Source of the DNA: an uncultured Verrucomicrobiales bacterium
Lineage (GTDB): Bacteria; Verrucomicrobiota; Verrucomicrobiia; Verrucomicrobiales; Akkermansiaceae
DNA length: 64,000 nucleotides
Reading direction: 5' to 3'
Assembly: GCA_937951675.1 (NCBI GenBank)
Contig: CALFBI010000001.1
Coordinates: 62,001-126,000, forward strand
This document shows positions 1 to 64,000 of the stretch, piece after piece. The notes under the pieces were generated by a model. That model was not told the origin of the DNA, made no database searches, and saw only the letters and a program-made list of their open reading frames with translations. The number at the start of each line of letters is the position of its first letter. Position 1 is the first letter of the stretch. Position numbers and translations under genes: made by a program.

Positions 1-1295
1 CCATGATCTCTCCCTCCGAAAGCATCGCCTATCTCCACCAAACTGCACCTGGTATGCTGGCGACTCAGAGTCATCGCTAATTGCCTAGGAAAAGCAATAT
101 TTTGCGGCCGACGACGGCTCATCAGGTCAGCGATTCGGATATCGAAGTATTCTGAAACGACTTTCTGAATCTGATCAATATTTACCTGCTTGGAAGCTTC
201 CTCTCTTAGAATATCAGCAAGTAAATCAAGAACTTGATCTTTTGTCATATTCTCTTCAGAACCCAAAGAGGCGTAGGTTGCGACTCGAACTAAGGCCCCT
301 TCTAAGCGCCTGACATTACTGCTGATCCGATCCGCTATGAGGTGAACGATCTCCGAATTCAGCGTCACTTGCCATTCCGCCATCTTCTTTTGTAAAATAG
401 CGATACGTGTCTCTAATTCGGGAGGCTGCATCGCCACTGTTAAACCTGACTCAAACCGAGACATTAAACGAGGCTCTAAGGTCTGGATTTCACAAGCGGC
501 ACGATCACTCGTTAAAACAATCTGACACTGCCCATCAAACAACGTATTAAAGGTATGGAAAAACTCCTCCTGAGAACGCTCTTTCCCGGAAAGGAACTGC
601 ACATCGTCAATCATCATCACGTCCGCTCTCCGGTATTTTCTTCGGAACGTATCGAGTTTCCCTTTCTGCACGGCTTGAATAAACTCATTGATGAATTTCT
701 CACAGGTCACGTAAATCACATTGGCTTTAGGATTACGGGCCAAAATAGCGTGCCCAATTGACTGCATTAAATGAGTTTTACCTAATCCGGAACCTCCATA
801 AATGAACAAAGGATTATAGGCGTGAGTCATTTTACCATCCGCCACGGCCACACAAGCTGCGTGCGCAAAACGGTTATTGATCCCAACCACAAAGCGATCA
901 AAAAGGTAAGTGGGATTAAGCCCTACTTGCTTCACCTTTTTTTCGATTTGCTGAGAGGTTACAGGGTCGGCCTCTTTCAAGCTTTCAGCAAGTGCTGGAG
1001 ACGGCGTTTTTTCATTGAGGCTTCCTTTGGCTGCCAAGATCGGCTTCGCCATCGTATTTGTCGCCGCAGCGACCGCTTCGCAAAGTTCTTCAAAGTAATT
1101 AGTCTCGATCCAAAGCACATGAGTATCATCAGGAACCTGAATCGGAAAAATTTCTGGGGTGACTTCCAAAACGGTGACTTCAGAAAACCATCTCTGAATC
1201 GCATCTTTCCCTAATAACGACTCTAAGCTGACAAGCACATCAGCCCAAAGGGCCTGAGAAGAAGAAATTTGAGAAGAGTTTTGGGAGGTCGTCAT
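1..1295 (-). CDS. dnaA: Chromosomal replication initiator DnaA (C-terminus cut by window edge)
   Basis: DnaA is the AAA+ ATPase that binds DnaA boxes at oriC and opens the origin. Translating leftward from the ATG at 1293-1295 gives an N-terminal domain of roughly 90 residues, a linker, then the AAA+ core with Walker A GGSGLGKTH near residue 166 and Walker B VMMIDDVQFL. The domain IV helix-turn-helix follows, and the window stops inside its signature (GDAFGGRDHG), so only about the last 20 to 30 residues are missing. The frame is open throughout. The gene stands alone here: dnaN and gyrB are not beside it in this window, but recF lies 10 kb away on the same strand. A 432 bp AT-rich gap precedes it, which is where its promoter and possibly oriC would lie. 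The family assignment is certain. Confidence 0.97.
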   Translation of the reverse strand, partial: MTTSQNSSQISSSQALWADVLVSLESLLGKDAIQRWFSEVTVLEVTPEIFPIQVPDDTHVLWIETNYFEELCEAVAAATNTMAKPILAAKGSLNEKTPSPALAESLKEADPVTSQQIEKKVKQVGLNPTYLFDRFVVGINNRFAHAACVAVADGKMTHAYNPLFIYGGSGLGKTHLMQSIGHAILARNPKANVIYVTCEKFINEFIQAVQKGKLDTFRRKYRRADVMMIDDVQFLSGKERSQEEFFHTFNTLFDGQCQIVLTSDRAACEIQTLEPRLMSRFESGLTVAMQPPELETRIAILQKKMAEWQVTLNSEIVHLIADRISSNVRRLEGALVRVATYASLGSEENMTKDQVLDLLADILREEASKQVNIDQIQKVVSEYFDIRIADLMSRRRPQNIAFPRQLAMTLSRQHTRCSLVEIGDAFGGRDH

Positions 1296-1727
1296 AGGGA
1301 AATAATAAAATCGATATATGGTGAATGAATATCCTTCTACGGAGACCTGATTGCCTCGCGTAAGTCAGTAGCAAATACAGCTCCATCAAAAGCTCAGTGA
1401 AACATTTTTTATCACTAAAAATTTTGTGTAATCAGAAACCTTTTAGCCAGAAGTGTTCCACGGTCTAAAAATTTTAAAACTTGACCCTAAAGTTGATTAA
1501 CAAAAGCTGACTATCTATTCTAACAGGATTAAAGACCCTCAATAAACTCACTCCTTAAAAATCATAACTACCAGAAAACCTGTCTTTTAAGACAATTGAA
1601 ATGAAAAAATAAAATCAAAAAAGAAATCTTAAAAACGCTTGGAATATATCATCTACATTAGCTAAAGCCCTCAATACCAAAGAGAGAGAGTCTAGCTCAT
1701 ACCTGTGGATTTAGCATTCCTAAACAA
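1296..1727. other. AT-rich gap upstream of dnaA; possible origin region
   Basis: This is the only stretch of more than 300 bases without a gene. It is clearly AT-rich, particularly 1550-1650 with runs of A such as gaaatgaaaaaataaaatc, and it must contain the dnaA promoter. Origins often lie next to dnaA, so it is a candidate oriC or DNA-unwinding region. However, I found only one weak DnaA-box-like word (TGTGGATTT at 1704-1712, 7 of 9 matches) and no cluster of boxes. The origin idea is therefore positional inference only. Confidence 0.25.
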
Positions 1728-3287
1728 TCAATTTTTCTTAAATAATCCACCAAGATACCCACAAAGAAAAGTGATTCCTGCATTAAGAGGGAAGAACCAT
1801 TCTGAAGCCAATTTGGGACGACTTTCGATCAGATTTGCCGCAAACTCTTTTGCTCCCATCATCTCTAAAATACTAACTAATTCTGGACGAAAATAAGCGA
1901 CTAGTAAAATTGACAAACAAGTTCCGACCATGAGGCCTATACCACTTGTTCTCCACGGGACTAAAGCTGCTAATAAAACCCCCATCAGAGGCCCATAAGT
2001 GTAAGCTACCATCCCGAAGGCTAAACCAATAAGGTCACTATCCTCATTATGCTGATAAATTTGCCAGAGAAGCAGCCCTGCTAAAGTTAAAATAATACCC
2101 CAAATCAACACAGCTATCCGGGAAATCATTACCATTCTTTTTTCCTGCCCACTTTGCTCCATCTTTTCCTGCCCATAAATCACGGACAGACTCGTCTGGC
2201 TCAGTGCAGCCAAGATTGAATCTAAGCTCGAAATAGCGGCAGCAAAGGCCCCAGCTAGAATCAAACCGCTCAGACCGACTGGCACTTCGCGAACAATCCA
2301 AGCAGGAAAAACATTGTTAGGGCTTTCAGCAAACTTCGCGGCTAAACCTTCAGCAGGAGGGAATTGTTGATACCACGCAAATAAGCCCGCCCCTACCGCC
2401 AACATCAAAAGAGTAATAACCAAAGAGATACTACTCCAGCACATCGCCTTACGGGCATCCTTAACATTCCCACAACAAAACATCCGTTGAGTATTAAGCT
2501 GATCCACCCCGAAGGCTGTGAAATTCTGAAATGGCATTGCTAATAAACCCACCCACAAAGTGTAACGAAGCTCAGGCTTATCAAAGGGAGAAGTTAAATC
2601 GAGAAACTTCATTTTATTCAAAGCCTCACCATCGACGAGTATTTGGTTCAAATTCACAATTTCACTCCAACCCAGCCCCTTAACCAGTAAGAACAAAGCT
2701 AAAAGCCCACCAAAAATGAAAAGGCAGAATTGCATCACATCGGTCCAGATAACCGTCTGCATCCCCCCCATCAACGTCCAAAGAATCGCCACTATACCAA
2801 TCACTACCACACAGGCAGGCACAGGCATTCCTGTGACTTCTCTTAAAATAATGGCTGTCACTAAAACCCTTACACTCTGACCTAATATAGAACCTGCTGA
2901 AAAAAGAGCTGTGACCAAGGTCTTTACGCGTGACCCTAAACGGTTACCCATAAAATCATAGGGACTGTAAATTTCCTTCTCATAATAGAGAGGAACTAAC
3001 CAATAAGCGACGGCAAAACGTGCGACCATTGAACCTAGCCCCCATTGGAGGTAAGTCCAATCTCCTTTGAGACCAAAAACAATTCCAGGCACCCCAATGA
3101 AAGTTAACGCACTGATCTCCGTCGCAATCATCGATCCACTCACTGCCCACCAAGGCAAAGTTCGGCCACCCAAAAAGAAATCTTTGATGGTCCCTTGATG
3201 ACCACTCATTTTATGCCCGACCCAAGTCGTCAAACCGAGATAGAAAATGATAACAGCCCAATCAATGTTTGTAAAATTTTCGTGCAT
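1728..3287 (-). CDS. Sodium:solute symporter, SSS family
   Basis: Inner-membrane secondary transporter of 519 residues, the usual SSS length. There are about 13 hydrophobic segments, and the N-terminus is typical of the family (DFFLGGRTLPWWAVSGSMIA, then TEISALTFIGVPG, the region that forms the sodium site). Proteins of this family couple Na+ entry to uptake of sugars, sialic acid, myo-inositol, proline or similar solutes. The layout is closest to the sugar/sialic-acid branch, but the substrate cannot be read from sequence. The start is an ATG. The gene is transcribed towards dnaA and is divergent from kdsB. No catabolic partner gene is adjacent, so the context does not reveal the substrate. 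Confidence 0.9.
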   Translation of the reverse strand: MHENFTNIDWAVIIFYLGLTTWVGHKMSGHQGTIKDFFLGGRTLPWWAVSGSMIATEISALTFIGVPGIVFGLKGDWTYLQWGLGSMVARFAVAYWLVPLYYEKEIYSPYDFMGNRLGSRVKTLVTALFSAGSILGQSVRVLVTAIILREVTGMPVPACVVVIGIVAILWTLMGGMQTVIWTDVMQFCLFIFGGLLALFLLVKGLGWSEIVNLNQILVDGEALNKMKFLDLTSPFDKPELRYTLWVGLLAMPFQNFTAFGVDQLNTQRMFCCGNVKDARKAMCWSSISLVITLLMLAVGAGLFAWYQQFPPAEGLAAKFAESPNNVFPAWIVREVPVGLSGLILAGAFAAAISSLDSILAALSQTSLSVIYGQEKMEQSGQEKRMVMISRIAVLIWGIILTLAGLLLWQIYQHNEDSDLIGLAFGMVAYTYGPLMGVLLAALVPWRTSGIGLMVGTCLSILLVAYFRPELVSILEMMGAKEFAANLIESRPKLASEWFFPLNAGITFLCGYLGGLFKKN

Positions 3288-3433
3288 AGGATTCGCAAGT
3301 GCTTATATTTTAGGTTTCTTAAACAAAAATGACGACTTCGTCGACCCTCGAAATGAAAGCCTCTCTTTCAAGGGAAAAGAACTTGTCCAGAGAGGCATAT
3401 CTCTTTAGGTTCCTGCAACCTGTTCCAACGCAT

Positions 3434-4180
3434 TTGTCTCTCGCATCAAAGCCTCATATTTACGGCATCATTCCAGCACGCTGGGCCTCAAGCCGCTTCC
3501 CCGGGAAACCCCTGCACCTCATTGCCGGAAAACCTCTCGTTCAGCACGTTTACGATCGAGTTTCTCAATGTAAATCTCTGACTCAAGTCATCATCGCCAC
3601 TGATGACGAAAGGATCGAACGCGTTTGTAAGAATTTCGGAGCCACGGTTTGCATGACTGACCCTTCACATGAAAGTGGCACTGATCGTATCGCAGAAGTC
3701 GCAACCCAGTTCCCAGATGCAGATGCCTTAATGAACCTGCAAGGTGATGAACCTCTCATCGACCCAGAACTCGTTGACGAATTGGCAAATGCTCTCATCG
3801 AAGACCCTCGTCTTGAAATGATCACCGCTGGGAGCCCTCTGGAAGACCTCTCCCTTCAGAACGATCCAAACGTCGTCAAACTTGTCCTCAACCGACGCAT
3901 GGAAGCGCTCTACTTTTCACGTTCCCCTCTTCCCCACCAAAGAAACTCTCCTCCTGACATCCAAGTCTATCGGCATTTAGGAATTTACGGTTACCAACGC
4001 CAATTTCTAGAACGTTTCATTTCCCTCCCACCCTCCATGCTCGAAAGAACGGAGTCTCTCGAGCAACTCCGAGCCCTTGAAGATGGGGCTCGCATCAAAG
4101 TCATCTTAACCAATCATCAGGCTCCTGGCGTCGACACACCCGAACAAGCCGACCTGATCGAATCCTTACTTACATCATGA
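3434..4180 (+). CDS. kdsB: 3-deoxy-manno-octulosonate cytidylyltransferase (CMP-Kdo synthetase)
   Basis: KdsB activates Kdo with CTP to give CMP-Kdo, the donor for the inner core of lipopolysaccharide; the enzyme is cytosolic. Visible motifs are the nucleotide-binding start GIIPARWASSRFPGKPL, IIATDDERI, the metal/CTP region LMNLQGDEPLIDP and the C-terminal TESLEQLRALEDG. The frame is open from an ATG at 3329, which would give 283 residues, but the first 35 residues have no KdsB counterpart and would leave only 41 bp to the divergent symporter. I prefer the TTG at 3434, which gives 248 residues (the family's usual size) and a normal divergent promoter gap; the start remains uncertain. The stop overlaps the pyrG start (ATGA), so the two genes are translationally coupled. 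It implies a Gram-negative outer membrane with Kdo. Confidence 0.93.
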   Translation: MSLASKPHIYGIIPARWASSRFPGKPLHLIAGKPLVQHVYDRVSQCKSLTQVIIATDDERIERVCKNFGATVCMTDPSHESGTDRIAEVATQFPDADALMNLQGDEPLIDPELVDELANALIEDPRLEMITAGSPLEDLSLQNDPNVVKLVLNRRMEALYFSRSPLPHQRNSPPDIQVYRHLGIYGYQRQFLERFISLPPSMLERTESLEQLRALEDGARIKVILTNHQAPGVDTPEQADLIESLLTS

Positions 4181-5823
4181 GCGACACTGAAATCCCGCCT
4201 AGAAAGAAACCAATGAAATACATTTTTGTGACCGGAGGAGTTGTTTCATCCCTAGGAAAAGGGCTTGCTGCAGCCTCTCTTGGCACGCTCTTGGAGCACC
4301 GAGGGCTTAATGTTCTTCTGCAAAAATTTGATCCTTATCTCAATGTTGACCCAGGAACGATGTCTCCTTATCAACATGGCGAAGTCTATGTTCTTAATGA
4401 CGGAGCTGAGACTGACCTCGACCTTGGTCACTACGAACGCTTCACCAACTGTAACTTATCCCAGCTCAATAGCCTGAGCTCCGGCCAAGTCTTTGAAAGA
4501 GTCATCTCTAAGGAAAGGCGTGGAGACTACCTTGGTAAAACGGTTCAATACATTCCTCACGTCACGGACGAGATCAAAGATCACATCAATGAGGTGACGC
4601 ACCAGAATCCAGAAGTCGACATGCTCATCACCGAGATTGGTGGAACGGTCGGCGACATGGAAGGCACCATTTTCCTAGAGGCCCTTCGCCAATTCGCGCT
4701 TGATGTCGGGAAAGAAAATGTCTGCTTCATTCACATGACTCTCCTCCCGATGATTAAAGCTGCCGGAGAGATCAAAACCAAACCGACTCAACAATCCGTC
4801 GCAAAATTAAGAGAGATCGGAATCATTCCTGATATTATTGTCTGCCGCACGGAGCATGACCTTGACGAAGCCAATCGTCATAAAATCGCAATGTTCTGTA
4901 ACGTGCGTGCTAGTAACGTCGTCGCCTTCAGGGATGTTAAGCACACCATTTATGATTGCCCGCTCGACCTCCGGCGCGACAAATTAGATCGTCTTGTTTG
5001 CGAAACACTCCATCTGGAAACGCCTTCCCCGGAATTAGAAGACTGGCAATCTTTCGTTCAAAAAGTAGCGCACCCTCAACATGAAGTCTTTATCGCAGTG
5101 GTTGGCAAATACATCGAGCTTCAAGACGCTTACAAATCCGTCTACGAATCTCTCACCATTGCAGGGGCTTCAAATGATACTCGGGTTAACATCGTTCGGA
5201 TTGACTCGGAAGAAATTCAACTTAAAGGAGCTGAAGAAACTATCGGCCTTGTTCACGGAATCCTGATCCCTGGTGGATTCGGAGAACGAGGGGCCGAAGG
5301 AAAAATTCTCGCGGCTCAATACGCTCGCGAAAACAATATTCCATTTTTCGGTATTTGCCTCGGGATGCAAATCGCTACCATCGAATTTGCTCGTAACGTT
5401 TGCAACCTTGAAGGCGCTCATTCTACCGAAATGGAGCGGGAATGTGCACACCCCGTCATCTGCCTCCAAGAAGAGCAAGAAGGTATCTCTGATATGGGAG
5501 CCACGATGCGCCTCGGAGCAAGTGAATCGATCCTCTGCGCAGGAACAAAATCTTACGACCTTTATGGCCAAAATGACCGCATCACAGAGCGCCATCGCCA
5601 CCGCTATGAAGTGAACCCTGATTATACGGAGCAACTCCAAGAAGCCGGACTTACGATTGCTGCGGTATCGGCTGAAGGAGGTTTAGTTGAAATCGTTGAA
5701 ATCACGGATCACCCCTTCTACGTCGCAGCTCAATTTCATCCTGAATTCAAATCCAAGCCGAACCGGCCTCATCCACTCTTCGACGGATTTGTCTCAGCAT
5801 CGGTTTCTTATCGTCATCGATAA
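4177..5823 (+). CDS. pyrG: CTP synthase (glutamine-hydrolysing)
   Basis: PyrG converts UTP to CTP using ATP and glutamine. The 548-residue length is standard. The N-terminal synthase domain begins at KYIFVTGGVVSSLGKGLAAA, preceded by a 13-residue tail from the coupled start. The C-terminal class I glutaminase has the nucleophile in FFGICLGMQ and the His-Glu pair in QFHPEFKSKP. The ATG at 4177 overlaps the kdsB stop; an internal ATG (MKYIF, 4213) would give the more usual N-terminus. The kdsB-pyrG pairing makes sense because KdsB consumes CTP. Confidence 0.98.
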   Translation: MSDTEIPPRKKPMKYIFVTGGVVSSLGKGLAAASLGTLLEHRGLNVLLQKFDPYLNVDPGTMSPYQHGEVYVLNDGAETDLDLGHYERFTNCNLSQLNSLSSGQVFERVISKERRGDYLGKTVQYIPHVTDEIKDHINEVTHQNPEVDMLITEIGGTVGDMEGTIFLEALRQFALDVGKENVCFIHMTLLPMIKAAGEIKTKPTQQSVAKLREIGIIPDIIVCRTEHDLDEANRHKIAMFCNVRASNVVAFRDVKHTIYDCPLDLRRDKLDRLVCETLHLETPSPELEDWQSFVQKVAHPQHEVFIAVVGKYIELQDAYKSVYESLTIAGASNDTRVNIVRIDSEEIQLKGAEETIGLVHGILIPGGFGERGAEGKILAAQYARENNIPFFGICLGMQIATIEFARNVCNLEGAHSTEMERECAHPVICLQEEQEGISDMGATMRLGASESILCAGTKSYDLYGQNDRITERHRHRYEVNPDYTEQLQEAGLTIAAVSAEGGLVEIVEITDHPFYVAAQFHPEFKSKPNRPHPLFDGFVSASVSYRHR

Positions 5824-5847
5824 TTTGAAAGGAAAAAGCCCCCTGTC

Positions 5848-6933
5848 ATGTTTACGAGAGAAGAATTAGGACAACTCCTGATCATTGGAATCGAGGGCCT
5901 CTCTCTCTGTGACTGGGAGCGGAAACAAATCCAAACGGTGCAACCGGGTGGATTCATTCTCTTCTCTCGCAATATTGAATCAGCAGAGCAGGTTCGTCAG
6001 CTTACTGACGAACTCAGGTCCCTTTGCCATACACCCCCTTTGATCGCGATCGATAATGAAGGTGGGCGCGTATGGCGGACTTCCTCCCTCGGGCCCACTC
6101 CCCCTTCCGCTCGCGAGTTCCGCGAACATGGAGATTGGGCACAAATCTGTGATTTTGGCAAAGCGACTGGAGCACACCTCGAGCAATTAGGAATCAACCT
6201 CAACTTCGGGCCCGTTCTCGACATTGCTTACGACGAATCTCTCAGTAATTCTCTTCCTCAACGCTGTTGGGGAAAGGAATCACAACAGGTTATCGACTTC
6301 GGGGGGCTTTTCACCCGCTGGATGAGAAAGCACCAAGTGCTCTCTTGCGGAAAACATTTCCCGACTTGTGGCCGGGCTTCGGTCGACCCTCACCACGATC
6401 TTCCGGTCATTGATGTGAGTATTCCCAAAATGCTCCGATCTGATCTCCTTCCTTATACCGCGCTTGGGCCTGAGCTTGATTTCATCATGATCGCTCATGC
6501 CCACTATCCTCAAATTGATGAGGATGATTTGCCCGCTACCTTTTCCAAGAATATTGTCACTCAGCTTCTTCGGCAGCAACTTGGATATCGAGGCCTTATC
6601 GTCACTGACGACCTCGACATGGGCGCTATTACCAAGAAATACCAACGCGGAGAAGATGCCAGGATGGCAATCAACGCGGGATGTGACCTTGTCATGATCT
6701 GTCACCAACTCGACACGATAGAGCAGACCATTGAGAGCCTTCAGACGGCGGATTCTTTTTCGGTCGAAGAGAGCCTCAAACGCATCGCTAAGGTGAAACG
6801 CAAAAAGCTTAAAAAGCCTTATCCCTTTGATCCTAACAAATGGCAAGCGACCCTAGATCAACTTGCCACTTTCCGCGAAAATACTCCGGAGCTTTGTCAG
6901 GAAACAGAGTCTTCTCCGGTTGATGAGTATTAA
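5848..6933 (+). CDS. Glycoside hydrolase family 3, NagZ-like beta-N-acetylhexosaminidase
   Basis: 361 residues, a single GH3 (beta/alpha)8 domain like NagZ, the cytosolic enzyme that removes N-acetylglucosamine from recycled muropeptides. Evidence: GGFILFSRNI, IDNEGGRVWR (the family's E/DQEGGRV motif), the KHFP loop near residue 170 followed by the Asp-x-His pair in SVDPHHDLP that serves as general acid in NagZ, and the likely nucleophile in VTDDLDMGAI. The loop reads KHFPTCG instead of the usual KHFPGHG. There is no signal peptide, which agrees with a cytosolic recycling role. It lies 24 bp after pyrG, so it is probably in the same transcript, and is followed by a cluster of hairpins. Confidence 0.85.
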   Translation: MFTREELGQLLIIGIEGLSLCDWERKQIQTVQPGGFILFSRNIESAEQVRQLTDELRSLCHTPPLIAIDNEGGRVWRTSSLGPTPPSAREFREHGDWAQICDFGKATGAHLEQLGINLNFGPVLDIAYDESLSNSLPQRCWGKESQQVIDFGGLFTRWMRKHQVLSCGKHFPTCGRASVDPHHDLPVIDVSIPKMLRSDLLPYTALGPELDFIMIAHAHYPQIDEDDLPATFSKNIVTQLLRQQLGYRGLIVTDDLDMGAITKKYQRGEDARMAINAGCDLVMICHQLDTIEQTIESLQTADSFSVEESLKRIAKVKRKKLKKPYPFDPNKWQATLDQLATFRENTPELCQETESSPVDEY

Positions 6934-6949
6934 ATAGAGAGCCCCCTCA

Positions 6950-7043
6950 GAGAGGTTTTCCCTCTCGGGAAAATATTAAAATAAAAACAAGGGCCTTCAT
7001 CATCAAAAGCCCTTGCTATCATGAGGCTTTTTAAAAGAGCCTC
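6950..7043. terminator. Cluster of three hairpins between convergent genes
   Basis: Three inverted repeats lie between the convergent GH3 gene and the 1355-residue gene: GAGAGG/CCTCTC (6950-6966), CAAGGGC/GCCCTTG (6988-7015) and GAGGCT/AGCCTC (7023-7043). A/T runs flank the last two. They probably end transcription from both sides, although none is a textbook stem directly followed by a long T tract. Confidence 0.5.
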
Positions 7044-7067
7044 TACGCTTTTAAAAAAGATTCCTAA

Positions 7068-10000
7068 TCACTCGTGATCTTTTGGCATTCTTTTTTTGAT
7101 GATTGGCTTCCTTTTTACAAAACCACCTTGGCCAAGTTGAGACCAGCCCCACTGGACCCAGCGCAATACCGAAAAGGCTAACCACACGGCCCAGATGAGC
7201 ATAAGGCCTCGGTAAAACCAGATCGATACCGAGATGACAGTAGGCACCGGCAAAATGGAGCCTTCTCCACGAGCCTGAAACCACACCAGTCGTCCACCCG
7301 AAGAACTTTCTCCAATGATTCGCATTTCTGGACCACCCAATAGCCCTTTATGCAACACGGCAAGAAGCATGACCACCACAGGGATAACACCTAATATAAT
7401 GAGGATTTGGTTCAAATTAAAGACATGCCGCGGGAGCTTCTCATGCCCGTAACGTCCACGTAATGACAACCAAAACATCCAGCCAACGACAAAGAAAACG
7501 GCCGTGAAAGGGAGTTGCGTCAACCCTATGAGTAAAAGAATCCACTCGTAAGAGCGCAATGGTGAATTTGGCACAAAACCTAGCAACCAACCTGAAATAA
7601 GCACTACTAAAAGAAGAGACCACATTCTCACCGCTGGCCCTCGCCGCGGCCCATCAGCCCAGAGAACCCAGCGATTACTATTCGAAAGTGAGATGATCGT
7701 GCTCGCATTAGCACAATCGACCGGAAGTTTCACTAAATCACCCTGCGTTTTAGTAGTGAGAGAATAAGGTGTTTTCCAACCCAACTCAATTTTTTGGGCT
7801 CCTGGTCGCAATGGAATAATCACTCGGTTTCCATCTTTGCGAACCGGAGTTTCAACTCCACCAAGCTTCAATGAGCTAACCTCTGCCTCCGGAGCCAGTG
7901 AAATAATAAAATCACTCCCTAGACTTGTTTGCACTTCGAGAGCTAGGGATGAGGATCTCTGGCGAGAACCGAGATTCATCTTATGGATCGATTGCCGGAT
8001 CGTCATCGTATCACCTACAACAGCCTCAGGGCGTGAAGCCCGAAGTAAGACTGATTCCCCTGGCCATGGCCTCCAAAAGGGAGCCAAATCAGTTCTTTTA
8101 TTTTCAAAAACGGGAGAGAGCCCGCTCAATTCAAGATTCCAAATAGAGGACGCCACTACTCTCCACTCTTCAACCCAACGGTTATTTTTTTCGGCTGAAA
8201 GTCGAAGTTCAGGAGATGGAGTCAATTCACTTTCCCAAGTGATCTCTGAGTCTTGCGACCCAAACCGGATCTCAATACGCCCATTTTCCTCATTGAAACC
8301 TGGAGAAAAAATACGTTCCCCCGGTAACACTGGCAAGCTGATTGAGATTGCTTTCCCTAGTGGTGACAGTCGACGCACCGTTGTTTGGGCTTGCCAAACT
8401 AAACCGAGCTCAAGAGAGCGGCTCACCTTCAGGATCGGATTGAAATCTTTACGATCATATGCCACCTCCGCTCCGACGCTCCGATTTTGCTCAGCAAAGA
8501 ACACTTGGTCTTCCGGGCTCCCATTAGGCTTCACTCCAGTGAAAGCCCAACCTGGAGCACTAATATTAACATACTGAGGTTTAAGTAAAAAAGACCACTC
8601 CCAGTCTCCCGCAGGAACCAAGCCGTTCACTTTTACGCGGTGTGTGCCAGGGTCAAGAACGACCCATAAATAACCAGCCGAACGCGAAAGAGGAGCCTTC
8701 GTATCACCATTAACAAGCACACTGACCGGTGACCATGCAGGTAAACGCCCCGGAAGAGGAACTGCTACTTTTTTAGCAACATGAACTTCGATATCCATCG
8801 AAAGCTTACGGCCCTCTAACTTCACCTCGACTTGCGGCATCTCCGCATATTGCGCCAACTCCTCTTTGTCTTCTATGATACGTTGCCGTAACTCTGCTAA
8901 CATGGTGGCATCAGGAAACTCCGCCCTTACCTGAGGCGCAAAAGCAAGAGCCCCTAAGACGACTAAGAAAAGAGAGGTGGTTGAGGCTTTCGGTAATACA
9001 GGGAAAGGTTTTTTCTTCGTTTTTGACCCAGGGTGATTCGCTCTATGGCTAAAGCCTCGTATTAATAAGTAAAGGAGAGCCAATAATAAAGTGACCCGCA
9101 GACCTATAAGAATTCGTTGAACCCAAAGAGGAATAAGAACTAAAGAAACCTTTTCATTGGCGCTCACCGGGCCCGACCAGCCAAATGAAATCGAACGCCA
9201 CGACCATTCAGGAACTGCAGGTCCCGTCTGAATTTTAGCTTTCCGATCATAAGTGAGGTTTTGCATCTTTTTTATTTCTTTTTTAGACCAACTCTTGGAC
9301 TCAGAGGGAGCCCTAGAGCTCCTGCTGAAACTTACTGACTCAAGGTCTACAGACCCCTGATAATCAGAATCATACTTATAGGTCCCAACAACGCTGTGTG
9401 ATTCTAACTGAGGATAAAGCATTTGCTGTAGTTGTTGAGAAACGAAAGGAATGAGCCCGATCAACAAAAAGATGGCGACGCTGTAGACTGCCATTTTCCC
9501 AACCCGACGCCAACGCTCTGTAGAAAGGGAGCGGTATAACGCCAAGACCGCAATCAGTAAAACCCAGGTCAATCGCGGAGCTTGAGGCTCATGATAGGAT
9601 AAAGCGAAAGTGAGGCATGCCAGTGTTCCTAACTTCCACCCCCATAAGCGGAAAATGGCGACCGTGAAAATCAGAAGGAAGAAAATGTCCAATAAGGACC
9701 ACGATGTCAGCCAATCCCCACTCGACCAATCTGGTCCAAAAATGGCGAATAACCTCCAACCTGGAGGTAAGTATAATTCCCCATTCAGTTCTTCTGCCGA
9801 ACTTTGCCAGCCTGTTGCTGAAAACTGATTTTGTCGGTCCATTCGACCAACGGCTTGAAGCGAAAGGTTTCGCACGCGCACCTCTACCCCTTCTGCCCCG
9901 CTTTTCGGGTTCAGGGTAATAAGCTGACTTTTCCCATCGATTTTTGCCGCGCCAAGTTTTTGGCCTTCGGCTGAATCAAGCCTCCAAGTTTCAAGAGACC

Positions 10001-11135
10001 GGCCTTTGATTTCATCACGGTAAGTCAATTGTTTCCCATTTTCGTCCAACCAAAATTCACGTTTCATTGTAAGACCTGGTGGCTTTTTCTGCCCCATTCC
10101 TCGCATTTTTTCAACGACCTCAAATGCCTGAGAGGTTTCCCATTGATACAAAGGTAAATTACGCCATTTATCAGGGAAAGTGGTCTGAGCCACATCAACG
10201 GCGGGAATATTAATAAATTCGATGAGACGGAAACCTGCTTCATTCTGCAGAGAAATCAGTTCTTCTTCAGCGACAGGTTTGACCCCGCTTTTATAAGTAA
10301 TCACTTCTGCGGGAGTGGTTCGGAAGGCCGCAATTGCGATCGTCCACTTTCCTGCACGGACCTGAGCTTTCATCAAGCCTTCGTCATCTACTGCGCATGG
10401 AATGGGAGATTCTACCGAAGAAATTTGCCACCCTTTAGGAAGAATCACTCCTAACTCTTCTTCCCGGCTTTTCCCCGCCACAGTAAGCTCGACTTCGGTA
10501 TATAACCACATCGGCAGGCCGTCTTTAAGATTACGGTAAACTTGTGTAGATAAGAAGTTTTTGTCAGCCGCTTGAGTGGTGGTGCGCTTCAGCCATAACT
10601 TACCGCTCTCATTCCAACTCGGAAGTTGCACCGCGATTCCTTCTCGCTTTAAATTTAAAATGCCTATGTTCGTAGGTAACAAAAGAAACTGTGGCATTTC
10701 AGACCACTGAAACGTTCCTGATATTTTCCACTGACCAGGCTTCAGTAATACACTGGGGCGGTTCTCTTTTGCCATCACCGCGATCGGTTCTCCATTCACC
10801 CGAACTGAGAGTGGCCACACCTCTCGATCACCTGGTAAGTCAACCCATGTATCGCGATAAACAGTAAGATCTAGTGAGAAAAGACCCGCCGTAGCATTCA
10901 CATCAAGATTAAGAGCCGATGGCCACACCGAAGCTTTTTGACTACGATCATTATAAACAGAAGGAACCGATGCTGAAATATCATTCCAAGTCGCCCAGTC
11001 TTTCCAAGCCTCTAAAGCTTCTGGAATCACCTTTTCCTCTACCGACTGAGCCTGCCCCAAGCGAATGAAAAGAAATAAAATAAAGCCAACTAAAAAAAAG
11101 CTTTTCAAAAGCCCCTGCAGACATGAGTTCATCAT
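7068..11135 (-). CDS. Large envelope protein with two similar halves (function unknown)
   Basis: 1355 residues; I do not recognise a named family. It starts with a signal peptide (hydrophobic residues 10-27, cleavage near GQA|QS). A beta-rich extracytoplasmic region runs to about 460, then four membrane segments (about 465-575), a short soluble stretch, another membrane segment (about 690-710) and a second signal-peptide-like segment (LFLVVLGALAFA, then VRA|EF near 760). A second beta-rich region covers about 770-1170, and four more membrane segments end the protein. The two soluble regions share a pattern of LPG, then SV-VNG, then a Leu-x-Pro-Gly turn (residues about 100-150 and 800-850), suggesting duplication and fusion of an ancestral unit. 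It is leftward, downstream of recF, with 141 bp between. An envelope structural or polysaccharide-related role is only inference. Confidence 0.85.
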   Translation of the reverse strand: MMNSCLQGLLKSFFLVGFILFLFIRLGQAQSVEEKVIPEALEAWKDWATWNDISASVPSVYNDRSQKASVWPSALNLDVNATAGLFSLDLTVYRDTWVDLPGDREVWPLSVRVNGEPIAVMAKENRPSVLLKPGQWKISGTFQWSEMPQFLLLPTNIGILNLKREGIAVQLPSWNESGKLWLKRTTTQAADKNFLSTQVYRNLKDGLPMWLYTEVELTVAGKSREEELGVILPKGWQISSVESPIPCAVDDEGLMKAQVRAGKWTIAIAAFRTTPAEVITYKSGVKPVAEEELISLQNEAGFRLIEFINIPAVDVAQTTFPDKWRNLPLYQWETSQAFEVVEKMRGMGQKKPPGLTMKREFWLDENGKQLTYRDEIKGRSLETWRLDSAEGQKLGAAKIDGKSQLITLNPKSGAEGVEVRVRNLSLQAVGRMDRQNQFSATGWQSSAEELNGELYLPPGWRLFAIFGPDWSSGDWLTSWSLLDIFFLLIFTVAIFRLWGWKLGTLACLTFALSYHEPQAPRLTWVLLIAVLALYRSLSTERWRRVGKMAVYSVAIFLLIGLIPFVSQQLQQMLYPQLESHSVVGTYKYDSDYQGSVDLESVSFSRSSRAPSESKSWSKKEIKKMQNLTYDRKAKIQTGPAVPEWSWRSISFGWSGPVSANEKVSLVLIPLWVQRILIGLRVTLLLALLYLLIRGFSHRANHPGSKTKKKPFPVLPKASTTSLFLVVLGALAFAPQVRAEFPDATMLAELRQRIIEDKEELAQYAEMPQVEVKLEGRKLSMDIEVHVAKKVAVPLPGRLPAWSPVSVLVNGDTKAPLSRSAGYLWVVLDPGTHRVKVNGLVPAGDWEWSFLLKPQYVNISAPGWAFTGVKPNGSPEDQVFFAEQNRSVGAEVAYDRKDFNPILKVSRSLELGLVWQAQTTVRRLSPLGKAISISLPVLPGERIFSPGFNEENGRIEIRFGSQDSEITWESELTPSPELRLSAEKNNRWVEEWRVVASSIWNLELSGLSPVFENKRTDLAPFWRPWPGESVLLRASRPEAVVGDTMTIRQSIHKMNLGSRQRSSSLALEVQTSLGSDFIISLAPEAEVSSLKLGGVETPVRKDGNRVIIPLRPGAQKIELGWKTPYSLTTKTQGDLVKLPVDCANASTIISLSNSNRWVLWADGPRRGPAVRMWSLLLVVLISGWLLGFVPNSPLRSYEWILLLIGLTQLPFTAVFFVVGWMFWLSLRGRYGHEKLPRHVFNLNQILIILGVIPVVVMLLAVLHKGLLGGPEMRIIGESSSGGRLVWFQARGEGSILPVPTVISVSIWFYRGLMLIWAVWLAFSVLRWVQWGWSQLGQGGFVKRKPIIKKRMPKDHE

Positions 11136-11276
11136 TCACTTGTAGACTGAAGACGATCTTCGACGCAAATGGATTTTTCTACTCAATCATTCCGTTCAGG
11201 ATGTTTTGTCTCTCTTTCCTCCGTCTTGACTTCAGCCTCTCGGGAAATCTAGTGCAAAATCATTCTAAACACAAAA

Positions 11277-12341
11277 TCACAAAGACTCCATTAAGAGAAC
11301 CTGCCCCGCTTCGACTTTGAAGCGTGTCAAATCATTCATTCTCCCTTCCTTACTTGCCCAGTCAATCTGAGTGGTCGTAATAAGGAGTTGAGCCTCTTTC
11401 GGCAAAGAATCCATCAGAGCATTACGACGATCAACATCAAGCTCTCCAAAAATATCGTCCAGTAAGTAAATAGGATACGTGCCCTGTTTGGCTTGTAAAA
11501 GCTCGCCTTGAGCTAGCTTCAAACTCAACACGATACTTCGTTGCTGCCCTTCACTCGCAAAATCGTCGGCAGAAGCACCATTAAGAAGAACCTTAAAATC
11601 ATCCCGGTGAGGCCCCACCACCGTCTGGCATTGCTTCATTTCACGAGAACTATTCTGAGCAAAGCTTTCCTTCAGGTCTGTAGAGTTCGGGCAGTATTCA
11701 AAACCTACTTCTTCTCCCGCTTTTGAAATCTTGGAATGAGCCTGAATCACATGCGGTCTTAAAAGCTCTGTCACTTCTTTCCGAATCGCCACAAGAACCT
11801 CTCCGTATTGAATCAATAAATCGGTATAAACCTGAAGTTCCTTTCCATAACTCCTATCTCTTAGCAGCTGATTTCGAGACTTTAAGGCTTTCCGGTAGCG
11901 CTGCAGTCCCCCTAAATAATAAGGATCTAACTGAGAGCATACGAAATCGAGGTATTTCCTTCTTGGGTCACCACCACCATTTAAAAGGTCAAGATCAGCA
12001 TTCCCAAACCATACAATGCGGCCCGGAGCACTCAGAAAATCAAGTCTTCGACTGACCTCCTCACCGCCCATCTGCATCTGAAGTGCTGATTTTTCAAAGC
12101 GCACTTGCCGCTCTAACTCGCAAACTTCTCCCGCAATACCAAAACCGTCTTTTTCAAAACTCACGAGCTGCCTCATCTTATTCGTGCGAGCACTATGAAG
12201 CCTTATCAAAAAACCTACTGCCTCGAGCAAGCTCGTTTTACCCTGTGCATTCGCCCCCACGAAAACGGCCCCATCCGCAGGAACATCTAACGAAAGCTGA
12301 GGAAAACAACGGAAATTTAAAAGCTTGAGAGAGCGGATCAT
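11277..12341 (-). CDS. recF: DNA replication and repair protein RecF
   Basis: RecF is an SMC-like ATPase that, with RecO and RecR, loads RecA at single-strand gaps. 354 residues, a normal length. The start is typical (MIRSLKLLNFRCFPQLSLDV), with Walker A GANAQGKTSLLEAVG near residue 30, the family segment GNADLDLLNGGGDPRRKYLD, the signature region FASEGQQRSIVLSLKLAQ and Walker B with D-loop PIYLLDDIFGELDVDRR. In many bacteria recF is next to dnaA-dnaN; here it lies 10 kb from dnaA on the same strand, a loosened form of that arrangement. Confidence 0.97.
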   Translation of the reverse strand: MIRSLKLLNFRCFPQLSLDVPADGAVFVGANAQGKTSLLEAVGFLIRLHSARTNKMRQLVSFEKDGFGIAGEVCELERQVRFEKSALQMQMGGEEVSRRLDFLSAPGRIVWFGNADLDLLNGGGDPRRKYLDFVCSQLDPYYLGGLQRYRKALKSRNQLLRDRSYGKELQVYTDLLIQYGEVLVAIRKEVTELLRPHVIQAHSKISKAGEEVGFEYCPNSTDLKESFAQNSSREMKQCQTVVGPHRDDFKVLLNGASADDFASEGQQRSIVLSLKLAQGELLQAKQGTYPIYLLDDIFGELDVDRRNALMDSLPKEAQLLITTTQIDWASKEGRMNDLTRFKVEAGQVLLMESL

Positions 12342-12402
12342 AGCAGAGGCTTAAAGAATGGGCGTTGCTTACCAACTCCGCAAGCGAAGAAAGAAATCCC
12401 TC

Positions 12403-14370
12403 TCACAGCGTGGGGTCATGTTTCATCTCTTCTTCCATTTCATCTAAAATTTGATTCTCCTTCTCAAGCTCCTCACCCGAATGATAGAGCCTTTTTAGGA
12501 AATCTTCATAACTAATCACTTCGAAGCCTCCATCAAGGTGCTCCACAATCGCAGTTAAAGATTCGACCCAATCTCCAGAGTTAAGATAATGAATATCGTT
12601 GAGGTGCTCATTTGCAGGGGTGTGAATATGCCCACAGATGATTCCATCACAATTCCGCTCTCGGGCATACTCCTGGAGCAACTCTTCATACTGATCGATG
12701 AAGGCAATCGCCCCTTTCACCTTCGCTTTTACCTTTTTGCTTAGCGAGACATAGCGCTTCCCTCTCCACTGGCGAAAGCGGTTGTAATAATGATTCACGG
12801 ACATGAGGGCGTCATACCCTACTGCTCCGACTTCCGCTGCCCACTTCCACTTCGTGGAGACTGAATCAAATCCATCTCCATGCACCACGAGATACTTTTC
12901 GCCCTTCTTAGTCACATACTCATATTCTGCAACGCAATGAATATGACTGAAAGCGATCGGAAGAAATTTATCCATAATGTCATCATGATTCCCTCGCACA
13001 TAGATCACGTCCTGGATGTCTTTCTCCGTTTTATTTAAGACTGTCCTAACAAATCGAGTATGGCTCTTTTTCCATTTCGACCCTTTTTGCAAAGCCCAGC
13101 CATCAATAATATCGCCATTGAGAATCAGTTTTTCACAAGTAATATGCTTCAAGAAGTGAGCCGCTTCTTTTGCCTTACTATTAGGACTGCCCAAATGAAT
13201 ATCGGACATAATCACCGTTTTAAAAGGCAGAGGGGCTAATTTATCCACGTGCTGCCTTCTTTGCACCGCATTCTTTTTCGCCAGTTCTGATAGTTCGCTT
13301 TCGAAGGTCGTCACCACTTGCTCCCAGGACAACTCCTTCACCACGAGGGCCCCGTTTTCAGCTAGATGGTGACGCAGCGAGACATCTTCTAATTTCAACG
13401 TGGCAGAAATAAACCCTTGTTCATCTCCCAGTTCGGCCTTCAGCCCTGAAACTCCGTCTTCTAAATGAGTCCGACTCGCCGCATAATCATAGCTCACTGT
13501 TGCCAACCCACTCGCCAACCCCTCCATGAGAACATTCCCAAATGTTTCCGTTTCACTGGGAAACAAAAGAATCTCACAGGACGCATAATGTTGTGCGAGT
13601 TCCTCTTCCACCTTTGGCCCGGTAAAAATCACTTTGGGGTGCTCCGCCTTTAATTTCTCTAAGTCAGGGCCATCTCCAACAATCACACAACGGGCGGAAG
13701 GTATTTGTTTTTGGAGCTGGTAAAATGCCTCAATCCCTAATTCTAAATTCTTTTCAGGAGCCACTCTTCCCACCATCAAGAGCACCGGAGAATCTTTCTC
13801 CACGCCCCATGTTCGGCGTAGAGCCTCCGACCTTTTTGAAGGAGAGAATAATTCGGTATCCACCCCCCGCCCTAGCTTCTTGACGTGATGAAAACCTTCT
13901 TCGACCAGTCGATCCACCACGTCACGAGTCGGAGCAAAGGTTAAATCCGCTAAATTGTGGACTTTACGAAGATAAGACAGTGCTAACTCAGAAAGCTTTT
14001 CCATCCGGTAATTCCGCACATACTGATCAAAGTTGGTATGAAACCCTGCCACCACCGGAATTGATAAGGTCTTCGCCGCTCGAATCGCGGAGAGGCCTAA
14101 AAGACTCTCAGTTGCGACATAAATGGCATCCGGCCGCTTTTTTCTCCAGCGTCTTAGAAATTTGAGACGTCCTGGCAACCCCACTCGGACCTGTTCATAA
14201 CCAGGAAGAGATACTGAAGGAAGCGACGCCCCAGAGGCACATTCTCCCACCGTATGATGCACATAGACATAATGCCCTCGTTGCTTTAAACCCTTCACTA
14301 AGCGACCCAAAGTCATTGCAACCCCATTGATATCAGGCGCATAGGTATCTGTTACAATCTCAAATCTCAT
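12403..14370 (-). CDS. Fusion: GT4 glycosyltransferase plus LpxH-like metallophosphatase
   Basis: 655 residues with two complete domains. Residues 1-370 are a family 4 glycosyltransferase: TDTYAPDINGVAMTLGRLVK at the N-terminus, VLLMVGRVAPEKNL, and the C-terminal nucleotide-sugar site ETETFGNVLMEGLASG. Such enzymes transfer mannose or other sugars to lipid or sugar acceptors. Residues about 390-630 form a calcineurin-type phosphatase of the UDP-2,3-diacylglucosamine hydrolase group, with every metal-site motif: SDIHLGS, NGDIIDG, RGNHDD, VHGDGFD and CGHIHTP. The C-terminal tail is acidic and charged. The fusion suggests that both activities act on the same envelope glycolipid, but the substrate is unknown. 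No signal peptide. It lies 61 bp upstream of recF in transcription order. Confidence 0.9.
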   Translation of the reverse strand: MRFEIVTDTYAPDINGVAMTLGRLVKGLKQRGHYVYVHHTVGECASGASLPSVSLPGYEQVRVGLPGRLKFLRRWRKKRPDAIYVATESLLGLSAIRAAKTLSIPVVAGFHTNFDQYVRNYRMEKLSELALSYLRKVHNLADLTFAPTRDVVDRLVEEGFHHVKKLGRGVDTELFSPSKRSEALRRTWGVEKDSPVLLMVGRVAPEKNLELGIEAFYQLQKQIPSARCVIVGDGPDLEKLKAEHPKVIFTGPKVEEELAQHYASCEILLFPSETETFGNVLMEGLASGLATVSYDYAASRTHLEDGVSGLKAELGDEQGFISATLKLEDVSLRHHLAENGALVVKELSWEQVVTTFESELSELAKKNAVQRRQHVDKLAPLPFKTVIMSDIHLGSPNSKAKEAAHFLKHITCEKLILNGDIIDGWALQKGSKWKKSHTRFVRTVLNKTEKDIQDVIYVRGNHDDIMDKFLPIAFSHIHCVAEYEYVTKKGEKYLVVHGDGFDSVSTKWKWAAEVGAVGYDALMSVNHYYNRFRQWRGKRYVSLSKKVKAKVKGAIAFIDQYEELLQEYARERNCDGIICGHIHTPANEHLNDIHYLNSGDWVESLTAIVEHLDGGFEVISYEDFLKRLYHSGEELEKENQILDEMEEEMKHDPTL

Positions 14371-14511
14371 TTTACACGCTGATTGGTCATTCCAACATGA
14401 AAGATTTAAACACTCTCCTCACAAAAGAAAAAGCAACAATTCTGTCACAAGGATGTCGATCAATGTCATCTCAGCGTTGCCAAGCTCAGTAAGACCTCTT
14501 AACTTATCAAC

Positions 14512-15603
14512 GTGTCTAGCATTTACGGAGAAACATTTCGCATTTCAACTTATGGAGAATCTCATGGAGGAGGCATTGGGGTTGTCATTGATGGTTGCCC
14601 TCCACTCATCCCTATGAGTGAAGAATTGATTCAAATCGAACTCGACCGCCGTCGCCCAGGGCAGAGTGAAATTGTCACCCCTCGGAATGAAGCAGACCAG
14701 TGCGAGATCCTGTCGGGAGTCTTTGATGGAAAAACGCTCGGGAGCCCCGTTTCCATCCTGGTGCGCAATAAAGATGCTCGCCCCTCATCCTACGAGGAAA
14801 TGTCTCAAAAATACCGCCCTTCTCACGCCGACTATACGTATGATGCCAAGTATGGAACGCGTAATTGGCAAGGCGGAGGACGCTCTTCTGCCCGCGAAAC
14901 GATTGGACGAGTCGCCGCCGCTGCGGTCGCCCAGGAAGTTTTAAAAAACCTTTACCCCAAAATCGAAGTCGTTGCCTATGTGAAGTCAGTCCAAGGCCTC
15001 GAAGGCTCGATTGATACAGACAGCATTACTCGGGCTGAGGTGGATGCGAATATCGTGCGCTCAGGCGACCCAAAAATGGTCGACCCTATGATCGATCTCA
15101 TTAAAAAAATCCGAGGAGAAGGAAACTCGGTGGGAGGAATCATCGAATGCGTTATCCGTAATTGCCCGGCAGGATTAGGAGCTCCAGTCTTTGACCGTCT
15201 TGAAGCAGACCTCGCAAAAGCGATGCTCTCTTTGCCAGCAACAAAGGGATTCGAAATCGGCTCCGGCTTTGCCGGAACGATGCTTACCGGCCTAGAACAC
15301 AATGATCACTTCTACATGGATGGAGAACAAGTTCGCACCAAAACGAATCACTCTGGTGGGGTTCAAGGGGGAATTTCCAATGGCGAAAATATCATCTTCC
15401 GCGTGGCATTCAAACCGACCGCAACGGTCATGAAGCCACAAGCGACGGTCTCTAAAGACCACCAAGATACGGAACTCAAAGGTCGCGGCCGCCATGATGC
15501 CTGCGTGCTCCCTCGAGCCGTTCCTATTGTAGAAGCCATGGCGACTCTCGTGCTGACAGACCACGCCCTCCGGCAACGTGCCCTCGTCGGGGATTCAAAA
15601 TAA
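14512..15603 (+). CDS. aroC: Chorismate synthase
   Basis: AroC makes chorismate from 5-enolpyruvylshikimate-3-phosphate using reduced FMN; it is the last step of the shikimate pathway. 363 residues. Signatures: [17 protein letters not shown] near the N-terminus, [16 protein letters not shown] in the middle, and the C-terminal [18 protein letters not shown]. The start is a GTG (14512), giving the normal N-terminus ([18 protein letters not shown]). It heads a rightward group with a CvpA-like gene and gatB. The chorismate-using pheA is in the same window at 49.4 kb. Confidence 0.98.
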
Positions 15604-15643
15604 CCGTCTTGAACCTTACTAGAAACGCTCTCATTTAAAGATC

Positions 15644-16444
15644 ATGACTCCTGATGCCTTTAATATTAACGACCTTGGAGTAGGGGGCGTTCTTCTCCTT
15701 ATTGTGATCATCATAGGGGTCTTTGCCTTCCTCAAAGGCTTTGTTGCCCTGATCTTCAATCTGATTGCTGCCCTCTTAGGGATTACCGGAGGGTATTGGT
15801 TTTATGAAAATGGAATCACTTGGATTTCAAAAGTCATCGCTGACCCCAGCCCCCTCGTCCTCTTGGTATCCTCTGTCATTATTGGGGCTGGTTTCTTTGT
15901 CCTTGCTCGGAATCTATTGAATCTCATGCTCAACCCTCTCTCTGAGAATTTTGTCATGAAAAAGATTGGAGTCGGCATCCCTGGCACCATCATTTCAGTG
16001 CTCTTTGGGGCTGGATTTTTCTTCCTCCTCGCGATTGGAATCAGATATGTCGCAGGGTCAGCGGAAGTCTCTCACCTCCTCCAAGTGCAGGAAGGTAAGT
16101 CCTCTAAAGAAAAAACGCCTCTCATTGTCTCCCTCAAAGAAGCCATCGATCAGTCCCGATTTGGGACCTTTCTTGAGAAAGTAGATTTTCTTGATCGTTC
16201 TGAAGTGGTCGACCTGGCCAAACTTTGTCTCATCAAAGATGACCCTTCTGCGCTCGCAGAGCATGAAAAGAAATCTCTTCTCAATCACCCCGCTATTCAG
16301 AGTTTTATCAAAGAAAGTTCGGCTCTCGATCGAGAAGCTCTTCAAAAAGACATCTCTCTTTTACTCAAAAACCCTCAGCTACTTGAGGCCGCAAAAAAAG
16401 CAGCTCGCGATCTTCAGAGTAAAGCCCCCCCTGCCTCTCTTTAA
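15644..16444 (+). CDS. CvpA-like inner-membrane protein
   Basis: 266 residues. The first half has four hydrophobic segments (about 13-33, 38-55, 68-88 and 110-135) in the arrangement of the CvpA/colicin V production family, including the GFVALIFNLIAALLGITGGYW-type region. The second half is a charged, helical cytoplasmic tail of about 120 residues not found in short CvpA proteins. In E. coli CvpA is needed for colicin V export and bile-salt resistance, but its biochemical role is unclear. It sits between aroC (40 bp) and gatB (32 bp), probably co-transcribed. The family assignment is moderate because CvpA sequences are poorly conserved. Confidence 0.65.
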   Translation: MTPDAFNINDLGVGGVLLLIVIIIGVFAFLKGFVALIFNLIAALLGITGGYWFYENGITWISKVIADPSPLVLLVSSVIIGAGFFVLARNLLNLMLNPLSENFVMKKIGVGIPGTIISVLFGAGFFFLLAIGIRYVAGSAEVSHLLQVQEGKSSKEKTPLIVSLKEAIDQSRFGTFLEKVDFLDRSEVVDLAKLCLIKDDPSALAEHEKKSLLNHPAIQSFIKESSALDREALQKDISLLLKNPQLLEAAKKAARDLQSKAPPASL

Positions 16445-16476
16445 CTTTTTCTAGAAATCTTTTCCTATATTCACAA

Positions 16477-17940
16477 ATGCCTCGCGAAGAATACATTCCG
16501 ACCATCGGCCTCGAAGTGCACTGCCAAGTCAAAACGAATACGAAAATGTTTTGTTCTTGTGCCACCTCTTTTGGAGACGAGCCAAATTCCAATACATGCC
16601 CTGTTTGCATGGGGCTTCCTGGAGCTCTTCCTGTCTTAAATCAATACGCGATCGAGAAAACGATCCTCGCAGGAATGCATATCGGGTGCCGCCAACCCGA
16701 AATATCAAAGTGGGACCGGAAAAATTACTTTTACCCTGATATGCCTAAAAACTATCAGCTCACCCAATTTGACCTTCCACTCTGCATCGGCGGAGAAGTC
16801 CTCCTATACGATCACAATTACCCCAAGGACTATCAGAAAAAAATTGCGAATCCTGGCAAGAAAGTGCAACTCGACCGCATCCATCTCGAAGAAGATGTTG
16901 CCAAGTCAACGCACCTCGCTAATGCCAGTGTCATTGATTACAATCGAGCCGGGACACCTCTGATGGAAATCGTAACAAAGCCCGACCTCGATACAGCAGA
17001 AGAAGCTTTCTGCTATCTCAAAACACTCCAACAAATTCTCATCTATGCCGGGATCTCTGATGCTGATATGGAGAAGGGGCAAATGCGCTGTGATGTTAAT
17101 ATCTCCGTCCGTAAAAAAGGAACCTCAACGCTTGGTGAGAAAATCGAACTGAAAAACTTGAATTCTATCTCAGCCGTTCGCCGCTCAATCTACTATGAAA
17201 TCGATCGGCAAATCGAAGAACTAGATGCCGGAATCGCCCAGATCCAATCCACCCGCCGCTGGGATGACGAGCTTGGTGAAAGTCAAATGATGCGAACGAA
17301 AGAAAATTCACACGATTACCGCTACTTTCCTGATCCTGATTTACTCCCTATTAAAACCGCTCCTTACGCGGCAAACGTTGCCTCTCTAGTGGTAGAACTC
17401 CCACATGAGAAAGCGGAACGTTTTCATCAAGAATTTGGCCTTACTGAATATGACTCCTCTGTCATTACTGCGGAAAGAGAGCTTGCCAACTACTTCGAAA
17501 AAGCAGCAAAGACCGCTAAAGCTCCTGGAAAAAAAGTAGCCAACTGGGTAATCAACAACCTTCTCGCGATCTTAAACGAAGAATTTCTTAATATCGCCGA
17601 GTGCCCTATTAACCCTGAAAAACTTGCGAGTTTGATTGACCTTATTGAAACTGGAATCATTTCGAATAATCAGGCGAAAGAAGTGCTCCTCTCCCTCTGG
17701 ACATCACCGGAAAAAGAAGCCTCAGTCGTTGCCAAAGAACTTGGATTCGAACCTGCAGATACTGGAGCCATCGAATCGATCATCGATGAAGTCATCACCG
17801 CCAACCCTGCTAAAGTAGCTGAGATCCAAGGTGGTAATGACAAGCTTTGTAATTGGCTCACCGGCCAAGTCATGAAAGCCTCAAAAGGGAAAGCGAATCC
17901 AAAAATCGTTACTGATTTAATCAAAGAGAAACTACTCTAA
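16477..17940 (+). CDS. gatB: Aspartyl/glutamyl-tRNA amidotransferase subunit B
   Basis: GatB is the kinase/transamidase subunit of the GatCAB complex, which corrects Glu-tRNA(Gln) or Asp-tRNA(Asn) to the amide form. 487 residues. Motifs: the N-terminal PTIGLEVHCQVKTNTKMFC, NTCPVCMGLPGALPVLN, WDRKNYFYPDMPKNYQLTQ, DYNRAGTPLMEIVT, and the C-terminal Yqey-like helical tail. The metal-binding cysteines (CSCATSF and CPVC) are present. gatA and gatC are not nearby, so the operon is split. It presumably serves tRNA charging in an organism lacking GlnRS and/or AsnRS. Confidence 0.97.
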   Translation: MPREEYIPTIGLEVHCQVKTNTKMFCSCATSFGDEPNSNTCPVCMGLPGALPVLNQYAIEKTILAGMHIGCRQPEISKWDRKNYFYPDMPKNYQLTQFDLPLCIGGEVLLYDHNYPKDYQKKIANPGKKVQLDRIHLEEDVAKSTHLANASVIDYNRAGTPLMEIVTKPDLDTAEEAFCYLKTLQQILIYAGISDADMEKGQMRCDVNISVRKKGTSTLGEKIELKNLNSISAVRRSIYYEIDRQIEELDAGIAQIQSTRRWDDELGESQMMRTKENSHDYRYFPDPDLLPIKTAPYAANVASLVVELPHEKAERFHQEFGLTEYDSSVITAERELANYFEKAAKTAKAPGKKVANWVINNLLAILNEEFLNIAECPINPEKLASLIDLIETGIISNNQAKEVLLSLWTSPEKEASVVAKELGFEPADTGAIESIIDEVITANPAKVAEIQGGNDKLCNWLTGQVMKASKGKANPKIVTDLIKEKLL

Positions 17941-17992
17941 CCTGAAAGTCCATGGAGCGAGGGAACAACACCCTCCCCTCCCAAAGCCTTTT

Positions 17993-18400
17993 TTAAGGTT
18001 TCTCTTGAAAGCCCTCTAATTGACTTCTCCATTTTTCAGGAAGAGGGAGAGGGCCTTTTCCCTCTCCTACTAAAACAGTTCTTATCTCGCCGAGAGCTAT
18101 TTCGGACTCATTTGAAATCACCTTAAACCCCCAAGTCAGAGAGCTCGTCCCCAATCGCTTCAAGACTAGCTTCACTTGATAGGGATCATGATAGTAAAGA
18201 GGCTTGAGGTATCGGCACTCAACATGCCCCCGAGGCCAGCCCAAAGCTTCCTCTCCTCCAAAGACATTAATCTCTAAAGAGTTCAATAATACATGCTCCG
18301 CATTCTCAACATACCGAAGAATAGACGTGAAATGAACCCGAGTAGAGGCGTCGGTCTCAGAAAATAAAACCTGCTTTTCTTCTGAGACCCATTCGTTCAT
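17993..18400 (-). CDS. Acyl-CoA thioesterase, 4HBT (hot-dog) family
   Basis: 135 residues, a single hot-dog domain. The segment FSETDASTRVHFTSILRYVENAEH matches the 4-hydroxybenzoyl-CoA/YbgC thioesterase motif, with the catalytic Asp at about residue 16 and the helix His near residue 23. The next strands (YLKPLYYHDPYQVKLVLKRL) also fit. The substrate is probably an acyl-CoA or acyl-ACP. It follows fabF by 12 bp on the same strand, so a role in fatty-acid turnover or membrane homeostasis is a reasonable inference. Confidence 0.82.
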   Translation of the reverse strand: MNEWVSEEKQVLFSETDASTRVHFTSILRYVENAEHVLLNSLEINVFGGEEALGWPRGHVECRYLKPLYYHDPYQVKLVLKRLGTSSLTWGFKVISNESEIALGEIRTVLVGEGKGPLPLPEKWRSQLEGFQEKP

Positions 18401-18412
18401 CTGAAACTTGTC

Positions 18413-19657
18413 TTAAAGGCTTCGAACTAGAAGAGAAGCATTATGCCCGCCGAAACCAAATGAGTTACTCAAGGCGCTCTTAATCGGAAGTTCACGAGCC
18501 GTTTGCGGAACGTAATCGAGGTCACACTCTGGATCTTGGTCTTCTAAGTTGATGGTCGGAGGGATCACTCCTTCCTGAAGGGCCATTAAACAAGCTGCGA
18601 TTTCAACCCCCCCAGCAGCGCCAAGAAGGTGCCCGGTCATTGATTTAGTAGAACTCACGACTAAGCCATTTTTAGCGTGATCCCCAAAAGTGCGTTTGAC
18701 CGCTTTCGTCTCACAAATATCTCCGAGAGGAGTAGACGTTCCGTGAGCATTGACGTAGTCGACCTCTTCGGGATTCATCCCAGCATGCTTAAGAGCCATA
18801 TCCATGCAGCGGCTTGCGCCTTCTCCTTCTGGATGAGGTGAGGTGAGGTGGTAAGCATCTGCGCTAAGTCCGTATCCGGCAAGTTCGGCGTAAATGGTCG
18901 CGCCGCGTTTTTTAGCGTGCTCGTATTCCTCAAGAATCACGACTCCAGCTCCTTCGCCCATCACAAATCCATCCCGTCCCGTGTCGAAAGGACGCGAGGC
19001 ACGAGTTGGTTCCTCATTCCGGGTGCTAAGCGCCTTCATGTTACTAAAGCCCGCTAAGCCCATTGGAAGAATGGTTCCTTCTGCTCCACCTGCAACAAAA
19101 GCTTCTGCGTCACCGAATTTGATCATGCGCCAAGCTTCTCCAATACTGTGATTGGAAGTCGCACAAGCCGTGACAATTGACATGTTAGGCCCGCCAAATC
19201 CGTAATCGATTGAAATGATTCCGCTCGCGATGTTTGAGATCATCATCGGGATAACGAAAGGAGAAACTTTAGAGGGCCCTCGCTTAATAAGCTTTGCGTG
19301 CTCACGCTCGAGAGTTCCTAAACCTCCAATTCCGGACCCAACCATCACCCCTACCCGAGAGTGATCGATCTCGGGCTGGTTGATTCCTGAATCTTCAATG
19401 GCCATGGCTGAAGCCGCCATCGCAAGGTTCGTATACCGGTCAGTCCGACGAGCATCCTTCGGGTTCTTAAAATATGGCGCCGGATCAAAATCGCGAACTT
19501 CACCTCCAATTTTTACTTGATAGTCCGTGGTATCGAGAGACTGAATCTCTCCAATCCCGCTACGTCCGGCTTTTAAACCTTCCCAGGTCGTTTTTAAATC
19601 ATTCCCTAGTGGGCTGACTACTCCAATGCCGGTGATTACTACGCGTCTCTCTGTCAT
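18413..19657 (-). CDS. fabF: 3-oxoacyl-[ACP] synthase II
   Basis: FabF condenses malonyl-ACP with acyl-ACP to lengthen fatty acids. The catalytic triad is complete: Cys in VTACATSNHSI, His in NAHGTSTPLGD and His in KSMTGHLLGAAG. The frame is open from 19717, but the first 20 residues are not family-like, so I place the start at the ATG at 19655-19657 (MTERRVVITGIGVVSPLG), which gives 414 residues, the normal size. The C-terminus SNSFGFGGHNASLLV is also typical. It is the penultimate gene of the leftward run that begins with the zinc-ribbon/HEAT and ExbB/ExbD genes. Confidence 0.97.
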   Translation of the reverse strand: MTERRVVITGIGVVSPLGNDLKTTWEGLKAGRSGIGEIQSLDTTDYQVKIGGEVRDFDPAPYFKNPKDARRTDRYTNLAMAASAMAIEDSGINQPEIDHSRVGVMVGSGIGGLGTLEREHAKLIKRGPSKVSPFVIPMMISNIASGIISIDYGFGGPNMSIVTACATSNHSIGEAWRMIKFGDAEAFVAGGAEGTILPMGLAGFSNMKALSTRNEEPTRASRPFDTGRDGFVMGEGAGVVILEEYEHAKKRGATIYAELAGYGLSADAYHLTSPHPEGEGASRCMDMALKHAGMNPEEVDYVNAHGTSTPLGDICETKAVKRTFGDHAKNGLVVSSTKSMTGHLLGAAGGVEIAACLMALQEGVIPPTINLEDQDPECDLDYVPQTARELPIKSALSNSFGFGGHNASLLVRSL

Positions 19658-19719
19658 ATCAAAAATGAATCTTGAATAGGATGATATGGAGCTGAGTGAG
19701 CAGGTGCAAGCCTTCAATC

Positions 19720-19962
19720 CTAACCAAGAGCTCGGCGGTCACGCCATCGGTTGGTCGCGCCACACTGAGGGCACTGCGTCAACCGCCCCTGATCAGGCTC
19801 TTTCTGATAGCGTTCATCACAAAGACGGCACCGAACCTCTTGCTTTTTCCACTTTAGCCCCCGCCGCCACCTCCTCAAAACCGAGCCCGCCATGATTAAT
19901 GAAAACCCTAAGCATCCGAAAACAAAGGCCGCTAAAATCCAATTTGTGATTGATAAATTCAT
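19720..19962 (-). CDS. Small zinc-ribbon membrane protein (unknown function)
   Basis: 80 residues. One N-terminal membrane segment (about 8-27) is followed by a basic stretch (RRWRRGLKWKKQ), then a putative zinc ribbon with the pairs CRLC and CPQC. Its start overlaps the stop of the upstream gene by 4 bp (19959-19962), which supports that it is a real, translationally coupled gene. I do not recognise a named family. It lies between the ExbB/ExbD genes and fabF. Confidence 0.7.
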   Translation of the reverse strand: MNLSITNWILAAFVFGCLGFSLIMAGSVLRRWRRGLKWKKQEVRCRLCDERYQKEPDQGRLTQCPQCGATNRWRDRRALG

Positions 19963-20723
19963 GACCTCTGGATTTTAAGTTCCGCCCAAAATGATGATTG
20001 CAGAGGCTCCCTAGATTCCGGCAAATCGCGTAAAAGAAATTGTTGCTTTCTCACCCAGTGATTCCATTCCTGAAGCTCGCTTTGCTTTAGGGGAGAGCGT
20101 GTTGCAAAAAGAAAGAGAACTTCGCCTAGAGAATTACACCGCACGGTATACACGAGAGGAGAATCAGGAATCACCAGGTGAGATGGAACTTCTGATTCAC
20201 GCCATTTCCTCGCAGACTCCGAAGCGATGTGAATCATGACAGGCCGATCAACAGTCACTTGCTCAGAATTCAAGCGGAGAGAAAGCTTCGGCAAAACGGA
20301 ACTCCATCGGTAAGGGGTCATCAGCGGCACCTCCTGCTCTGGGGCAAAGGACTCCATTGGAATAGGCCGAAAAGCGAGGTCGGAAAGATTTAAAAGAGGC
20401 CGGTCCAAAAAATAATGAAAATCATGTTTTTCCGACCAAAGAGGCGCTTCTTGAGAGAGCGAAACTAACCCTAAATAAGGTGAATGCTTTTCCGCTTTTT
20501 GCGATAACGCCTGATAATGAAGGTCATCCTTCGCAATAAAAATAAGCTCTCCAGGAATATCAAGAGCTCCTCTCTTTTGACTTACCTCACCTTGAGCCCT
20601 CTGGACTCTTATCAAAACAAGAAACGCACTCACGATCAGGAGAGTCAGCATGATTGATAATGACATCCTCCCGATGCAAATTTCAGCTGATTTCCAAACA
20701 AAACTAAGCTTACGAGAAGACAT
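19959..20723 (-). CDS. Single-pass envelope protein after exbD; possible TonB-like partner
   Basis: 254 residues with one membrane segment near the N-terminus (about 22-40) and a periplasmic remainder. The last 80 residues contain VYTVRCNSLGEVLFLF, then an SELQEW-NHW helix and a final AELKI strand. This strand-strand-helix-strand order resembles the C-terminal domain of TonB/TolA-type proteins, but identity is too low to be sure by eye. Position supports the idea: it directly follows exbB and exbD on the same strand, where tonB is often found. It lacks a long Pro-rich linker. The label is an inference. Confidence 0.55.
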   Translation of the reverse strand: MSSRKLSFVWKSAEICIGRMSLSIMLTLLIVSAFLVLIRVQRAQGEVSQKRGALDIPGELIFIAKDDLHYQALSQKAEKHSPYLGLVSLSQEAPLWSEKHDFHYFLDRPLLNLSDLAFRPIPMESFAPEQEVPLMTPYRWSSVLPKLSLRLNSEQVTVDRPVMIHIASESARKWRESEVPSHLVIPDSPLVYTVRCNSLGEVLFLFATRSPLKQSELQEWNHWVRKQQFLLRDLPESREPLQSSFWAELKIQRS

Positions 20724-20742
20724 CTATCTTTAATGGAAGAGG

Positions 20743-21141
20743 TTATCGTGAGGAACCTAGTAACACACACCGTAACCCAAGGGAACGAACTTCATCAATG
20801 ATTTGGCGCTCTAAAGACACTGCAATATTTTGGTCAAATTTGAGCAAAATCATATCCACATTTTCGCTCTCTTTTTGCTTTGCTAACCGAGACGCCAAAG
20901 ACTGAAGCGCTATTCTTTCAGTTCCTAAATAAAGAGAGTTTTTAGAAATCACAGTAAGGGTTTTGGAAGCACTATAATCTTCGATCTCCCAGTTTGCGTC
21001 AGGAAGAGAAACATCCACCCCGGTATATTTCACAAACCCAAGCCCTAGATAAAGAAACGTAAAAACAAGCACAAAGAGATCGAACGCCGCTAAGAGATGC
21101 AGCACCCCAACCCGCTCTGGCACCGTTAACTCTAATTTCAT
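20743..21141 (-). CDS. ExbD/TolR-like biopolymer transport protein
   Basis: 132 residues. One N-terminal membrane segment carries an Asp at its start (LLAAFDLFVLVFTFLYLGLG), which matches the proton-carrying Asp of ExbD/TolR. A periplasmic domain follows (LTVISKNSLYLGTERIA is like the ExbD pattern of strand then the helix LASRLAKQK). The family's usual PMID-type motif is not kept, so this is a divergent member. The start overlaps the end of the ExbB-like gene by 4 bp (ATGA), which fixes the pairing. Confidence 0.75.
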   Translation of the reverse strand: MKLELTVPERVGVLHLLAAFDLFVLVFTFLYLGLGFVKYTGVDVSLPDANWEIEDYSASKTLTVISKNSLYLGTERIALQSLASRLAKQKESENVDMILLKFDQNIAVSLERQIIDEVRSLGLRCVLLGSSR

Positions 21142-21791
21142 GACTTTTCGATTCCCTCTCTAAAGGACAGAACTTGGCGCTGCTCTTTGGAGTCTGCGAT
21201 CATATGAGTCATTTCGATCCCCACGAGCTCAATCCGGTGCAGAAGACGCTTCGCCTTACCGACCATCCAAAGGTAAAAGAGGTAACTTGCACTCGATATC
21301 GCCAGGCCTATCGCCGTCGTAATAAGAGCTTCAAAAATGCCCTTAGAAAATAACAAGGTCGAGAATGTATTCCCTTGGTCTTTTAAGTCTGAAAACACAT
21401 CTAATAGTCCTAAGACCGTGCCAAGCATTCCCAGCAAAGGAGCTAATAAAGCAATCGCTAACAAGGGGCGCAGGTGCCGCTCGATTCTAGGGATCTCCAT
21501 TCTTGCGGCTTCTTTTGCCACTTCCGCGAGCTCACTTCTATTAAGATAATGACGGCTTGTGATGGCAGATGCGACTCGAGAATACGGTCCTGGGGCACGC
21601 TTCGACTCATGAACTGCTTCTGCATAGGCTTTTTGCCGGATATGATTAGAAATCCCTAAAAGGAAATGAGCCGTGTTCGCTTTGGCTCCTTGGAAAAACA
21701 GCAAACGCTCAAGCACATAAACAAGTGCTAGAAAAGCCAGTATCCCTTGCAAAAGAATAATGGGGCCGCCTTGACTGATCAGCTCTGACAT
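21138..21791 (-). CDS. MotA/TolQ/ExbB proton channel family protein
   Basis: 217 residues. There are three membrane segments: IILLQGILAFLALVYVLERLLFF at the N-terminus, LLAIALLAPLLGMLGTVLGLLDVF in the middle, and GIFEALITTAIGLAISSASYLFYLWMV. The last two carry the family hallmark (GMLGTVLG, then FEALITTAIGLAIS). Together with ExbD this forms the proton-driven motor that powers outer-membrane transport (TonB) or envelope maintenance (Tol). No receptor or Pal/TolB gene is adjacent. It is preceded by the HEAT-like zinc-ribbon gene, 56 bp upstream. Confidence 0.9.
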   Translation of the reverse strand: MSELISQGGPIILLQGILAFLALVYVLERLLFFQGAKANTAHFLLGISNHIRQKAYAEAVHESKRAPGPYSRVASAITSRHYLNRSELAEVAKEAARMEIPRIERHLRPLLAIALLAPLLGMLGTVLGLLDVFSDLKDQGNTFSTLLFSKGIFEALITTAIGLAISSASYLFYLWMVGKAKRLLHRIELVGIEMTHMIADSKEQRQVLSFREGIEKS

Positions 21792-21847
21792 TTTTCGACA
21801 CTAAAGAAGCTAAGCGCTTTTGGAAAGCCCCAGATCGAGTATTTCTC

Positions 21848-23449
21848 TTAATGCTGAGATAAGGTTAAAACATCAATCGCTTCTTGAATCAATCGTGATG
21901 AATCTGAATCAACCGAAGAAACTAATGCCCTCAGAGCAGGAACTGCCTTTTCTCTTGTTCCGATTCGTTTCAAAAGTTGAATTGCCGAATGCGCCACCTC
22001 TTTATTTGAATGTTGAAGTTGTTGAATCACTCTTCCTTCCATCGCTGGGCCGACTTGTTCAATGATGCTGCCCCATTTCAAATAGTCCTGAATCCAAAGC
22101 TCCTCCAAGGTGTCTAAAAGCTGAGGAGAGTTATGCGTCGCCATGCTTATCACGAAACTTTTTGGGAAGGCGCGTTTTTCCGATCTTAATTCTGAGGCGA
22201 TTTGCTCAATCAAGTTTGAAGTCCCGTCACCTTCTTGAGTCCAGATTTGCAAGGCCCCTGAAATCAAATCGAATCGCTGGGGATTCGTCTCCTTCTTCGC
22301 CAACTCAGCAAGCTTACGACTGATCTCTACTCGGTATCTTAATGGCTCCGCAGCTGAAAGGCGCTCAATGGCTCCATCCATACGGCGCGAATCAATATGC
22401 TGAAGCTCTTTATAATTCAAACTATAGAAATTAGGATGAGTAGGATCTGTTAGCTTCTTCATGATTTGAGGATTAATACTCCCAAGCCCATCGCCCTTCA
22501 CGTTTACCTTTACCATCCGCAAATCATCATATTGCTTCACCACTTCTCCGAACCTTGTCGCCTTTTGAGCAAGCTCGTCTAACTCGATCTTACTTCCCTC
22601 CAAAATGAAAATCCCTCCTCTTCTTCGAGGATAAAACATCGGCTCTTCTTCCAACTCGAAGGTCTTATGAAGATAATCTTGGACCTCAAACTTATAACGT
22701 TCCTCCATATTCACCGCCCAAATGACCGCCACCATTAATCGCTCGTCTTTGCCGGGAACCACATACTTCGCCATCGTTCGAGCGATAGGATCATAGCCTA
22801 CTTCGGCTTGGATTTCTTCAAGGGTTGGCTCTTTTATTTCTCCCTCTAATTCTACGACCTCAAGCTCTTTTAGATTCTTATTCACTCCCGAAGGCGTTTT
22901 ATGCACCGGTCGAAGCACGGCTAACACCACTAGCCCCAATGCGGCAAGAACCCCCACTATAGTGGTCAACTTCCCAGCCCTCTTCCCTGCAAAAATAAGC
23001 AATGCCGCACCAAGCCCGGCAATAAAAACAGTCAGCAACAAACGTTTATCTAAAGGGATGTCTTGAAAAACACCTTGAGGTTCCGTTCCAACAAACAAAT
23101 AAATTCCGTAACCAAGTAAAATAAGACTCCCAAGAAAAATAGCCACCACGCGCCGCGGGCGGAGAGGAGACGTATCAAACTGATTTTGTGAAGGTTGATC
23201 CGCATAAGCTGCTGGTTGAAAAGGAAGCTTCTCTGCAGCCTTTGGAATCACTCCTTCCCCACGTCCTTTCTCCGGTAATTTGATCCCTTTTTTCTCACCA
23301 GGATAGTGCTTAACCATTTTCTCTACAAACACCTCTTGCTCCACTTGAAATTGATGCTCGCATGATCCGCACTCAACAGTTCGCCCTTTAAGCTCTTCAC
23401 TTGCATTAAACTGACTCCTACACTCGGGGCATTTGATTCGGATACTCAT
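21848..23449 (-). CDS. Zinc-ribbon, three-TM, HEAT-like repeat protein (unknown)
   Basis: 533 residues. The N-terminal 40 residues form a zinc ribbon (IKCPECRSQFNA ... ECGSCEHQF), like the MJ0042/FmdB type. Three membrane segments follow (about 110-130, 140-160 and 165-185). The remaining 340 residues are soluble and helical; the last 120 (LAELAKKE, EVAHSAIQLLKRIGTREKAVPALRALV) look like HEAT/armadillo repeats. I know of no named family. It is the first gene of the leftward exbB-exbD-fabF run, so it may be an accessory to the motor, but this is positional inference only. Confidence 0.75.
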   Translation of the reverse strand: MSIRIKCPECRSQFNASEELKGRTVECGSCEHQFQVEQEVFVEKMVKHYPGEKKGIKLPEKGRGEGVIPKAAEKLPFQPAAYADQPSQNQFDTSPLRPRRVVAIFLGSLILLGYGIYLFVGTEPQGVFQDIPLDKRLLLTVFIAGLGAALLIFAGKRAGKLTTIVGVLAALGLVVLAVLRPVHKTPSGVNKNLKELEVVELEGEIKEPTLEEIQAEVGYDPIARTMAKYVVPGKDERLMVAVIWAVNMEERYKFEVQDYLHKTFELEEEPMFYPRRRGGIFILEGSKIELDELAQKATRFGEVVKQYDDLRMVKVNVKGDGLGSINPQIMKKLTDPTHPNFYSLNYKELQHIDSRRMDGAIERLSAAEPLRYRVEISRKLAELAKKETNPQRFDLISGALQIWTQEGDGTSNLIEQIASELRSEKRAFPKSFVISMATHNSPQLLDTLEELWIQDYLKWGSIIEQVGPAMEGRVIQQLQHSNKEVAHSAIQLLKRIGTREKAVPALRALVSSVDSDSSRLIQEAIDVLTLSQH

Positions 23450-23612
23450 AAATTAAGTTCTTAATTTAGTATAACTGAGGACTTCGTGCTGAGTCAGCAT
23501 AAATCGACTAGAAAAATGGCAACTATTTAGCTTCATTCTTTCCCCTCTCTTTTCTCCATCATCATGAAAAGCTTCACTTGAAAGAGAGCCCTTTCCTGCT
23601 TAGCTCTCCAAT

Positions 23613-24317
23613 ATGCATCCAGATATCCCCGCGTTATTGATTCTGCAGGACCGAGATCAAAAAATCATTTCCATTAAAAAAGACCTGAGCCGAATCCCTC
23701 TTGAAAAAGAACTCGCTGAGACCCGCCTCTTTAAAAACCAACAAGCGGTTAAAGAAGCGAAAGAAACACTTCAGCAACAGGAGCTCACCGTGAAAAGCGT
23801 CGAGCTAGATCGACAAACCCGTAAAAACACGATCGCCAAACTGCAAACCCAACAGTTTGAAACCCGTAAAAATGAGGAGTTCCAAGCCTTTGCAGCTGAA
23901 ATCAAAAAATATGAGGGGGAAATAGATGAGCTCGAAACCCGCGAACTGGAATCCATGGAGGCCGCGGATCAATATAGAAGTAAACTTCGCGCGGCGGAAG
24001 ACGCGCTCTCTAAAATCCAAACCGGCGTGGCCCAAGAAATCTCCGTTCTAGACAAAAGATTTACCGAGCTATCTGCCCAACTCACCGAAATCGAGGCAGA
24101 CCGAGCGACCAAAGCCTCTAGCATCGATGAGATCTTACTCATGACCTATGATCGGTTGATTAAAGCTAAAAACGGGTTAGCGGTCGCCTCCGTTAATGAG
24201 AAAAAACAGTGTGGAGGGTGCCACGTCACCACCACTCCTTCCGCTTATGTGAACACCATCGCGGGCAAAGAATTGGTGCAATGTGAAAACTGCGGAACAA
24301 TTCTCTACCCTGGTTGA
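23613..24317 (+). CDS. Coiled-coil C4-type zinc-ribbon protein (COG1579-like)
   Basis: 234 residues. Residues 1-175 are a long charged coiled coil (LLILQDRDQKIISIKKDL at the start is typical of the family, as is FETRKNEEFQAFAAEIKKYE). The C-terminal 40 residues hold a zinc ribbon with CGGCH and CENCG followed by TILYPG. This is the widespread bacterial family related to chlamydial CT398, which has been reported to bind sigma-54 and flagellar components in Chlamydia; its role elsewhere is unknown. It stands alone upstream of rplS. Confidence 0.85.
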   Translation: MHPDIPALLILQDRDQKIISIKKDLSRIPLEKELAETRLFKNQQAVKEAKETLQQQELTVKSVELDRQTRKNTIAKLQTQQFETRKNEEFQAFAAEIKKYEGEIDELETRELESMEAADQYRSKLRAAEDALSKIQTGVAQEISVLDKRFTELSAQLTEIEADRATKASSIDEILLMTYDRLIKAKNGLAVASVNEKKQCGGCHVTTTPSAYVNTIAGKELVQCENCGTILYPG

Positions 24318-24469
24318 TTTTCGCTCGAAAACACCTTTTTTTACTGCCAGAGTTCATAAATCATACGGATTTACTAAAAATCGTTTGCATTTCATCTTCG
24401 CTTCAGGTAGCTAAATCGCCCCGCAAGTGACGCGGGAACACTTTTCATTCCAATCACCTCACAAACACG

Positions 24470-24820
24470 ATGGACATCATTTCAAAAATCGAAACTGAAC
24501 AACTTAAAAGCGAAGTAACCGACTTCCATGTTGGCGACACGATCAAAGTTCACACCAAAGTTCGCGAAGGTGACAAAGAACGTATCCAGATCTTCTCTGG
24601 AATTGTGATCGCTAAACAAGGATCAGGCCTTAACGAAGCATTCACCGTTCGTAAAATTTCTTATGGAGAAGGTGTTGAGCGTGTTTTCGCTGTTCACACC
24701 CCACGCATCGATAAAATCGAAATCCTTTCTCAAGGTAAAGTTCGCCGTGCGAAACTTCATTACCTCCGTGATCGTGTCGGTAAACGCGCGATCCAAGTGA
24801 AATCGAAAGACCGCAAGTAA
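24470..24820 (+). CDS. rplS: Large ribosomal subunit protein bL19
   Basis: 116 residues, normal length. The sequence shows the L19 core: [32 protein letters not shown] at about 20-50, the [26 protein letters not shown] strands and the basic C-terminus [14 protein letters not shown]19 sits at the 30S-50S interface. The usual partners rpsP, rimM and trmD are not next to it. A 152 bp leader precedes it, and a strong terminator follows 25 bp after the stop. Confidence 0.98.
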
Positions 24821-24845
24821 AAGGGCTTCGTATTCTCTCATTTTC

Positions 24846-24883
24846 AAAAAAGCCTGGCTCGTAGATGAGCCAGGCTTTTTTTT
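24846..24883 (+). terminator. Rho-independent terminator after rplS
   Basis: A perfect inverted repeat, AGCCTGGCTC/GAGCCAGGCT with a 6-nt loop, flanked by six A on the left and eight T on the right. It is the clearest intrinsic terminator in the window and could work in both directions. Confidence 0.93.
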
Positions 24884-24920
24884 GACTTTTGAATCTCCTT
24901 CCGGCATCTTGATCCACGAA

Positions 24921-25808
24921 TTGAAAGTCCCAGGTCCCATCGTTACTCTCCTCTGCCTCACCATTATGGGAACGGCCTGGTATTTTGGCGCCAAAAAGCA
25001 TTCCTTTTTAGAATTCGACGAATCTTTCAACGCTAGCATCCCTCATATGGATTTTGGGACCCCTATTTCTACCGAGCCTCTTTCTGAAAATGAAACGATC
25101 GAAGGAGTATTCTCCCCAAAAGCTCTCGTCTTCAGTCTCAATAAAGTGGGCCTCACGACCGAGGTTCTCCAGCAGGCGCCAGGCTTAAGCCTTTTCCATA
25201 AAATTGCGCAAGAATCACCAGAATCCCTTCCCCAACTTGCTCTTTACTTAGAGCGCCAAGGAGAGCTTGAGCTTTCTCGACTCGTTTACGAACGAATGAT
25301 CGACAGCTCTGAACATCGGGAACTTTCTCTCGTCGAGGTCCGTAAGCATCTCCTCCGACTCTCGCAAACAACTTCGATGTGGGTCAGTGACCCGGCAGAA
25401 ACGACAGCTTTGACCTTGCACCTCAGCAGTTCTTCCGCATTAAAATCTCAGCTGGTGCAATACCTCCAACAACTCACCCCTTATATCTATCAATGCAGTG
25501 GAGGACTCGTGAAACTGGAAGCCGAACTCACACTCAAAGAAAATTCCAATTCAGGGAACCTTGTTTCATTTTGGGTGGAAGGAACCGGACCCAAAGGGAA
25601 AAAAAGTCAAACCCTGACCAAAATGATCCCGTCCTCTGACGCCTCTGAAGCCTTTTTCGCCTCTTTCTACGAACTCGTATCCGCACATCTTTCTCTCACT
25701 CCACAACTTTTAAACCCTCCCCCCCTCACGACAGCCCTCTCCGCGAAAGAACAGCTCTCTACAGACATTTCCCGCTGGATGTGGATGATTTTCGCACAAT
25801 CACTCTGA
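24921..25808 (+). CDS. Membrane-anchored helical-repeat protein (unknown)
   Basis: About 295 residues with a signal anchor (VTLLCLTIMGTAWYFGA) followed by a soluble, helical region. The part LPQLALYLERQGELELSRLVYERMI looks like a TPR-type helical pair. The open frame begins inside the rplS terminator (TTG at 24882), which is an unlikely start. I chose the TTG at 24921, which gives a basic residue before the membrane segment; an ATG at 24966 would cut into that segment. No family recognised. It precedes the YdjY-domain gene on the same strand. Confidence 0.65.
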   Translation: MKVPGPIVTLLCLTIMGTAWYFGAKKHSFLEFDESFNASIPHMDFGTPISTEPLSENETIEGVFSPKALVFSLNKVGLTTEVLQQAPGLSLFHKIAQESPESLPQLALYLERQGELELSRLVYERMIDSSEHRELSLVEVRKHLLRLSQTTSMWVSDPAETTALTLHLSSSSALKSQLVQYLQQLTPYIYQCSGGLVKLEAELTLKENSNSGNLVSFWVEGTGPKGKKSQTLTKMIPSSDASEAFFASFYELVSAHLSLTPQLLNPPPLTTALSAKEQLSTDISRWMWMIFAQSL

Positions 25809-25862
25809 TTTTTCTAAGAAACAGCTCTCTCCAAACGTCACGAAGTGTCGTGGCCCTTTAAA

Positions 25863-26579
25863 ATGACCTCTAAGATGAACCCTATTCGAACTACTCTTTT
25901 AATCCTTTCCTTCTCTCTCACCACGACACTTTTTTCAGCGGAGCCCACCGAAGCTCCTGAAGTAAAGCGTATCAGTGAGACTATTTACCAACTGGGAGAC
26001 ATTCATTTCGACCAAACCACACGCGAAATCTGGTTCCCGGCAGAAATTAACCTCAACGACCAAACCCTCCTCGAATTCGCCCTCGTTCACGAAAAGGGGA
26101 AAACGCATGAGTCCCTTCTCTCGACCAAGACTTCCCCCACTCAGCTCAATATTGTTTTCAAGCTTCTGAGCTATGGCGAATCAGAAGAACTCTTCGAAAT
26201 CGTGGATAAAGGAGAACTGACCGGGAAATTCCCAGAAGTGAGCGAAGAACAAAAAGCGGCTTCGCGTTTCAATATTTCAGTTGAATGGGAAAAAGACAAA
26301 AAAAAGCAGTCTGCTTCGCTTAATGATTGGATCATGAACTTGACGACTAAAGAACCCATGTCTGTCGAAGCCTGGATTAATCACGGGTCTTACATGATCG
26401 AAAAAAACTTTCATGCTGAAACAGAAGGAAGTTTTTTCGCCATTTACAAAGAAAGAGGTGCTCTCATGTCTTACTCAGGCGCTGGCAATGACAACGATGA
26501 AAACTGGACCGCGATCCCAGACCGCCTCCCTCCCGTCGGCACGCCTCTCACCCTTCGAATCAAGCCCATTAAACCATAA
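25863..26579 (+). CDS. Exported YdjY-domain protein
   Basis: About 238 residues. A signal peptide (LLILSFSLTTTLFSA|EP) is followed by the segment IWFPAEINLNDQTLLEFALV, then GKTHESLLSTKTSPTQLNIVFKLLSYG. These match the YdjY domain known from Planctomycetes, Verrucomicrobia and some Proteobacteria, whose function is unknown. The frame is also open from a GTG at 25845, but ATG at 25863 or 25875 gives a normal signal peptide. The TAA stop overlaps the ATG of the next gene (TAATG), so the pair is translationally coupled. Confidence 0.8.
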   Translation: MTSKMNPIRTTLLILSFSLTTTLFSAEPTEAPEVKRISETIYQLGDIHFDQTTREIWFPAEINLNDQTLLEFALVHEKGKTHESLLSTKTSPTQLNIVFKLLSYGESEELFEIVDKGELTGKFPEVSEEQKAASRFNISVEWEKDKKKQSASLNDWIMNLTTKEPMSVEAWINHGSYMIEKNFHAETEGSFFAIYKERGALMSYSGAGNDNDENWTAIPDRLPPVGTPLTLRIKPIKP

Positions 26580-27742
26580 TGACCACCTTTTCTAAATCTT
26601 TCCTCTGTGTAGGACTGATCATTACCACCTCCCTCAGCCTGGCGACCGCAAACCAAGCGGACCTCTCTCTTAAACTCGAAATCCTGCGAGCGATTCAAAA
26701 AGGGAACCAATACCTTGCATCCCAGCAGAACGAAGAAGGCTTTTGGGTTGAAGCCCGCACCCCGGCTCTTTCTGCATTAGCATTAACATCGATCGCTCGT
26801 GATCCTAATAGAGCCCCAGAAACACCTCTCCCCGCTGAGATTGAAAAAGGGTATCAATGGCTTCTCAGCAACCAGAAAGACGATGGAGGAATCTATGGCA
26901 AAGGGCTTGCTACTTACAGCACCTCTACCGCCATTATGGCACTTCTCGCCAGGGAAAACAAAGCTGACGTCCCTCAAATTCTTAAAGGACGAGCCTTTCT
27001 CGTCAATCAACAAACCGATTGGGGAAACCGCGGCGAAACGGATAATAAATATGATGGTGGCATCGGGTATGGAGGCACTTACGCCCACTCCGATTTGTCA
27101 AATACCCACCTTGCGATCGAAGCGATTAAGCAATCACAACAGCTCGCCAAAGATTCCGAATTCGGGAAGCAACCTGAACTGAACTGGGAAGCCGCTCTGA
27201 AATTTGTCAGTCGGTCTCAAAACCTCAAAAAAACAAACGACCAAGAGTGGGCTTCTGATGATGAAGAGAATAAAGGTGGATTCGTTTACTTCCCCGGCAA
27301 CTCCAAAGCAGGAGAGCAAGACCTCCCCAATGGTCAAAAGGCGCTTCGCTCGTATGGATCCATGTCTTATGCGGGACTTCTCTCCCTCATTTACGCCGAC
27401 CTTGGAGAAGATGACCCTCGCGTGAATTCTGTGGTTACTTGGTTAGGGAAAAATTTCAGCCTCGAGGAAAACCCAGGAATGGGGCAACAAGGCCTCTATT
27501 ACTATTATCAAGCCATGGCCAAAGCGCTCACGGCAGCTGGCATTGAAAACCTCCCCCGCCCGGACGGAAGCCAACTCAACTGGCGACACGCGCTCGGAAC
27601 TAAACTTCTTTCTTCACAACGAGAAGACGGTTCTTGGGTTAACGAAAACTCTCGTTGGTGGGAAAATGATCCCGTGCTAGTGACCTCTTACGTCGTCATG
27701 TCTTTGGAGCATCTTTATGAGTCTTTCCCCGAAGACAAATGA
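26579..27742 (+). CDS. Exported prenyltransferase/squalene-cyclase-repeat protein
   Basis: 387 residues. A signal peptide (ending near LATA|NQ) is followed by alpha/alpha-toroid repeats of the prenyltransferase/squalene oxidase type: GNQYLASQQNEEGFWVEA, GYQWLLSNQKDDGGIYG and LLSSQREDGSWVNENSRWW. It lacks the DxDD motif of squalene-hopene cyclase, so it is unlikely to be a cyclase; the fold is probably used for binding. It is coupled to the YdjY gene, suggesting that the two exported proteins act together. Confidence 0.82.
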   Translation: MTTFSKSFLCVGLIITTSLSLATANQADLSLKLEILRAIQKGNQYLASQQNEEGFWVEARTPALSALALTSIARDPNRAPETPLPAEIEKGYQWLLSNQKDDGGIYGKGLATYSTSTAIMALLARENKADVPQILKGRAFLVNQQTDWGNRGETDNKYDGGIGYGGTYAHSDLSNTHLAIEAIKQSQQLAKDSEFGKQPELNWEAALKFVSRSQNLKKTNDQEWASDDEENKGGFVYFPGNSKAGEQDLPNGQKALRSYGSMSYAGLLSLIYADLGEDDPRVNSVVTWLGKNFSLEENPGMGQQGLYYYYQAMAKALTAAGIENLPRPDGSQLNWRHALGTKLLSSQREDGSWVNENSRWWENDPVLVTSYVVMSLEHLYESFPEDK

Positions 27743-27784
27743 ACACTTGCTAATAGAATTGATTTCTCTTAATTCTCCGCGCCT

Positions 27785-28210
27785 ATGGCTAAAGAAACCA
27801 CTCTCATTTTATTCAAACCTGACACCATCGAAAAGAATCTTTCTGGTAAGGTGCTTGAACGCTTCCTTTCACAAGATCTGATCATCCGTGGAATCAAAAT
27901 GATGCCCTTGAGCGAAGAGCTTCTTGCGGAACATTACTCCCACGTTGCCGACAAACCTTTCTTTCCTGAGATCGTTGGATTCATGAGTAAAACACCTGTG
28001 ATTGCATTGGCGCTAGAAGGTGAAGACGCCATTGCGCGCGTGCGGGACCTCCTTGGCCCGACTGACTCGACTAAGGCCGCCCCTGGCACCTTGCGCGGAG
28101 ACTTCGGAGACACGATGATGATCAACGTTTGTCATGCCTCCGACAGTCCTGAGTCGGCTCAAGCCGAGCTCAAACGCTTCTTCAAGGAAGACGAAATCTT
28201 CACTTACTAA
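27785..28210 (+). CDS. ndk: Nucleoside diphosphate kinase
   Basis: 141 residues, standard length. Ndk balances NTP/dNTP pools using a phosphohistidine intermediate. It shows ETTLILFKPDTIEKNLSGKVLERF at the N-terminus, RDLLGPTDSTKAAPGTLRGDFG, and the active-site His in NVCHASDSPESAQAEL. It is monocistronic by appearance, with a terminator 28 bp after the stop. Confidence 0.98.
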   Translation: MAKETTLILFKPDTIEKNLSGKVLERFLSQDLIIRGIKMMPLSEELLAEHYSHVADKPFFPEIVGFMSKTPVIALALEGEDAIARVRDLLGPTDSTKAAPGTLRGDFGDTMMINVCHASDSPESAQAELKRFFKEDEIFTY

Positions 28211-28237
28211 AAAAGCCTCTTTTTTCTTACTCTTTTG

Positions 28238-28271
28238 AAATCCCTGCGAGTCTTACTCGGAGGGATTTTTT
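28238..28271 (+). terminator. Terminator after ndk
   Basis: Stem AAATCCCTGCGAG / CTCGGAGGGATTT with one mismatch and a 5-nt loop, followed by a run of T. It is placed 28 bp after the ndk stop. Confidence 0.85.
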
Positions 28272-28425
28272 ATGCCTCTCTAAGGCCACTTTCTTAAACC
28301 TCACACCGAAAACGATAAAACCCGTTCCCACCTGTGAGACAATCAATGAAGTGACCCCAGAAAACGGAGCCAGAGTCTTAATGATAAAAAAGCTGGTCAG
28401 ATTGGGTTATAAAACCCTTCCAAAA

Positions 28426-29331
28426 CTACTCAATCCTCCCATCAACGTAAAGTTCTGTATCTTTAGTAGGTTTTTTTAAAGTTAACAATTCCGGATCTAA
28501 TTTTTTCTTAGTAAAATCAGAAATCTGGTAGATTTGATAAGCTAAAAAATCCTCTCTACAACCATCTAATACAAATATATATTCAGGAACAACAGCTTCT
28601 TTGTTTTCTCTAAACTGAAAAACCCGTTTAAAACATGGCTGCTCATTTACTTTTCCTAAAGAAGACATCTCCTGTAGACAAGGGATCCCTTCATTCATAG
28701 TTAAACGCACAATTTCGTTATCTGCGGATACAAAATTTAAAACTCCTTTTTCGAATGACACATTTTTGACTAGCTCCGGCTTACCTAATAACCTCTCTTT
28801 TATACCAGGAACCCCATACCGAAACGGAAACAAGAAAAAATCAAACGATTCCAAATCACCAGGAGAATAAGCTTTCGTCGTCACTTTTAAAATATCTCGA
28901 AGCTGATTATATTCCATTCTCGTATTTCCAAACTTAGTTTTAATAGTTTCACTTTCACCTGTTTTCCCATACTGCTTTTCCATTTCAGTAGGTATTTTAA
29001 TGAAGTTCCTCAAATAAAAATCACCATTAGCAAATGACTTCACCTCATAGTGAGTTGAAAAAGGATTCTTTACATATTTTTGTCTATTTCTGAGAAACTC
29101 CAACATTTTGGATTCCGCAGGAAAATCAAAATCTGATTGAACCCCTTTAAAAAGCGCCACCCCATTAGAGTTCATCTGGCCGATAAAAAGTTCATAAGAA
29201 AACTCACAGTCAAAAGTATTATGCCCGCTTCCTAAAATATTTACTATCTCGTCAAGACACTTCCCTTCCTCTTTCTCTGCACTTATCAGATGAGAACAGA
29301 GGAATAAAAACATAATCACTTTCTTCACCAT
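28426..29331 (-). CDS. AT-rich orphan exported protein (unknown)
   Basis: 301 residues with a signal peptide (VIMFLFLCSHLISA|EK). The mature part is rich in Lys, Phe and Glu, and has four Cys in two separated pairs that could form disulphides (GKCLDE, FDCEF, IPCLQE, QPCFK). No family recognised. Its DNA is visibly more AT-rich than the neighbours, and it is flanked by non-coding gaps of 215 and 113 bp, both features of an acquired gene. It sits beside the TetR cassette and the transposase remnant. Confidence 0.75.
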   Translation of the reverse strand: MVKKVIMFLFLCSHLISAEKEEGKCLDEIVNILGSGHNTFDCEFSYELFIGQMNSNGVALFKGVQSDFDFPAESKMLEFLRNRQKYVKNPFSTHYEVKSFANGDFYLRNFIKIPTEMEKQYGKTGESETIKTKFGNTRMEYNQLRDILKVTTKAYSPGDLESFDFFLFPFRYGVPGIKERLLGKPELVKNVSFEKGVLNFVSADNEIVRLTMNEGIPCLQEMSSLGKVNEQPCFKRVFQFRENKEAVVPEYIFVLDGCREDFLAYQIYQISDFTKKKLDPELLTLKKPTKDTELYVDGRIE

Positions 29332-29444
29332 AGTAGAATTTCATATTATATACTCCACTATTCTGTGCAAGTATCTATTATCAAATCCCGTCCGCATTCA
29401 TAGCGGTCACTTTATTTTTTGATCAACGATATCCGCAGCGAATC

Positions 29445-30017
29445 TTATTTCTCAGGAGGGAGTTGAGCGACACTGAGATCGAGGGCCGCGAGAAGGTTCT
29501 CCCGGGCATGTGGGTGTTTAGCGAGGAGCTGAACTCCTTGAAAGAGGCTGAGAAAACTCCAACTCGCGGCAAGGAGATCTTGCTCGTTATCATAGAGCGG
29601 CGAAAGAGTCTCACGGAGGGCCGCCAGAAAAATCTGGATCGCCTTTTCGGCGAGTTTGTCAACTTCTTCTTGAGCCGCTGAAGGAGCGGCGAGGGTATTG
29701 CCGATGAAGCATCCGTGATGCTCATGATGCGCACAGTCGAGAGAACGGCGAAAGAGGTGCTGAAGCGCTGAGTGAGGGGTGTCTTTTTCCCGAAGGAGGG
29801 CCAATGCCGCCGCGAGGCGGGTGTCGAGATAGTGCTGGTAGGCTTTGAGAAAAAGGGCGTTTTTGTCGCCGAAGGTATTGTAGATACTTTGTCGTCCGAG
29901 GCCGAGATGTCGTTCTAACAAGGCGAGACCAGTATCACTATATCCATATTCCCAGAAGAGAAGCATTGCTTTTTCGAGCGTTTCCTCGGTATCGAATTTC
30001 GCAGGTCTTCCAGGCAT
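29445..30017 (-). CDS. TetR/AcrR-family transcriptional regulator
   Basis: 190 residues. The N-terminal HTH is clear: LEKAMLLFWEYGYSDTGLALLERHLGLGRQSIYNTFGDKNALFLKAYQHYL. The frame is open from 30080, but the family start is MPGRPAKFDTEETL, so I take the ATG at 30015-30017. The C-terminal domain has a Cys-His-rich patch (DCAHHEHHGCFIGN), often seen in TetR proteins that sense electrophiles or oxidants (NemR/YxaF branch). It probably represses the rclC/ahpD-like genes upstream of it; a palindromic site in front of the first gene is described separately. Confidence 0.92.
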   Translation of the reverse strand: MPGRPAKFDTEETLEKAMLLFWEYGYSDTGLALLERHLGLGRQSIYNTFGDKNALFLKAYQHYLDTRLAAALALLREKDTPHSALQHLFRRSLDCAHHEHHGCFIGNTLAAPSAAQEEVDKLAEKAIQIFLAALRETLSPLYDNEQDLLAASWSFLSLFQGVQLLAKHPHARENLLAALDLSVAQLPPEK

Positions 30018-30042
30018 AGGTATGGATCTTAAAGAATGGAGA

Positions 30043-30075
30043 ATCCCTTGTCGACCTTGATGACCGACAAGGGAT
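30043..30075. promoter_or_regulatory. 11-bp inverted repeat between rclC-like gene and tetR
   Basis: Perfect arms ATCCCTTGTCG (30043-30053) and CGACAAGGGAT (30065-30075) with an 11-nt spacer, lying wholly in the 66 bp between the stop of the RclC-like gene and the tetR start. It could be an intercistronic RNA hairpin, an attenuating terminator or an operator. On the leftward strand there is no clean T tract after it. Confidence 0.6.
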
Positions 30076-30083
30076 ATCAATTT

Positions 30084-30533
30084 TTATTCGTTCGTCTCGA
30101 GAGCCTGCTTCGCGCTCAGAGTGATCCAGATTGCAATCGCGAGGAGAGCGAAATCTTTCAGCAAAAACTGACCGGGCATGACGCTGGCAGCAGGGAAACC
30201 TCCGAGACTTGACTCCCAAACACCAGGGGTGGTGAGAGCAAAGGAGAGAGTGCTCAGGAAGGTCGCAATCGCCCCCAACCCACCAATGAGAGCGAGCTTA
30301 GGTTGCCATGGCTGAGATAGAATGAGACCTGCAATGGCGAGCTCGGTCACTCCGATCAAGGTGGAGGTGGTGCGCTGGCTAATGATCTCATAAACCCAGG
30401 ACATCAAAGGGCTATTCGAGATGAGTCCAGAGATTGCTCCTGCTTCATAGGCGGTAAATTTCATGGCCCCTACCCAAAGTAGGACAATGGCGAGGCCTAT
30501 GTTGGGGACGTAGTTTCGATCAAGAGTTTTCAT
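30084..30533 (-). CDS. YkgB/RclC-family (DUF417) membrane protein
   Basis: 149 residues with four membrane segments. The first third (NIGLAIVLLWVGAMKFTAYEAGAI, then NSPLMSWVYEII) is the signature of the YkgB/RclC family. In E. coli RclC is induced by hypochlorous acid and contributes to survival of reactive chlorine, although its exact activity is unknown. It also resembles DoxX-type proteins. It lies between the AhpD-like gene (58 bp) and tetR (66 bp), all leftward, so the three form a likely operon. Confidence 0.85.
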   Translation of the reverse strand: MKTLDRNYVPNIGLAIVLLWVGAMKFTAYEAGAISGLISNSPLMSWVYEIISQRTTSTLIGVTELAIAGLILSQPWQPKLALIGGLGAIATFLSTLSFALTTPGVWESSLGGFPAASVMPGQFLLKDFALLAIAIWITLSAKQALETNE

Positions 30534-30591
30534 GGTTTCTCTTTTCTATGAGATCAATTCGAGATGGTGTTTATTAAGAACTAGATGAGAA

Positions 30592-31137
30592 TCACTTCGT
30601 CCAAGAATTGGGCTGGAAGGCCGCATCGAGTGGTGGGTTAAGAAGATGGTTACTGTAGTTGGAGAGAGTTTTCATTGAGACCCCCAGAATGACGCTAAGA
30701 ACGTGCTTTTGAGAATACCCAGCAGCAAGAAAGGCTTCGAGTTCGTCCGGGGTGACATTCCCCCTCTGATGGAGAACCGAAATGGTGAAGGTGCGAAGAG
30801 CCTCGTGCTTTTGCTCTGGGAGAGGCGTGCCATCTCTCAAGGCTGTGATGGTTGCCGGATCAAGGTTCCCCATCTGAGCAATGGTGGTGTGAGCTGCGAC
30901 ACAGTAGGTGCAGTTATTTTCACGGCTCGCAGCGATGGCGACGATTTGTTGTTCGGTCGCATCAAGATCGGATTGACCAAGGAGGTCGGAGAGCTTGAGG
31001 TAGGCCTCTAGAGCCGCTGGCGAATCAGCAAGGGCAGCGAAGAGGTTCGGAATAAAGCCGAGAGACTTTTGCGCACCTTCAAGTAGCGGTTGAGCTGCGG
31101 TGGGTGCGGTGGCGACAGTATGAAGAATCGTTTTCAT
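30592..31137 (-). CDS. AhpD/carboxymuconolactone decarboxylase family protein
   Basis: 181 residues. The active-site helix reads NNCTYCVAAHTTIAQ, with the CxxC-x3-H arrangement of AhpD alkylhydroperoxidases, and is preceded by EQQIVAIAASREN. The N-terminal TAAQPLLEGAQKSLGFIPNLFAALADSPAALEAYLKLSDLL is typical of this subgroup. It probably reduces peroxides or related electrophiles with a thiol partner. I take the ATG at 31137 instead of the TTG at 31158. First gene of the ahpD-like/rclC-like/tetR unit. Confidence 0.87.
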   Translation of the reverse strand: MKTILHTVATAPTAAQPLLEGAQKSLGFIPNLFAALADSPAALEAYLKLSDLLGQSDLDATEQQIVAIAASRENNCTYCVAAHTTIAQMGNLDPATITALRDGTPLPEQKHEALRTFTISVLHQRGNVTPDELEAFLAAGYSQKHVLSVILGVSMKTLSNYSNHLLNPPLDAAFQPNSWTK

Positions 31138-31189
31138 TATTTTGTTTTGGTTTTTCAAACCCCTTGTTTGTGGGGTTCAGGGATAAGAG

Positions 31190-31205
31190 TTGATCGATCG
31201 GTCAA
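31190..31205. promoter_or_regulatory. Palindromic operator, likely bound by the TetR protein
   Basis: TTGATCGATCGGTCAA is a 16-bp palindrome with one imperfect pair. Its core resembles the GACCGATCGGTC-type sites of several TetR-family repressors. It lies 53 bp upstream of the AhpD-like start, in the expected promoter region of the three-gene unit, next to an AT-rich stretch (31207-31250). The link to the local TetR protein is inference. Confidence 0.6.
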
Positions 31206-31382
31206 ATATTCCATAAGACGATTATTATTTTATAAATAAACACCTTAAATTCTCTGAAACCCTTTTAAATACAAGGGGTGCAGCGCAAAAAATCATGAGA
31301 TTATTTTTTCTGAGAGATCGGAAGTTGACTTAGAGTGAAGCTTTTTGTGTGACGCTCGATCACTTAGCTGCCCTTTTATTAC

Positions 31383-31575
31383 GTGGCTTCTCTAGATGTT
31401 TATTTCTTTAGGAAACTCTCTGAAGTTCGTGAAATATCCCACCACTGGGCTGAAAATTATAATCATATACGCCCGTATAAGAGCCTCGATAATAAGGCTC
31501 TTATTTCCTTTAACCAACAACTGCCTGTTAATTTAATAAACCCAATCTGTGGTCCAGTTTTTGGGGAAGCTTACA
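31383..31575 (+). pseudogene. IS3-family transposase remnant (C-terminal tail of OrfB)
   Basis: The translated piece RKLSEVREISHHWAENYNHIRPYKSLDN matches the very end of the integrase core of IS3-family OrfB transposases (usual form: ...EWRxDYNxxRPHSSLGxLTPxEF), including the last catalytic-region segment. Nothing upstream is conserved: a TAG stop lies 15 bp before, and no catalytic DDE residues remain. The sequence ggtccagtttttggggaagc ending at ttaca (31575) resembles an IS3-type right terminal repeat. It is a dead fragment marking an old insertion next to the redox-stress cassette. Confidence 0.7.
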
Positions 31576-31619
31576 AAGCATCACTCAAAACAAGTTATCA
31601 AAAAACGAGCTCTGTCTCA

Positions 31620-32600
31620 CTAAAGCTGACGCCAATCAAACTCTGGAGGAATCTTACCCCCTTCGTAAATGGCGCGATAAAGTATTCCCGCGACGTCCGG
31701 GGCGTAGATCACTCCCTTTGAACCTAAGCCATTCATCCCCCAAATTTGAGGGTTTTGGAGCGATGGCCCGATCACAGGGATGCTCCGGCGCACGATCGGA
31801 CGCACCGCCGCATGATGAGCAACTACCTCGGCCTCTCGGTCGGTGAAGCGTCTTAAAATCTCGAATACTTGGGTCCGGCCTCTCTCCGTTGGGATTTCAT
31901 CTAACTGAGACCATTCGTAGTTCGCTCCCACTCGATAAAGATCTTCGCCCAGAGGGATCAACCAACCTCCTTTGGCGCTCAGGAATCGAGGCTGATTCCA
32001 GCCTGGAATTTTCACCGTTAAAATCTCCCCCTTTGCGGGTCGGCTTTGCAAAGAAAACTCTGAACGCGGAGTGAGCAAACCTAGAGCGCCCTCTGTGAGG
32101 ACCACTGTCGACGCCTCAGGCAACCCCATTACTTTACCGACCTTATAACATCCGTTATTTTTAAAAAATTGGCGAGAGTCATCTAACCACTCCCGGATCT
32201 TTAAGCGACCTCCTCCTTGAATCACAAAAGCTCCAAAAGGGCTCTTCACTCCAGGGACAGTCTCCACTTCTTCTCTCACCCAAATACACTCATGAGATTT
32301 TTCACGCAACCGATCACGCTCCTCCTCTTCCATTGGGAGGCGGTAAATATCAGCTCCTTGCCAGTAACTTCTTCCTAAATGCGCCCCAACTTCTTCATAA
32401 AACTGAAGAGCCCTAGGGAGGTAGGACTCTATCTCCCAGCTTGGATTAAAACGTTTTCCCGCGACCGGAGTGACCAGGCCTGCCGCGATGCGAGAACTGC
32501 CTCCTTCCTCCTGATCAATCAGTTGAAATGGAGTTCCTTTCAGCCAACATTGCCACGCGACACAGGTGCCGGCGAGACCTTGCCCGACAATTTGAATCAT
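31620..32600 (-). CDS. FAD-dependent oxidoreductase, DAO family
   Basis: 326 residues. The N-terminal Rossmann fold is IQIVGQGLAGTCVAWQCWLKG, with a shortened GxGxxG; SSRIAAGLVTPVAGKRF follows, and the C-terminal FAD contact is WGMNGLGSKGVIYAPDVAG. These are the features of the D-amino-acid oxidase/glycine oxidase superfamily. The substrate is not evident; a role in amine or amino-acid oxidation is likely. The gene starts within the stop of the upstream small gene (4-bp overlap), so they are co-translated. Confidence 0.85.
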   Translation of the reverse strand: MIQIVGQGLAGTCVAWQCWLKGTPFQLIDQEEGGSSRIAAGLVTPVAGKRFNPSWEIESYLPRALQFYEEVGAHLGRSYWQGADIYRLPMEEEERDRLREKSHECIWVREEVETVPGVKSPFGAFVIQGGGRLKIREWLDDSRQFFKNNGCYKVGKVMGLPEASTVVLTEGALGLLTPRSEFSLQSRPAKGEILTVKIPGWNQPRFLSAKGGWLIPLGEDLYRVGANYEWSQLDEIPTERGRTQVFEILRRFTDREAEVVAHHAAVRPIVRRSIPVIGPSLQNPQIWGMNGLGSKGVIYAPDVAGILYRAIYEGGKIPPEFDWRQL

Positions 32601-32932
32601 CCCTGACGACGCTCGTGGAAACTTTCTTGTAACGCTTTATTAGGGTCAACGAACTCCGCATCATAACCTTTGGCGTAACTAAAAAGGTGTTTATGAAAAT
32701 ATTCAAAATATTTTTCTTTTTCCTCTTTATCCATCTGGTTCCAAATCGTGATGTTCAAGGTTCTCGAAATCTTCATCATCATCTTCAAAGTCAAACGACG
32801 CCCCTTCCGAGCACGTTGAATTTGCTTATGAGTGACCTGTTCCGGTGACCCTTCTACCAGGTCATTATTACTTAAACCCCACTCTTCCATAAGTTGGTCA
32901 AGTGGCTGCGGCCCTAAATCAAGTTCTTCCAT
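32597..32932 (-). CDS. Small HTH-like protein, coupled to the DAO gene
   Basis: 111 residues. The region LDQLMEEWGLSNNDLVEGSPEQVTHKQIQRARKGRRLTLKMMMKISRTLN has the length and pattern of an XRE/Cro-type helix-turn-helix, with the recognition helix near VTHKQIQRARKG. The C-terminus is a charged helix (KEEKEKYFEYFHKHLF). The ORF overlaps the start of the DAO gene by 4 bp, so it is real. A DNA-binding function is plausible but not established. Confidence 0.7.
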   Translation of the reverse strand: MEELDLGPQPLDQLMEEWGLSNNDLVEGSPEQVTHKQIQRARKGRRLTLKMMMKISRTLNITIWNQMDKEEKEKYFEYFHKHLFSYAKGYDAEFVDPNKALQESFHERRQG

Positions 32933-32993
32933 TCCCCTTGCCTACTCTCCATAAGAGAGTCATGCGAGTAAAAAAAGCAATTCCTTTACAGGA

Positions 32994-35900
32994 TTATAGA
33001 CCCTTACTCACCTCATGTTTGGCCTCTCCAATGGTAATCACGTGTTTTTCAGCACTTGAATCCACTTCTGGCAGCGGGTCCCCTAATAGATGTGGATAAA
33101 GCATCACTTGAAACTTAGGGTTTAAGGTCGCCAAGGCATCAATCCGCAACCGAGTCACTTTAGACTGGCTGGCTGCGACAACAAATTCTTCAAGCTCTAA
33201 CTTCGTTTCCCCTTCTCCGCCTAAAAGTTTCACTAATAATCGTGGTCCACTCTCAGCAGGGTCTATTTTATGCTTCAACAGTAGTGAGTCTTTTGAGCGC
33301 GAAACCACCTCAATCTCTCCTACAGGCATATTGGCCACCCAGCTGTAATGGTGTTGGTGTTGATCTTTCTGAATATCATCGGTGATCACGATCAATGCGG
33401 GAGCTTTCTTATTAGACGCCGCACCCCGGAAAAGCTGAGCCGAACGCTGAGCCTTCTCCACAGGATTATGCACATGTAACGGGCGACTCACAATGCTTCG
33501 GTAAGCAAAATCAGCCGTGATCGACTGTTTCATCCAAGCGGGCAATTGATCAGGATCCGTTCCAGGGTAAGTGAAATCAACCCAAGTCAGGTCATGCGTA
33601 ACTTTCTCGTTCGTGAGGCCCAACTTCTTCTGTAAGGCTTCATCAACAAAACCGGTCGGAGACTTACTAGTATGATGAGAATAACTGTAAAAAACCTTTG
33701 CGTCTCCTAGACCATAAACATGGTTCTCATTCGACTCAAATTTCAAAAAACGCCCCGGCAAAGAAGGCCAAGTCCACCAATTCAGAGAACCTCCCCCTCC
33801 AACTCCGTCAATCAGCACTGTCGAATGACGGTCATTTTCAATCTCATATTTACCTGGGTCTAAAACCCAATGCCTCTGATGCGACCAAAACTCGAACGAA
33901 TTAACATCTGGATGCACGTGCCCAAGGAAATACTTATCTGATCGGCACCGGAACCGTAAATGCAGAGCGTCTTCGCTCCAGTGAGAGCGTGCGGTCACAT
34001 ACCCTGTATCTTTACAAAAGACATCCAAAGGTAATGCTGCTGAGGCTTCTTCGTAAGTATAAGGCTTCCGGTTCTCGGCATAAAGGCACGCTAACAAATT
34101 GAGCCCCCGCTTGTCCCTTTCCCCGCTCACGTAGCCATCCTCAAGAGCCGTGACTAAATACTGAGTCATGGGGTCTTCTGGATAAAGCCAACCCGCTACG
34201 ATTGTTAAAGGAGTCAAAAGAACATTTCCTCCAGGGATATCACCATTCCCCCACACTGTTTTCTCCCAAGGAGCCAGATTCCGGAATGCCATCTCAATGG
34301 CGTTGGGCAAACTCGTTGTTTTGAAAAAATTCTCGTCACGACGGGCTGTCGCGAGAGCTGAAAAAGTGGCGTTATTAAGACCGAAATTATAGTAACCCCA
34401 ACCCTCATGAGCACACCCCGAAGGGAAAGTCCCGTAACGGGTGAAAAAATCACGTAACTTCCCAATATTGTCTTCAAAGAAACGAGGATCATATCCCTCC
34501 TCTCCTTCGATTGCTAAGGCCGCCATCACGCTGTGATCATGAAAAGTTTTCCAATTAGAACTATTATCAAAAGAGGGATCTGCACTTCCATCAGTCTGGC
34601 GAAACCGAGTCATCTGGCTTAAAAGCTGCCGAATAGGTTGCCGCTCTTTTTCCGACATGCTCGACGCCAGCATATCATAAGCAAGGCCTAGCGTCCCTGC
34701 GATATCATGATTGAGCTTATTGCCATAAACAGGTTCATAAACCTGGGTGTGCGCAGTCGCCAGACGGCTCAACACAGTTGATAACTCCGCCAATTTATCC
34801 TGGTCCTCTTCAATCAGTGCGCAAAAGGCACGTCCAAAAATCAGGTTATATAGGCTCCCGCTTGTTCCGGTTAAATTTCGCCCTGCGTCGGAGGTGAACC
34901 CTTTCAACCCAGGAGTGACATCGATAGCCCTCCCCTCCTTCATCGCCTGATAAGTCATTCCTACTGCGGAGTCAGTTTTAGAAAGGCGACTTTCGGCCTG
35001 ATCTTTAACACGCTTAAATGAAGCTTTTGCAAAAGGAACGGTAAGGCAACGCTTCCGAATCACAGGTAGATCTTCTGGGGAAAACAGAATGCGTGGGTGG
35101 ACACCGGGAAGAGGAGTCGCGCTCAAGGCCCGTATTTTCTTATCACTCAATCTCGCCATCGAAACAGTCACCTCATCTGTGACAGGGACTCCCTGCGGGC
35201 TTCTAGCTATTAAACGGAAAGTATAAGACCCATAATAAGGGTTAACATCAGGAAAGTCATGTTTCAGCGTGACCGACGTATGCCGCTTATTTGGAGAAGC
35301 AAAGGTCGCTATTCCATCTCCCTTCACCAATTCCCATTGATAAGTCATGCCCGGTTTTACGCCTTGAACCTCTCCTTTCAACTCGATTTGAGATACCTTA
35401 AGACCATGACTCTGGTTCGGCCCAGCCTCGACCTTGCAAGCAGGCTCTGCCAAATCAGCCAACAACTTCGGAGACGGGCCTCTGTAAAGCACCTGAAGGT
35501 CTGCCGCCGTCAAAGGCCGGTTAAACACGATCAAGTCATCGACTGCTCCATTGAAGCATTGATTACTCGCTTTGCGCCCTCCCACTCTATTCCAAAGACC
35601 CACCGCACTGGTCTCCATCCCATCCATGAAAGGATTACTCCATTGATAGTCTTTTCGGGCTCGCTCGACACCATCGATATAAATCACAACATTGTTACTT
35701 TGCTTCCCAAAATCAACACTGCACGCGCAATGATGCCATTCCTCGTCCCAAAGGTTCCACGATTCTCCTTCTTTCGGGGTCGCTTTACATACAACTTGTT
35801 GCGGTAAGTTTAGCTGGAGACCTTTCGCATAGCGGCCCCAGTCATCGGCCCCGATGAGCACTCGATGCGCCCTTACAATATTAGCGCTACGATTGGGGAG

Positions 35901-37439
35901 TTTCCCTTTCACCCAGAAAGAAAAGCCCATCCCTTTGGTCGTGCGAAGGTTTCCCAGATCGCCCATCGCACCGCGATTAAAAACCTCGATAACCCCATCA
36001 GACTCATCGAACTGAGTAGCGAACCCGGTAAAAGGGCGCGCTCCAGGAATTAGCTTTGGAAGAGGGGCGGTAGGACAATGGAAACGAAACCCTGTATTCT
36101 CGGTCTTATCAGAAGATAGTAAAACACTCCTCGAGGCAGGCTGATCCAACCCAAGGGCGTAAACCGGGGCCAGGCTTTCACTGTAATAGCGAGAGGGTTG
36201 CTCACTCTTTACTAGAAACTGTATCGAATCTTGCCCCGAAAGCGACCCAATGGCAGAAGTTACCCCAATCTCATAAAGTCCCGAGACAGGAAATGAAATT
36301 TCGGCGTCCATCGTCGACGGGGCCACCTTCACCTCCGATTGAGCAGGACCAGAAAGCTGGCTCCAGGTCAGGTTGCGAGGAGTGACGGAATAAGGAGAGC
36401 TCACACTTGCTTCCACCTTATAAGCTTTTCCTATCTGATAAGGGGCTTTTTCAAAAGGCTTTAACAAAACGGTTGGAGGCGCCGGTGGATACACCATGAT
36501 TCTTACTGATTTTTGCCGCTGAGAACCATTTTCACTGAAGATTGCCTGATACTCTCCAGGCGTCTCAAACTTGATCTGTGTGGTTTCAGAATCTGCTTTA
36601 TCAATCACTGGTTCCCCGGGGCCCACGATCGACCACCGCCCCCCTTGCTGAGCTCTCCCTTGCACCAAGACCGCTTCCGGAAGCCATACTTTTTGATCCA
36701 CTCCTGCCGAAAGAGACCCTTCCAAGAGATGAGCCACTTCATGAGCATTCAGAGGGCGGTCAAAAAAATGAATATCATCGAGGCTGCCCCGAAAAGGGTA
36801 GGCTCCAAAAAAATTACGCCCTCCGATAATAAAGTGCCCTTTTCCTGCTTCTCGATGGAAAGAGCTTAATAACGTCGCGTCTTGGGCTCCGTAATTCACG
36901 CCGTCAATATAAACAAAGGCATTCTGAGTCCCCTTGCTGAAATCAACAGAAACAACAATATGATGCCACTTTCCGTCAAAAGGATGTTTCCCTTTAGGGT
37001 TTTTGAGGGTGAGATTCCCTGCTCCCGCTCCTAGTAAAACTCGTAGTGGATCAACGCTATTATTGAGAGAAAAATCGATTCCCGGACCAGTAAGGATCCG
37101 GTGGTTTCCATCGCGAGCTTCCACTTGGTGCTTCACCCACATCGAAATACTTATTCCCTTACTTTCGCTCAAATGCCCCAGTTTCACTTGGGCGGCTCCA
37201 TAAGGAATGCGAAGCGTCGAATCGGTATCACTGAAATCAATCGCTTTACCTGTCTCTGAACGAGCTCCTTCAACCTGCTTTGGAAGAGGTTTATCAGGCG
37301 TGGCATGAGCTTTGATGAAATCTAAATTCTCAAACGTGAAAGAAGCCACGGGGCCGTTCCTTTCAGAAGGTGTTTCTGCCGAAGCCCACAAGCAAGCTAT
37401 CGAAAAAACGCCAATGAGAGCCAACGGTTTGATTTTCAT
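32994..37439 (-). CDS. Giant exported LamG-LamG-heparinase II/III-like protein
   Basis: 1481 residues. Signal peptide (ALIGVFSIACLWASA|ET). A first LamG/concanavalin-like jelly roll (about 30-240: ISISMWVKH, GKWHHIVVSVDF, GSLDDIHFFDRPLNAHEV) is followed by Ig/PKD-like domains, a second LamG (about 430-660: GFSFWVKG, EEWHHCACSVDFG, GAVDDLIVFNRPLTAAD) and another PKD-like domain. From about 780 comes a helical toroid (GVHPRILFSPEDLPVIRKRC). The last 350 residues carry the heparinase II/III-like lyase region with GHVHPDVNSFEFWSHQRHWVLDPG. It probably binds and cleaves an acidic polysaccharide (alginate, ulvan or glycosaminoglycan type) outside the cell. It is downstream of the FucP-like gene on the same strand. 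Confidence 0.88.
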   Translation of the reverse strand: MKIKPLALIGVFSIACLWASAETPSERNGPVASFTFENLDFIKAHATPDKPLPKQVEGARSETGKAIDFSDTDSTLRIPYGAAQVKLGHLSESKGISISMWVKHQVEARDGNHRILTGPGIDFSLNNSVDPLRVLLGAGAGNLTLKNPKGKHPFDGKWHHIVVSVDFSKGTQNAFVYIDGVNYGAQDATLLSSFHREAGKGHFIIGGRNFFGAYPFRGSLDDIHFFDRPLNAHEVAHLLEGSLSAGVDQKVWLPEAVLVQGRAQQGGRWSIVGPGEPVIDKADSETTQIKFETPGEYQAIFSENGSQRQKSVRIMVYPPAPPTVLLKPFEKAPYQIGKAYKVEASVSSPYSVTPRNLTWSQLSGPAQSEVKVAPSTMDAEISFPVSGLYEIGVTSAIGSLSGQDSIQFLVKSEQPSRYYSESLAPVYALGLDQPASRSVLLSSDKTENTGFRFHCPTAPLPKLIPGARPFTGFATQFDESDGVIEVFNRGAMGDLGNLRTTKGMGFSFWVKGKLPNRSANIVRAHRVLIGADDWGRYAKGLQLNLPQQVVCKATPKEGESWNLWDEEWHHCACSVDFGKQSNNVVIYIDGVERARKDYQWSNPFMDGMETSAVGLWNRVGGRKASNQCFNGAVDDLIVFNRPLTAADLQVLYRGPSPKLLADLAEPACKVEAGPNQSHGLKVSQIELKGEVQGVKPGMTYQWELVKGDGIATFASPNKRHTSVTLKHDFPDVNPYYGSYTFRLIARSPQGVPVTDEVTVSMARLSDKKIRALSATPLPGVHPRILFSPEDLPVIRKRCLTVPFAKASFKRVKDQAESRLSKTDSAVGMTYQAMKEGRAIDVTPGLKGFTSDAGRNLTGTSGSLYNLIFGRAFCALIEEDQDKLAELSTVLSRLATAHTQVYEPVYGNKLNHDIAGTLGLAYDMLASSMSEKERQPIRQLLSQMTRFRQTDGSADPSFDNSSNWKTFHDHSVMAALAIEGEEGYDPRFFEDNIGKLRDFFTRYGTFPSGCAHEGWGYYNFGLNNATFSALATARRDENFFKTTSLPNAIEMAFRNLAPWEKTVWGNGDIPGGNVLLTPLTIVAGWLYPEDPMTQYLVTALEDGYVSGERDKRGLNLLACLYAENRKPYTYEEASAALPLDVFCKDTGYVTARSHWSEDALHLRFRCRSDKYFLGHVHPDVNSFEFWSHQRHWVLDPGKYEIENDRHSTVLIDGVGGGGSLNWWTWPSLPGRFLKFESNENHVYGLGDAKVFYSYSHHTSKSPTGFVDEALQKKLGLTNEKVTHDLTWVDFTYPGTDPDQLPAWMKQSITADFAYRSIVSRPLHVHNPVEKAQRSAQLFRGAASNKKAPALIVITDDIQKDQHQHHYSWVANMPVGEIEVVSRSKDSLLLKHKIDPAESGPRLLVKLLGGEGETKLELEEFVVAASQSKVTRLRIDALATLNPKFQVMLYPHLLGDPLPEVDSSAEKHVITIGEAKHEVSKGL

Positions 37440-37484
37440 TACCTTTCTATACCTCTCTAGAGGTCAATTCCTATCACTCATGAC

Positions 37485-37524
37485 CAAAAAAAAGCTCCGT
37501 CCTCGCACAGCAAGAAACGGAGCT
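37485..37524 (-). terminator. Terminator after the FucP-like transporter
   Basis: On the leftward strand, AGCTCCGT / ACGGAGCT arms (37493-37500 and 37517-37524) are followed by eight T. It separates the transporter from the giant lyase-like gene, so the two probably have separate or attenuated transcripts. Confidence 0.88.
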
Positions 37525-37543
37525 AAAAGTGAAAACAAGCGTT

Positions 37544-39067
37544 TTAGGCCTCCTCCTTCTCAAATTTCGTAAAGGTCCGGAATCCGTAAACCGCGATTAC
37601 AACGAAACAGACGACAGGTAACCAAAAAGAGTTTTTCACACCTAATTCATCGATAAACTTCCCTTGGAGAAGGGGTAAAACAGCGCCTCCGACAATCGCC
37701 ATGATCAGAAAAGCCGAACCTAACTTCGCTTCTTCGGCAGGCATTCCTTTAAGGGCAATTCCATAAATCGTAGGGAACATCAACGACATGCAAGCTGAAA
37801 CAGCTATGAGACATGTCAGTCCTACTTTTTGATCCAAGAAAATCGCTCCTATCAAAAAGACCATCGCGGCCAAGGCAAAAGCAAATAAGAGGCGACCTGG
37901 ACTGATAAAGCGCATTAAGGCCGTCGCAATCCAGCGGAAAGTAAGAAAGAGGATCATTCCTGCGATGCTCCATTTCTGAGCAGTCGCCAAATCAAGCTGA
38001 GCGACTTCCATTCCATAATGGATCACAAAGGTCCAGCAAGTGATTTGAGCGCCGACGTAAAAGGCCTGAGCAAACACTCCTTCTCGATAGTTCGCTTTCG
38101 AAAAAATACGTTTCACAAGGGTGGTAAATGGAGCTTCTTGCGCTTCCTCTTCTTTGAAATTTGGCATTTTGGTGAATGCAAATAATAGGATGAAGACGAG
38201 CACCGTCAGCCCCACTACAACATAAGGTTTTTTGACATAGCCTAGATCCGCTAGTTGGATCTCTTTGAATTTTGGAGCGTCTTGTGAACGCATCCCCGTC
38301 AGACCATTTGTAACGGCTCCATCAAGCTTGCCGAAAACTTCTTTAAACTTTGGGACCCCATTCTCATAGAGGCTCACGATACTTCCATCTTGAAGCTTCA
38401 CCTCTTTCGTCTCTGTAATTGTCCCGTCTTTTGCTTCCGTTTCCTTGGTCACGACCGTTGCCCCTTCAGGTAACCCTTCTTCCGAGGTATACAGATATTG
38501 AACCGCTTCAGGACTTCCATTTTCCATCGCTCCACGGAACTCCCCCACTTTCAAATTGGGAGCAATGAGGAACGCCATCACAGCCATTCCAGTTAATGAG
38601 CCAATAGGATTAAAGGCTTGCGCTAAATTAAGCCGTTGAGTTGCGGTCTCTTTGGGCCCCATCGCCAGAATGTAGGGATTACAAGCCGTCTCAAGAAAGG
38701 CGAGTCCGAATGTGAGAATATAGAAGCCCAGGATAAAAATACCAAAATTGACACTATTACTCGCTGGGATACTCAAAAAAGCACCTACCGCATAAAGCAG
38801 AAAACCTAACATGATTGCGGCCTTGTAAGAAAATTTGCGAATGAAGAAAACGGCAGGCAACGCCATCGTGAAATACCCTCCATAAAAAGCCGCTTGGACC
38901 CAAGAGGACTGCGCATTATTAATCAAGAAGACCTCTTTGAATACTTTCACCAAAGGGTTGGTGATATCATTTGCGAACCCCCAAAGCGCAAAGCAGAAAG
39001 TTGTTAGGATAAAAGAAATGAGAAATTTCTTAGGAACGATGGGCTGTTTGGTCTGATGTGCGCTCAT
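37544..39067 (-). CDS. Sugar MFS transporter, FucP-like
   Basis: 507 residues with 12 membrane segments. N-terminal FALWGFANDITNPLVKVFKEVF is the FucP hallmark (the Asp and Asn of WGFANDITNPL), and LAFLETACNPYILAMGPKETATQRLNLAQAFNPIGS is the second family signature. FucP-type proteins are proton symporters for fucose, glucose, galactose or N-acetylglucosamine; the substrate here is unknown. The central cytoplasmic loop has an unusual extra 80-residue insertion rich in Gly, Asp, Thr and Lys. It is next to the lyase-like protein, consistent with uptake of released sugars. Confidence 0.9.
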   Translation of the reverse strand: MSAHQTKQPIVPKKFLISFILTTFCFALWGFANDITNPLVKVFKEVFLINNAQSSWVQAAFYGGYFTMALPAVFFIRKFSYKAAIMLGFLLYAVGAFLSIPASNSVNFGIFILGFYILTFGLAFLETACNPYILAMGPKETATQRLNLAQAFNPIGSLTGMAVMAFLIAPNLKVGEFRGAMENGSPEAVQYLYTSEEGLPEGATVVTKETEAKDGTITETKEVKLQDGSIVSLYENGVPKFKEVFGKLDGAVTNGLTGMRSQDAPKFKEIQLADLGYVKKPYVVVGLTVLVFILLFAFTKMPNFKEEEAQEAPFTTLVKRIFSKANYREGVFAQAFYVGAQITCWTFVIHYGMEVAQLDLATAQKWSIAGMILFLTFRWIATALMRFISPGRLLFAFALAAMVFLIGAIFLDQKVGLTCLIAVSACMSLMFPTIYGIALKGMPAEEAKLGSAFLIMAIVGGAVLPLLQGKFIDELGVKNSFWLPVVCFVVIAVYGFRTFTKFEKEEA

Positions 39068-39158
39068 GAAAATAAATCTTGTTAATGATTCCTCTCATAT
39101 TTCCTAAAAAAAAGAGGGAGGCGAGCTTTAATTCTCCACAAACTGACGATTGAGACCT

Positions 39159-40124
39159 TTAGAGCCCTAAAACCCAAATTCTCCCAGCCTGAATCCAAAG
39201 CGGGATTGTCACAAAACCAAGAATGGAAGTCGTCACCACAACCTGCACCGCAACCCCTGGCTTGCCCCCAAATAAACGAGCCATGATGATGGGAGTCATC
39301 GCGGCGGGCATCGCAGCCTGAATAATGAGAACCTCGCGAAGCTCTGGAACGATGGGTAAAAACTTCGCTAATAATAATACAAGCACTGGAATACAAAAGA
39401 GCCGGCACCCAGCCCCCCCAATCAAAGCTTTATACGAAAATGATTCCTTTCTTATTAAATCTGCAATCATGGCGCCGATAAGAAGAAGGGCGAGAGGAAT
39501 GGCGCAGGCTCCGAGCCAAGCCAACACTTTACCTACCGAAGCTCCCAGCATGGAATGCTCGGGGCGAAGCCAATCATCGGCGCCGGTCCAAACAAGCACC
39601 AAAGCAATAAAAACTCCCACCACGGGACCATTGAGTAAAAAGCGGAGCGATCTCATTTTCCCTGAAAGAATAAACAAGCCAAAAGTCCACATCGCTATTT
39701 CGGCCCCCATTCCATGAACGAACAATAAGCCCAAAGAGTCGGACTCCGGAAAAGTCACCATCAAGACGGGAATCGCAATAAAACCATAATTCTGCACCCC
39801 TGCCGTCAGGGAAAAAGTGCGCATCCCTTCCCCCATTCTGTATTTCATCAAGCGGCCCACCCCGGAAGCCACTAGCAAGCCAATTAGAACCACCAAAACT
39901 CCGGTTCCAAAGACCCAGAAAACAACCTCCGCATCTTTAAGCAGTGTATTCCCAATGGTCCGGTCAATCACAAGACAAGGGATTAAGATTTGAACCACTA
40001 GGCTCATCATCTTCTTTTCAATATCTTCTGTAATAATCGAGATCTGACGTGCCCACACCCCTACGAAACAAGTCAAATAGACCGGTAAAAAGCTGGCTAG
40101 CGTTGCTAGAAAAATCTCCATCAC
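39159..40124 (-). CDS. AEC-family transporter (auxin efflux carrier type)
   Basis: 321 residues with about ten membrane segments. Typical features are CFVGVWARQISIITEDIEKKMMSLVVQILIPCLV near the N-terminus, the central TAGVQNYGFIAIPVLM (the conserved N-x-x-F crossover region) and AAMPAAMTPIIMARLFGG near the C-terminus. Bacterial AEC proteins move malate, malonate or other small acids. No neighbour gives the substrate. It lies upstream of the FucP-like gene (91 bp gap). Confidence 0.88.
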   Translation of the reverse strand: MMEIFLATLASFLPVYLTCFVGVWARQISIITEDIEKKMMSLVVQILIPCLVIDRTIGNTLLKDAEVVFWVFGTGVLVVLIGLLVASGVGRLMKYRMGEGMRTFSLTAGVQNYGFIAIPVLMVTFPESDSLGLLFVHGMGAEIAMWTFGLFILSGKMRSLRFLLNGPVVGVFIALVLVWTGADDWLRPEHSMLGASVGKVLAWLGACAIPLALLLIGAMIADLIRKESFSYKALIGGAGCRLFCIPVLVLLLAKFLPIVPELREVLIIQAAMPAAMTPIIMARLFGGKPGVAVQVVVTTSILGFVTIPLWIQAGRIWVLGL

Positions 40125-40162
40125 TCAGGCTCCCTCATTAACATAACAGGTCAAGCCTTCTC

Positions 40163-42958
40163 TCAATCAGGAATTTCACGACTTAAGCAGTCCATTCCTT
40201 CTAGTTCTCCGGTCTTTTCATTCCAGCGGCCTAAAAACTCTAAAGATCTCACGGCTCTCCTCTCGCCCAGGATCTCTCCACCCTTCCTGAGCTCCGCCCA
40301 GAGATACACTCTAAAATGGGAGGTCTGAGTGGTCAGAGCCTGGGCCGTCTTAACAAAAACCTCTCGCTTCTCTGGCCCAGAAAGCTCCAACTTCCCGCTC
40401 GCCGCTACTTTCACCGTAGGTTTGTATAACTCAGGATCCTCCCAAAATGAGTCTCTTCCAAATTCTCCTATCCCAAAATAAGGACGAGCCTCTTTCCAGG
40501 TCTGTTTCTCTTTTGAAGAAGTGAGGCGATCTTTAATGGCTTGAGAAATCATACTCGGCACCAGCGCTCTATTCGTCGACTGCCATTGTAAAAGTGGCAG
40601 ATCAAAAACAGGGTCTAAATTGGAAACTATTTTCAGTCCTTCCTTTGTGGCCGAAAGAGGTAGAATTTTCGGGCAATTCACATTCATCACTCCTCGCCGT
40701 GAAGGCGGGCAAAATAATTGATCTGATGAAGTCACCCCTAAGCATTCGAAAAGCTCCTCCTCTTTCTGGCTCCTTGGAAAATCAGCGGGGTAATTCTGAT
40801 CCAGTAAACACCCTCCGCCGTGAAAAGGAGAATAAACGCCCTGATAATAAGCAACCTTGCTGCCCTTTACCCCTCTTCCGGCTTCATGCACATGGGAGGG
40901 TGAATAAACAAGGGCTAGCTCCCCAATCGACTGTAACGGTTCGCCCTCTGGTTTGATTCTGGTCACAATGGAGCTTCCGCTCTCAGTGCTAGAAGCATCG
41001 GCCCAATAATCGAAGTTTTGATAAAGATGAGGGCGGCGATTCAAACTCCCCATTTGACCTCTCACATTACTATACCCGTCTCGGTCTTTACGCTGATTAA
41101 TTTTAAGGCCTGTCAAGGCTGCTAATGATAAAGGATTAGGAAAATACCGTCGCATTGTCTCTCCACGTGGATCATTGATCACCGATCCGTAAAAAGAACC
41201 TTGGGAACCTAGTTGGGAATAAGCCCGCCCCGAAACCGTATTGTTCATCTCTCGATAAGTGGTCGCGTGAAGCCACTTTTGAGTCATAGGATCTACTAGA
41301 ACACACGACATCTGCTGAGTATTTTTAGGAGCATGTCTCCACCCTTTTCTAAGAGCCTTCGAGTCCTCTCTGAAATCTGACCAGCGATTTCCTCGATCAT
41401 GCTCTCCTTCCCTTTCAAAAACCTGAGTCATTTCGACGACCTTGACCTCACCTGGGGCAAAATGAACTGGGGCACCCCCGTTCACCTCAAGCACGTATTC
41501 GGAATGGGCCGGTATAGGGCGCGTCCTAACCCCTAATGACTCTCCTAAAATTTGCTGCGATCCAAGCACCCGAATCGAATAAGAACGTGCTTCAATGGGA
41601 TGAGCGTCCATGTTCCATAATTCAAATCTCCAGGTGACTGGAATTCGGTAACGATAACCTTTTTTGGTTTTTGTTCTATTGATGACGCTCCCGGCACGAT
41701 AGCGATCTTTTTTTCCGCGACAGTTCCAAATCATCTCGACCGCATTCAGGTAAGGCACCCGTTCTGAACCAAAGAAAAGAGGCCTTTCGGTGTCATGAAG
41801 TAATAAAGATCGCGGTGTCTCTTGATCCACTTCTAGAAGTTTTAAATTCTGCAACAAGACGGGCTGACAAGGCAGGTCATCTTCATCAAGATAATCAATC
41901 ATCCCGGCCAAAAGCGAATCCCACTGATCCGCTCGCTGATCACCAGACAGAGGTTGCTCCCACGCTGGCGGCATGACACTCGCTCCTAGACGAAACATTC
42001 CAGGGGCCCCTTTTTCGCGAAGACTTGGAGCCGCTCGATCGATCCAATTCCTTAACTCCGCAACGCGGCCTTCATCATTTCTCAATGAAGATGAGGCGCG
42101 TAAAGACGACCTGTTCCAATTCATTTTAGGTAATCCTCGATAGGCTGGCAGCCCTTCCTTCTGGGTGTGATCGTAAGCAGGCGCATGCCTCATCCGATTC
42201 ACAGTGGAAGAATAAGCAGTGACTAAAGACTTCAATCCATCGGGAAAATGAGCCTTTACCCTCTTTCCTTTTTGCCAACCTCCCACACTGTTCCATTCCA
42301 AGCCACCAGGGTTAACGACTTCACTTTTTTCTAAGCCTTTCACCCAAGAAAGTTCATTCACATTCGCGCCTTTTTCTCTAACCTGCTGGCTCACTGCATT
42401 AAGATCTAAGCGTGAATTCTCAGCTTCCACCCAAGCCGCAAATCGCAGCTGATACCCGTCGACTTGTAATTCTCCAATATCGGCCACCATTTGACTAGGA
42501 GGACTAAAAACACCTTTCCGGTTTATCGCCACAACCTCTCCGTCCATTGACACCTCATTCCAAAGAGCATCAGGATCCTGCCTCATTGTTCCTAACCAGA
42601 CCGTATTACTCTGATTCAAATACCCCTCTTGAGAGTCACGAGGCCTCCCTGCGGTCAAAGCTAAGCACGTCATCGAAGGAGAACGCTCCGAGAAATAGTT
42701 CCAGCAAATAAAATTCACACCCCCTACTTCTGGCCTTTCTAAAAAAGACGTCACCTGCTCTGCCACATACTCCTCCCCTAACTCTAGCCCTTGATCTAAA
42801 TACCAACTCGACCTAACGAAATCGTTCCTCCGCTGTGTGTGACTTACTAATAAAGCTGTCAAAATAGCCATGATAAGAATCGTGAAAAACAGAATTAAAA
42901 AAGGAACGATAATCACTCCTGAGTATGCCCCTTGTCCAGTTCCCCTCCTCATCTTCAT
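40163..42958 (-). CDS. Large GspK-like protein; resembles Verru_Chthon cassette protein A
   Basis: 931 residues from the ATG at 42956-42958, which overlaps the previous stop as ATGA; the frame is also open further upstream. The N-terminus has a hydrophobic segment after a Gly (GAYSGVIIVPFLILFFTILIMAILTALLVSH), like GspK, which lacks the Glu at +5. The segment WVEAENSRLDLNAVSQQ matches the 'xxSGRLNLNxA' motif of GspK. The remaining 800 residues are Trp/Arg-rich and beta-like. Size, position after two prepilin-like genes and general layout resemble the long 'A' proteins of the Verru_Chthon cassette found in Verrucomicrobia. It probably forms the tip of a pseudopilus. Confidence 0.75.
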   Translation of the reverse strand: MKMRRGTGQGAYSGVIIVPFLILFFTILIMAILTALLVSHTQRRNDFVRSSWYLDQGLELGEEYVAEQVTSFLERPEVGGVNFICWNYFSERSPSMTCLALTAGRPRDSQEGYLNQSNTVWLGTMRQDPDALWNEVSMDGEVVAINRKGVFSPPSQMVADIGELQVDGYQLRFAAWVEAENSRLDLNAVSQQVREKGANVNELSWVKGLEKSEVVNPGGLEWNSVGGWQKGKRVKAHFPDGLKSLVTAYSSTVNRMRHAPAYDHTQKEGLPAYRGLPKMNWNRSSLRASSSLRNDEGRVAELRNWIDRAAPSLREKGAPGMFRLGASVMPPAWEQPLSGDQRADQWDSLLAGMIDYLDEDDLPCQPVLLQNLKLLEVDQETPRSLLLHDTERPLFFGSERVPYLNAVEMIWNCRGKKDRYRAGSVINRTKTKKGYRYRIPVTWRFELWNMDAHPIEARSYSIRVLGSQQILGESLGVRTRPIPAHSEYVLEVNGGAPVHFAPGEVKVVEMTQVFEREGEHDRGNRWSDFREDSKALRKGWRHAPKNTQQMSCVLVDPMTQKWLHATTYREMNNTVSGRAYSQLGSQGSFYGSVINDPRGETMRRYFPNPLSLAALTGLKINQRKDRDGYSNVRGQMGSLNRRPHLYQNFDYWADASSTESGSSIVTRIKPEGEPLQSIGELALVYSPSHVHEAGRGVKGSKVAYYQGVYSPFHGGGCLLDQNYPADFPRSQKEEELFECLGVTSSDQLFCPPSRRGVMNVNCPKILPLSATKEGLKIVSNLDPVFDLPLLQWQSTNRALVPSMISQAIKDRLTSSKEKQTWKEARPYFGIGEFGRDSFWEDPELYKPTVKVAASGKLELSGPEKREVFVKTAQALTTQTSHFRVYLWAELRKGGEILGERRAVRSLEFLGRWNEKTGELEGMDCLSREIPD

Positions 42959-43506
42959 TTTCGTAAAAAGAGTTCTCTCACCTCTAGAAGCTCTGACGCC
43001 TTCGGAGTCAAAGCCCATTTCACCGAAGTCACTCGCTTCTTTTTTTCAAGATACTCCGATATGACTAGAAACTCTAGCCTCCCTTCGATCTCTACCAAAG
43101 GCTGGTCAACTTTGACATTGATCCATTCCTCCCACCCATCCCATAAGTTCAATCTACTCCCCCCAGTCCATTCTTTCTCATGACGAAAAAGAGTCACCAC
43201 ATGATCATCACCAAACTCCTGTCCCCGTAGATAATAAATGACCAGCCGGACTCCTTCTTGATACTCAACTCCAAACCCGACCTCTTGATCGGAAGCTTCT
43301 AAGAGAGGGATTTGAGGCACGAAAAAACGGAGATCGTCTTTCACCGTCAAAATCAAGTCACGTTCTCTTTGTTCTGAGTGGCGTTCTCTAAGCCTCTGTG
43401 CATGATCTTGATTTTGCCTCACAAAGAAAAAAGTCATCGTTGTCAGCAACAATGAACTCACTGTTATTGAGATCAGCATCTCTAGTAATGTGAACCCTTT
43501 ACTCAC
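42955..43506 (-). CDS. Prepilin-like protein, GspJ position
   Basis: 183 residues. A type IV prepilin signal is clear: KG|FTLLEMLISITVSSLLLTT, with Gly before the cut and Glu at +5. The globular part has strands such as VRLVIYYLRG and the end WALTPKASELLEVRELFLRK. GTG start at 43506, overlapping the previous gene by 8 bp. Its order after a GspI-like and before a GspK-like protein mirrors the minor pseudopilins of type II secretion. Confidence 0.85.
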   Translation of the reverse strand: MSKGFTLLEMLISITVSSLLLTTMTFFFVRQNQDHAQRLRERHSEQRERDLILTVKDDLRFFVPQIPLLEASDQEVGFGVEYQEGVRLVIYYLRGQEFGDDHVVTLFRHEKEWTGGSRLNLWDGWEEWINVKVDQPLVEIEGRLEFLVISEYLEKKKRVTSVKWALTPKASELLEVRELFLRK

Positions 43507-43954
43507 CTCTTACTCGAAAATCACTCACCTTCGTTACTGTCCTTTGCTTTTCTTGAGGAGCTGCGATCGGATACCGCACCACCCAAGCCGCTTTTTCCCG
43601 TTCGACCTCTTTGAGCCGAATTCGATTCGTCATTACCTGACTGATTTCGAAATAAGAAACTGGATTATCCTTACTCCCGTCTTCCAAATACCGTCCTTCA
43701 TAATCATAATAAAGAGCCCCCTTTTTCAAAAAATCCTGTGCAATCTCACCGCCCCTTTCTATTTCATTCACCGCAACCTCCGTCAGCTCACGTGCTTCAA
43801 ACTCGGCACGCGTCTCTCGTTTTTGTTTAAGGTCGAGCGCCATCACTTGCATTCCTATTATAAGCGAAATCGACGCTAACATCAGAATCAGAAGCGTTTC
43901 CACCAATGTCACTCCCTTAAGGTTTGAGGTGCTACCCTGATTATCAAAATTCAT
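43499..43954 (-). CDS. Prepilin-like protein, GspI position
   Basis: 151 residues. The prepilin signal is KG|VTLVETLLILMLASISLIIGMQ with Glu at +5. It is preceded by a 13-residue leader and followed by a short globular part (YYDYEGRYLEDG). It starts the three-gene cassette, only 4 bp downstream of the squalene synthase-like gene end, so all four genes could share a transcript. No prepilin peptidase or secretion ATPase lies in the window. Confidence 0.85.
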   Translation of the reverse strand: MNFDNQGSTSNLKGVTLVETLLILMLASISLIIGMQVMALDLKQKRETRAEFEARELTEVAVNEIERGGEIAQDFLKKGALYYDYEGRYLEDGSKDNPVSYFEISQVMTNRIRLKEVEREKAAWVVRYPIAAPQEKQRTVTKVSDFRVRGE

Positions 43955-43958
43955 ATTT

Positions 43959-44864
43959 TTAGAGTCCTAATATTTCACGGAACAGAATTTTGCGCACTCT
44001 CTTCCTCGGAATTTTCACTCCTCCCCCCCACTCTTCCCAATTCGTTTTTTCGATCAGGTCTAATGTTTCCAACCCAATCCTAGCAGGCAATACACTCGCC
44101 AAGGCGACCCTTTTCTGAGTCAAACTTTTCGCATACTGCACTCCTTCTTCTAAGTATTCCCTCGCGAGATCGATCCACTCTTGCCTCCCTGTTAGTAAGG
44201 CAGCGGGAGTCACCTCTTTCACCGGGAAATAGCAGCGCCCCATCTGTAAATCTTCAGGAGCGTCTCGAATGATATTTACGAGCTGTAAACCTTTTCCATA
44301 ACGAACCCCTTTCTTCATAAGCTCTTTCTCATCCATTGATGAAAACGACTTTTGCAAAAAACCCATTTGAGTCCAAAACTCGCCTACACACCCTGCCACT
44401 TTCCAGGTGTATTCTAAAAGCTCTTCGCGGCTCTCTAGGCTCGTCACTCCTTCTTGTGCAAACCGAGTCAAATCCCACTGCTGCCCCGAAATAATCACTT
44501 TGACGACTTTTCTGATGAAAGCTTGCTCTGGGTCCTCTAGCTGATGATACCAATCAAGAACTTCTGTAGACCTTTGTAAAAGTAAGGACTCTTTCGGTGA
44601 CACGCCCCAATCTTCAAATGCGGTCTCAGGACTCAACCCTGACTCCGCTGTCCCCTCCAATAAACCCTCATAACGGCTAAGTAAAATGACCCGTTCTTCC
44701 TGCTCCAGGCGCCCAGCATCCGCGATCGTATCGCTCAACCGTGCTAAAAGATAAGCCAAACTCACCGGTTCACGAAAGCCCTTGGGTAATAAGCGAAGAC
44801 TTAAATAAAAAGACCTCGAAACTCCTTTCAGAACTTCTCGCCCTAGCTGATTTTGCAAACTCAT
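43959..44864 (-). CDS. Squalene/phytoene synthase family protein
   Basis: About 301 residues. The first motif SRSFYLSLRLLPKGFREPVSLAYLLARLSDTIADAG carries the Asp-rich Mg site (DTIAD). The second is VNIIRDAPEDLQMGRCYFP with Asp-x3-Asp. These enzymes join two prenyl diphosphates head to head to give squalene (hopanoid/sterol route) or phytoene (carotenoids). DLQMGRCYFP favours the squalene synthase/HpnD group, but product choice is uncertain. The frame is open from a GTG at 44942, but the family start fits the ATG at 44864. Confidence 0.85.
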   Translation of the reverse strand: MSLQNQLGREVLKGVSRSFYLSLRLLPKGFREPVSLAYLLARLSDTIADAGRLEQEERVILLSRYEGLLEGTAESGLSPETAFEDWGVSPKESLLLQRSTEVLDWYHQLEDPEQAFIRKVVKVIISGQQWDLTRFAQEGVTSLESREELLEYTWKVAGCVGEFWTQMGFLQKSFSSMDEKELMKKGVRYGKGLQLVNIIRDAPEDLQMGRCYFPVKEVTPAALLTGRQEWIDLAREYLEEGVQYAKSLTQKRVALASVLPARIGLETLDLIEKTNWEEWGGGVKIPRKRVRKILFREILGL

Positions 44865-44936
44865 CGCCAGCATCATAAACAAAGCCCGCTTTGACTTCCC
44901 AGCCCATTCTTCTATCGTCTTTCTAGCTCTCCACTC

Positions 44937-46034
44937 GTGCACCTCTATTTACATTTTCCCATCTGTCACCGCGTTTGTCCTTACTGCTCTTTTTACAAGC
45001 ATGAAATAGGAGGGCACTCGATCTCCAGAATCATCGATTCGCTTCTGGGGGAAGCTCAATATTACGGATCTCTTTACCCAGATACCTCGATTAAAACGAT
45101 CTACTTCGGAGGAGGGACCCCCTCTATGATTCCTTCTTCCGAAATGATTCGCTTAGTAGAAGGCCTTCATGAGCACCTCATCCTAAATGAACTTCAAGAA
45201 TTCACTCTCGAAGCAAACCCCGCTACCTTTAAGCTTAAAAAAGCTCAAACCTACCAGCATATTGGTATCAATCGAGTCTCATTAGGAGTGCAGTCCTTTG
45301 ACCTAAAAACCCTTCAAACCCTGGGCCGAGATCATCTCCCCGTGCAAGCCGTCCAAGCTTACCACCTCCTTCGCGACGCCGGGATTCCACAGGTCAACAT
45401 TGACCTCATGTATTCTGTCCCGGGGCTTTCTCTGTCTCAATGGCAAGAAACCTTACAAACCACGATCAAGCTTCACCCAGATCACATCTCAGCCTACAAC
45501 CTGACTTACGAAGAAGACACCCCATTCTTTGACTCACTTCAAGCTGGAGATTTAGACTTCAATGATGATCGAGATGCGGAACATTATACCCTGACTGATC
45601 AACTTCTCTGCGAGGCTGGCTACCGCCATTATGAAACCTCTAACTTTGCGAAACCAGGCTTTGAGTCTATTCATAACCAAAGCTACTGGGAAGGGAATCA
45701 TTACCTCGGCCTTGGACCTTCCGCTGTTTCCACGATAGGTTCCGAGCGCTGGTCTAATATTGCTGATACGGCGGCCTATCAGAAACTTATCTCCTCTGTC
45801 GGGCATGCCAAAACAACACACGAAACGATTGATCCACAAGCTTATCGGATTGAGCGTATCGCATTGCAACTGCGGACTCTGAAAGGCGTCTCACTATCTC
45901 ACCTTTCAGAATCGGTTCGCCCGAGACTCGAACAGCTTCAATCACTGAAACTTCTCACTATTCTGAATGATCGAGTCGTGCTGATTAATGACGGAAAAAT
46001 GCACGTTGATACGATTGCCTCCGAACTCATTTAA
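44937..46034 (+). CDS. hemW: Heme chaperone HemW (radical SAM)
   Basis: 365 residues. Radical SAM CxxxCxxC is in CHRVCPYCSFYK near residue 11; TIYFGGGTPSMIPSSEM, RVSLGVQSFDLKTLQTLGR and the C-terminal winged helix follow. HemW proteins carry heme to acceptor proteins and are often misnamed coproporphyrinogen oxidase; they lack the extra Cys that defines HemN. GTG start at 44937 gives the normal N-terminus (HLYLHFPICHRVCPYC). Confidence 0.93.
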   Translation: MHLYLHFPICHRVCPYCSFYKHEIGGHSISRIIDSLLGEAQYYGSLYPDTSIKTIYFGGGTPSMIPSSEMIRLVEGLHEHLILNELQEFTLEANPATFKLKKAQTYQHIGINRVSLGVQSFDLKTLQTLGRDHLPVQAVQAYHLLRDAGIPQVNIDLMYSVPGLSLSQWQETLQTTIKLHPDHISAYNLTYEEDTPFFDSLQAGDLDFNDDRDAEHYTLTDQLLCEAGYRHYETSNFAKPGFESIHNQSYWEGNHYLGLGPSAVSTIGSERWSNIADTAAYQKLISSVGHAKTTHETIDPQAYRIERIALQLRTLKGVSLSHLSESVRPRLEQLQSLKLLTILNDRVVLINDGKMHVDTIASELI

Positions 46035-46083
46035 GAATTGATATGAGATTGATCTCATCCCCTATCCTCTCTACGCTAAGGTA

Positions 46084-46869
46084 ATGAACAAAGTGGGGAT
46101 GATTGATTCGGGACTGGGGGGGCTTTCTGTAATGAAAGAAGTGCACAGCCTCCTCCCTCATGTAGACCTTCATTACCTCGCGGACTCCGCCTGGTGCCCT
46201 TACGGGCCCAAATCTCCCGCTGTTATCAAAGAACGCGTCATGACACTTTCAGACCACCTCATCTCTCAAGGGGCTGACCTCATTGTCATCGCTTGTAACT
46301 CAGCCACTATCACCGCAGTTGAAACTTTAAGAGCGCAATACCCCATTCCTTTTGTTGGAATGGAGCCCGCCATCAAGCCCGCGGCAAGCCTCACTAAAAC
46401 CGGAGTGATCGGAGTTCTAGCCACCGAAGCTTCCCTTGCGGGGGAGCGTTACCACCACCTCCTAAACCACCATGCTCAACACCTCAAAGTCATTACGCAG
46501 CCTTGCCCTGACTTTGTCACTCTAGTCGAAGAGGGCGTCACCCAAGGCTCTCGAGTCAAAGCTGCCATCCAACTTTACCTTGAGCCTCTGATTCAACAGA
46601 ACGTCGATGTGTTTGTGCTTGGGTGCACACACTACCCTTTTTTAAGAAAAGAAATTGAAAGCTACCTCGGCTCTCAAAAAACAGTCATTGATACGGGGCT
46701 AGCGGTAGCCAAACAAGTGCAACGTCAAATCGAAGCATCCCCTGATAACACCCGGCCTACCACTGCCTCAATCAAGGTCGAGACCACCGGTTCATTCAAG
46801 CAACTTTCCCTCGCCTACGACGCACTCTGTCCCGGCATTCATGCTGAACTGGCGGAGCTCATCGCCTGA
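46084..46869 (+). CDS. murI: Glutamate racemase
   Basis: 261 residues. MurI makes D-glutamate for peptidoglycan. Both catalytic cysteines are visible: IVIACNSATIT (near residue 70) and VLGCTHYPFLR (near residue 180); the N-terminal VGMIDSGLGGLSVMKEV is the family start. The gene is 49 bp after hemW on the same strand. Confidence 0.95.
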   Translation: MNKVGMIDSGLGGLSVMKEVHSLLPHVDLHYLADSAWCPYGPKSPAVIKERVMTLSDHLISQGADLIVIACNSATITAVETLRAQYPIPFVGMEPAIKPAASLTKTGVIGVLATEASLAGERYHHLLNHHAQHLKVITQPCPDFVTLVEEGVTQGSRVKAAIQLYLEPLIQQNVDVFVLGCTHYPFLRKEIESYLGSQKTVIDTGLAVAKQVQRQIEASPDNTRPTTASIKVETTGSFKQLSLAYDALCPGIHAELAELIA

Positions 46870-46912
46870 AAGTTCCAGCCCCTAAAAAAAGCATCCCTCT
46901 TTTCTCGAAAGA

Positions 46913-47335
46913 TTAAGCCTCGATCGCCTCTCCCCCAATATGGAAGCCAATCGTCCGTCGCTCAGCCTCCTCCTTAATCTCTTGAGTGTAGCATAACACT
47001 TGGAAACTGGCCTGATGGGAAATAAACATGCAATGTGCCCCATCGAGAAGACCTTCGATGACAACACTGGAATGACCATCTTCTCCCACCGAATGAACCT
47101 CTATCGTTGCTCCATTCGGTAATAAAGCCAACACTACTGGTTGCTGATTCTCTGCGGTATTCTCTCTCCAAGAAGAAACTCGATTCGCCAAACGACGAAT
47201 AAACTCCCCCGCTGACTCGAATGAATGCTCTTTCTCTTTCGGGACTTGAGCGAGCAGCTCGCTCATGTGATGAGGGCCCTGATTAATGGCCCCAGGCATA
47301 TCGAGATAAGGTCGGATTAATTGTTCTTGAGTCAT
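46913..47335 (-). CDS. Small conserved-looking protein of unknown function
   Basis: 140 residues from the ATG at 47335 (a GTG three codons earlier is possible). It has a helical N-terminal half and a C-terminal half of short strands (VVLALLPNGATIEVHSVGEDGHSSVVIEGLLDG). No membrane segment or named domain seen. It lies between murI (convergent) and the rpsR terminator. Confidence 0.6.
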   Translation of the reverse strand: MTQEQLIRPYLDMPGAINQGPHHMSELLAQVPKEKEHSFESAGEFIRRLANRVSSWRENTAENQQPVVLALLPNGATIEVHSVGEDGHSSVVIEGLLDGAHCMFISHQASFQVLCYTQEIKEEAERRTIGFHIGGEAIEA

Positions 47336-47372
47336 CTTGTTCACAAGTTAAGCGGATAACTCTTCGCATCGC

Positions 47373-47407
47373 AAAAAAAAAGCTTACCAAATCAATGGTA
47401 AGCTTTT
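47373..47407 (-). terminator. Terminator after rpsR
   Basis: On the leftward strand, AAAAGCTTACCA/TGGTAAGCTTTT arms with a 6-nt loop are followed by nine or more T. It lies 26 bp after the rpsR stop. Confidence 0.92.
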
Positions 47408-47432
47408 CAAAATGAAATTTTCTTTACGAAAG

Positions 47433-47675
47433 TTAAGGAAGAATGTTGACCGAACGAGCTCGCTTAATTTCACGAGTAATCTTACGATGCAATTTTGCCG
47501 AAACTCCGGTCACTTTACGTGGAAGAATTTTCCCTGTTTCAGTGGTGAAACGGCTTAAAATTTCTGAATCCTTGTAAGTCACACGATCTGGTTGGAGATC
47601 AATACGACGACGTAAGTCACGACGATTTGCTTTACGGAAAGCAATCCTGCGCTCGACTGTTTTTGGTTCGTTCAT
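47433..47675 (-). CDS. rpsR: Small ribosomal subunit protein bS18
   Basis: 80 residues, standard. Visible: [45 protein letters not shown], which covers almost the whole S18 fold. It binds the 30S platform with S6. The usual partners rpsF, ssb and rplI are absent, and rpmG precedes it, a different arrangement from the classic operon. Confidence 0.98.
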
Positions 47676-47719
47676 AGAAAAAATGGTCAGTTATAGTGTT
47701 TTGTAATCAAATACCCGTA

Positions 47720-47893
47720 TTAGCGAAGCTCACGGTGAAGTGTGCGGCGTCTGAGAAAAGGATTGAATTTTACTTTCTCAAGTCGCCCAGGAGTGCGAAG
47801 ACTTTTTTTGTTACGGGTCGTCGCATAGCGTGAAACAGGCTTACCTTCTGCTTTCGCTTCTGTGCATTCAAGAATGATAATATCTCTAGACAT
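47720..47893 (-). CDS. rpmG: Large ribosomal subunit protein bL33
   Basis: 57 residues from the ATG at 47891-47893 ([21 protein letters not shown]...). The longer open frame to 47989 is not family-like. Core motif [31 protein letters not shown] is diagnostic. It has only one Cys, so it is a zinc-free (C-minus) form. Co-oriented with rpsR, 44 bp apart. Confidence 0.96.
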
Positions 47894-47918
47894 GATGAAA
47901 TTGATTGGGGATCTTAAT

Positions 47919-48425
47919 TCAGTCTTCCGAGTCGTCAAGAGAAACCGAGAAATCTTCGGCATCTTTATTATAAGCACTTGAAAAACCAATGTTATCCCGC
48001 CCTCCTAAACGGTGATTTGCGTTCTTATTTTCCAGCTCTGACTGACATTGCACCGTTAAACGAGCAAAAGGGATGGCCTCTAAGCGGGGCTCTGGGATTT
48101 CTTCCTTAGAGATGGCACAAATGCCATAAACGCCTTCTTCGATCCTCTTCAACGCGTCTTCAATTTCATGCAAAGCGTCTTGCTCTTTAGAAAGAAGACT
48201 GAGCGCAAAATCACGATCGTAAGCGTCACTTCCCGCATCACCTTGATGAGTTCCTCCACCAGAAACTTCGCTCCCCCCTGACGAACTAAATACGGCATCT
48301 TTTTGCACCCCATTGATTGCTTCCATCAGCTCATCTCTGAGGTCGAGTAATCGCTGGCGTTGTTTGTCTATAAATGCTTGGCGCTGAGCCGAAGGCTTTG
48401 TGTTTGCGTTATTCTTGGTAGCCAT
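47919..48425 (-). CDS. DksA/TraR-family protein with reduced zinc ligands
   Basis: 168 residues from the ATG at 48423-48425. A coiled-coil N-terminal half ([18 protein letters not shown]) is followed by a gap and [58 protein letters not shown], the DksA/TraR-type C-terminus. In DksA four Cys bind zinc; here only the first (C) and last (C) remain, with Ser and Thr replacing the middle two. A DksA-like RNA polymerase regulator role is probable. Next to rpmG, which makes sense as DksA controls ribosomal genes. Confidence 0.8.
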
Positions 48426-48606
48426 AAAGAAGGATTGTTTTTGATAAAAAAGATGCGCTAGATCATCGCATCCTGTCGTTGGGAGCGAACAAATATCAAG
48501 GTAGTCCCAAGTGACAAGTAGAAATCCCTTCCTCACTAAAAAAGTTTAAGACGCCCCTTACAACTTGTATTCAAGAAAGAAACTTCTAATCTCTCCACAC
48601 AGACTT

Positions 48607-49326
48607 ATGAAGGACCTTACCTGCATCATCGAAGCGCTCTTAATTGCTTCAGAGGAACCCTTGCAATCAGAAGAAATTGCACGACTTATCCGCTCACAAG
48701 TCGCTACCGTTATTGAAGAAAACGCAGGAGCTGTCGAAACGGGTGAGACACCAACTCCTGTGCCGGAGGAAATCCTTGCCTTCGAACACCTTTCCAGCGA
48801 AGAGGTCGACAAGGCCATCAAGAAACTCAATCACGAATACGAAGCTTCGCGGCGTTCTTTTCTCATCACTTCACGCGCCAAAGGGTGGAAAATCTATACC
48901 AAACCTGATTTCGCTGATTTTGTGCGACAACTCTTCCCCGGGCAAAGACCCCAGCGCCTCAGTGGGCCCGCGATGGAGACTCTCGCTATCACCGCGTATC
49001 GACAACCCATCACTAAAGCCGCCATCGAAGCGGTCCGGGGGGTTTCTTGTGACGGAATGCTCCAGAAATTACTCGACCTTGAACTGATTAAAGTTGGGGG
49101 CCGAGCCGAGCTTCCGGGAAGACCTCTTCTTTACGAAACCACCGATCTCTTTTTTGAACATTTCGGGATTCGCACCATTGATGATCTCCCCAATGCGAGT
49201 GAATTAAGAACCATTAAACTTCCCGAGCCCGAAGAAACAACCGAAGGAGTTGAGGATTCCACGAACTCCGAATCTTCGACTTCAGAACAAGAACTACCCC
49301 TCTCGGAAGAAACACCGAATTCCTAA
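48607..49326 (+). CDS. scpB: Segregation and condensation protein ScpB
   Basis: 239 residues from the ATG at 48607 (an open frame to 48565 is less likely). ScpB holds two winged-helix domains and joins Smc and ScpA. Motifs: IIEALLIASEEPLQSEEIARLI and the diagnostic SGPAMETLAITAYRQPITKAAIEAVRGV. The C-terminal tail is acidic and disordered-looking. scpA is not beside it; smc is 5 kb downstream on the other strand. Confidence 0.95.
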   Translation: MKDLTCIIEALLIASEEPLQSEEIARLIRSQVATVIEENAGAVETGETPTPVPEEILAFEHLSSEEVDKAIKKLNHEYEASRRSFLITSRAKGWKIYTKPDFADFVRQLFPGQRPQRLSGPAMETLAITAYRQPITKAAIEAVRGVSCDGMLQKLLDLELIKVGGRAELPGRPLLYETTDLFFEHFGIRTIDDLPNASELRTIKLPEPEETTEGVEDSTNSESSTSEQELPLSEETPNS

Positions 49327-49368
49327 GCTCTTTCGAAGCGAAACCTGCTAACCCACTCTTTTGACACC

Positions 49369-50472
49369 ATGCCACTGCGCGAGATCAGAACCAAAATTGA
49401 TGCTCTAGACACCAAGCTTCTAGAACTTCTTTCCGAACGAGCGGAGCTCGTCCACCAAGTCGGCGAAATCAAAAAAACTGAAGGCCTTCAGATTTACGCC
49501 CCCGAACGAGAAGACGCACTTCTACGATCCCTTTGTGAAAAAAACAAAGGCCTTCTCCCTGACCAATCTGTGCGGGCCATTTATAGGGAGATTATGTCTG
49601 CAGCCTTAGCCCTCGAAGACGACCTTAAAATTGCCTACTTAGGTCCAGAGGGAACATGGACCCATCAAGCCGCGATCAAGAAATTCGGCCATTCAGTCAC
49701 TTATAATTCTCAGCCGAACTTTGCAGAGGTCTTCGACCAAGTCGCGCGTCGCCAGGCTGATTATGGAGTAGTCCCCATCGAAAACTCTACCGAAGGAGCG
49801 GTTTCTCACACCTTGGACCTCTTTGTTCATTCTCCTCTTCGCATCTGTGCTCAGATTCTTTTACGAATCGAAAACGGTCTCATGGCTTCGATCCCAAGAG
49901 AAGAGATCAAAACACTTTACTCTCATCCACAAGTCTTCGGGCAATGCCGACAATGGATTTTACAACATTTCCCTCACGCTGATCTTGTCGAAGTTTCTTC
50001 AACCACTAAAGCAGCTCACCTCGCGGCGGAAAAATCGCATGAAGGAGCGGCTGCACTCGGAGGCCCCCTCGCCGCGGAAATGGCAGGACTCACTCTACTT
50101 GAAGAATGCATTCAGGACCAAGCCACCAACACCACCAGGTTCCTTGTCATTAGTGAAAAAACTTGCCCACCCACCGGTAAAGACCGCACCTCTATCTTAT
50201 TTTCCGTGCACGATCGCCCGGGGTCACTCGTCAAGGCGCTCCAAACTTTTGATGCCTTCAAAGTCAACCTCTCCAAGATTGAATCCCGCCCGTCAAAACA
50301 AAAAAACTGGGAATATATTTTCTACGTCGACTTGGCAGGCCACTGTGAATCCTCCGAAGTGGCCTCTGCACTCGAAGAGCTCGAAAAACATTGCTCACTC
50401 ATCAAGATCCTTGGGAGCTACCCTGATTCCCTTATTATTGATGAGACCAACCCTGAGGTTCATTTGAGCTAA
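49369..50472 (+). CDS. pheA: Bifunctional chorismate mutase/prephenate dehydratase
   Basis: 367 residues. Residues 1-90 are an AroQ chorismate mutase (REIRTKIDALDTKLLELLSERAEL); about 95-275 is the prephenate dehydratase (AYLGPEGTWTHQAA, VPIENSTEGAVSHTLDL, NTTRFLVIS with the catalytic Thr-Arg-Phe); the C-terminal ACT domain has LSKIESRPSK. It channels chorismate to phenylpyruvate and should be feedback-inhibited by phenylalanine through the ACT domain. It lies 42 bp after scpB. Confidence 0.97.
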   Translation: MPLREIRTKIDALDTKLLELLSERAELVHQVGEIKKTEGLQIYAPEREDALLRSLCEKNKGLLPDQSVRAIYREIMSAALALEDDLKIAYLGPEGTWTHQAAIKKFGHSVTYNSQPNFAEVFDQVARRQADYGVVPIENSTEGAVSHTLDLFVHSPLRICAQILLRIENGLMASIPREEIKTLYSHPQVFGQCRQWILQHFPHADLVEVSSTTKAAHLAAEKSHEGAAALGGPLAAEMAGLTLLEECIQDQATNTTRFLVISEKTCPPTGKDRTSILFSVHDRPGSLVKALQTFDAFKVNLSKIESRPSKQKNWEYIFYVDLAGHCESSEVASALEELEKHCSLIKILGSYPDSLIIDETNPEVHLS

Positions 50473-50535
50473 AACCTTAGACTACCTCTCCCGTCTAACC
50501 AGTTCCTTATGAAGGCTTGACGCAGCCAAAAAATA

Positions 50536-50561
50536 CTCACATCAACGAATCAAGATGTGAG
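50536..50561. promoter_or_regulatory. 8-bp hairpin in the metH leader
   Basis: Perfect arms CTCACATC and GATGTGAG with a 10-nt loop, followed by a T-rich but interrupted stretch. It is 46 bp before the metH start and 64 bp after pheA. It is either the pheA terminator or part of a metH leader. I could not match it to a known riboswitch core. Confidence 0.5.
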
Positions 50562-50606
50562 GATTTGTCTCTTGTTTTTCGGCTGAAATAATCTACCTTT
50601 TTCTCC

Positions 50607-53600
50607 GTGCAGCCAGACTCAACTATAGAACTCACTAAAGAGCTCGAGAAAAGAATCCTTGTTCTAGATGGAGCGATGGGAACCACGATTCGAGAGTATG
50701 ATCTGACCGAGACAGATGCCCGTGGCGAACGCTTTAAAGACAACGAAAAAGATCTCCTTAACAATGGCGATATCCTTTCCCTAACTCGTCCTGATGTGAT
50801 CAGCGATATTCATCGCCGTTTCCTCCTGGCTGGTTCAGATATCATCGAAACAAACTCTTTCTCTGGCACCGCCATCGCACAATCTGAATTCTTTGTCGAA
50901 GACCCTCGGGAATCAGGAGAAGGGCGCAAAGATCCTGAGTTTTACCAAAAAGTCATCGAGGACCCTTTCCTCATTGGCCTCGCTCACGAGCTTAATGTTG
51001 CCTCAGCTCAATTAGCACGAGCCGCCTGTGACGAAGTCGCTCAAGAAACAGGCCGCAAGTGTTACGCCGCAGGAGCGATTGGCCCCATGACAGTAGGGCT
51101 GAACAACTCAGCGGTTGATCCGAATGACCCTGGATTTCGAGTCGTCATATGGGATCAAGTCTATCTCGATTATAAACGCCAAATCCGCTCTCTCATCGAA
51201 GGCGGAGTCGACATTTTAATGATCGAAACCATTTTCGATGCTTTGAACTCAAAGTGCGCCCTCGTTGCAGTGCAAGACGTCTTTGAAGAAGATAAAATAA
51301 ATCTCCCTGTCATCATCTCCGCAGCAGTCGGACGAGGAGGAGAAACTATGATCTCGGCCCAGAAAGTGGAAGCTCTCTGGAATGCAGTAGCCCACGTTAA
51401 ACCTCTCGCCGTCGGGTTAAACTGCTCTCTTGGCCCTGACGAAATGCGTTCATTCATCTCTGAGCTATCGAACTGCTGTGAAAGCTTTGTCTCCTGCTAC
51501 CCTAATGCCGGTATGCCGGACCCTCTCTCTCCTACTGGATTCCCTAAACTTCCGGAGGACATGTATCACCACCTCCAGGATTTTGCAGAAGCCGGATTCA
51601 TCAACCTTGCGGGAGGCTGTTGTGGAAACACTCCGAAACATATCGAAGCCATTGCTCGTGCCGTCAAGGGGGTGACTCCACGGAAACGCCCCGTGATCGA
51701 ACCCCTCCTTCGCCTTTCAGGAACGGAACCTTATAATCATACTAAGGATAAAAATTTCCTGATGATTGGGGAACGCACTAATGTCGCAGGGTCTCCGCGT
51801 TTTCGAAAACTCATCCAAGAAGGAAAACTAGAGGAAGCACTCAGTGTCGCTCGCCAACAAGTTGATAATGGAGCTCCTGTGATCGATATTTGTTTTGATG
51901 ACGGCTTAATTGACGGCGTCGAAATGATGACTCGTTTCCTCAATCTCGTCCAATCTGAACCAGACATCACGAAGGTTCCTATTACAGTCGATTCGTCGAA
52001 ATGGGAAATTATCGAAGCGGGATTAAAATGCCTTCAAGGCAAAGGGATCGTCAACTCGATCTCTATGAAAGAAGGAGAAGACCAGTTTCGCAAACATGCA
52101 CGCACTGTGATGAAATACGGAGCTGCCGTTGTCGTCATGGCCTTTGACGAACAAGGACAGGCCGCAACATACGAAGACAAAATTCGCATCTGTGAACGCG
52201 CTTACCGCATCCTTGTTGACGAAGTGGGTTTCAACCCACAGGACATTATTTTCGACCCTAACATCCTTACCGTTGCGACAGGTATTGATGAACATAACAA
52301 CTATGCAGTCGACTTCTTCAACGCGACGAAGTGGATCAAAGAAAACCTCCCTGGCGCGAAAGTTTCGGGAGGGGTCTCCAATGTCTCGTTCTCTTTCCGC
52401 GGAAACAACCCTGTTCGAGAAGCCATGCACTCAGCCTTTCTCTTTCATGCCGGTCAAAACGGGATGGATATGGGGATCGTTAATGCCGGCATGTTAGAAG
52501 TCTATGATGAGATCCCTAAAAAGATGCTCCAACACGTCGAAGACGTTCTTCTTAACCGCGACTCAGACGCCACAGAGCGGCTCCTTGACTACGCCGAGCA
52601 GTTCCGAGGCATTAAAAAGAAAACGCAGGAAGAAGACCTAACATGGCGTGAAGCCAGCGTCGAAAAACGTCTCGAATACGCTCTTCTCAAAGGGATAGAT
52701 AAATTCATTACAGAAGATACTGAAGAAGCTCGATTAAAATACGATCGCCCACTCAAAGTGATCGAAGGTCCTCTGATGGACGGCATGTCAATCGTTGGGG
52801 ATCTTTTCGGTGCAGGTAAAATGTTCCTTCCACAAGTAGTTAAATCGGCCCGCGTGATGAAAAAATCCGTCGCCTACCTGGAGCCGTTCATGGAACAGGA
52901 AAAGGCGAAGAAGATTGAAATCGAATCTCAAGCCCTCCTCCTCAAGCGACCTGAACTTACCCCCGCTGAAGCACGAATCGAAATTGAAAAATCAATGTCT
53001 GCAGGACGGATCGTAATGGCAACAGTCAAAGGTGACGTTCACGATATTGGAAAAAACATTGTAGGAGTCGTCCTTGCTTGTAATGGATTCGAAGTCATCG
53101 ACCTCGGAGTAATGGTTCCCTGCGATAAAATTCTAGAAATTGCTTTAGAAAAACGAGTCGACGTCATTGGGCTTTCCGGGCTCATCACCCCTTCTCTTGA
53201 TGAGATGGTGCATATCGCCAAAGAAATGGAGCGACGGGGAATCAGTATCCCTGTTCTTGTTGGTGGAGCAACGACCTCCCCTGCCCACACTGCAGTCAAA
53301 ATCGCACCTCACTCAAAGAGCCCGATCGTTCACGTTCTCGACGCTTCTCGCTCCGTGCCTGTTACGACCTCTCTCATCGGTGACGGCTGTGAGGAATTCG
53401 TCGCCAAGAATGAGGAGCGGCACCACAAACTCCGCGAAAATTTTAATAAAAAGGGTAAAAAAACAGTCTCTCTTGCAGAGGCTCGAAAAAACCACCCTGC
53501 CTTTAATTGGGACTCTTACTCTCCTCCTATTCCAGAATTCACAGGTTCGCGTATTATCGAAGATCAATCTCTTCGAGAGCTTTCCAAATACATTGACTGG

Positions 53601-54440
53601 ACCCCTTTCTTCCACGCCTGGGAACTTCGTGGGGTCTGGGACCGAGAGACTAAAATTCTCAAAACACGGAACGAAGCTGGAGCGGAAGAAGCCCAGAAAA
53701 TTTATGCGGATGCCATCGAGATCCTCGAAGAAATCATTTCTGAAAAACGCTTCACCGCACGTGGGGTCTATGGATTCTTCCCGGCAAATGCCAAAGGAGA
53801 TGACATCACGGTCTGGACCGACGAAACTCGCTCCCAAGAACGCCAAACGTTCCATACTCTTCGCCAACAAATTGAGAAAACTTCCGGAAAACCAAATAGC
53901 GCCCTCAGTGATTATGTCTCTCCTCATCAAGAAGACTACGTTGGAAGCTTCGTTGTTGGTATTCACGGAGCTGACGAATGGGCGGAAGAACTCAAAGCAG
54001 AGCTAGACGATTACAAAGCGATCATGGTCAAAGCGATTGCGGATCGTCTCGCTGAAGCCTTTGCCGAGCTCCTTCATCACCGGGCCCGAGTAGCATGGGG
54101 GTATGAACGCCCGAATGAATTCAATCACAACGAGCTCATTAAGGAACTCTATAACGGAATCCGCCCTGCTCCAGGCTATCCTGCACAACCAGACCACACC
54201 GAGAAAACGACACTGTTCGAGCTTCTTGATGCTCCAAAAGCTTGTGGTGTCACACTTACCGAATCATGTGCGATGCATCCAGGAGCAGCTGTCTCGGGGC
54301 TCCTATTCTCTCACCCTGACTCACATTACTTTGCGATTAGCGAGCTTCAAAAAGACCAAGTCGAAGACTATGCAAAGCGTAAGGGAATGACTCTTACTGA
54401 ATGCGAAACCTGGCTCGGTCCTTGGCTTGGATACGCCTAA
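50607..54440 (+). CDS. metH: Methionine synthase, B12-dependent
   Basis: 1277 residues with all MetH modules. Homocysteine-methyltransferase domain (1-345) with the zinc cysteines in [11 protein letters not shown] (near 272) and AGGCCGNTP (near 336). Folate-binding domain from about 375 ([17 protein letters not shown]). Cap and cobalamin domain (near 811, [20 protein letters not shown], with His as the cobalt ligand) and C-terminal AdoMet reactivation domain (from about 940, e.g. [15 protein letters not shown]). GTG start. It makes methionine from homocysteine and methyl-THF, and so implies B12 supply. Confidence 0.98.
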
Positions 54441-54507
54441 AGGAATCAACGGTGAGGCTCTATTTGAAAACTTCTCTCCCGAGGAGCCGAAGAGTTGAGC
54501 GCTCTGA

Positions 54508-57500
54508 TTAAGAATCGAGTTTCAGCGCCGCTTTTTGAGCCGCCGTTTTGGCTTCGTCTTTTTTCGCCTCCGCTTCTGCGAGGCTCGTTAACCGCATCCC
54601 AACTGGCTTGGAGATCCCATATTCTTCCATGGTGACTCCATACATCACATCAGCACGTCCCATCGTCCGTTTATTATGGGTCACGATAATAAACTGAGAC
54701 TGATCGATAAACCGGTCTAACACCTTTAGGAAACGACCAATATTAGATTCATCAAGCGGAGCATCAAGCTCATCAAGCACGCAGAATGGACTTGGCTTCA
54801 CCATATAAATCGAGAAGAGAAGAGCGACTGCCGTCATCGATCGCTCTCCTCCTGAGAGTAACGTAATCGATTGCAACTTTTTCCCAGGAGGTTTGGCAAT
54901 GACTTCAATTCCTGACTCTAGAGGATCATTCTCATCCATCAAAATAAGATCAGCCTTTCCCTTCTCCCCAAAGAGCTCTTTAAACATCGTTCGGAAATTC
55001 TTTTTCACGACGGCGAAGGTCTCGCTGAACAGCTTCACTGTTTCGGTGTTGATTTTTTCAATCACCTCGAGAAGCTCATCTTTTGAACTCACGAGATCAT
55101 CATGCTGGTTTTTAACAAAAGTAAAACGCTCTTCGAGTTCATCAAATTCTTGAATCGCATCAAGGTTCACAGGCCCCATCGAGTCTAATTTTCTTCGCAA
55201 CTCACCAACTGTATCTTCAACAAAACGCCAATCAGGTCCTTCCTCTAGTTGAATATTAGAAGAGGATTGCTCACTCATATCTTCAACGACAATCTCTTCG
55301 TCTTCGGAAGAGGCCTCACTAGAATCTCTCTCTTCGGTGGAAATCTTCACATCATGACTCCCCGAGCTTCGCGCACTCTTCCGCTCCGCGATGCATGTCA
55401 AAAGAGAATGAGTATTTGCTCGGAAAGTATCTAAGTCAACTTGATGCCTTTCGAGCATACTACTCACTAAGTTTTCAACCCGTAAATCAAGCTTTGTTGC
55501 AGACACCTCTTCTTTTCCGCTTTGGGCTGTCACGCGAGAAACATCTGCACGCGCCTTGGAAAGAGCCTCTTCCGCGAGCTCAATAGCTTGCTTCAAATCG
55601 GAGCGGCGAACCGCTGATTGCTCAAGCTCTTTTGTTAATTGAGCGGCGCTTTCCTCATTCTCTTTCACATTGATTTGAAGAGCCTCATTCTCTTTCTTCA
55701 TCTCCTGAATTCTCGCTTCAAAGGAATTGTTTTCTTTTTCTCGCTTCTCGTTAAGCGCTCGCAATTCCGCAATCCGAGAGGCCATCGGGCTGTGAGCTTT
55801 TTCAGCAGATGCGCGAGCCTGTGCTTCTACTGCCAGCGAAGTCTGAATCTCATTGAGCCGTAGTCGCTCTTCTTCTACTTGACGATCAAAACCTTCAAGC
55901 TGCGACTGGAGAGATCGTTGGTCTTCCTCAAAACCCTCCAGCCTTTCTTTCGCCGAAACTAATTCAGACTCCAGGTCTGTTTGGCTTTTCAGAGAATGTT
56001 TTAATTTCCCTTGCAGATTTTCTTGCTCTTTCGACAAACTCGCTTGTTTAGAACTGATTGATTCAACTTCTCGAGAAGCCAGAGAAAATTTGCCCTCCAA
56101 GTTTGATTTTTCAACCTTATGAGCTTGCAGAACCTCCCGGGAAGCCTCGACTTCCTCGCGCAGAGCGCTCAACTTCGATTCCGTATCAAGAACACTGCGA
56201 CTAGCTGCCACTTCTTTTTCTTGAAGCAATTTCACCTCTTTAGCCAAGGATACCACTTCGTTTTGACGCTCTAAAACCGAAGACTTCTTCTTTCCTGACT
56301 GCCCTCCTCGTAAAACGCCTTCTACGGAAAGAAGCTCTCCTTCTACCGTCACTAAAGAATATTCTGAAGACTCCTTCCGAATTTGATAGGCGGTTTGCCG
56401 ATCAGGCACGACGAGAACATTTCCTAAAAGAGATTCCAAAACGGGGAGCACGCTGGTATCTGCTTCGATGCAATCTAAAGCCCAAGAAACAGCCCCTTTC
56501 GGAAGCGCTCCTTTTTTCGTTCGGCTTCCACCCTTCGCGAAAGTTTCGGGCAAAAGGGCTACTTCGCCTTTTTTAAGTTCGACTAATTTATCGATAATCG
56601 CCTCCGCCATTTCAACATCTTTAACTAAGACGGCCTGCACATGAGACCCTAAGGCCGCTTCAATAGCGCGTGAATACTCGTCTTTCACGGTCAAATGAGA
56701 AGCAAGCACTCCCCGTAAAGAACTCTTAAAAAAATCAGGTTGGTCTAAGCCCGAAAGAACGGCCTGGGTTCCTTTTTCAAAACCTTCTCCAGAAGCGATG
56801 AGTTGTTCCAAAACCTCTAACCGAGATTGCCGATTGGTGAACAGTTGATGTGCTTCCTTCGCGACTTGACGAGCGGTATCGAGACCACTCCTAGCATTTC
56901 GATGAGCCTCCTCAGCTTCTTTAAATTGTTTTTCTAAAGACTCAAACGAAGCCTGGTGCGCTGAAACCATCGATTCCACTTTTTCTTTTTCGGAAATCGC
57001 GACGGCGTATTCTTCTTTGAATCTCATTTCGCTTTCTTCGAGATCTTTGAGTCTTTCCTTTCCCCCTTCAAGCTGGGTAAGAGCACTTTCAATACGGGCT
57101 TGAGTCGAAGCGACGAAAGACTGGGTCACCCCGGCTTGAGACCGAGCCTGACGGAGGCGGTCTGAAACGCCCTGTTTTTCTTTTTGAGCCGAAGCAAACT
57201 TTGCCTGTTGAGTCTCGACCACGCCTTGCTGAGTGGCAATACGCGCCACTAATTCTCCAATTTGAATACGACTTATTTCAAAATCATTCTCTTGTTGTTC
57301 CAGTTTCTCATGAGATTCAGCAATCTCTATCTTATTCTGAGCAAAGCGAGATTCAAATTCACGAGAACGTTCTTGATTGAAATCAATCCGGCTTTGCGCA
57401 CCATTTGCCGCATTTTCATGGGCTGAGGCTCGTTGCCGTAATTCGGAAAGAGCCGCCTCGAGTGCTTGTGCTTGATCTCGTGCATTCACCACAGCCGCTT

Positions 57501-58296
57501 CTTTTTCCGGAAGCTCTAATTCTAACTCTTCCTTGCGAGACCCTAGTGCTCGGAGCGACGTCCTAAGCTCTGATCGCTGTGCTGAAAGTTCTACAAATTG
57601 CCGATGCGCAAAATGAGTTTCAAGAATTTTCACATCGGTCGCAAGCGTCTGATAGCGGCGGGCTTTTGACACTTGTCGCTTCAGGGAATTCATCCGGCGC
57701 TCTTGCTCTGCCATCACGTCAGAAACCCTTAAGAGGTTGGCTTGGGTAAACTCGAGCTTTCTAAGTGCTTCTTTCTTCTCCTTTTTAAATTTGGTAATTC
57801 CTGCCGCTTCTTCGAAAACTTGTCGGCGATCTTCGGGGCGAGAGCTTAAGAGCATATCAATCTTCCCCTGCTCCATAATGGAATAGGCCGAACGACCAAT
57901 TCCAGTATCCATGAATGTTTCATGAATGTCTCTCAAGCGGCATAAGGTTCCATTAATCCGGTATTCCGATTTCCCGTCGCGGTAAACACGACGTGTGATT
58001 GCAAGCTCATTGTAATCCACTCCGAGAGCGGCTTCACAATCTGAAAGAGTTAACGTGACCTCGGCCATCCCGTGAGGCTTCCGGCGGTCAGTCCCATTGA
58101 AGATGACGTCTGCCATTTCGCCTCCTCGAAGAGCCTTTGCGGAGGTTTCTCCCAGAACCCACCGGATCGCATCAACCACATTAGACTTACCACAACCGTT
58201 TGGCCCGACAATCCCGGTCACCCCTTGGTGGAACTCAAAGACCGTTTTGTCGGCAAAAGATTTAAATCCGTGAATTTCGAGAGACTTTAAATGCAT
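54508..58296 (-). CDS. smc: Chromosome partition protein Smc
   Basis: 1262 residues from the ATG at 58294-58296; the frame continues 16 codons upstream but the family start is MHLKSLEIHGFKSFADKTVF. Walker A GPNGCGKSN (31-39), two long coiled coils, a hinge at about 515-640 (FFKSSLRGVLASHLTV), the C-terminal signature LLSGGERSMTAVAL (near 1145) and Walker B VLDELDAPLDESN (near 1172). It organises and segregates the chromosome with ScpA/ScpB. An unusual Ser/Glu-rich acidic insertion lies near residues 985-1030, where the C-terminal coil returns to the head. Convergent with metH. Confidence 0.98.
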   Translation of the reverse strand: MHLKSLEIHGFKSFADKTVFEFHQGVTGIVGPNGCGKSNVVDAIRWVLGETSAKALRGGEMADVIFNGTDRRKPHGMAEVTLTLSDCEAALGVDYNELAITRRVYRDGKSEYRINGTLCRLRDIHETFMDTGIGRSAYSIMEQGKIDMLLSSRPEDRRQVFEEAAGITKFKKEKKEALRKLEFTQANLLRVSDVMAEQERRMNSLKRQVSKARRYQTLATDVKILETHFAHRQFVELSAQRSELRTSLRALGSRKEELELELPEKEAAVVNARDQAQALEAALSELRQRASAHENAANGAQSRIDFNQERSREFESRFAQNKIEIAESHEKLEQQENDFEISRIQIGELVARIATQQGVVETQQAKFASAQKEKQGVSDRLRQARSQAGVTQSFVASTQARIESALTQLEGGKERLKDLEESEMRFKEEYAVAISEKEKVESMVSAHQASFESLEKQFKEAEEAHRNARSGLDTARQVAKEAHQLFTNRQSRLEVLEQLIASGEGFEKGTQAVLSGLDQPDFFKSSLRGVLASHLTVKDEYSRAIEAALGSHVQAVLVKDVEMAEAIIDKLVELKKGEVALLPETFAKGGSRTKKGALPKGAVSWALDCIEADTSVLPVLESLLGNVLVVPDRQTAYQIRKESSEYSLVTVEGELLSVEGVLRGGQSGKKKSSVLERQNEVVSLAKEVKLLQEKEVAASRSVLDTESKLSALREEVEASREVLQAHKVEKSNLEGKFSLASREVESISSKQASLSKEQENLQGKLKHSLKSQTDLESELVSAKERLEGFEEDQRSLQSQLEGFDRQVEEERLRLNEIQTSLAVEAQARASAEKAHSPMASRIAELRALNEKREKENNSFEARIQEMKKENEALQINVKENEESAAQLTKELEQSAVRRSDLKQAIELAEEALSKARADVSRVTAQSGKEEVSATKLDLRVENLVSSMLERHQVDLDTFRANTHSLLTCIAERKSARSSGSHDVKISTEERDSSEASSEDEEIVVEDMSEQSSSNIQLEEGPDWRFVEDTVGELRRKLDSMGPVNLDAIQEFDELEERFTFVKNQHDDLVSSKDELLEVIEKINTETVKLFSETFAVVKKNFRTMFKELFGEKGKADLILMDENDPLESGIEVIAKPPGKKLQSITLLSGGERSMTAVALLFSIYMVKPSPFCVLDELDAPLDESNIGRFLKVLDRFIDQSQFIIVTHNKRTMGRADVMYGVTMEEYGISKPVGMRLTSLAEAEAKKDEAKTAAQKAALKLDS

Positions 58297-58453
58297 GATG
58301 GGAATGAGATTTAAAAAAGAAGCGAATGAAGCTTCAAGATTCACTCACTTTTTAATTCCCAAAATCTTCTTTTACAAGAATAAGAGCTCAAAAATCCCAC
58401 ATCTTGTATAAACAGATAACCAGAAATACACTATCTAGTTATTGAGATCATTA

Positions 58454-58475
58454 AGACATCTTAGATAAGATGTCT
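58454..58475. promoter_or_regulatory. 22-bp palindrome upstream of smc
   Basis: Arms AGACATCTTA and TAAGATGTCT, perfect over 10 bp, with GA between. It lies 158 bp upstream of the smc start and 33 bp after the lipoprotein stop, in an AT-rich gap. No T tract follows, so an operator is as likely as a terminator. Confidence 0.6.
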
Positions 58476-58508
58476 AACCTTCACCTTAAACCGGTTCGAA
58501 ATACCAAA

Positions 58509-58985
58509 TTAAAGCTTCGATATTCGAAGGACTTTAAAGTCGCGATTTGCGATTTGATACAAGTGCTTTTTAATACGAGCTTGGGCGACATTTCGGTTCG
58601 GCTCAGTCACTCCTTTCGTAATGAGGTCAAAACCGAGCGCGTGACCTTTATAATATTTGCCATTCTTGTGGTGAATCATCGTTGGGAGCACCCCTACTTT
58701 TAGCTTCACTTCTTGGATCGCTTCATCAAAATGGGGAACTTGCTTCTTTAGCCAAATCTGATTTTTAGTCAATTCAACGAAAGGCTTCATTAATTCCAAG
58801 GTTTCAGCCATTTGAGTCAACTGATCAAAATCATTACTCTTGGCTTGAATGAAAATAGGTTCTTCAGAATGAGGGAACGAAACGATTTCCCTCTGATGAG
58901 TGAAAGGAACACAGCTCACCGCAGAGAACGCGATGACGCTCATGAGAATCACTCTAAAAACGGATTTTTGAAAAACAAACTCCAT
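58509..58985 (-). CDS. Small lipoprotein of unknown function
   Basis: 158 residues from the ATG at 58983-58985. The N-terminal segment FRVILMSVIAFSAVSC ends in a lipobox-like A-V-S-C. The mature protein is helical and charged (LTQMAETLELMKPFVELTK) with a C-terminal strand region. A longer open frame to 59072 overlaps the next gene and is less likely. No family recognised. Confidence 0.65.
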   Translation of the reverse strand: MEFVFQKSVFRVILMSVIAFSAVSCVPFTHQREIVSFPHSEEPIFIQAKSNDFDQLTQMAETLELMKPFVELTKNQIWLKKQVPHFDEAIQEVKLKVGVLPTMIHHKNGKYYKGHALGFDLITKGVTEPNRNVAQARIKKHLYQIANRDFKVLRISKL

Positions 58986-59035
58986 AAGGTCATTACTTTC
59001 TGGAGATTCCCTTGATCCGGCAAGAAAAATCGAGC

Positions 59036-59686
59036 TCAGAATAACGCCTCGAAAGATTCGGTTACTTGACAATGGGCGGCTAGGAATTCAGGAAACCGAT
59101 CCTGCCATACGAGCTCCTTTACTCCACAAACTGAAGCCTGGTGAAGAAGCCCCTGTCTCGTCCGTCGCTGTGCAGCTCCTGAAACTTTTTGCAAAGAGCC
59201 TTCCCTCACGAGATCCCAACACACAGAGGTATCAAAACAAACCTCAACAGCCTTAACTTCTCTTGAACATTCCTCTTTTTTAAAAAGCGAAACCTTTTCA
59301 CCCTGAAGAGATAAAGACTTTAGAAGCGCCTCATGGATCACTTGATACCAAAGAGACGAACGAGGTTGCTTCGTCACCCATTGATGAGGAATCACGAGAG
59401 TATAGGGTGTATCTAAACGGTGATCAACCATGCCTCCTCCTGTCCACCGCTTCACGAACTGCAGGCCCCGAGAGTCTGTAAATCGTGATTGTATTTCGAG
59501 AGGGTCTTGAAAATAGCCTACCGTGATGGTCGGCTCTTCCCACTGATAGAATCTAAGAAGAGGCTTCTCTAAATCACCCCTTTCCAATAAATCATGATCA
59601 ACCTGTATCTGGTCTTGGCTAGACCGTGATTGCGAGTCTTTCCAGACAATGAGATCTTGAAAGGGAGGCTTCCACTCCGAGCGCAT
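59036..59686 (-). CDS. Lipoate-protein ligase/octanoyltransferase-like (BPL_LplA_LipB family)
   Basis: 216 residues. PTITVGYFQDPLEI, FVKRWTGGGMVDHRLDTPYTLVIP (the RR/K-x-x-GGG substrate site) and KVSGAAQRRTRQGLLHQASV (the catalytic Lys region) identify the LplA/LipM-type fold. It attaches lipoate or octanoate to carrier domains of dehydrogenases. It is on the short side and lacks the LplA C-terminal accessory domain. It overlaps the previous gene by one base. Confidence 0.82.
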   Translation of the reverse strand: MRSEWKPPFQDLIVWKDSQSRSSQDQIQVDHDLLERGDLEKPLLRFYQWEEPTITVGYFQDPLEIQSRFTDSRGLQFVKRWTGGGMVDHRLDTPYTLVIPHQWVTKQPRSSLWYQVIHEALLKSLSLQGEKVSLFKKEECSREVKAVEVCFDTSVCWDLVREGSLQKVSGAAQRRTRQGLLHQASVCGVKELVWQDRFPEFLAAHCQVTESFEALF

Positions 59687-61563
59687 CAGCGAGGAAGCAC
59701 TTTTTTAATTAACCGGTCAATGCCCTCACTTGCATACTTACTCTGTGGATAAATATGCTTCGCTTTATAATAAAGAGAGAGTGCTGATCCCATTTGAATC
59801 GGAGTTCTCTCTTCAAAGTCTTTCGCATTATTAAGCGTTTGAGTAAAGGAGGCGACCTCTGCTGTTAATTTCTCTATTTCTCGGCCCAACTTAGAATCTT
59901 CCGGAAATTTCTCCCGAACCACTGACAACTGCTCCCATGCGGCATAAGGATTACCGGCGTTGACAAATTGTTGAGCCGCTTTCAAAGAAAAATCAATTTC
60001 AGAGACATTCGTCATAATTTCATTAAAAGCACGCTCGCGTTCAGAATCCCCTTTCGCCGCAACGATGAACTCTGCGCGACGATTGAAAATTTCACGGAAA
60101 TTTTGCTCCCCCAATAAGCGGTCAAAATCATTTTGGGCTCTCACAATCTCATTCCCTTGGCTCATCAAGTCTCTGATCTCATTGAGCTTAGGGTTAGTGG
60201 GCCAAGTTTCCGTAGCTTTCCGAATCTCTTCTGCGGCACGATCTTCACTGCCCCGCAGCATGAGTGACTTCGCTCGTTCAACAGAAAGGTCGCTTTGCAA
60301 GGTATAAGCTGTGATGGCACTATCTGCCTTTGCTGAAGGAAAATCCGTCGCGAGCTCTTTCAACTCTTCAACAAGGGCTTTCGCCTTCGTATAGTCTCGC
60401 GCATTCATGACATCATAAAGCTCAAAAAGCCTGCTGCTATAACGCTGCACTTTTCGTTTTTCGATCAAAGGAAGCGTCGACAAAGGTTCTAGAAACTCTC
60501 CAATCATAAAAGCCTCCATCAAGCGGCGAGAAGCTTGATGGAGCTCTTTCTGATCTAATAAATAATGGAACCCTGCGATCGCCTTCTCTGTATCTCGCAA
60601 AGCTTCCGAAGAGAGATTATCGAGCATCGATACGGTTGGGCTAATCCCTAATGAGCGCTCCATCCCTTTCAAAATTTCAGAATTCTTTTTGAGACGTAAT
60701 GCAGAATCCCCATCCGTCCAAATTTTATGGTAAAAACGAGAAGCTAGAAGCACATGCATAAAACGGCGTTCCGCGAAAAGCTGCACCATGTTATATTGAT
60801 ACTGAGCTTTTGAGGTCACCCGGCTTGCTTCACTTTTCACTGAATTGGCTTTTCTAAGAATCTGAATTTCTTCCAAACGGCGTTTCTTTCCTTGGGTGAT
60901 TTCAGAGCTTCTTCCAACTCCCGCCGTTTCTTTCTTTGAGTCGCGACCTCTATCTCTATCTGCATTTGACGTCTGTTTCCCATCAAGTGGAGCCGGCTTG
61001 TCGTGTTTCACACTCCAGTCGATGTCTTTCTGTAACCGAGAAGCTTGCTCATCAAGAACATCATTATAACGCCTTAAACTCTTCGAATTCGAATGAGACT
61101 GGCGAGCCGAATAAATCGCAAAACTTAATGATTCGCAACGTCCGCCATCGCCTGAATAATCTGCCGCTTCATTTAATAAGCGGTAAGCATCTACCGGATC
61201 AAGTGAGACTCGGGAGCTTGGAGAAAGCCCGTCCAAGATCCCTTTAACCTTTTCCCGATAAAGGTCAGATTCTTCTGAAATCTCAGCAGGTTGATTGAGG
61301 TATTTTTCAAAACGAGCTCGCACAATCCGGTTGTCTCCAATCGGGATCGTAAAACCACCGATCTTAATGCTTTCCGCGGAAGGGTCTAGGAGGGGGATTT
61401 CTTGGCCAAAAGGGCTTTGCTGATTTTGGCTTTGATTTTGCGTGACCGCCTGATTTTGAGGCGCTGCAGCCTGGTTTCTAGCAGGTGGTGGTGTAAAAAC
61501 CTGTGCCACTGAGATCGAGCTCAGTGCTAAAAAGCTTACCAATTTAAATGGAGTTAAAGTCAT
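59686..61563 (-). CDS. Exported TPR-like helical protein (unknown)
   Basis: 625 residues. Signal peptide (FLALSSISVAQ|VF), a Gln/Asn/Pro-rich stretch (about 25-55), then a long helical region. The last 250 residues have repeated helix pairs (KAKALVEELKELATDFPSAKA, EEIRKATETWPTNPKLNEIRDLM, AAWEQLSVVREKFPEDSKL) in the manner of TPRs. No family recognised; probably a periplasmic scaffold. Confidence 0.75.
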   Translation of the reverse strand: MTLTPFKLVSFLALSSISVAQVFTPPPARNQAAAPQNQAVTQNQSQNQQSPFGQEIPLLDPSAESIKIGGFTIPIGDNRIVRARFEKYLNQPAEISEESDLYREKVKGILDGLSPSSRVSLDPVDAYRLLNEAADYSGDGGRCESLSFAIYSARQSHSNSKSLRRYNDVLDEQASRLQKDIDWSVKHDKPAPLDGKQTSNADRDRGRDSKKETAGVGRSSEITQGKKRRLEEIQILRKANSVKSEASRVTSKAQYQYNMVQLFAERRFMHVLLASRFYHKIWTDGDSALRLKKNSEILKGMERSLGISPTVSMLDNLSSEALRDTEKAIAGFHYLLDQKELHQASRRLMEAFMIGEFLEPLSTLPLIEKRKVQRYSSRLFELYDVMNARDYTKAKALVEELKELATDFPSAKADSAITAYTLQSDLSVERAKSLMLRGSEDRAAEEIRKATETWPTNPKLNEIRDLMSQGNEIVRAQNDFDRLLGEQNFREIFNRRAEFIVAAKGDSERERAFNEIMTNVSEIDFSLKAAQQFVNAGNPYAAWEQLSVVREKFPEDSKLGREIEKLTAEVASFTQTLNNAKDFEERTPIQMGSALSLYYKAKHIYPQSKYASEGIDRLIKKVLPR

Positions 61564-61566
61564 CGA

Positions 61567-61968
61567 TTACAGAAGTTTCATTTTTTGAGCTACGGCAATT
61601 CCACCTTCCTCGAAGGCAATCACAAAAGAAAAACGTTGCAGGCGTTCGATGTTTGTCGTTTTCACTCCGGTCGGAATTTTGATCAACAAAAAACCAGCCT
61701 TTTCACCTTCCCCAACTTTGAGACAAACCGCTTCGCCTGATTGGCGGCTCACCCGTTCATGAACGACTCCGTCAACTCGGTATTGGTTCCCATTAAGGCT
61801 ATTCGCATCAGCCTCTACCTTAGAAAGCTCTAGCTCTGGAAACCCTGAATAACCTTTCGAATCTTTCGAAGATAACATAAAGCCCGCCCCAATCGCAATG
61901 ACGGCAACTCCTATCACTAAGCTAGCAATCCAACTTTGACTTCCTGATCGACGACGTTTTCTACCCAT
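61567..61968 (-). CDS. Small single-pass membrane protein (unknown)
   Basis: 133 residues. A basic N-terminus (GRKRRRSGSQ), one membrane segment (about 15-32), and a beta-rich domain (NGNQYRVDGVVHERVSRQSGEAVCLKV, GFLLIKIPTGV) that could be an OB-like fold. It lies 3 bp before the TPR-like gene and 16 bp after the ABC transporter gene, so all are probably co-transcribed. Confidence 0.7.
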   Translation of the reverse strand: MGRKRRRSGSQSWIASLVIGVAVIAIGAGFMLSSKDSKGYSGFPELELSKVEADANSLNGNQYRVDGVVHERVSRQSGEAVCLKVGEGEKAGFLLIKIPTGVKTTNIERLQRFSFVIAFEEGGIAVAQKMKLL

Positions 61969-61984
61969 GATTAATAATTATTTG

Positions 61985-63685
61985 CTATGACCAACGTTCT
62001 TTTGACAAACCTGCAATGGCAAGCCCTATTCCTAAAACAACATGAGCTGCGAGCATTAAAATACAAATCATCGTTTGACTCAGTGAGGTATCAATGACCT
62101 GTGACACTGCCGAATAAATCCGTGAAGAGAGGCCGCTCACACTCCCCGACCAGGCCCAATAAGCTGAAATAAAAGGGCGCGTAAATGCTTCAACTTGCTC
62201 TGGTAAGGCTAAGACTGCCCCCGATAAAGGGAGTTGAAAACCAACCAGATAAATCGAAAGCAGAGAGGCTTGCTCCGAAGTCTTCATACAAGCTGAGATC
62301 CCTAAGCAAATCGTTGTCATTCCGGCATTTACCAGAATCAAAAACAGCACATGTGCAAAGAAATCCCCTCGGAACGGCCAAAAGAATTCAACAAAAAACG
62401 CCATCCATAAGGATTGAGCAAGGACGAGTGATCCTACAAAGAAAAGCTTACTCGCGAGATAAGAAGAAATTCGCACCCCACCAAAACGCTCTTTTTCCAT
62501 CAAATTCCTCTCACCTGCAATTTCGCGGGAAGCATTATTCGCGCCCATGAGGCAAAGTAACACCACTTGGAACATAATAATGCCTGAAACTGCAGAACCC
62601 ACTCGAAGCTGATCTTGGTGCACCGCTGCTTTATTCGCAAATTCAGAAATCATCGAAATATCTTGCGCATCAGCTAATTGCCGAATTTGACCTTTCCCTT
62701 TTTCAGAAAACAGAGTCACCAATAAAGGGAAACCTATAATAATTGCAAGTTGCAGGATCACCTGCGCCCTATCCCGGAAGAAAATCGTATACCTTCGCTT
62801 CAGAAGGCAAAAAAACTGTGCGAAACCATTGGGAACTCCACCTTCTTCGGTATTTTCAGCCAGTCCGGCCTGACCAGGTTTTTGGCGGTCATGCTCCATC
62901 AGTAAATCATGTTGGTAAGTCTCTTGATGCTTTTCCCATGATTGTTGCCAACGATAAGCCTTTTGCTGCTGAAGCTTTGGATACACATCCTCCGCATGAT
63001 CTACTCCAAAATAATGAGTTAATGATTCTGGAGACCCATGATAAGTCACGCACCCTTCGCAAAGAACTAATACTGAATCGCACAAATCTAAGTTGGCAAG
63101 TGAATGAGTCACTGAGATCACGATGCGACCGGCCTCGGCCAGAGACTTCAGAAGTTGCTCCATCTCTTTCTCCGAGCGAGGGTCTAAACCGCTGGTCACT
63201 TCGTCACAAAGAAGAATCTTAGGATTAGAAACCAACTCCATTGCCAGGCCTAAGCGGCGCTTTTGTCCTCCCGACAACACGCTCACCCGCCGATCAATCA
63301 AACTCGTAAGGCCAGAGTCTTTCAAAACCTGCTCTAAACGGCCCGATCGGTATTTTGCTGGCACCTTAAGTTCTAGAGCCCCTTGGATGGCTTCTTCAAC
63401 GGTAAGCTGCTCATGAGCGATCGAAAATTGAGGAACATAGCCGATTTCCCAAGGTTCAAAATCGCCTTCTTCGGCAAGATCTCTCCAGTTCCAGAGCATC
63501 TGCCCTTCGGTCTCCTCATTAATCCCTGCGATCGTTTTGAGCAATGTGGTCTTCCCGCACCCTGAAGGCCCGACAATACACATATAATGACCTTTCGGCA
63601 CCGTCACTGAAACTTGATCCAGTAAACGTAAATCCTCTTCCCCTCTTTGAGGAATACTTAATCCAATTTGTTTTAACTCTAGCAC
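61985..63685 (-). CDS. ABC transporter, fused ATPase and membrane domain (ABCG type)
   Basis: 566 residues. N-terminal ATPase: Walker A VGPSGCGKTTLLKTIAG (near 38), signature VLSGGQKRRLGLAMEL, Walker B LLCDEVTSGLDPRSE, and H-loop VISVTHSLANLD. The ABC2-type membrane domain has six segments (from about 310). This half-transporter layout is like ABCG/White proteins. Substrate unknown. It is the first gene of a leftward run that ends at the lipoprotein. Confidence 0.9.
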   Translation of the reverse strand: MLELKQIGLSIPQRGEEDLRLLDQVSVTVPKGHYMCIVGPSGCGKTTLLKTIAGINEETEGQMLWNWRDLAEEGDFEPWEIGYVPQFSIAHEQLTVEEAIQGALELKVPAKYRSGRLEQVLKDSGLTSLIDRRVSVLSGGQKRRLGLAMELVSNPKILLCDEVTSGLDPRSEKEMEQLLKSLAEAGRIVISVTHSLANLDLCDSVLVLCEGCVTYHGSPESLTHYFGVDHAEDVYPKLQQQKAYRWQQSWEKHQETYQHDLLMEHDRQKPGQAGLAENTEEGGVPNGFAQFFCLLKRRYTIFFRDRAQVILQLAIIIGFPLLVTLFSEKGKGQIRQLADAQDISMISEFANKAAVHQDQLRVGSAVSGIIMFQVVLLCLMGANNASREIAGERNLMEKERFGGVRISSYLASKLFFVGSLVLAQSLWMAFFVEFFWPFRGDFFAHVLFLILVNAGMTTICLGISACMKTSEQASLLSIYLVGFQLPLSGAVLALPEQVEAFTRPFISAYWAWSGSVSGLSSRIYSAVSQVIDTSLSQTMICILMLAAHVVLGIGLAIAGLSKERWS

Positions 63686-63806
63686 ACCAGTTTATTAATA
63701 CCTCCATAAGAAAAGATTCCTATCATCTGGCAAGAAATTTCACGTAAATAGGCTCCTTTTAGAAGGATGCTTGCCTTTGAGCCCTTCTTCTCTACAAAAT
63801 TCACCC

Positions 63807-64000
63807 ATGCCAAAAAACAAGCGCTCTTCCTGGCTTAAACGAATCATTATGGTGTGCTCCATCTTGATTACGGTCATTCTTATCGCTGTCATTGCTGGCT
63901 ATATTTACGTAAGTCGCTACATCCGAAGCGAAGAATTCTCGACCAAGCTTCAAAATGATCTCTCTGAAAAACTAGAAGCGGACGTGACATTGAGCCCTCT
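63807..64000 (+). CDS. Partial membrane protein, AsmA-like N-terminus
   Basis: ATG at 63807; the first 64 residues are in the window and the right edge cuts the gene. A basic start (PKNKRSSWLKR) is followed by one membrane segment (IIMVCSILITVILIAVIAGYIYV), then YIRSEEFSTKLQNDLSEKLEADVTLSP. The last part resembles the start of AsmA/YhdP-type envelope proteins, which act in lipid transport between membranes. It is divergent from the ABC transporter gene (121 bp apart). Confidence 0.6.
   Translation, partial: MPKNKRSSWLKRIIMVCSILITVILIAVIAGYIYVSRYIRSEEFSTKLQNDLSEKLEADVTLSP

Follow-up and report, generated by a model that had tools for sequence, protein, structure and literature searches.

A conserved four-gene Ton/Tol-like cluster of Verrucomicrobiota with a predicted TonB/TolA-fold arm and a variable ExbD aspartate

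Organization of the locus

The window, by which we mean the whole 64,000-nucleotide stretch of Akkermansiaceae DNA that was analyzed, carries five head-to-tail genes on its minus strand, from position 23449 to 19720. An earlier note on this DNA had described them as co-directional, with the last four close together or overlapping, and every ORF was indeed found on that strand where it had been placed. The first gene (21848..23449, minus strand) encodes a protein of 533 amino acids with an MJ0042-type zinc ribbon (E 9.5e-6, above the cut-off) and a HEAT_2 match (E 2.4e-5, just below the cut-off). After a gap of 56 nt comes an exbB/tolQ-like motor subunit gene (21138..21791, minus strand; 217 amino acids, PF01618 MotA_ExbB, 80.5 bits), which overlaps by 4 nt an exbD/tolR-like gene (20743..21141, minus strand; 132 amino acids, PF02472 ExbD, 36.3 bits, above the cut-off). 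The next gene, 19 nt further on (19959..20723, minus strand), encodes a single-pass protein of 254 amino acids that fold and profile evidence marks as TonB/TolA-like and that we call the arm. It overlaps by 4 nt the gene of ZnR80 (19720..19962, minus strand), a protein of 80 amino acids with one transmembrane (TM) helix followed by a four-cysteine zinc ribbon, CxxC-x15-CxxC. The four cysteines are invariant in the ZnR80 alignment, with the C-C-x-C-C pattern in 64/64 loci, and by the positive-inside rule the ribbon would face the cytoplasm.

The 3' neighbor of the ZnR80 gene is fabF (18413..19657, minus strand; ATG at 19657, TIGR03150, 646 bits), so that the cluster does lead into fabF, as had been noticed before, and beyond fabF lies a gene for a YbgC/4HBT-type thioesterase (E 1.1e-7, under the cut-off). 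The ORFs and the Pfam scan of the window also bear out the earlier observation on the neighborhood: no TolB, Pal or receptor gene was recognized adjoining the cluster. Promoter and terminator scans of the locus did no better than shuffles. A role in anti-phage defense of the ZorAB-like kind was rejected, PADLOC giving no match.

The genome from which the window comes (2.05 Mb in 28 contigs, 97% complete) encodes an orphan canonical TonB elsewhere (PF03544, 89 bits), a TonB/TolA-like-exbB-exbD set adjoining def, an exbB-exbD-exbD set and three TonB-dependent receptors (Plug-domain proteins), none of them in the cluster. Hence, the cluster adds to the Ton/Tol-type systems of this genome. A Pal-like lipoprotein and OmpA-domain proteins are encoded elsewhere in the genome, and a TolB profile search of this 97%-complete assembly gave no match. 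Since the genome has no TolB match and the cluster adjoins neither a Pal nor a receptor gene, neither known partner is evident, which counts against the machine proposed below.

Conservation of the four-gene unit

The genes exbB, exbD, arm and ZnR80 form a real unit. An ExbB orthologue is present in nearly all of 58 related genomes, and it is followed, in the order seen in the window, by exbD, a gene for a single-TM protein of ~240-290 amino acids and a gene for a four-cysteine membrane protein. The named relatives reached through ExbB include Roseibacillus, Luteolibacter, Haloferula, Rubritalea and other Akkermansiaceae and Verrucomicrobiales; an Akkermansiaceae genus that is probably Akkermansia carries the unit as well. 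The 80 named loci yielded 79 readings of exbB, 75 of exbD, 67 of the arm gene and 64 of the zinc-ribbon gene; most of the genes not read were at contig ends or lost to the ORF filter. The order exbB-exbD-arm-zinc ribbon is identical in 64 of these loci; the named and the anonymous sets overlap, which makes the counts non-independent, and many loci come from metagenome-assembled genomes. An order that recurs in dozens of genomes is not due to chance.

The unit extends well beyond the Akkermansiaceae. A ZnR80 profile found matches in 194 of 241 Verrucomicrobiota genomes. When 40 zinc-ribbon loci were sampled across the families of the phylum, 26 had co-directional exbB and exbD genes preceding the zinc-ribbon gene, which adds about 19 further families. 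In most of these 26, a gene of ~220-290 amino acids separates exbD from the zinc-ribbon gene. Of these distant middle genes, 11 match the arm or a TonB profile with E no worse than 2e-3, and the others were assigned as arms by position and TM helix alone. The remaining 14 loci (families coded f7, f9, f13, f14, f16, f17 and f36) have the zinc-ribbon protein without motor genes. Synteny in other Verrucomicrobiota, one of the checks suggested in the earlier note, is thus confirmed; the profile searches covered genomes of this phylum, and the phylum specificity of the unit holds as far as tested.

The zinc-ribbon/HEAT protein, which had been proposed as a partner, was rejected as a subunit. Its orthologues lie on other contigs or far from the orthologous exbB: the gene is near exbB in none of the 80 named loci and adjoins it in the window only. 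About 20 relatives have it in a divergent pair with a gene for a CdsZ-like zinc-ribbon protein, often with rplS beyond, and in the window, too, a CdsZ-like gene (23613-24820) is divergently paired with it.

The arm protein

Scanned as a single sequence, the window's 254-amino-acid protein has no match in Pfam, NCBIfam or PHROGs, and a sequence search with it found no relative in genome_contigs or in the 58 related genomes. Its homologues were reached by position, via the ExbB orthologues, and the arm genes evolve fast. An alignment of 59 of these homologues reveals two constant features. The first is a cytoplasmic FxW motif (F8 and W10; 20694..20702, minus strand), invariant and directly before the TM helix, which spans residues 17-37 in the AlphaFold2 model (20613..20675, minus strand). 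The second is a glycine, likewise invariant, within a D-x-x-G-x-V turn close to the C terminus, as in the C-terminal hairpin of TonB. In the window's protein, some 120 residues link the TM helix to the C-terminal domain (the median of the family being 114), with about 8-12% proline; at this length the linker should be able to span the periplasm.

The earlier suggestion that the C terminus is that of a divergent TonB is supported by the predicted fold of the domain and by its profile-profile match to TonB. The domain (residues 161-254; 19962..20243, minus strand) has a strand-strand-helix-strand core in the model, with pLDDT >90 across much of it. In VIA-align, rows 1-21 for the window's domain are all TonB or TolA (Z 3.8-6.2; best unrelated 3.6), and for a second model, the arm of Brevifollis gellanilyticus, whose ExbD has asparagine, rows 1-20 are again TonB or TolA (Z 4.6-7.7; best unrelated 3.8). 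These Z values are modest and agree with the sequence evidence. The structural matches include FusB, HasB, TonB and TolA. Profile-profile comparison of the last 95 residues of the arm with TonB C-terminal domains of the same order gave 94.5% probability (E 7.9e-8), and the controls (ExbD, the zinc ribbon, the N-terminal part of the arm, a column-shuffled TonB) gave at most 0.45%. Single sequences come less close: TIGR01352 tonB_Cterm matches 10 of the 59 family members (best 1.5e-5), a few match TonB_C or TonB_2 weakly (TonB_C best 0.0011), and the window's arm does not reach the Pfam and NCBIfam cut-offs for TonB. Arm sequence profiles reach TonB weakly in the PDB (E 0.33 and E 1.2). Foldseek gave no match below E 0.001 with the arm model, the best being the HasB C-terminal domain (0.16), and TonB/TolA domains are common in its top rows. 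Taken jointly, and not on Foldseek alone, VIA-align, the profiles and the two models support a predicted TonB/TolA fold for this domain, homologous to those of TonB and TolA.

The TM histidine of TonB and TolA (Ser-3X-His of the SHLS motif) serves in docking to the motor. Among 68 arm family members, 22 have a TM histidine and nine the Ser-3X-His arrangement. Neither is found in the window, and the histidine is absent from most Akkermansiaceae arms. That the window's arm lacks this docking residue, and on its own has no family match, counts against the machine proposed below.

The motor subunits and the ExbD aspartate

The window's ExbB is closest to TolQ: its best NCBIfam match is tolQ (54.6 bits), and its nearest solved relatives are TolQ (E 2e-6) and then ExbB (E 1e-4). 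It keeps the pore threonines in the alignment, at residue 125 in TM2 and residue 159 in TM3, which correspond to T148 and T181 of E. coli. Thr125 is invariant in the orthologues, and the TM3 site is threonine or serine in nearly all of them. The TM3 proline and the TM1 tryptophan that most relatives have are absent from the window's protein.

The TM aspartate of ExbD, TolR and MotB has been called absolutely required (PMC12905483), and D25N appears among the inactive ExbD variants (PMC11658791). The window's ExbD keeps this residue as Asp21 (codon 21079..21081, minus strand), aligned to Asp25 of E. coli ExbD. Its orthologues are variable at this position: among 106 (one further sequence being unreadable), 77 have Asp, 26 Asn, and one each Gly, Thr and Glu, so that Asn, Gly or Thr replaces the aspartate in 28/106. 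A distant set of 25 (one further unread) has 17 Asp, 5 Asn, 2 Ser and 1 Cys, i.e., 8/25 without Asp, in an alignment register that is clear for Asn and less so for Ser and Cys. All 53 non-orthologous ExbDs from the same collection of loci keep the aspartate. On a tree of ExbB and ExbD built with the Asp column removed, eight label changes are needed, at least six of them on well-supported branches; this was a quick tree, from which the direction of the Asp/Asn change was not inferred.

The lineages with asparagine comprise whole clades and include the cultured Luteolibacter marinus, Haloferula sp. BvORR071 and Brevifollis gellanilyticus. Their genes are under purifying selection: the frames are intact and each of the four genes has a dN/dS well below 1 (about 0.1-0.2 for the cluster exbD, up to about 0.4 for the arm gene), as in the lineages with Asp. 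Charge compensation was rejected, as no acidic residue replacing the lost aspartate was seen in the pore helices of ExbB and ExbD. Joint loss of the arm TM histidine and the ExbD aspartate was also rejected; there is no simple link between the two. An ExbD without Asp is not described in the literature searched, which excluded most subscription papers.

A proposed trans-envelope machine

We consider it likely that the four genes encode a Ton/Tol-type trans-envelope complex, specific to Verrucomicrobiota as far as tested, with a cytoplasmic zinc-ribbon subunit. We infer complex formation, topology, proton use, partner and role as follows. Within the inner membrane, ExbB, TolQ-like and expected to be a pentamer, would enclose an ExbD dimer. 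The arm would dock at the rim of this motor with its TM helix and FxW segment, cross the periplasm with its linker of about 115-120 residues and grip a putative outer-membrane partner by beta-strand addition to its TonB/TolA-fold domain. ZnR80, in the same membrane with its ribbon in the cytoplasm, could serve as a subunit for assembly or regulation. In the organism of the window the machine is probably coupled to protons, to judge from the retained Asp21 and pore threonines, and proton flow would pull the arm. In the lineages with asparagine the same complex would remain as a link that has no power or draws it from another source. The earlier note had spoken of an uncharacterized proton-driven envelope machine. 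The first part stands, in that the cluster is not described in the literature searched, again with most subscription papers excluded; "proton-driven" is uncertain, because the aspartate, present in the window, has been lost several times among relatives.

Either the conserved essence of the system lies elsewhere than in coupling, or a paralogous ExbD supplies the aspartate. The loss of Asp in relatives speaks against proton use as the conserved core of the function. We tentatively propose that this function is independent of proton translocation by ExbD and that several lineages use the complex as a non-energized, or otherwise energized, tether with a zinc-ribbon subunit. The second branch, in which the ExbB of the cluster uses an Asp-bearing paralogue or a mixed ExbD dimer and the machine is proton-driven everywhere, seems to us rather unlikely. 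It has in its favor the 2-13 ExbD genes of each genome searched and the constancy of the aspartate in the other ExbDs, but the cluster exbD stays beside exbB and under purifying selection while carrying asparagine, and the pore helices offer no compensating acidic residue.

The arm could also be a diverged TonB that energizes receptors encoded elsewhere, like HasB or FusB, making the cluster a dedicated second Ton system. The domain matches FusB, HasB and TonB as well as TolA, the genome encodes three receptors, and tonB genes are often apart from receptor genes (PMC12204202). We nevertheless find this account doubtful, as no receptor gene was recognized beside the cluster in the window, the system is phylum-wide, and asparagine in ExbD would abolish energized uptake under current models (PMC12905483, PMC11658791). 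For the proposed complex we favor an envelope-maintenance (Tol-like) role over the uptake of a single nutrient, since it occurs across the phylum, has no receptor gene and is distinct from the canonical TonB.

That the lineages with asparagine are a decaying or artefactual version (pseudogenes or assembly errors) might be suspected from the many metagenomic loci and the fast-evolving arm genes, but is very improbable given the cultured strains, the whole clades and the intact, selected frames of all four genes. It is hardly credible, too, that the four genes owe their proximity merely to synteny with fabF or other housekeeping genes: fabF is next in 48 of 79 named loci, as is usual in Akkermansiaceae and nearby groups, but the genes overlap and stay together without fabF next in Chthoniobacterales-type and other families, and fabF is probably outside the machine.

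Ton and Tol motors are the textbook means of powering the outer membrane, and the aspartate of ExbD, TolR and MotB underlies current mechanisms. A selected and conserved relative that is repeatedly without this residue is a natural experiment on the ExbB/ExbD scaffold minus proton flow. If the proton-independent reading is true, it overturns the indispensability of the aspartate. The cluster further suggests that the envelope of Verrucomicrobiota, a phylum in which envelope biology is little understood, has a component missing from current accounts.

Comparison with known systems

Force transducers with a von Willebrand A (vWA) domain have been found beside tolQ/tolR-like genes in PVC bacteria, including Verrucomicrobia, and are uncharacterized (PMC12204202). 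The present cluster shares with them a motor-linked, uncharacterized transducer in Verrucomicrobia. Their C-terminal domain has the von Willebrand A fold, whereas that of the arm is predicted to be TonB/TolA-like, and the conserved TM His or Asp stressed for them (PMC12204202) is in neither form conserved across the arm family.

The likeness to the Ton system lies in the exbB-exbD pair, the pore threonines of ExbB, and a single-pass arm with a disordered, moderately proline-rich linker and a predicted TonB/TolA-fold domain. The cluster differs from it in many respects. The domain of the arm is under the TonB_C thresholds, the YP box that precedes this domain in TonB is not conserved, and the TM histidine is missing from the window and most Akkermansiaceae. 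ZnR80 is an extra component, the ExbD aspartate is variable in orthologues, the receptor is not adjacent and the canonical TonB gene is separate.

From Tol-Pal the system differs in that the cluster has neither tolB nor pal, the genome has no TolB match, and the neighborhood contains fabF and the ZnR80 gene. With Tol-Pal it shares an ExbB closest to TolQ, the Q-R-A gene order, a C-terminal domain that matches TolA too, and a nearby gene for a YbgC-type thioesterase, which is a companion of tol-pal elsewhere.

The zinc-ribbon membrane protein ZnR80 may have a wider role, because ZnR80-like proteins were also found without the exbB, exbD and TonB/TolA-like arm genes alongside. The loci with this arrangement (L293, L294, L297-L300, L302-L307, L321 and L330) belong to families f7, f9, f13, f14, f16, f17 and f36.

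One member of genus g3 (genome G002, locus L103, 8934-9362) encodes an arm protein of just 142 residues, and its ExbD has Asn at the position of the transmembrane aspartate, whereas most of the genus has an arm protein of about 270 residues and an ExbD with Asp. The reduced genome G091 (0.9 Mb) retains exbB, exbD and the zinc-ribbon gene (locus L301), with a short arm frame of 70 residues and Ser at the site of the ExbD Asp; this set could represent either decay or a minimal form. Contig 10 of the window's own genome carries another TonB/TolA-like gene (L001, 137-1222), whose K/E-rich product of 361 residues matches TonB_C only marginally; exbB, exbD and the peptide deformylase gene def come after it.

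The zinc-ribbon/HEAT gene has its own conserved neighbourhood in Akkermansiaceae (21848-24820 in the window), which it shares with rplS and a CdsZ-like zinc-ribbon gene in divergent orientation (23613-24317). Beyond rplS lie three unassigned genes (24882-27742): one, which matches PF13243 at 33 bits, encodes a repeat protein resembling prenyltransferases and squalene cyclases, and the products of the other two have no clear Pfam family.

Finally, fabF is followed by a YbgC/4HBT-type thioesterase gene (17993-18400; thio_ybgC, E 1.1e-7, below the cut-off), an order kept in many Akkermansiaceae. Elsewhere, YbgC is a companion of tol-pal.
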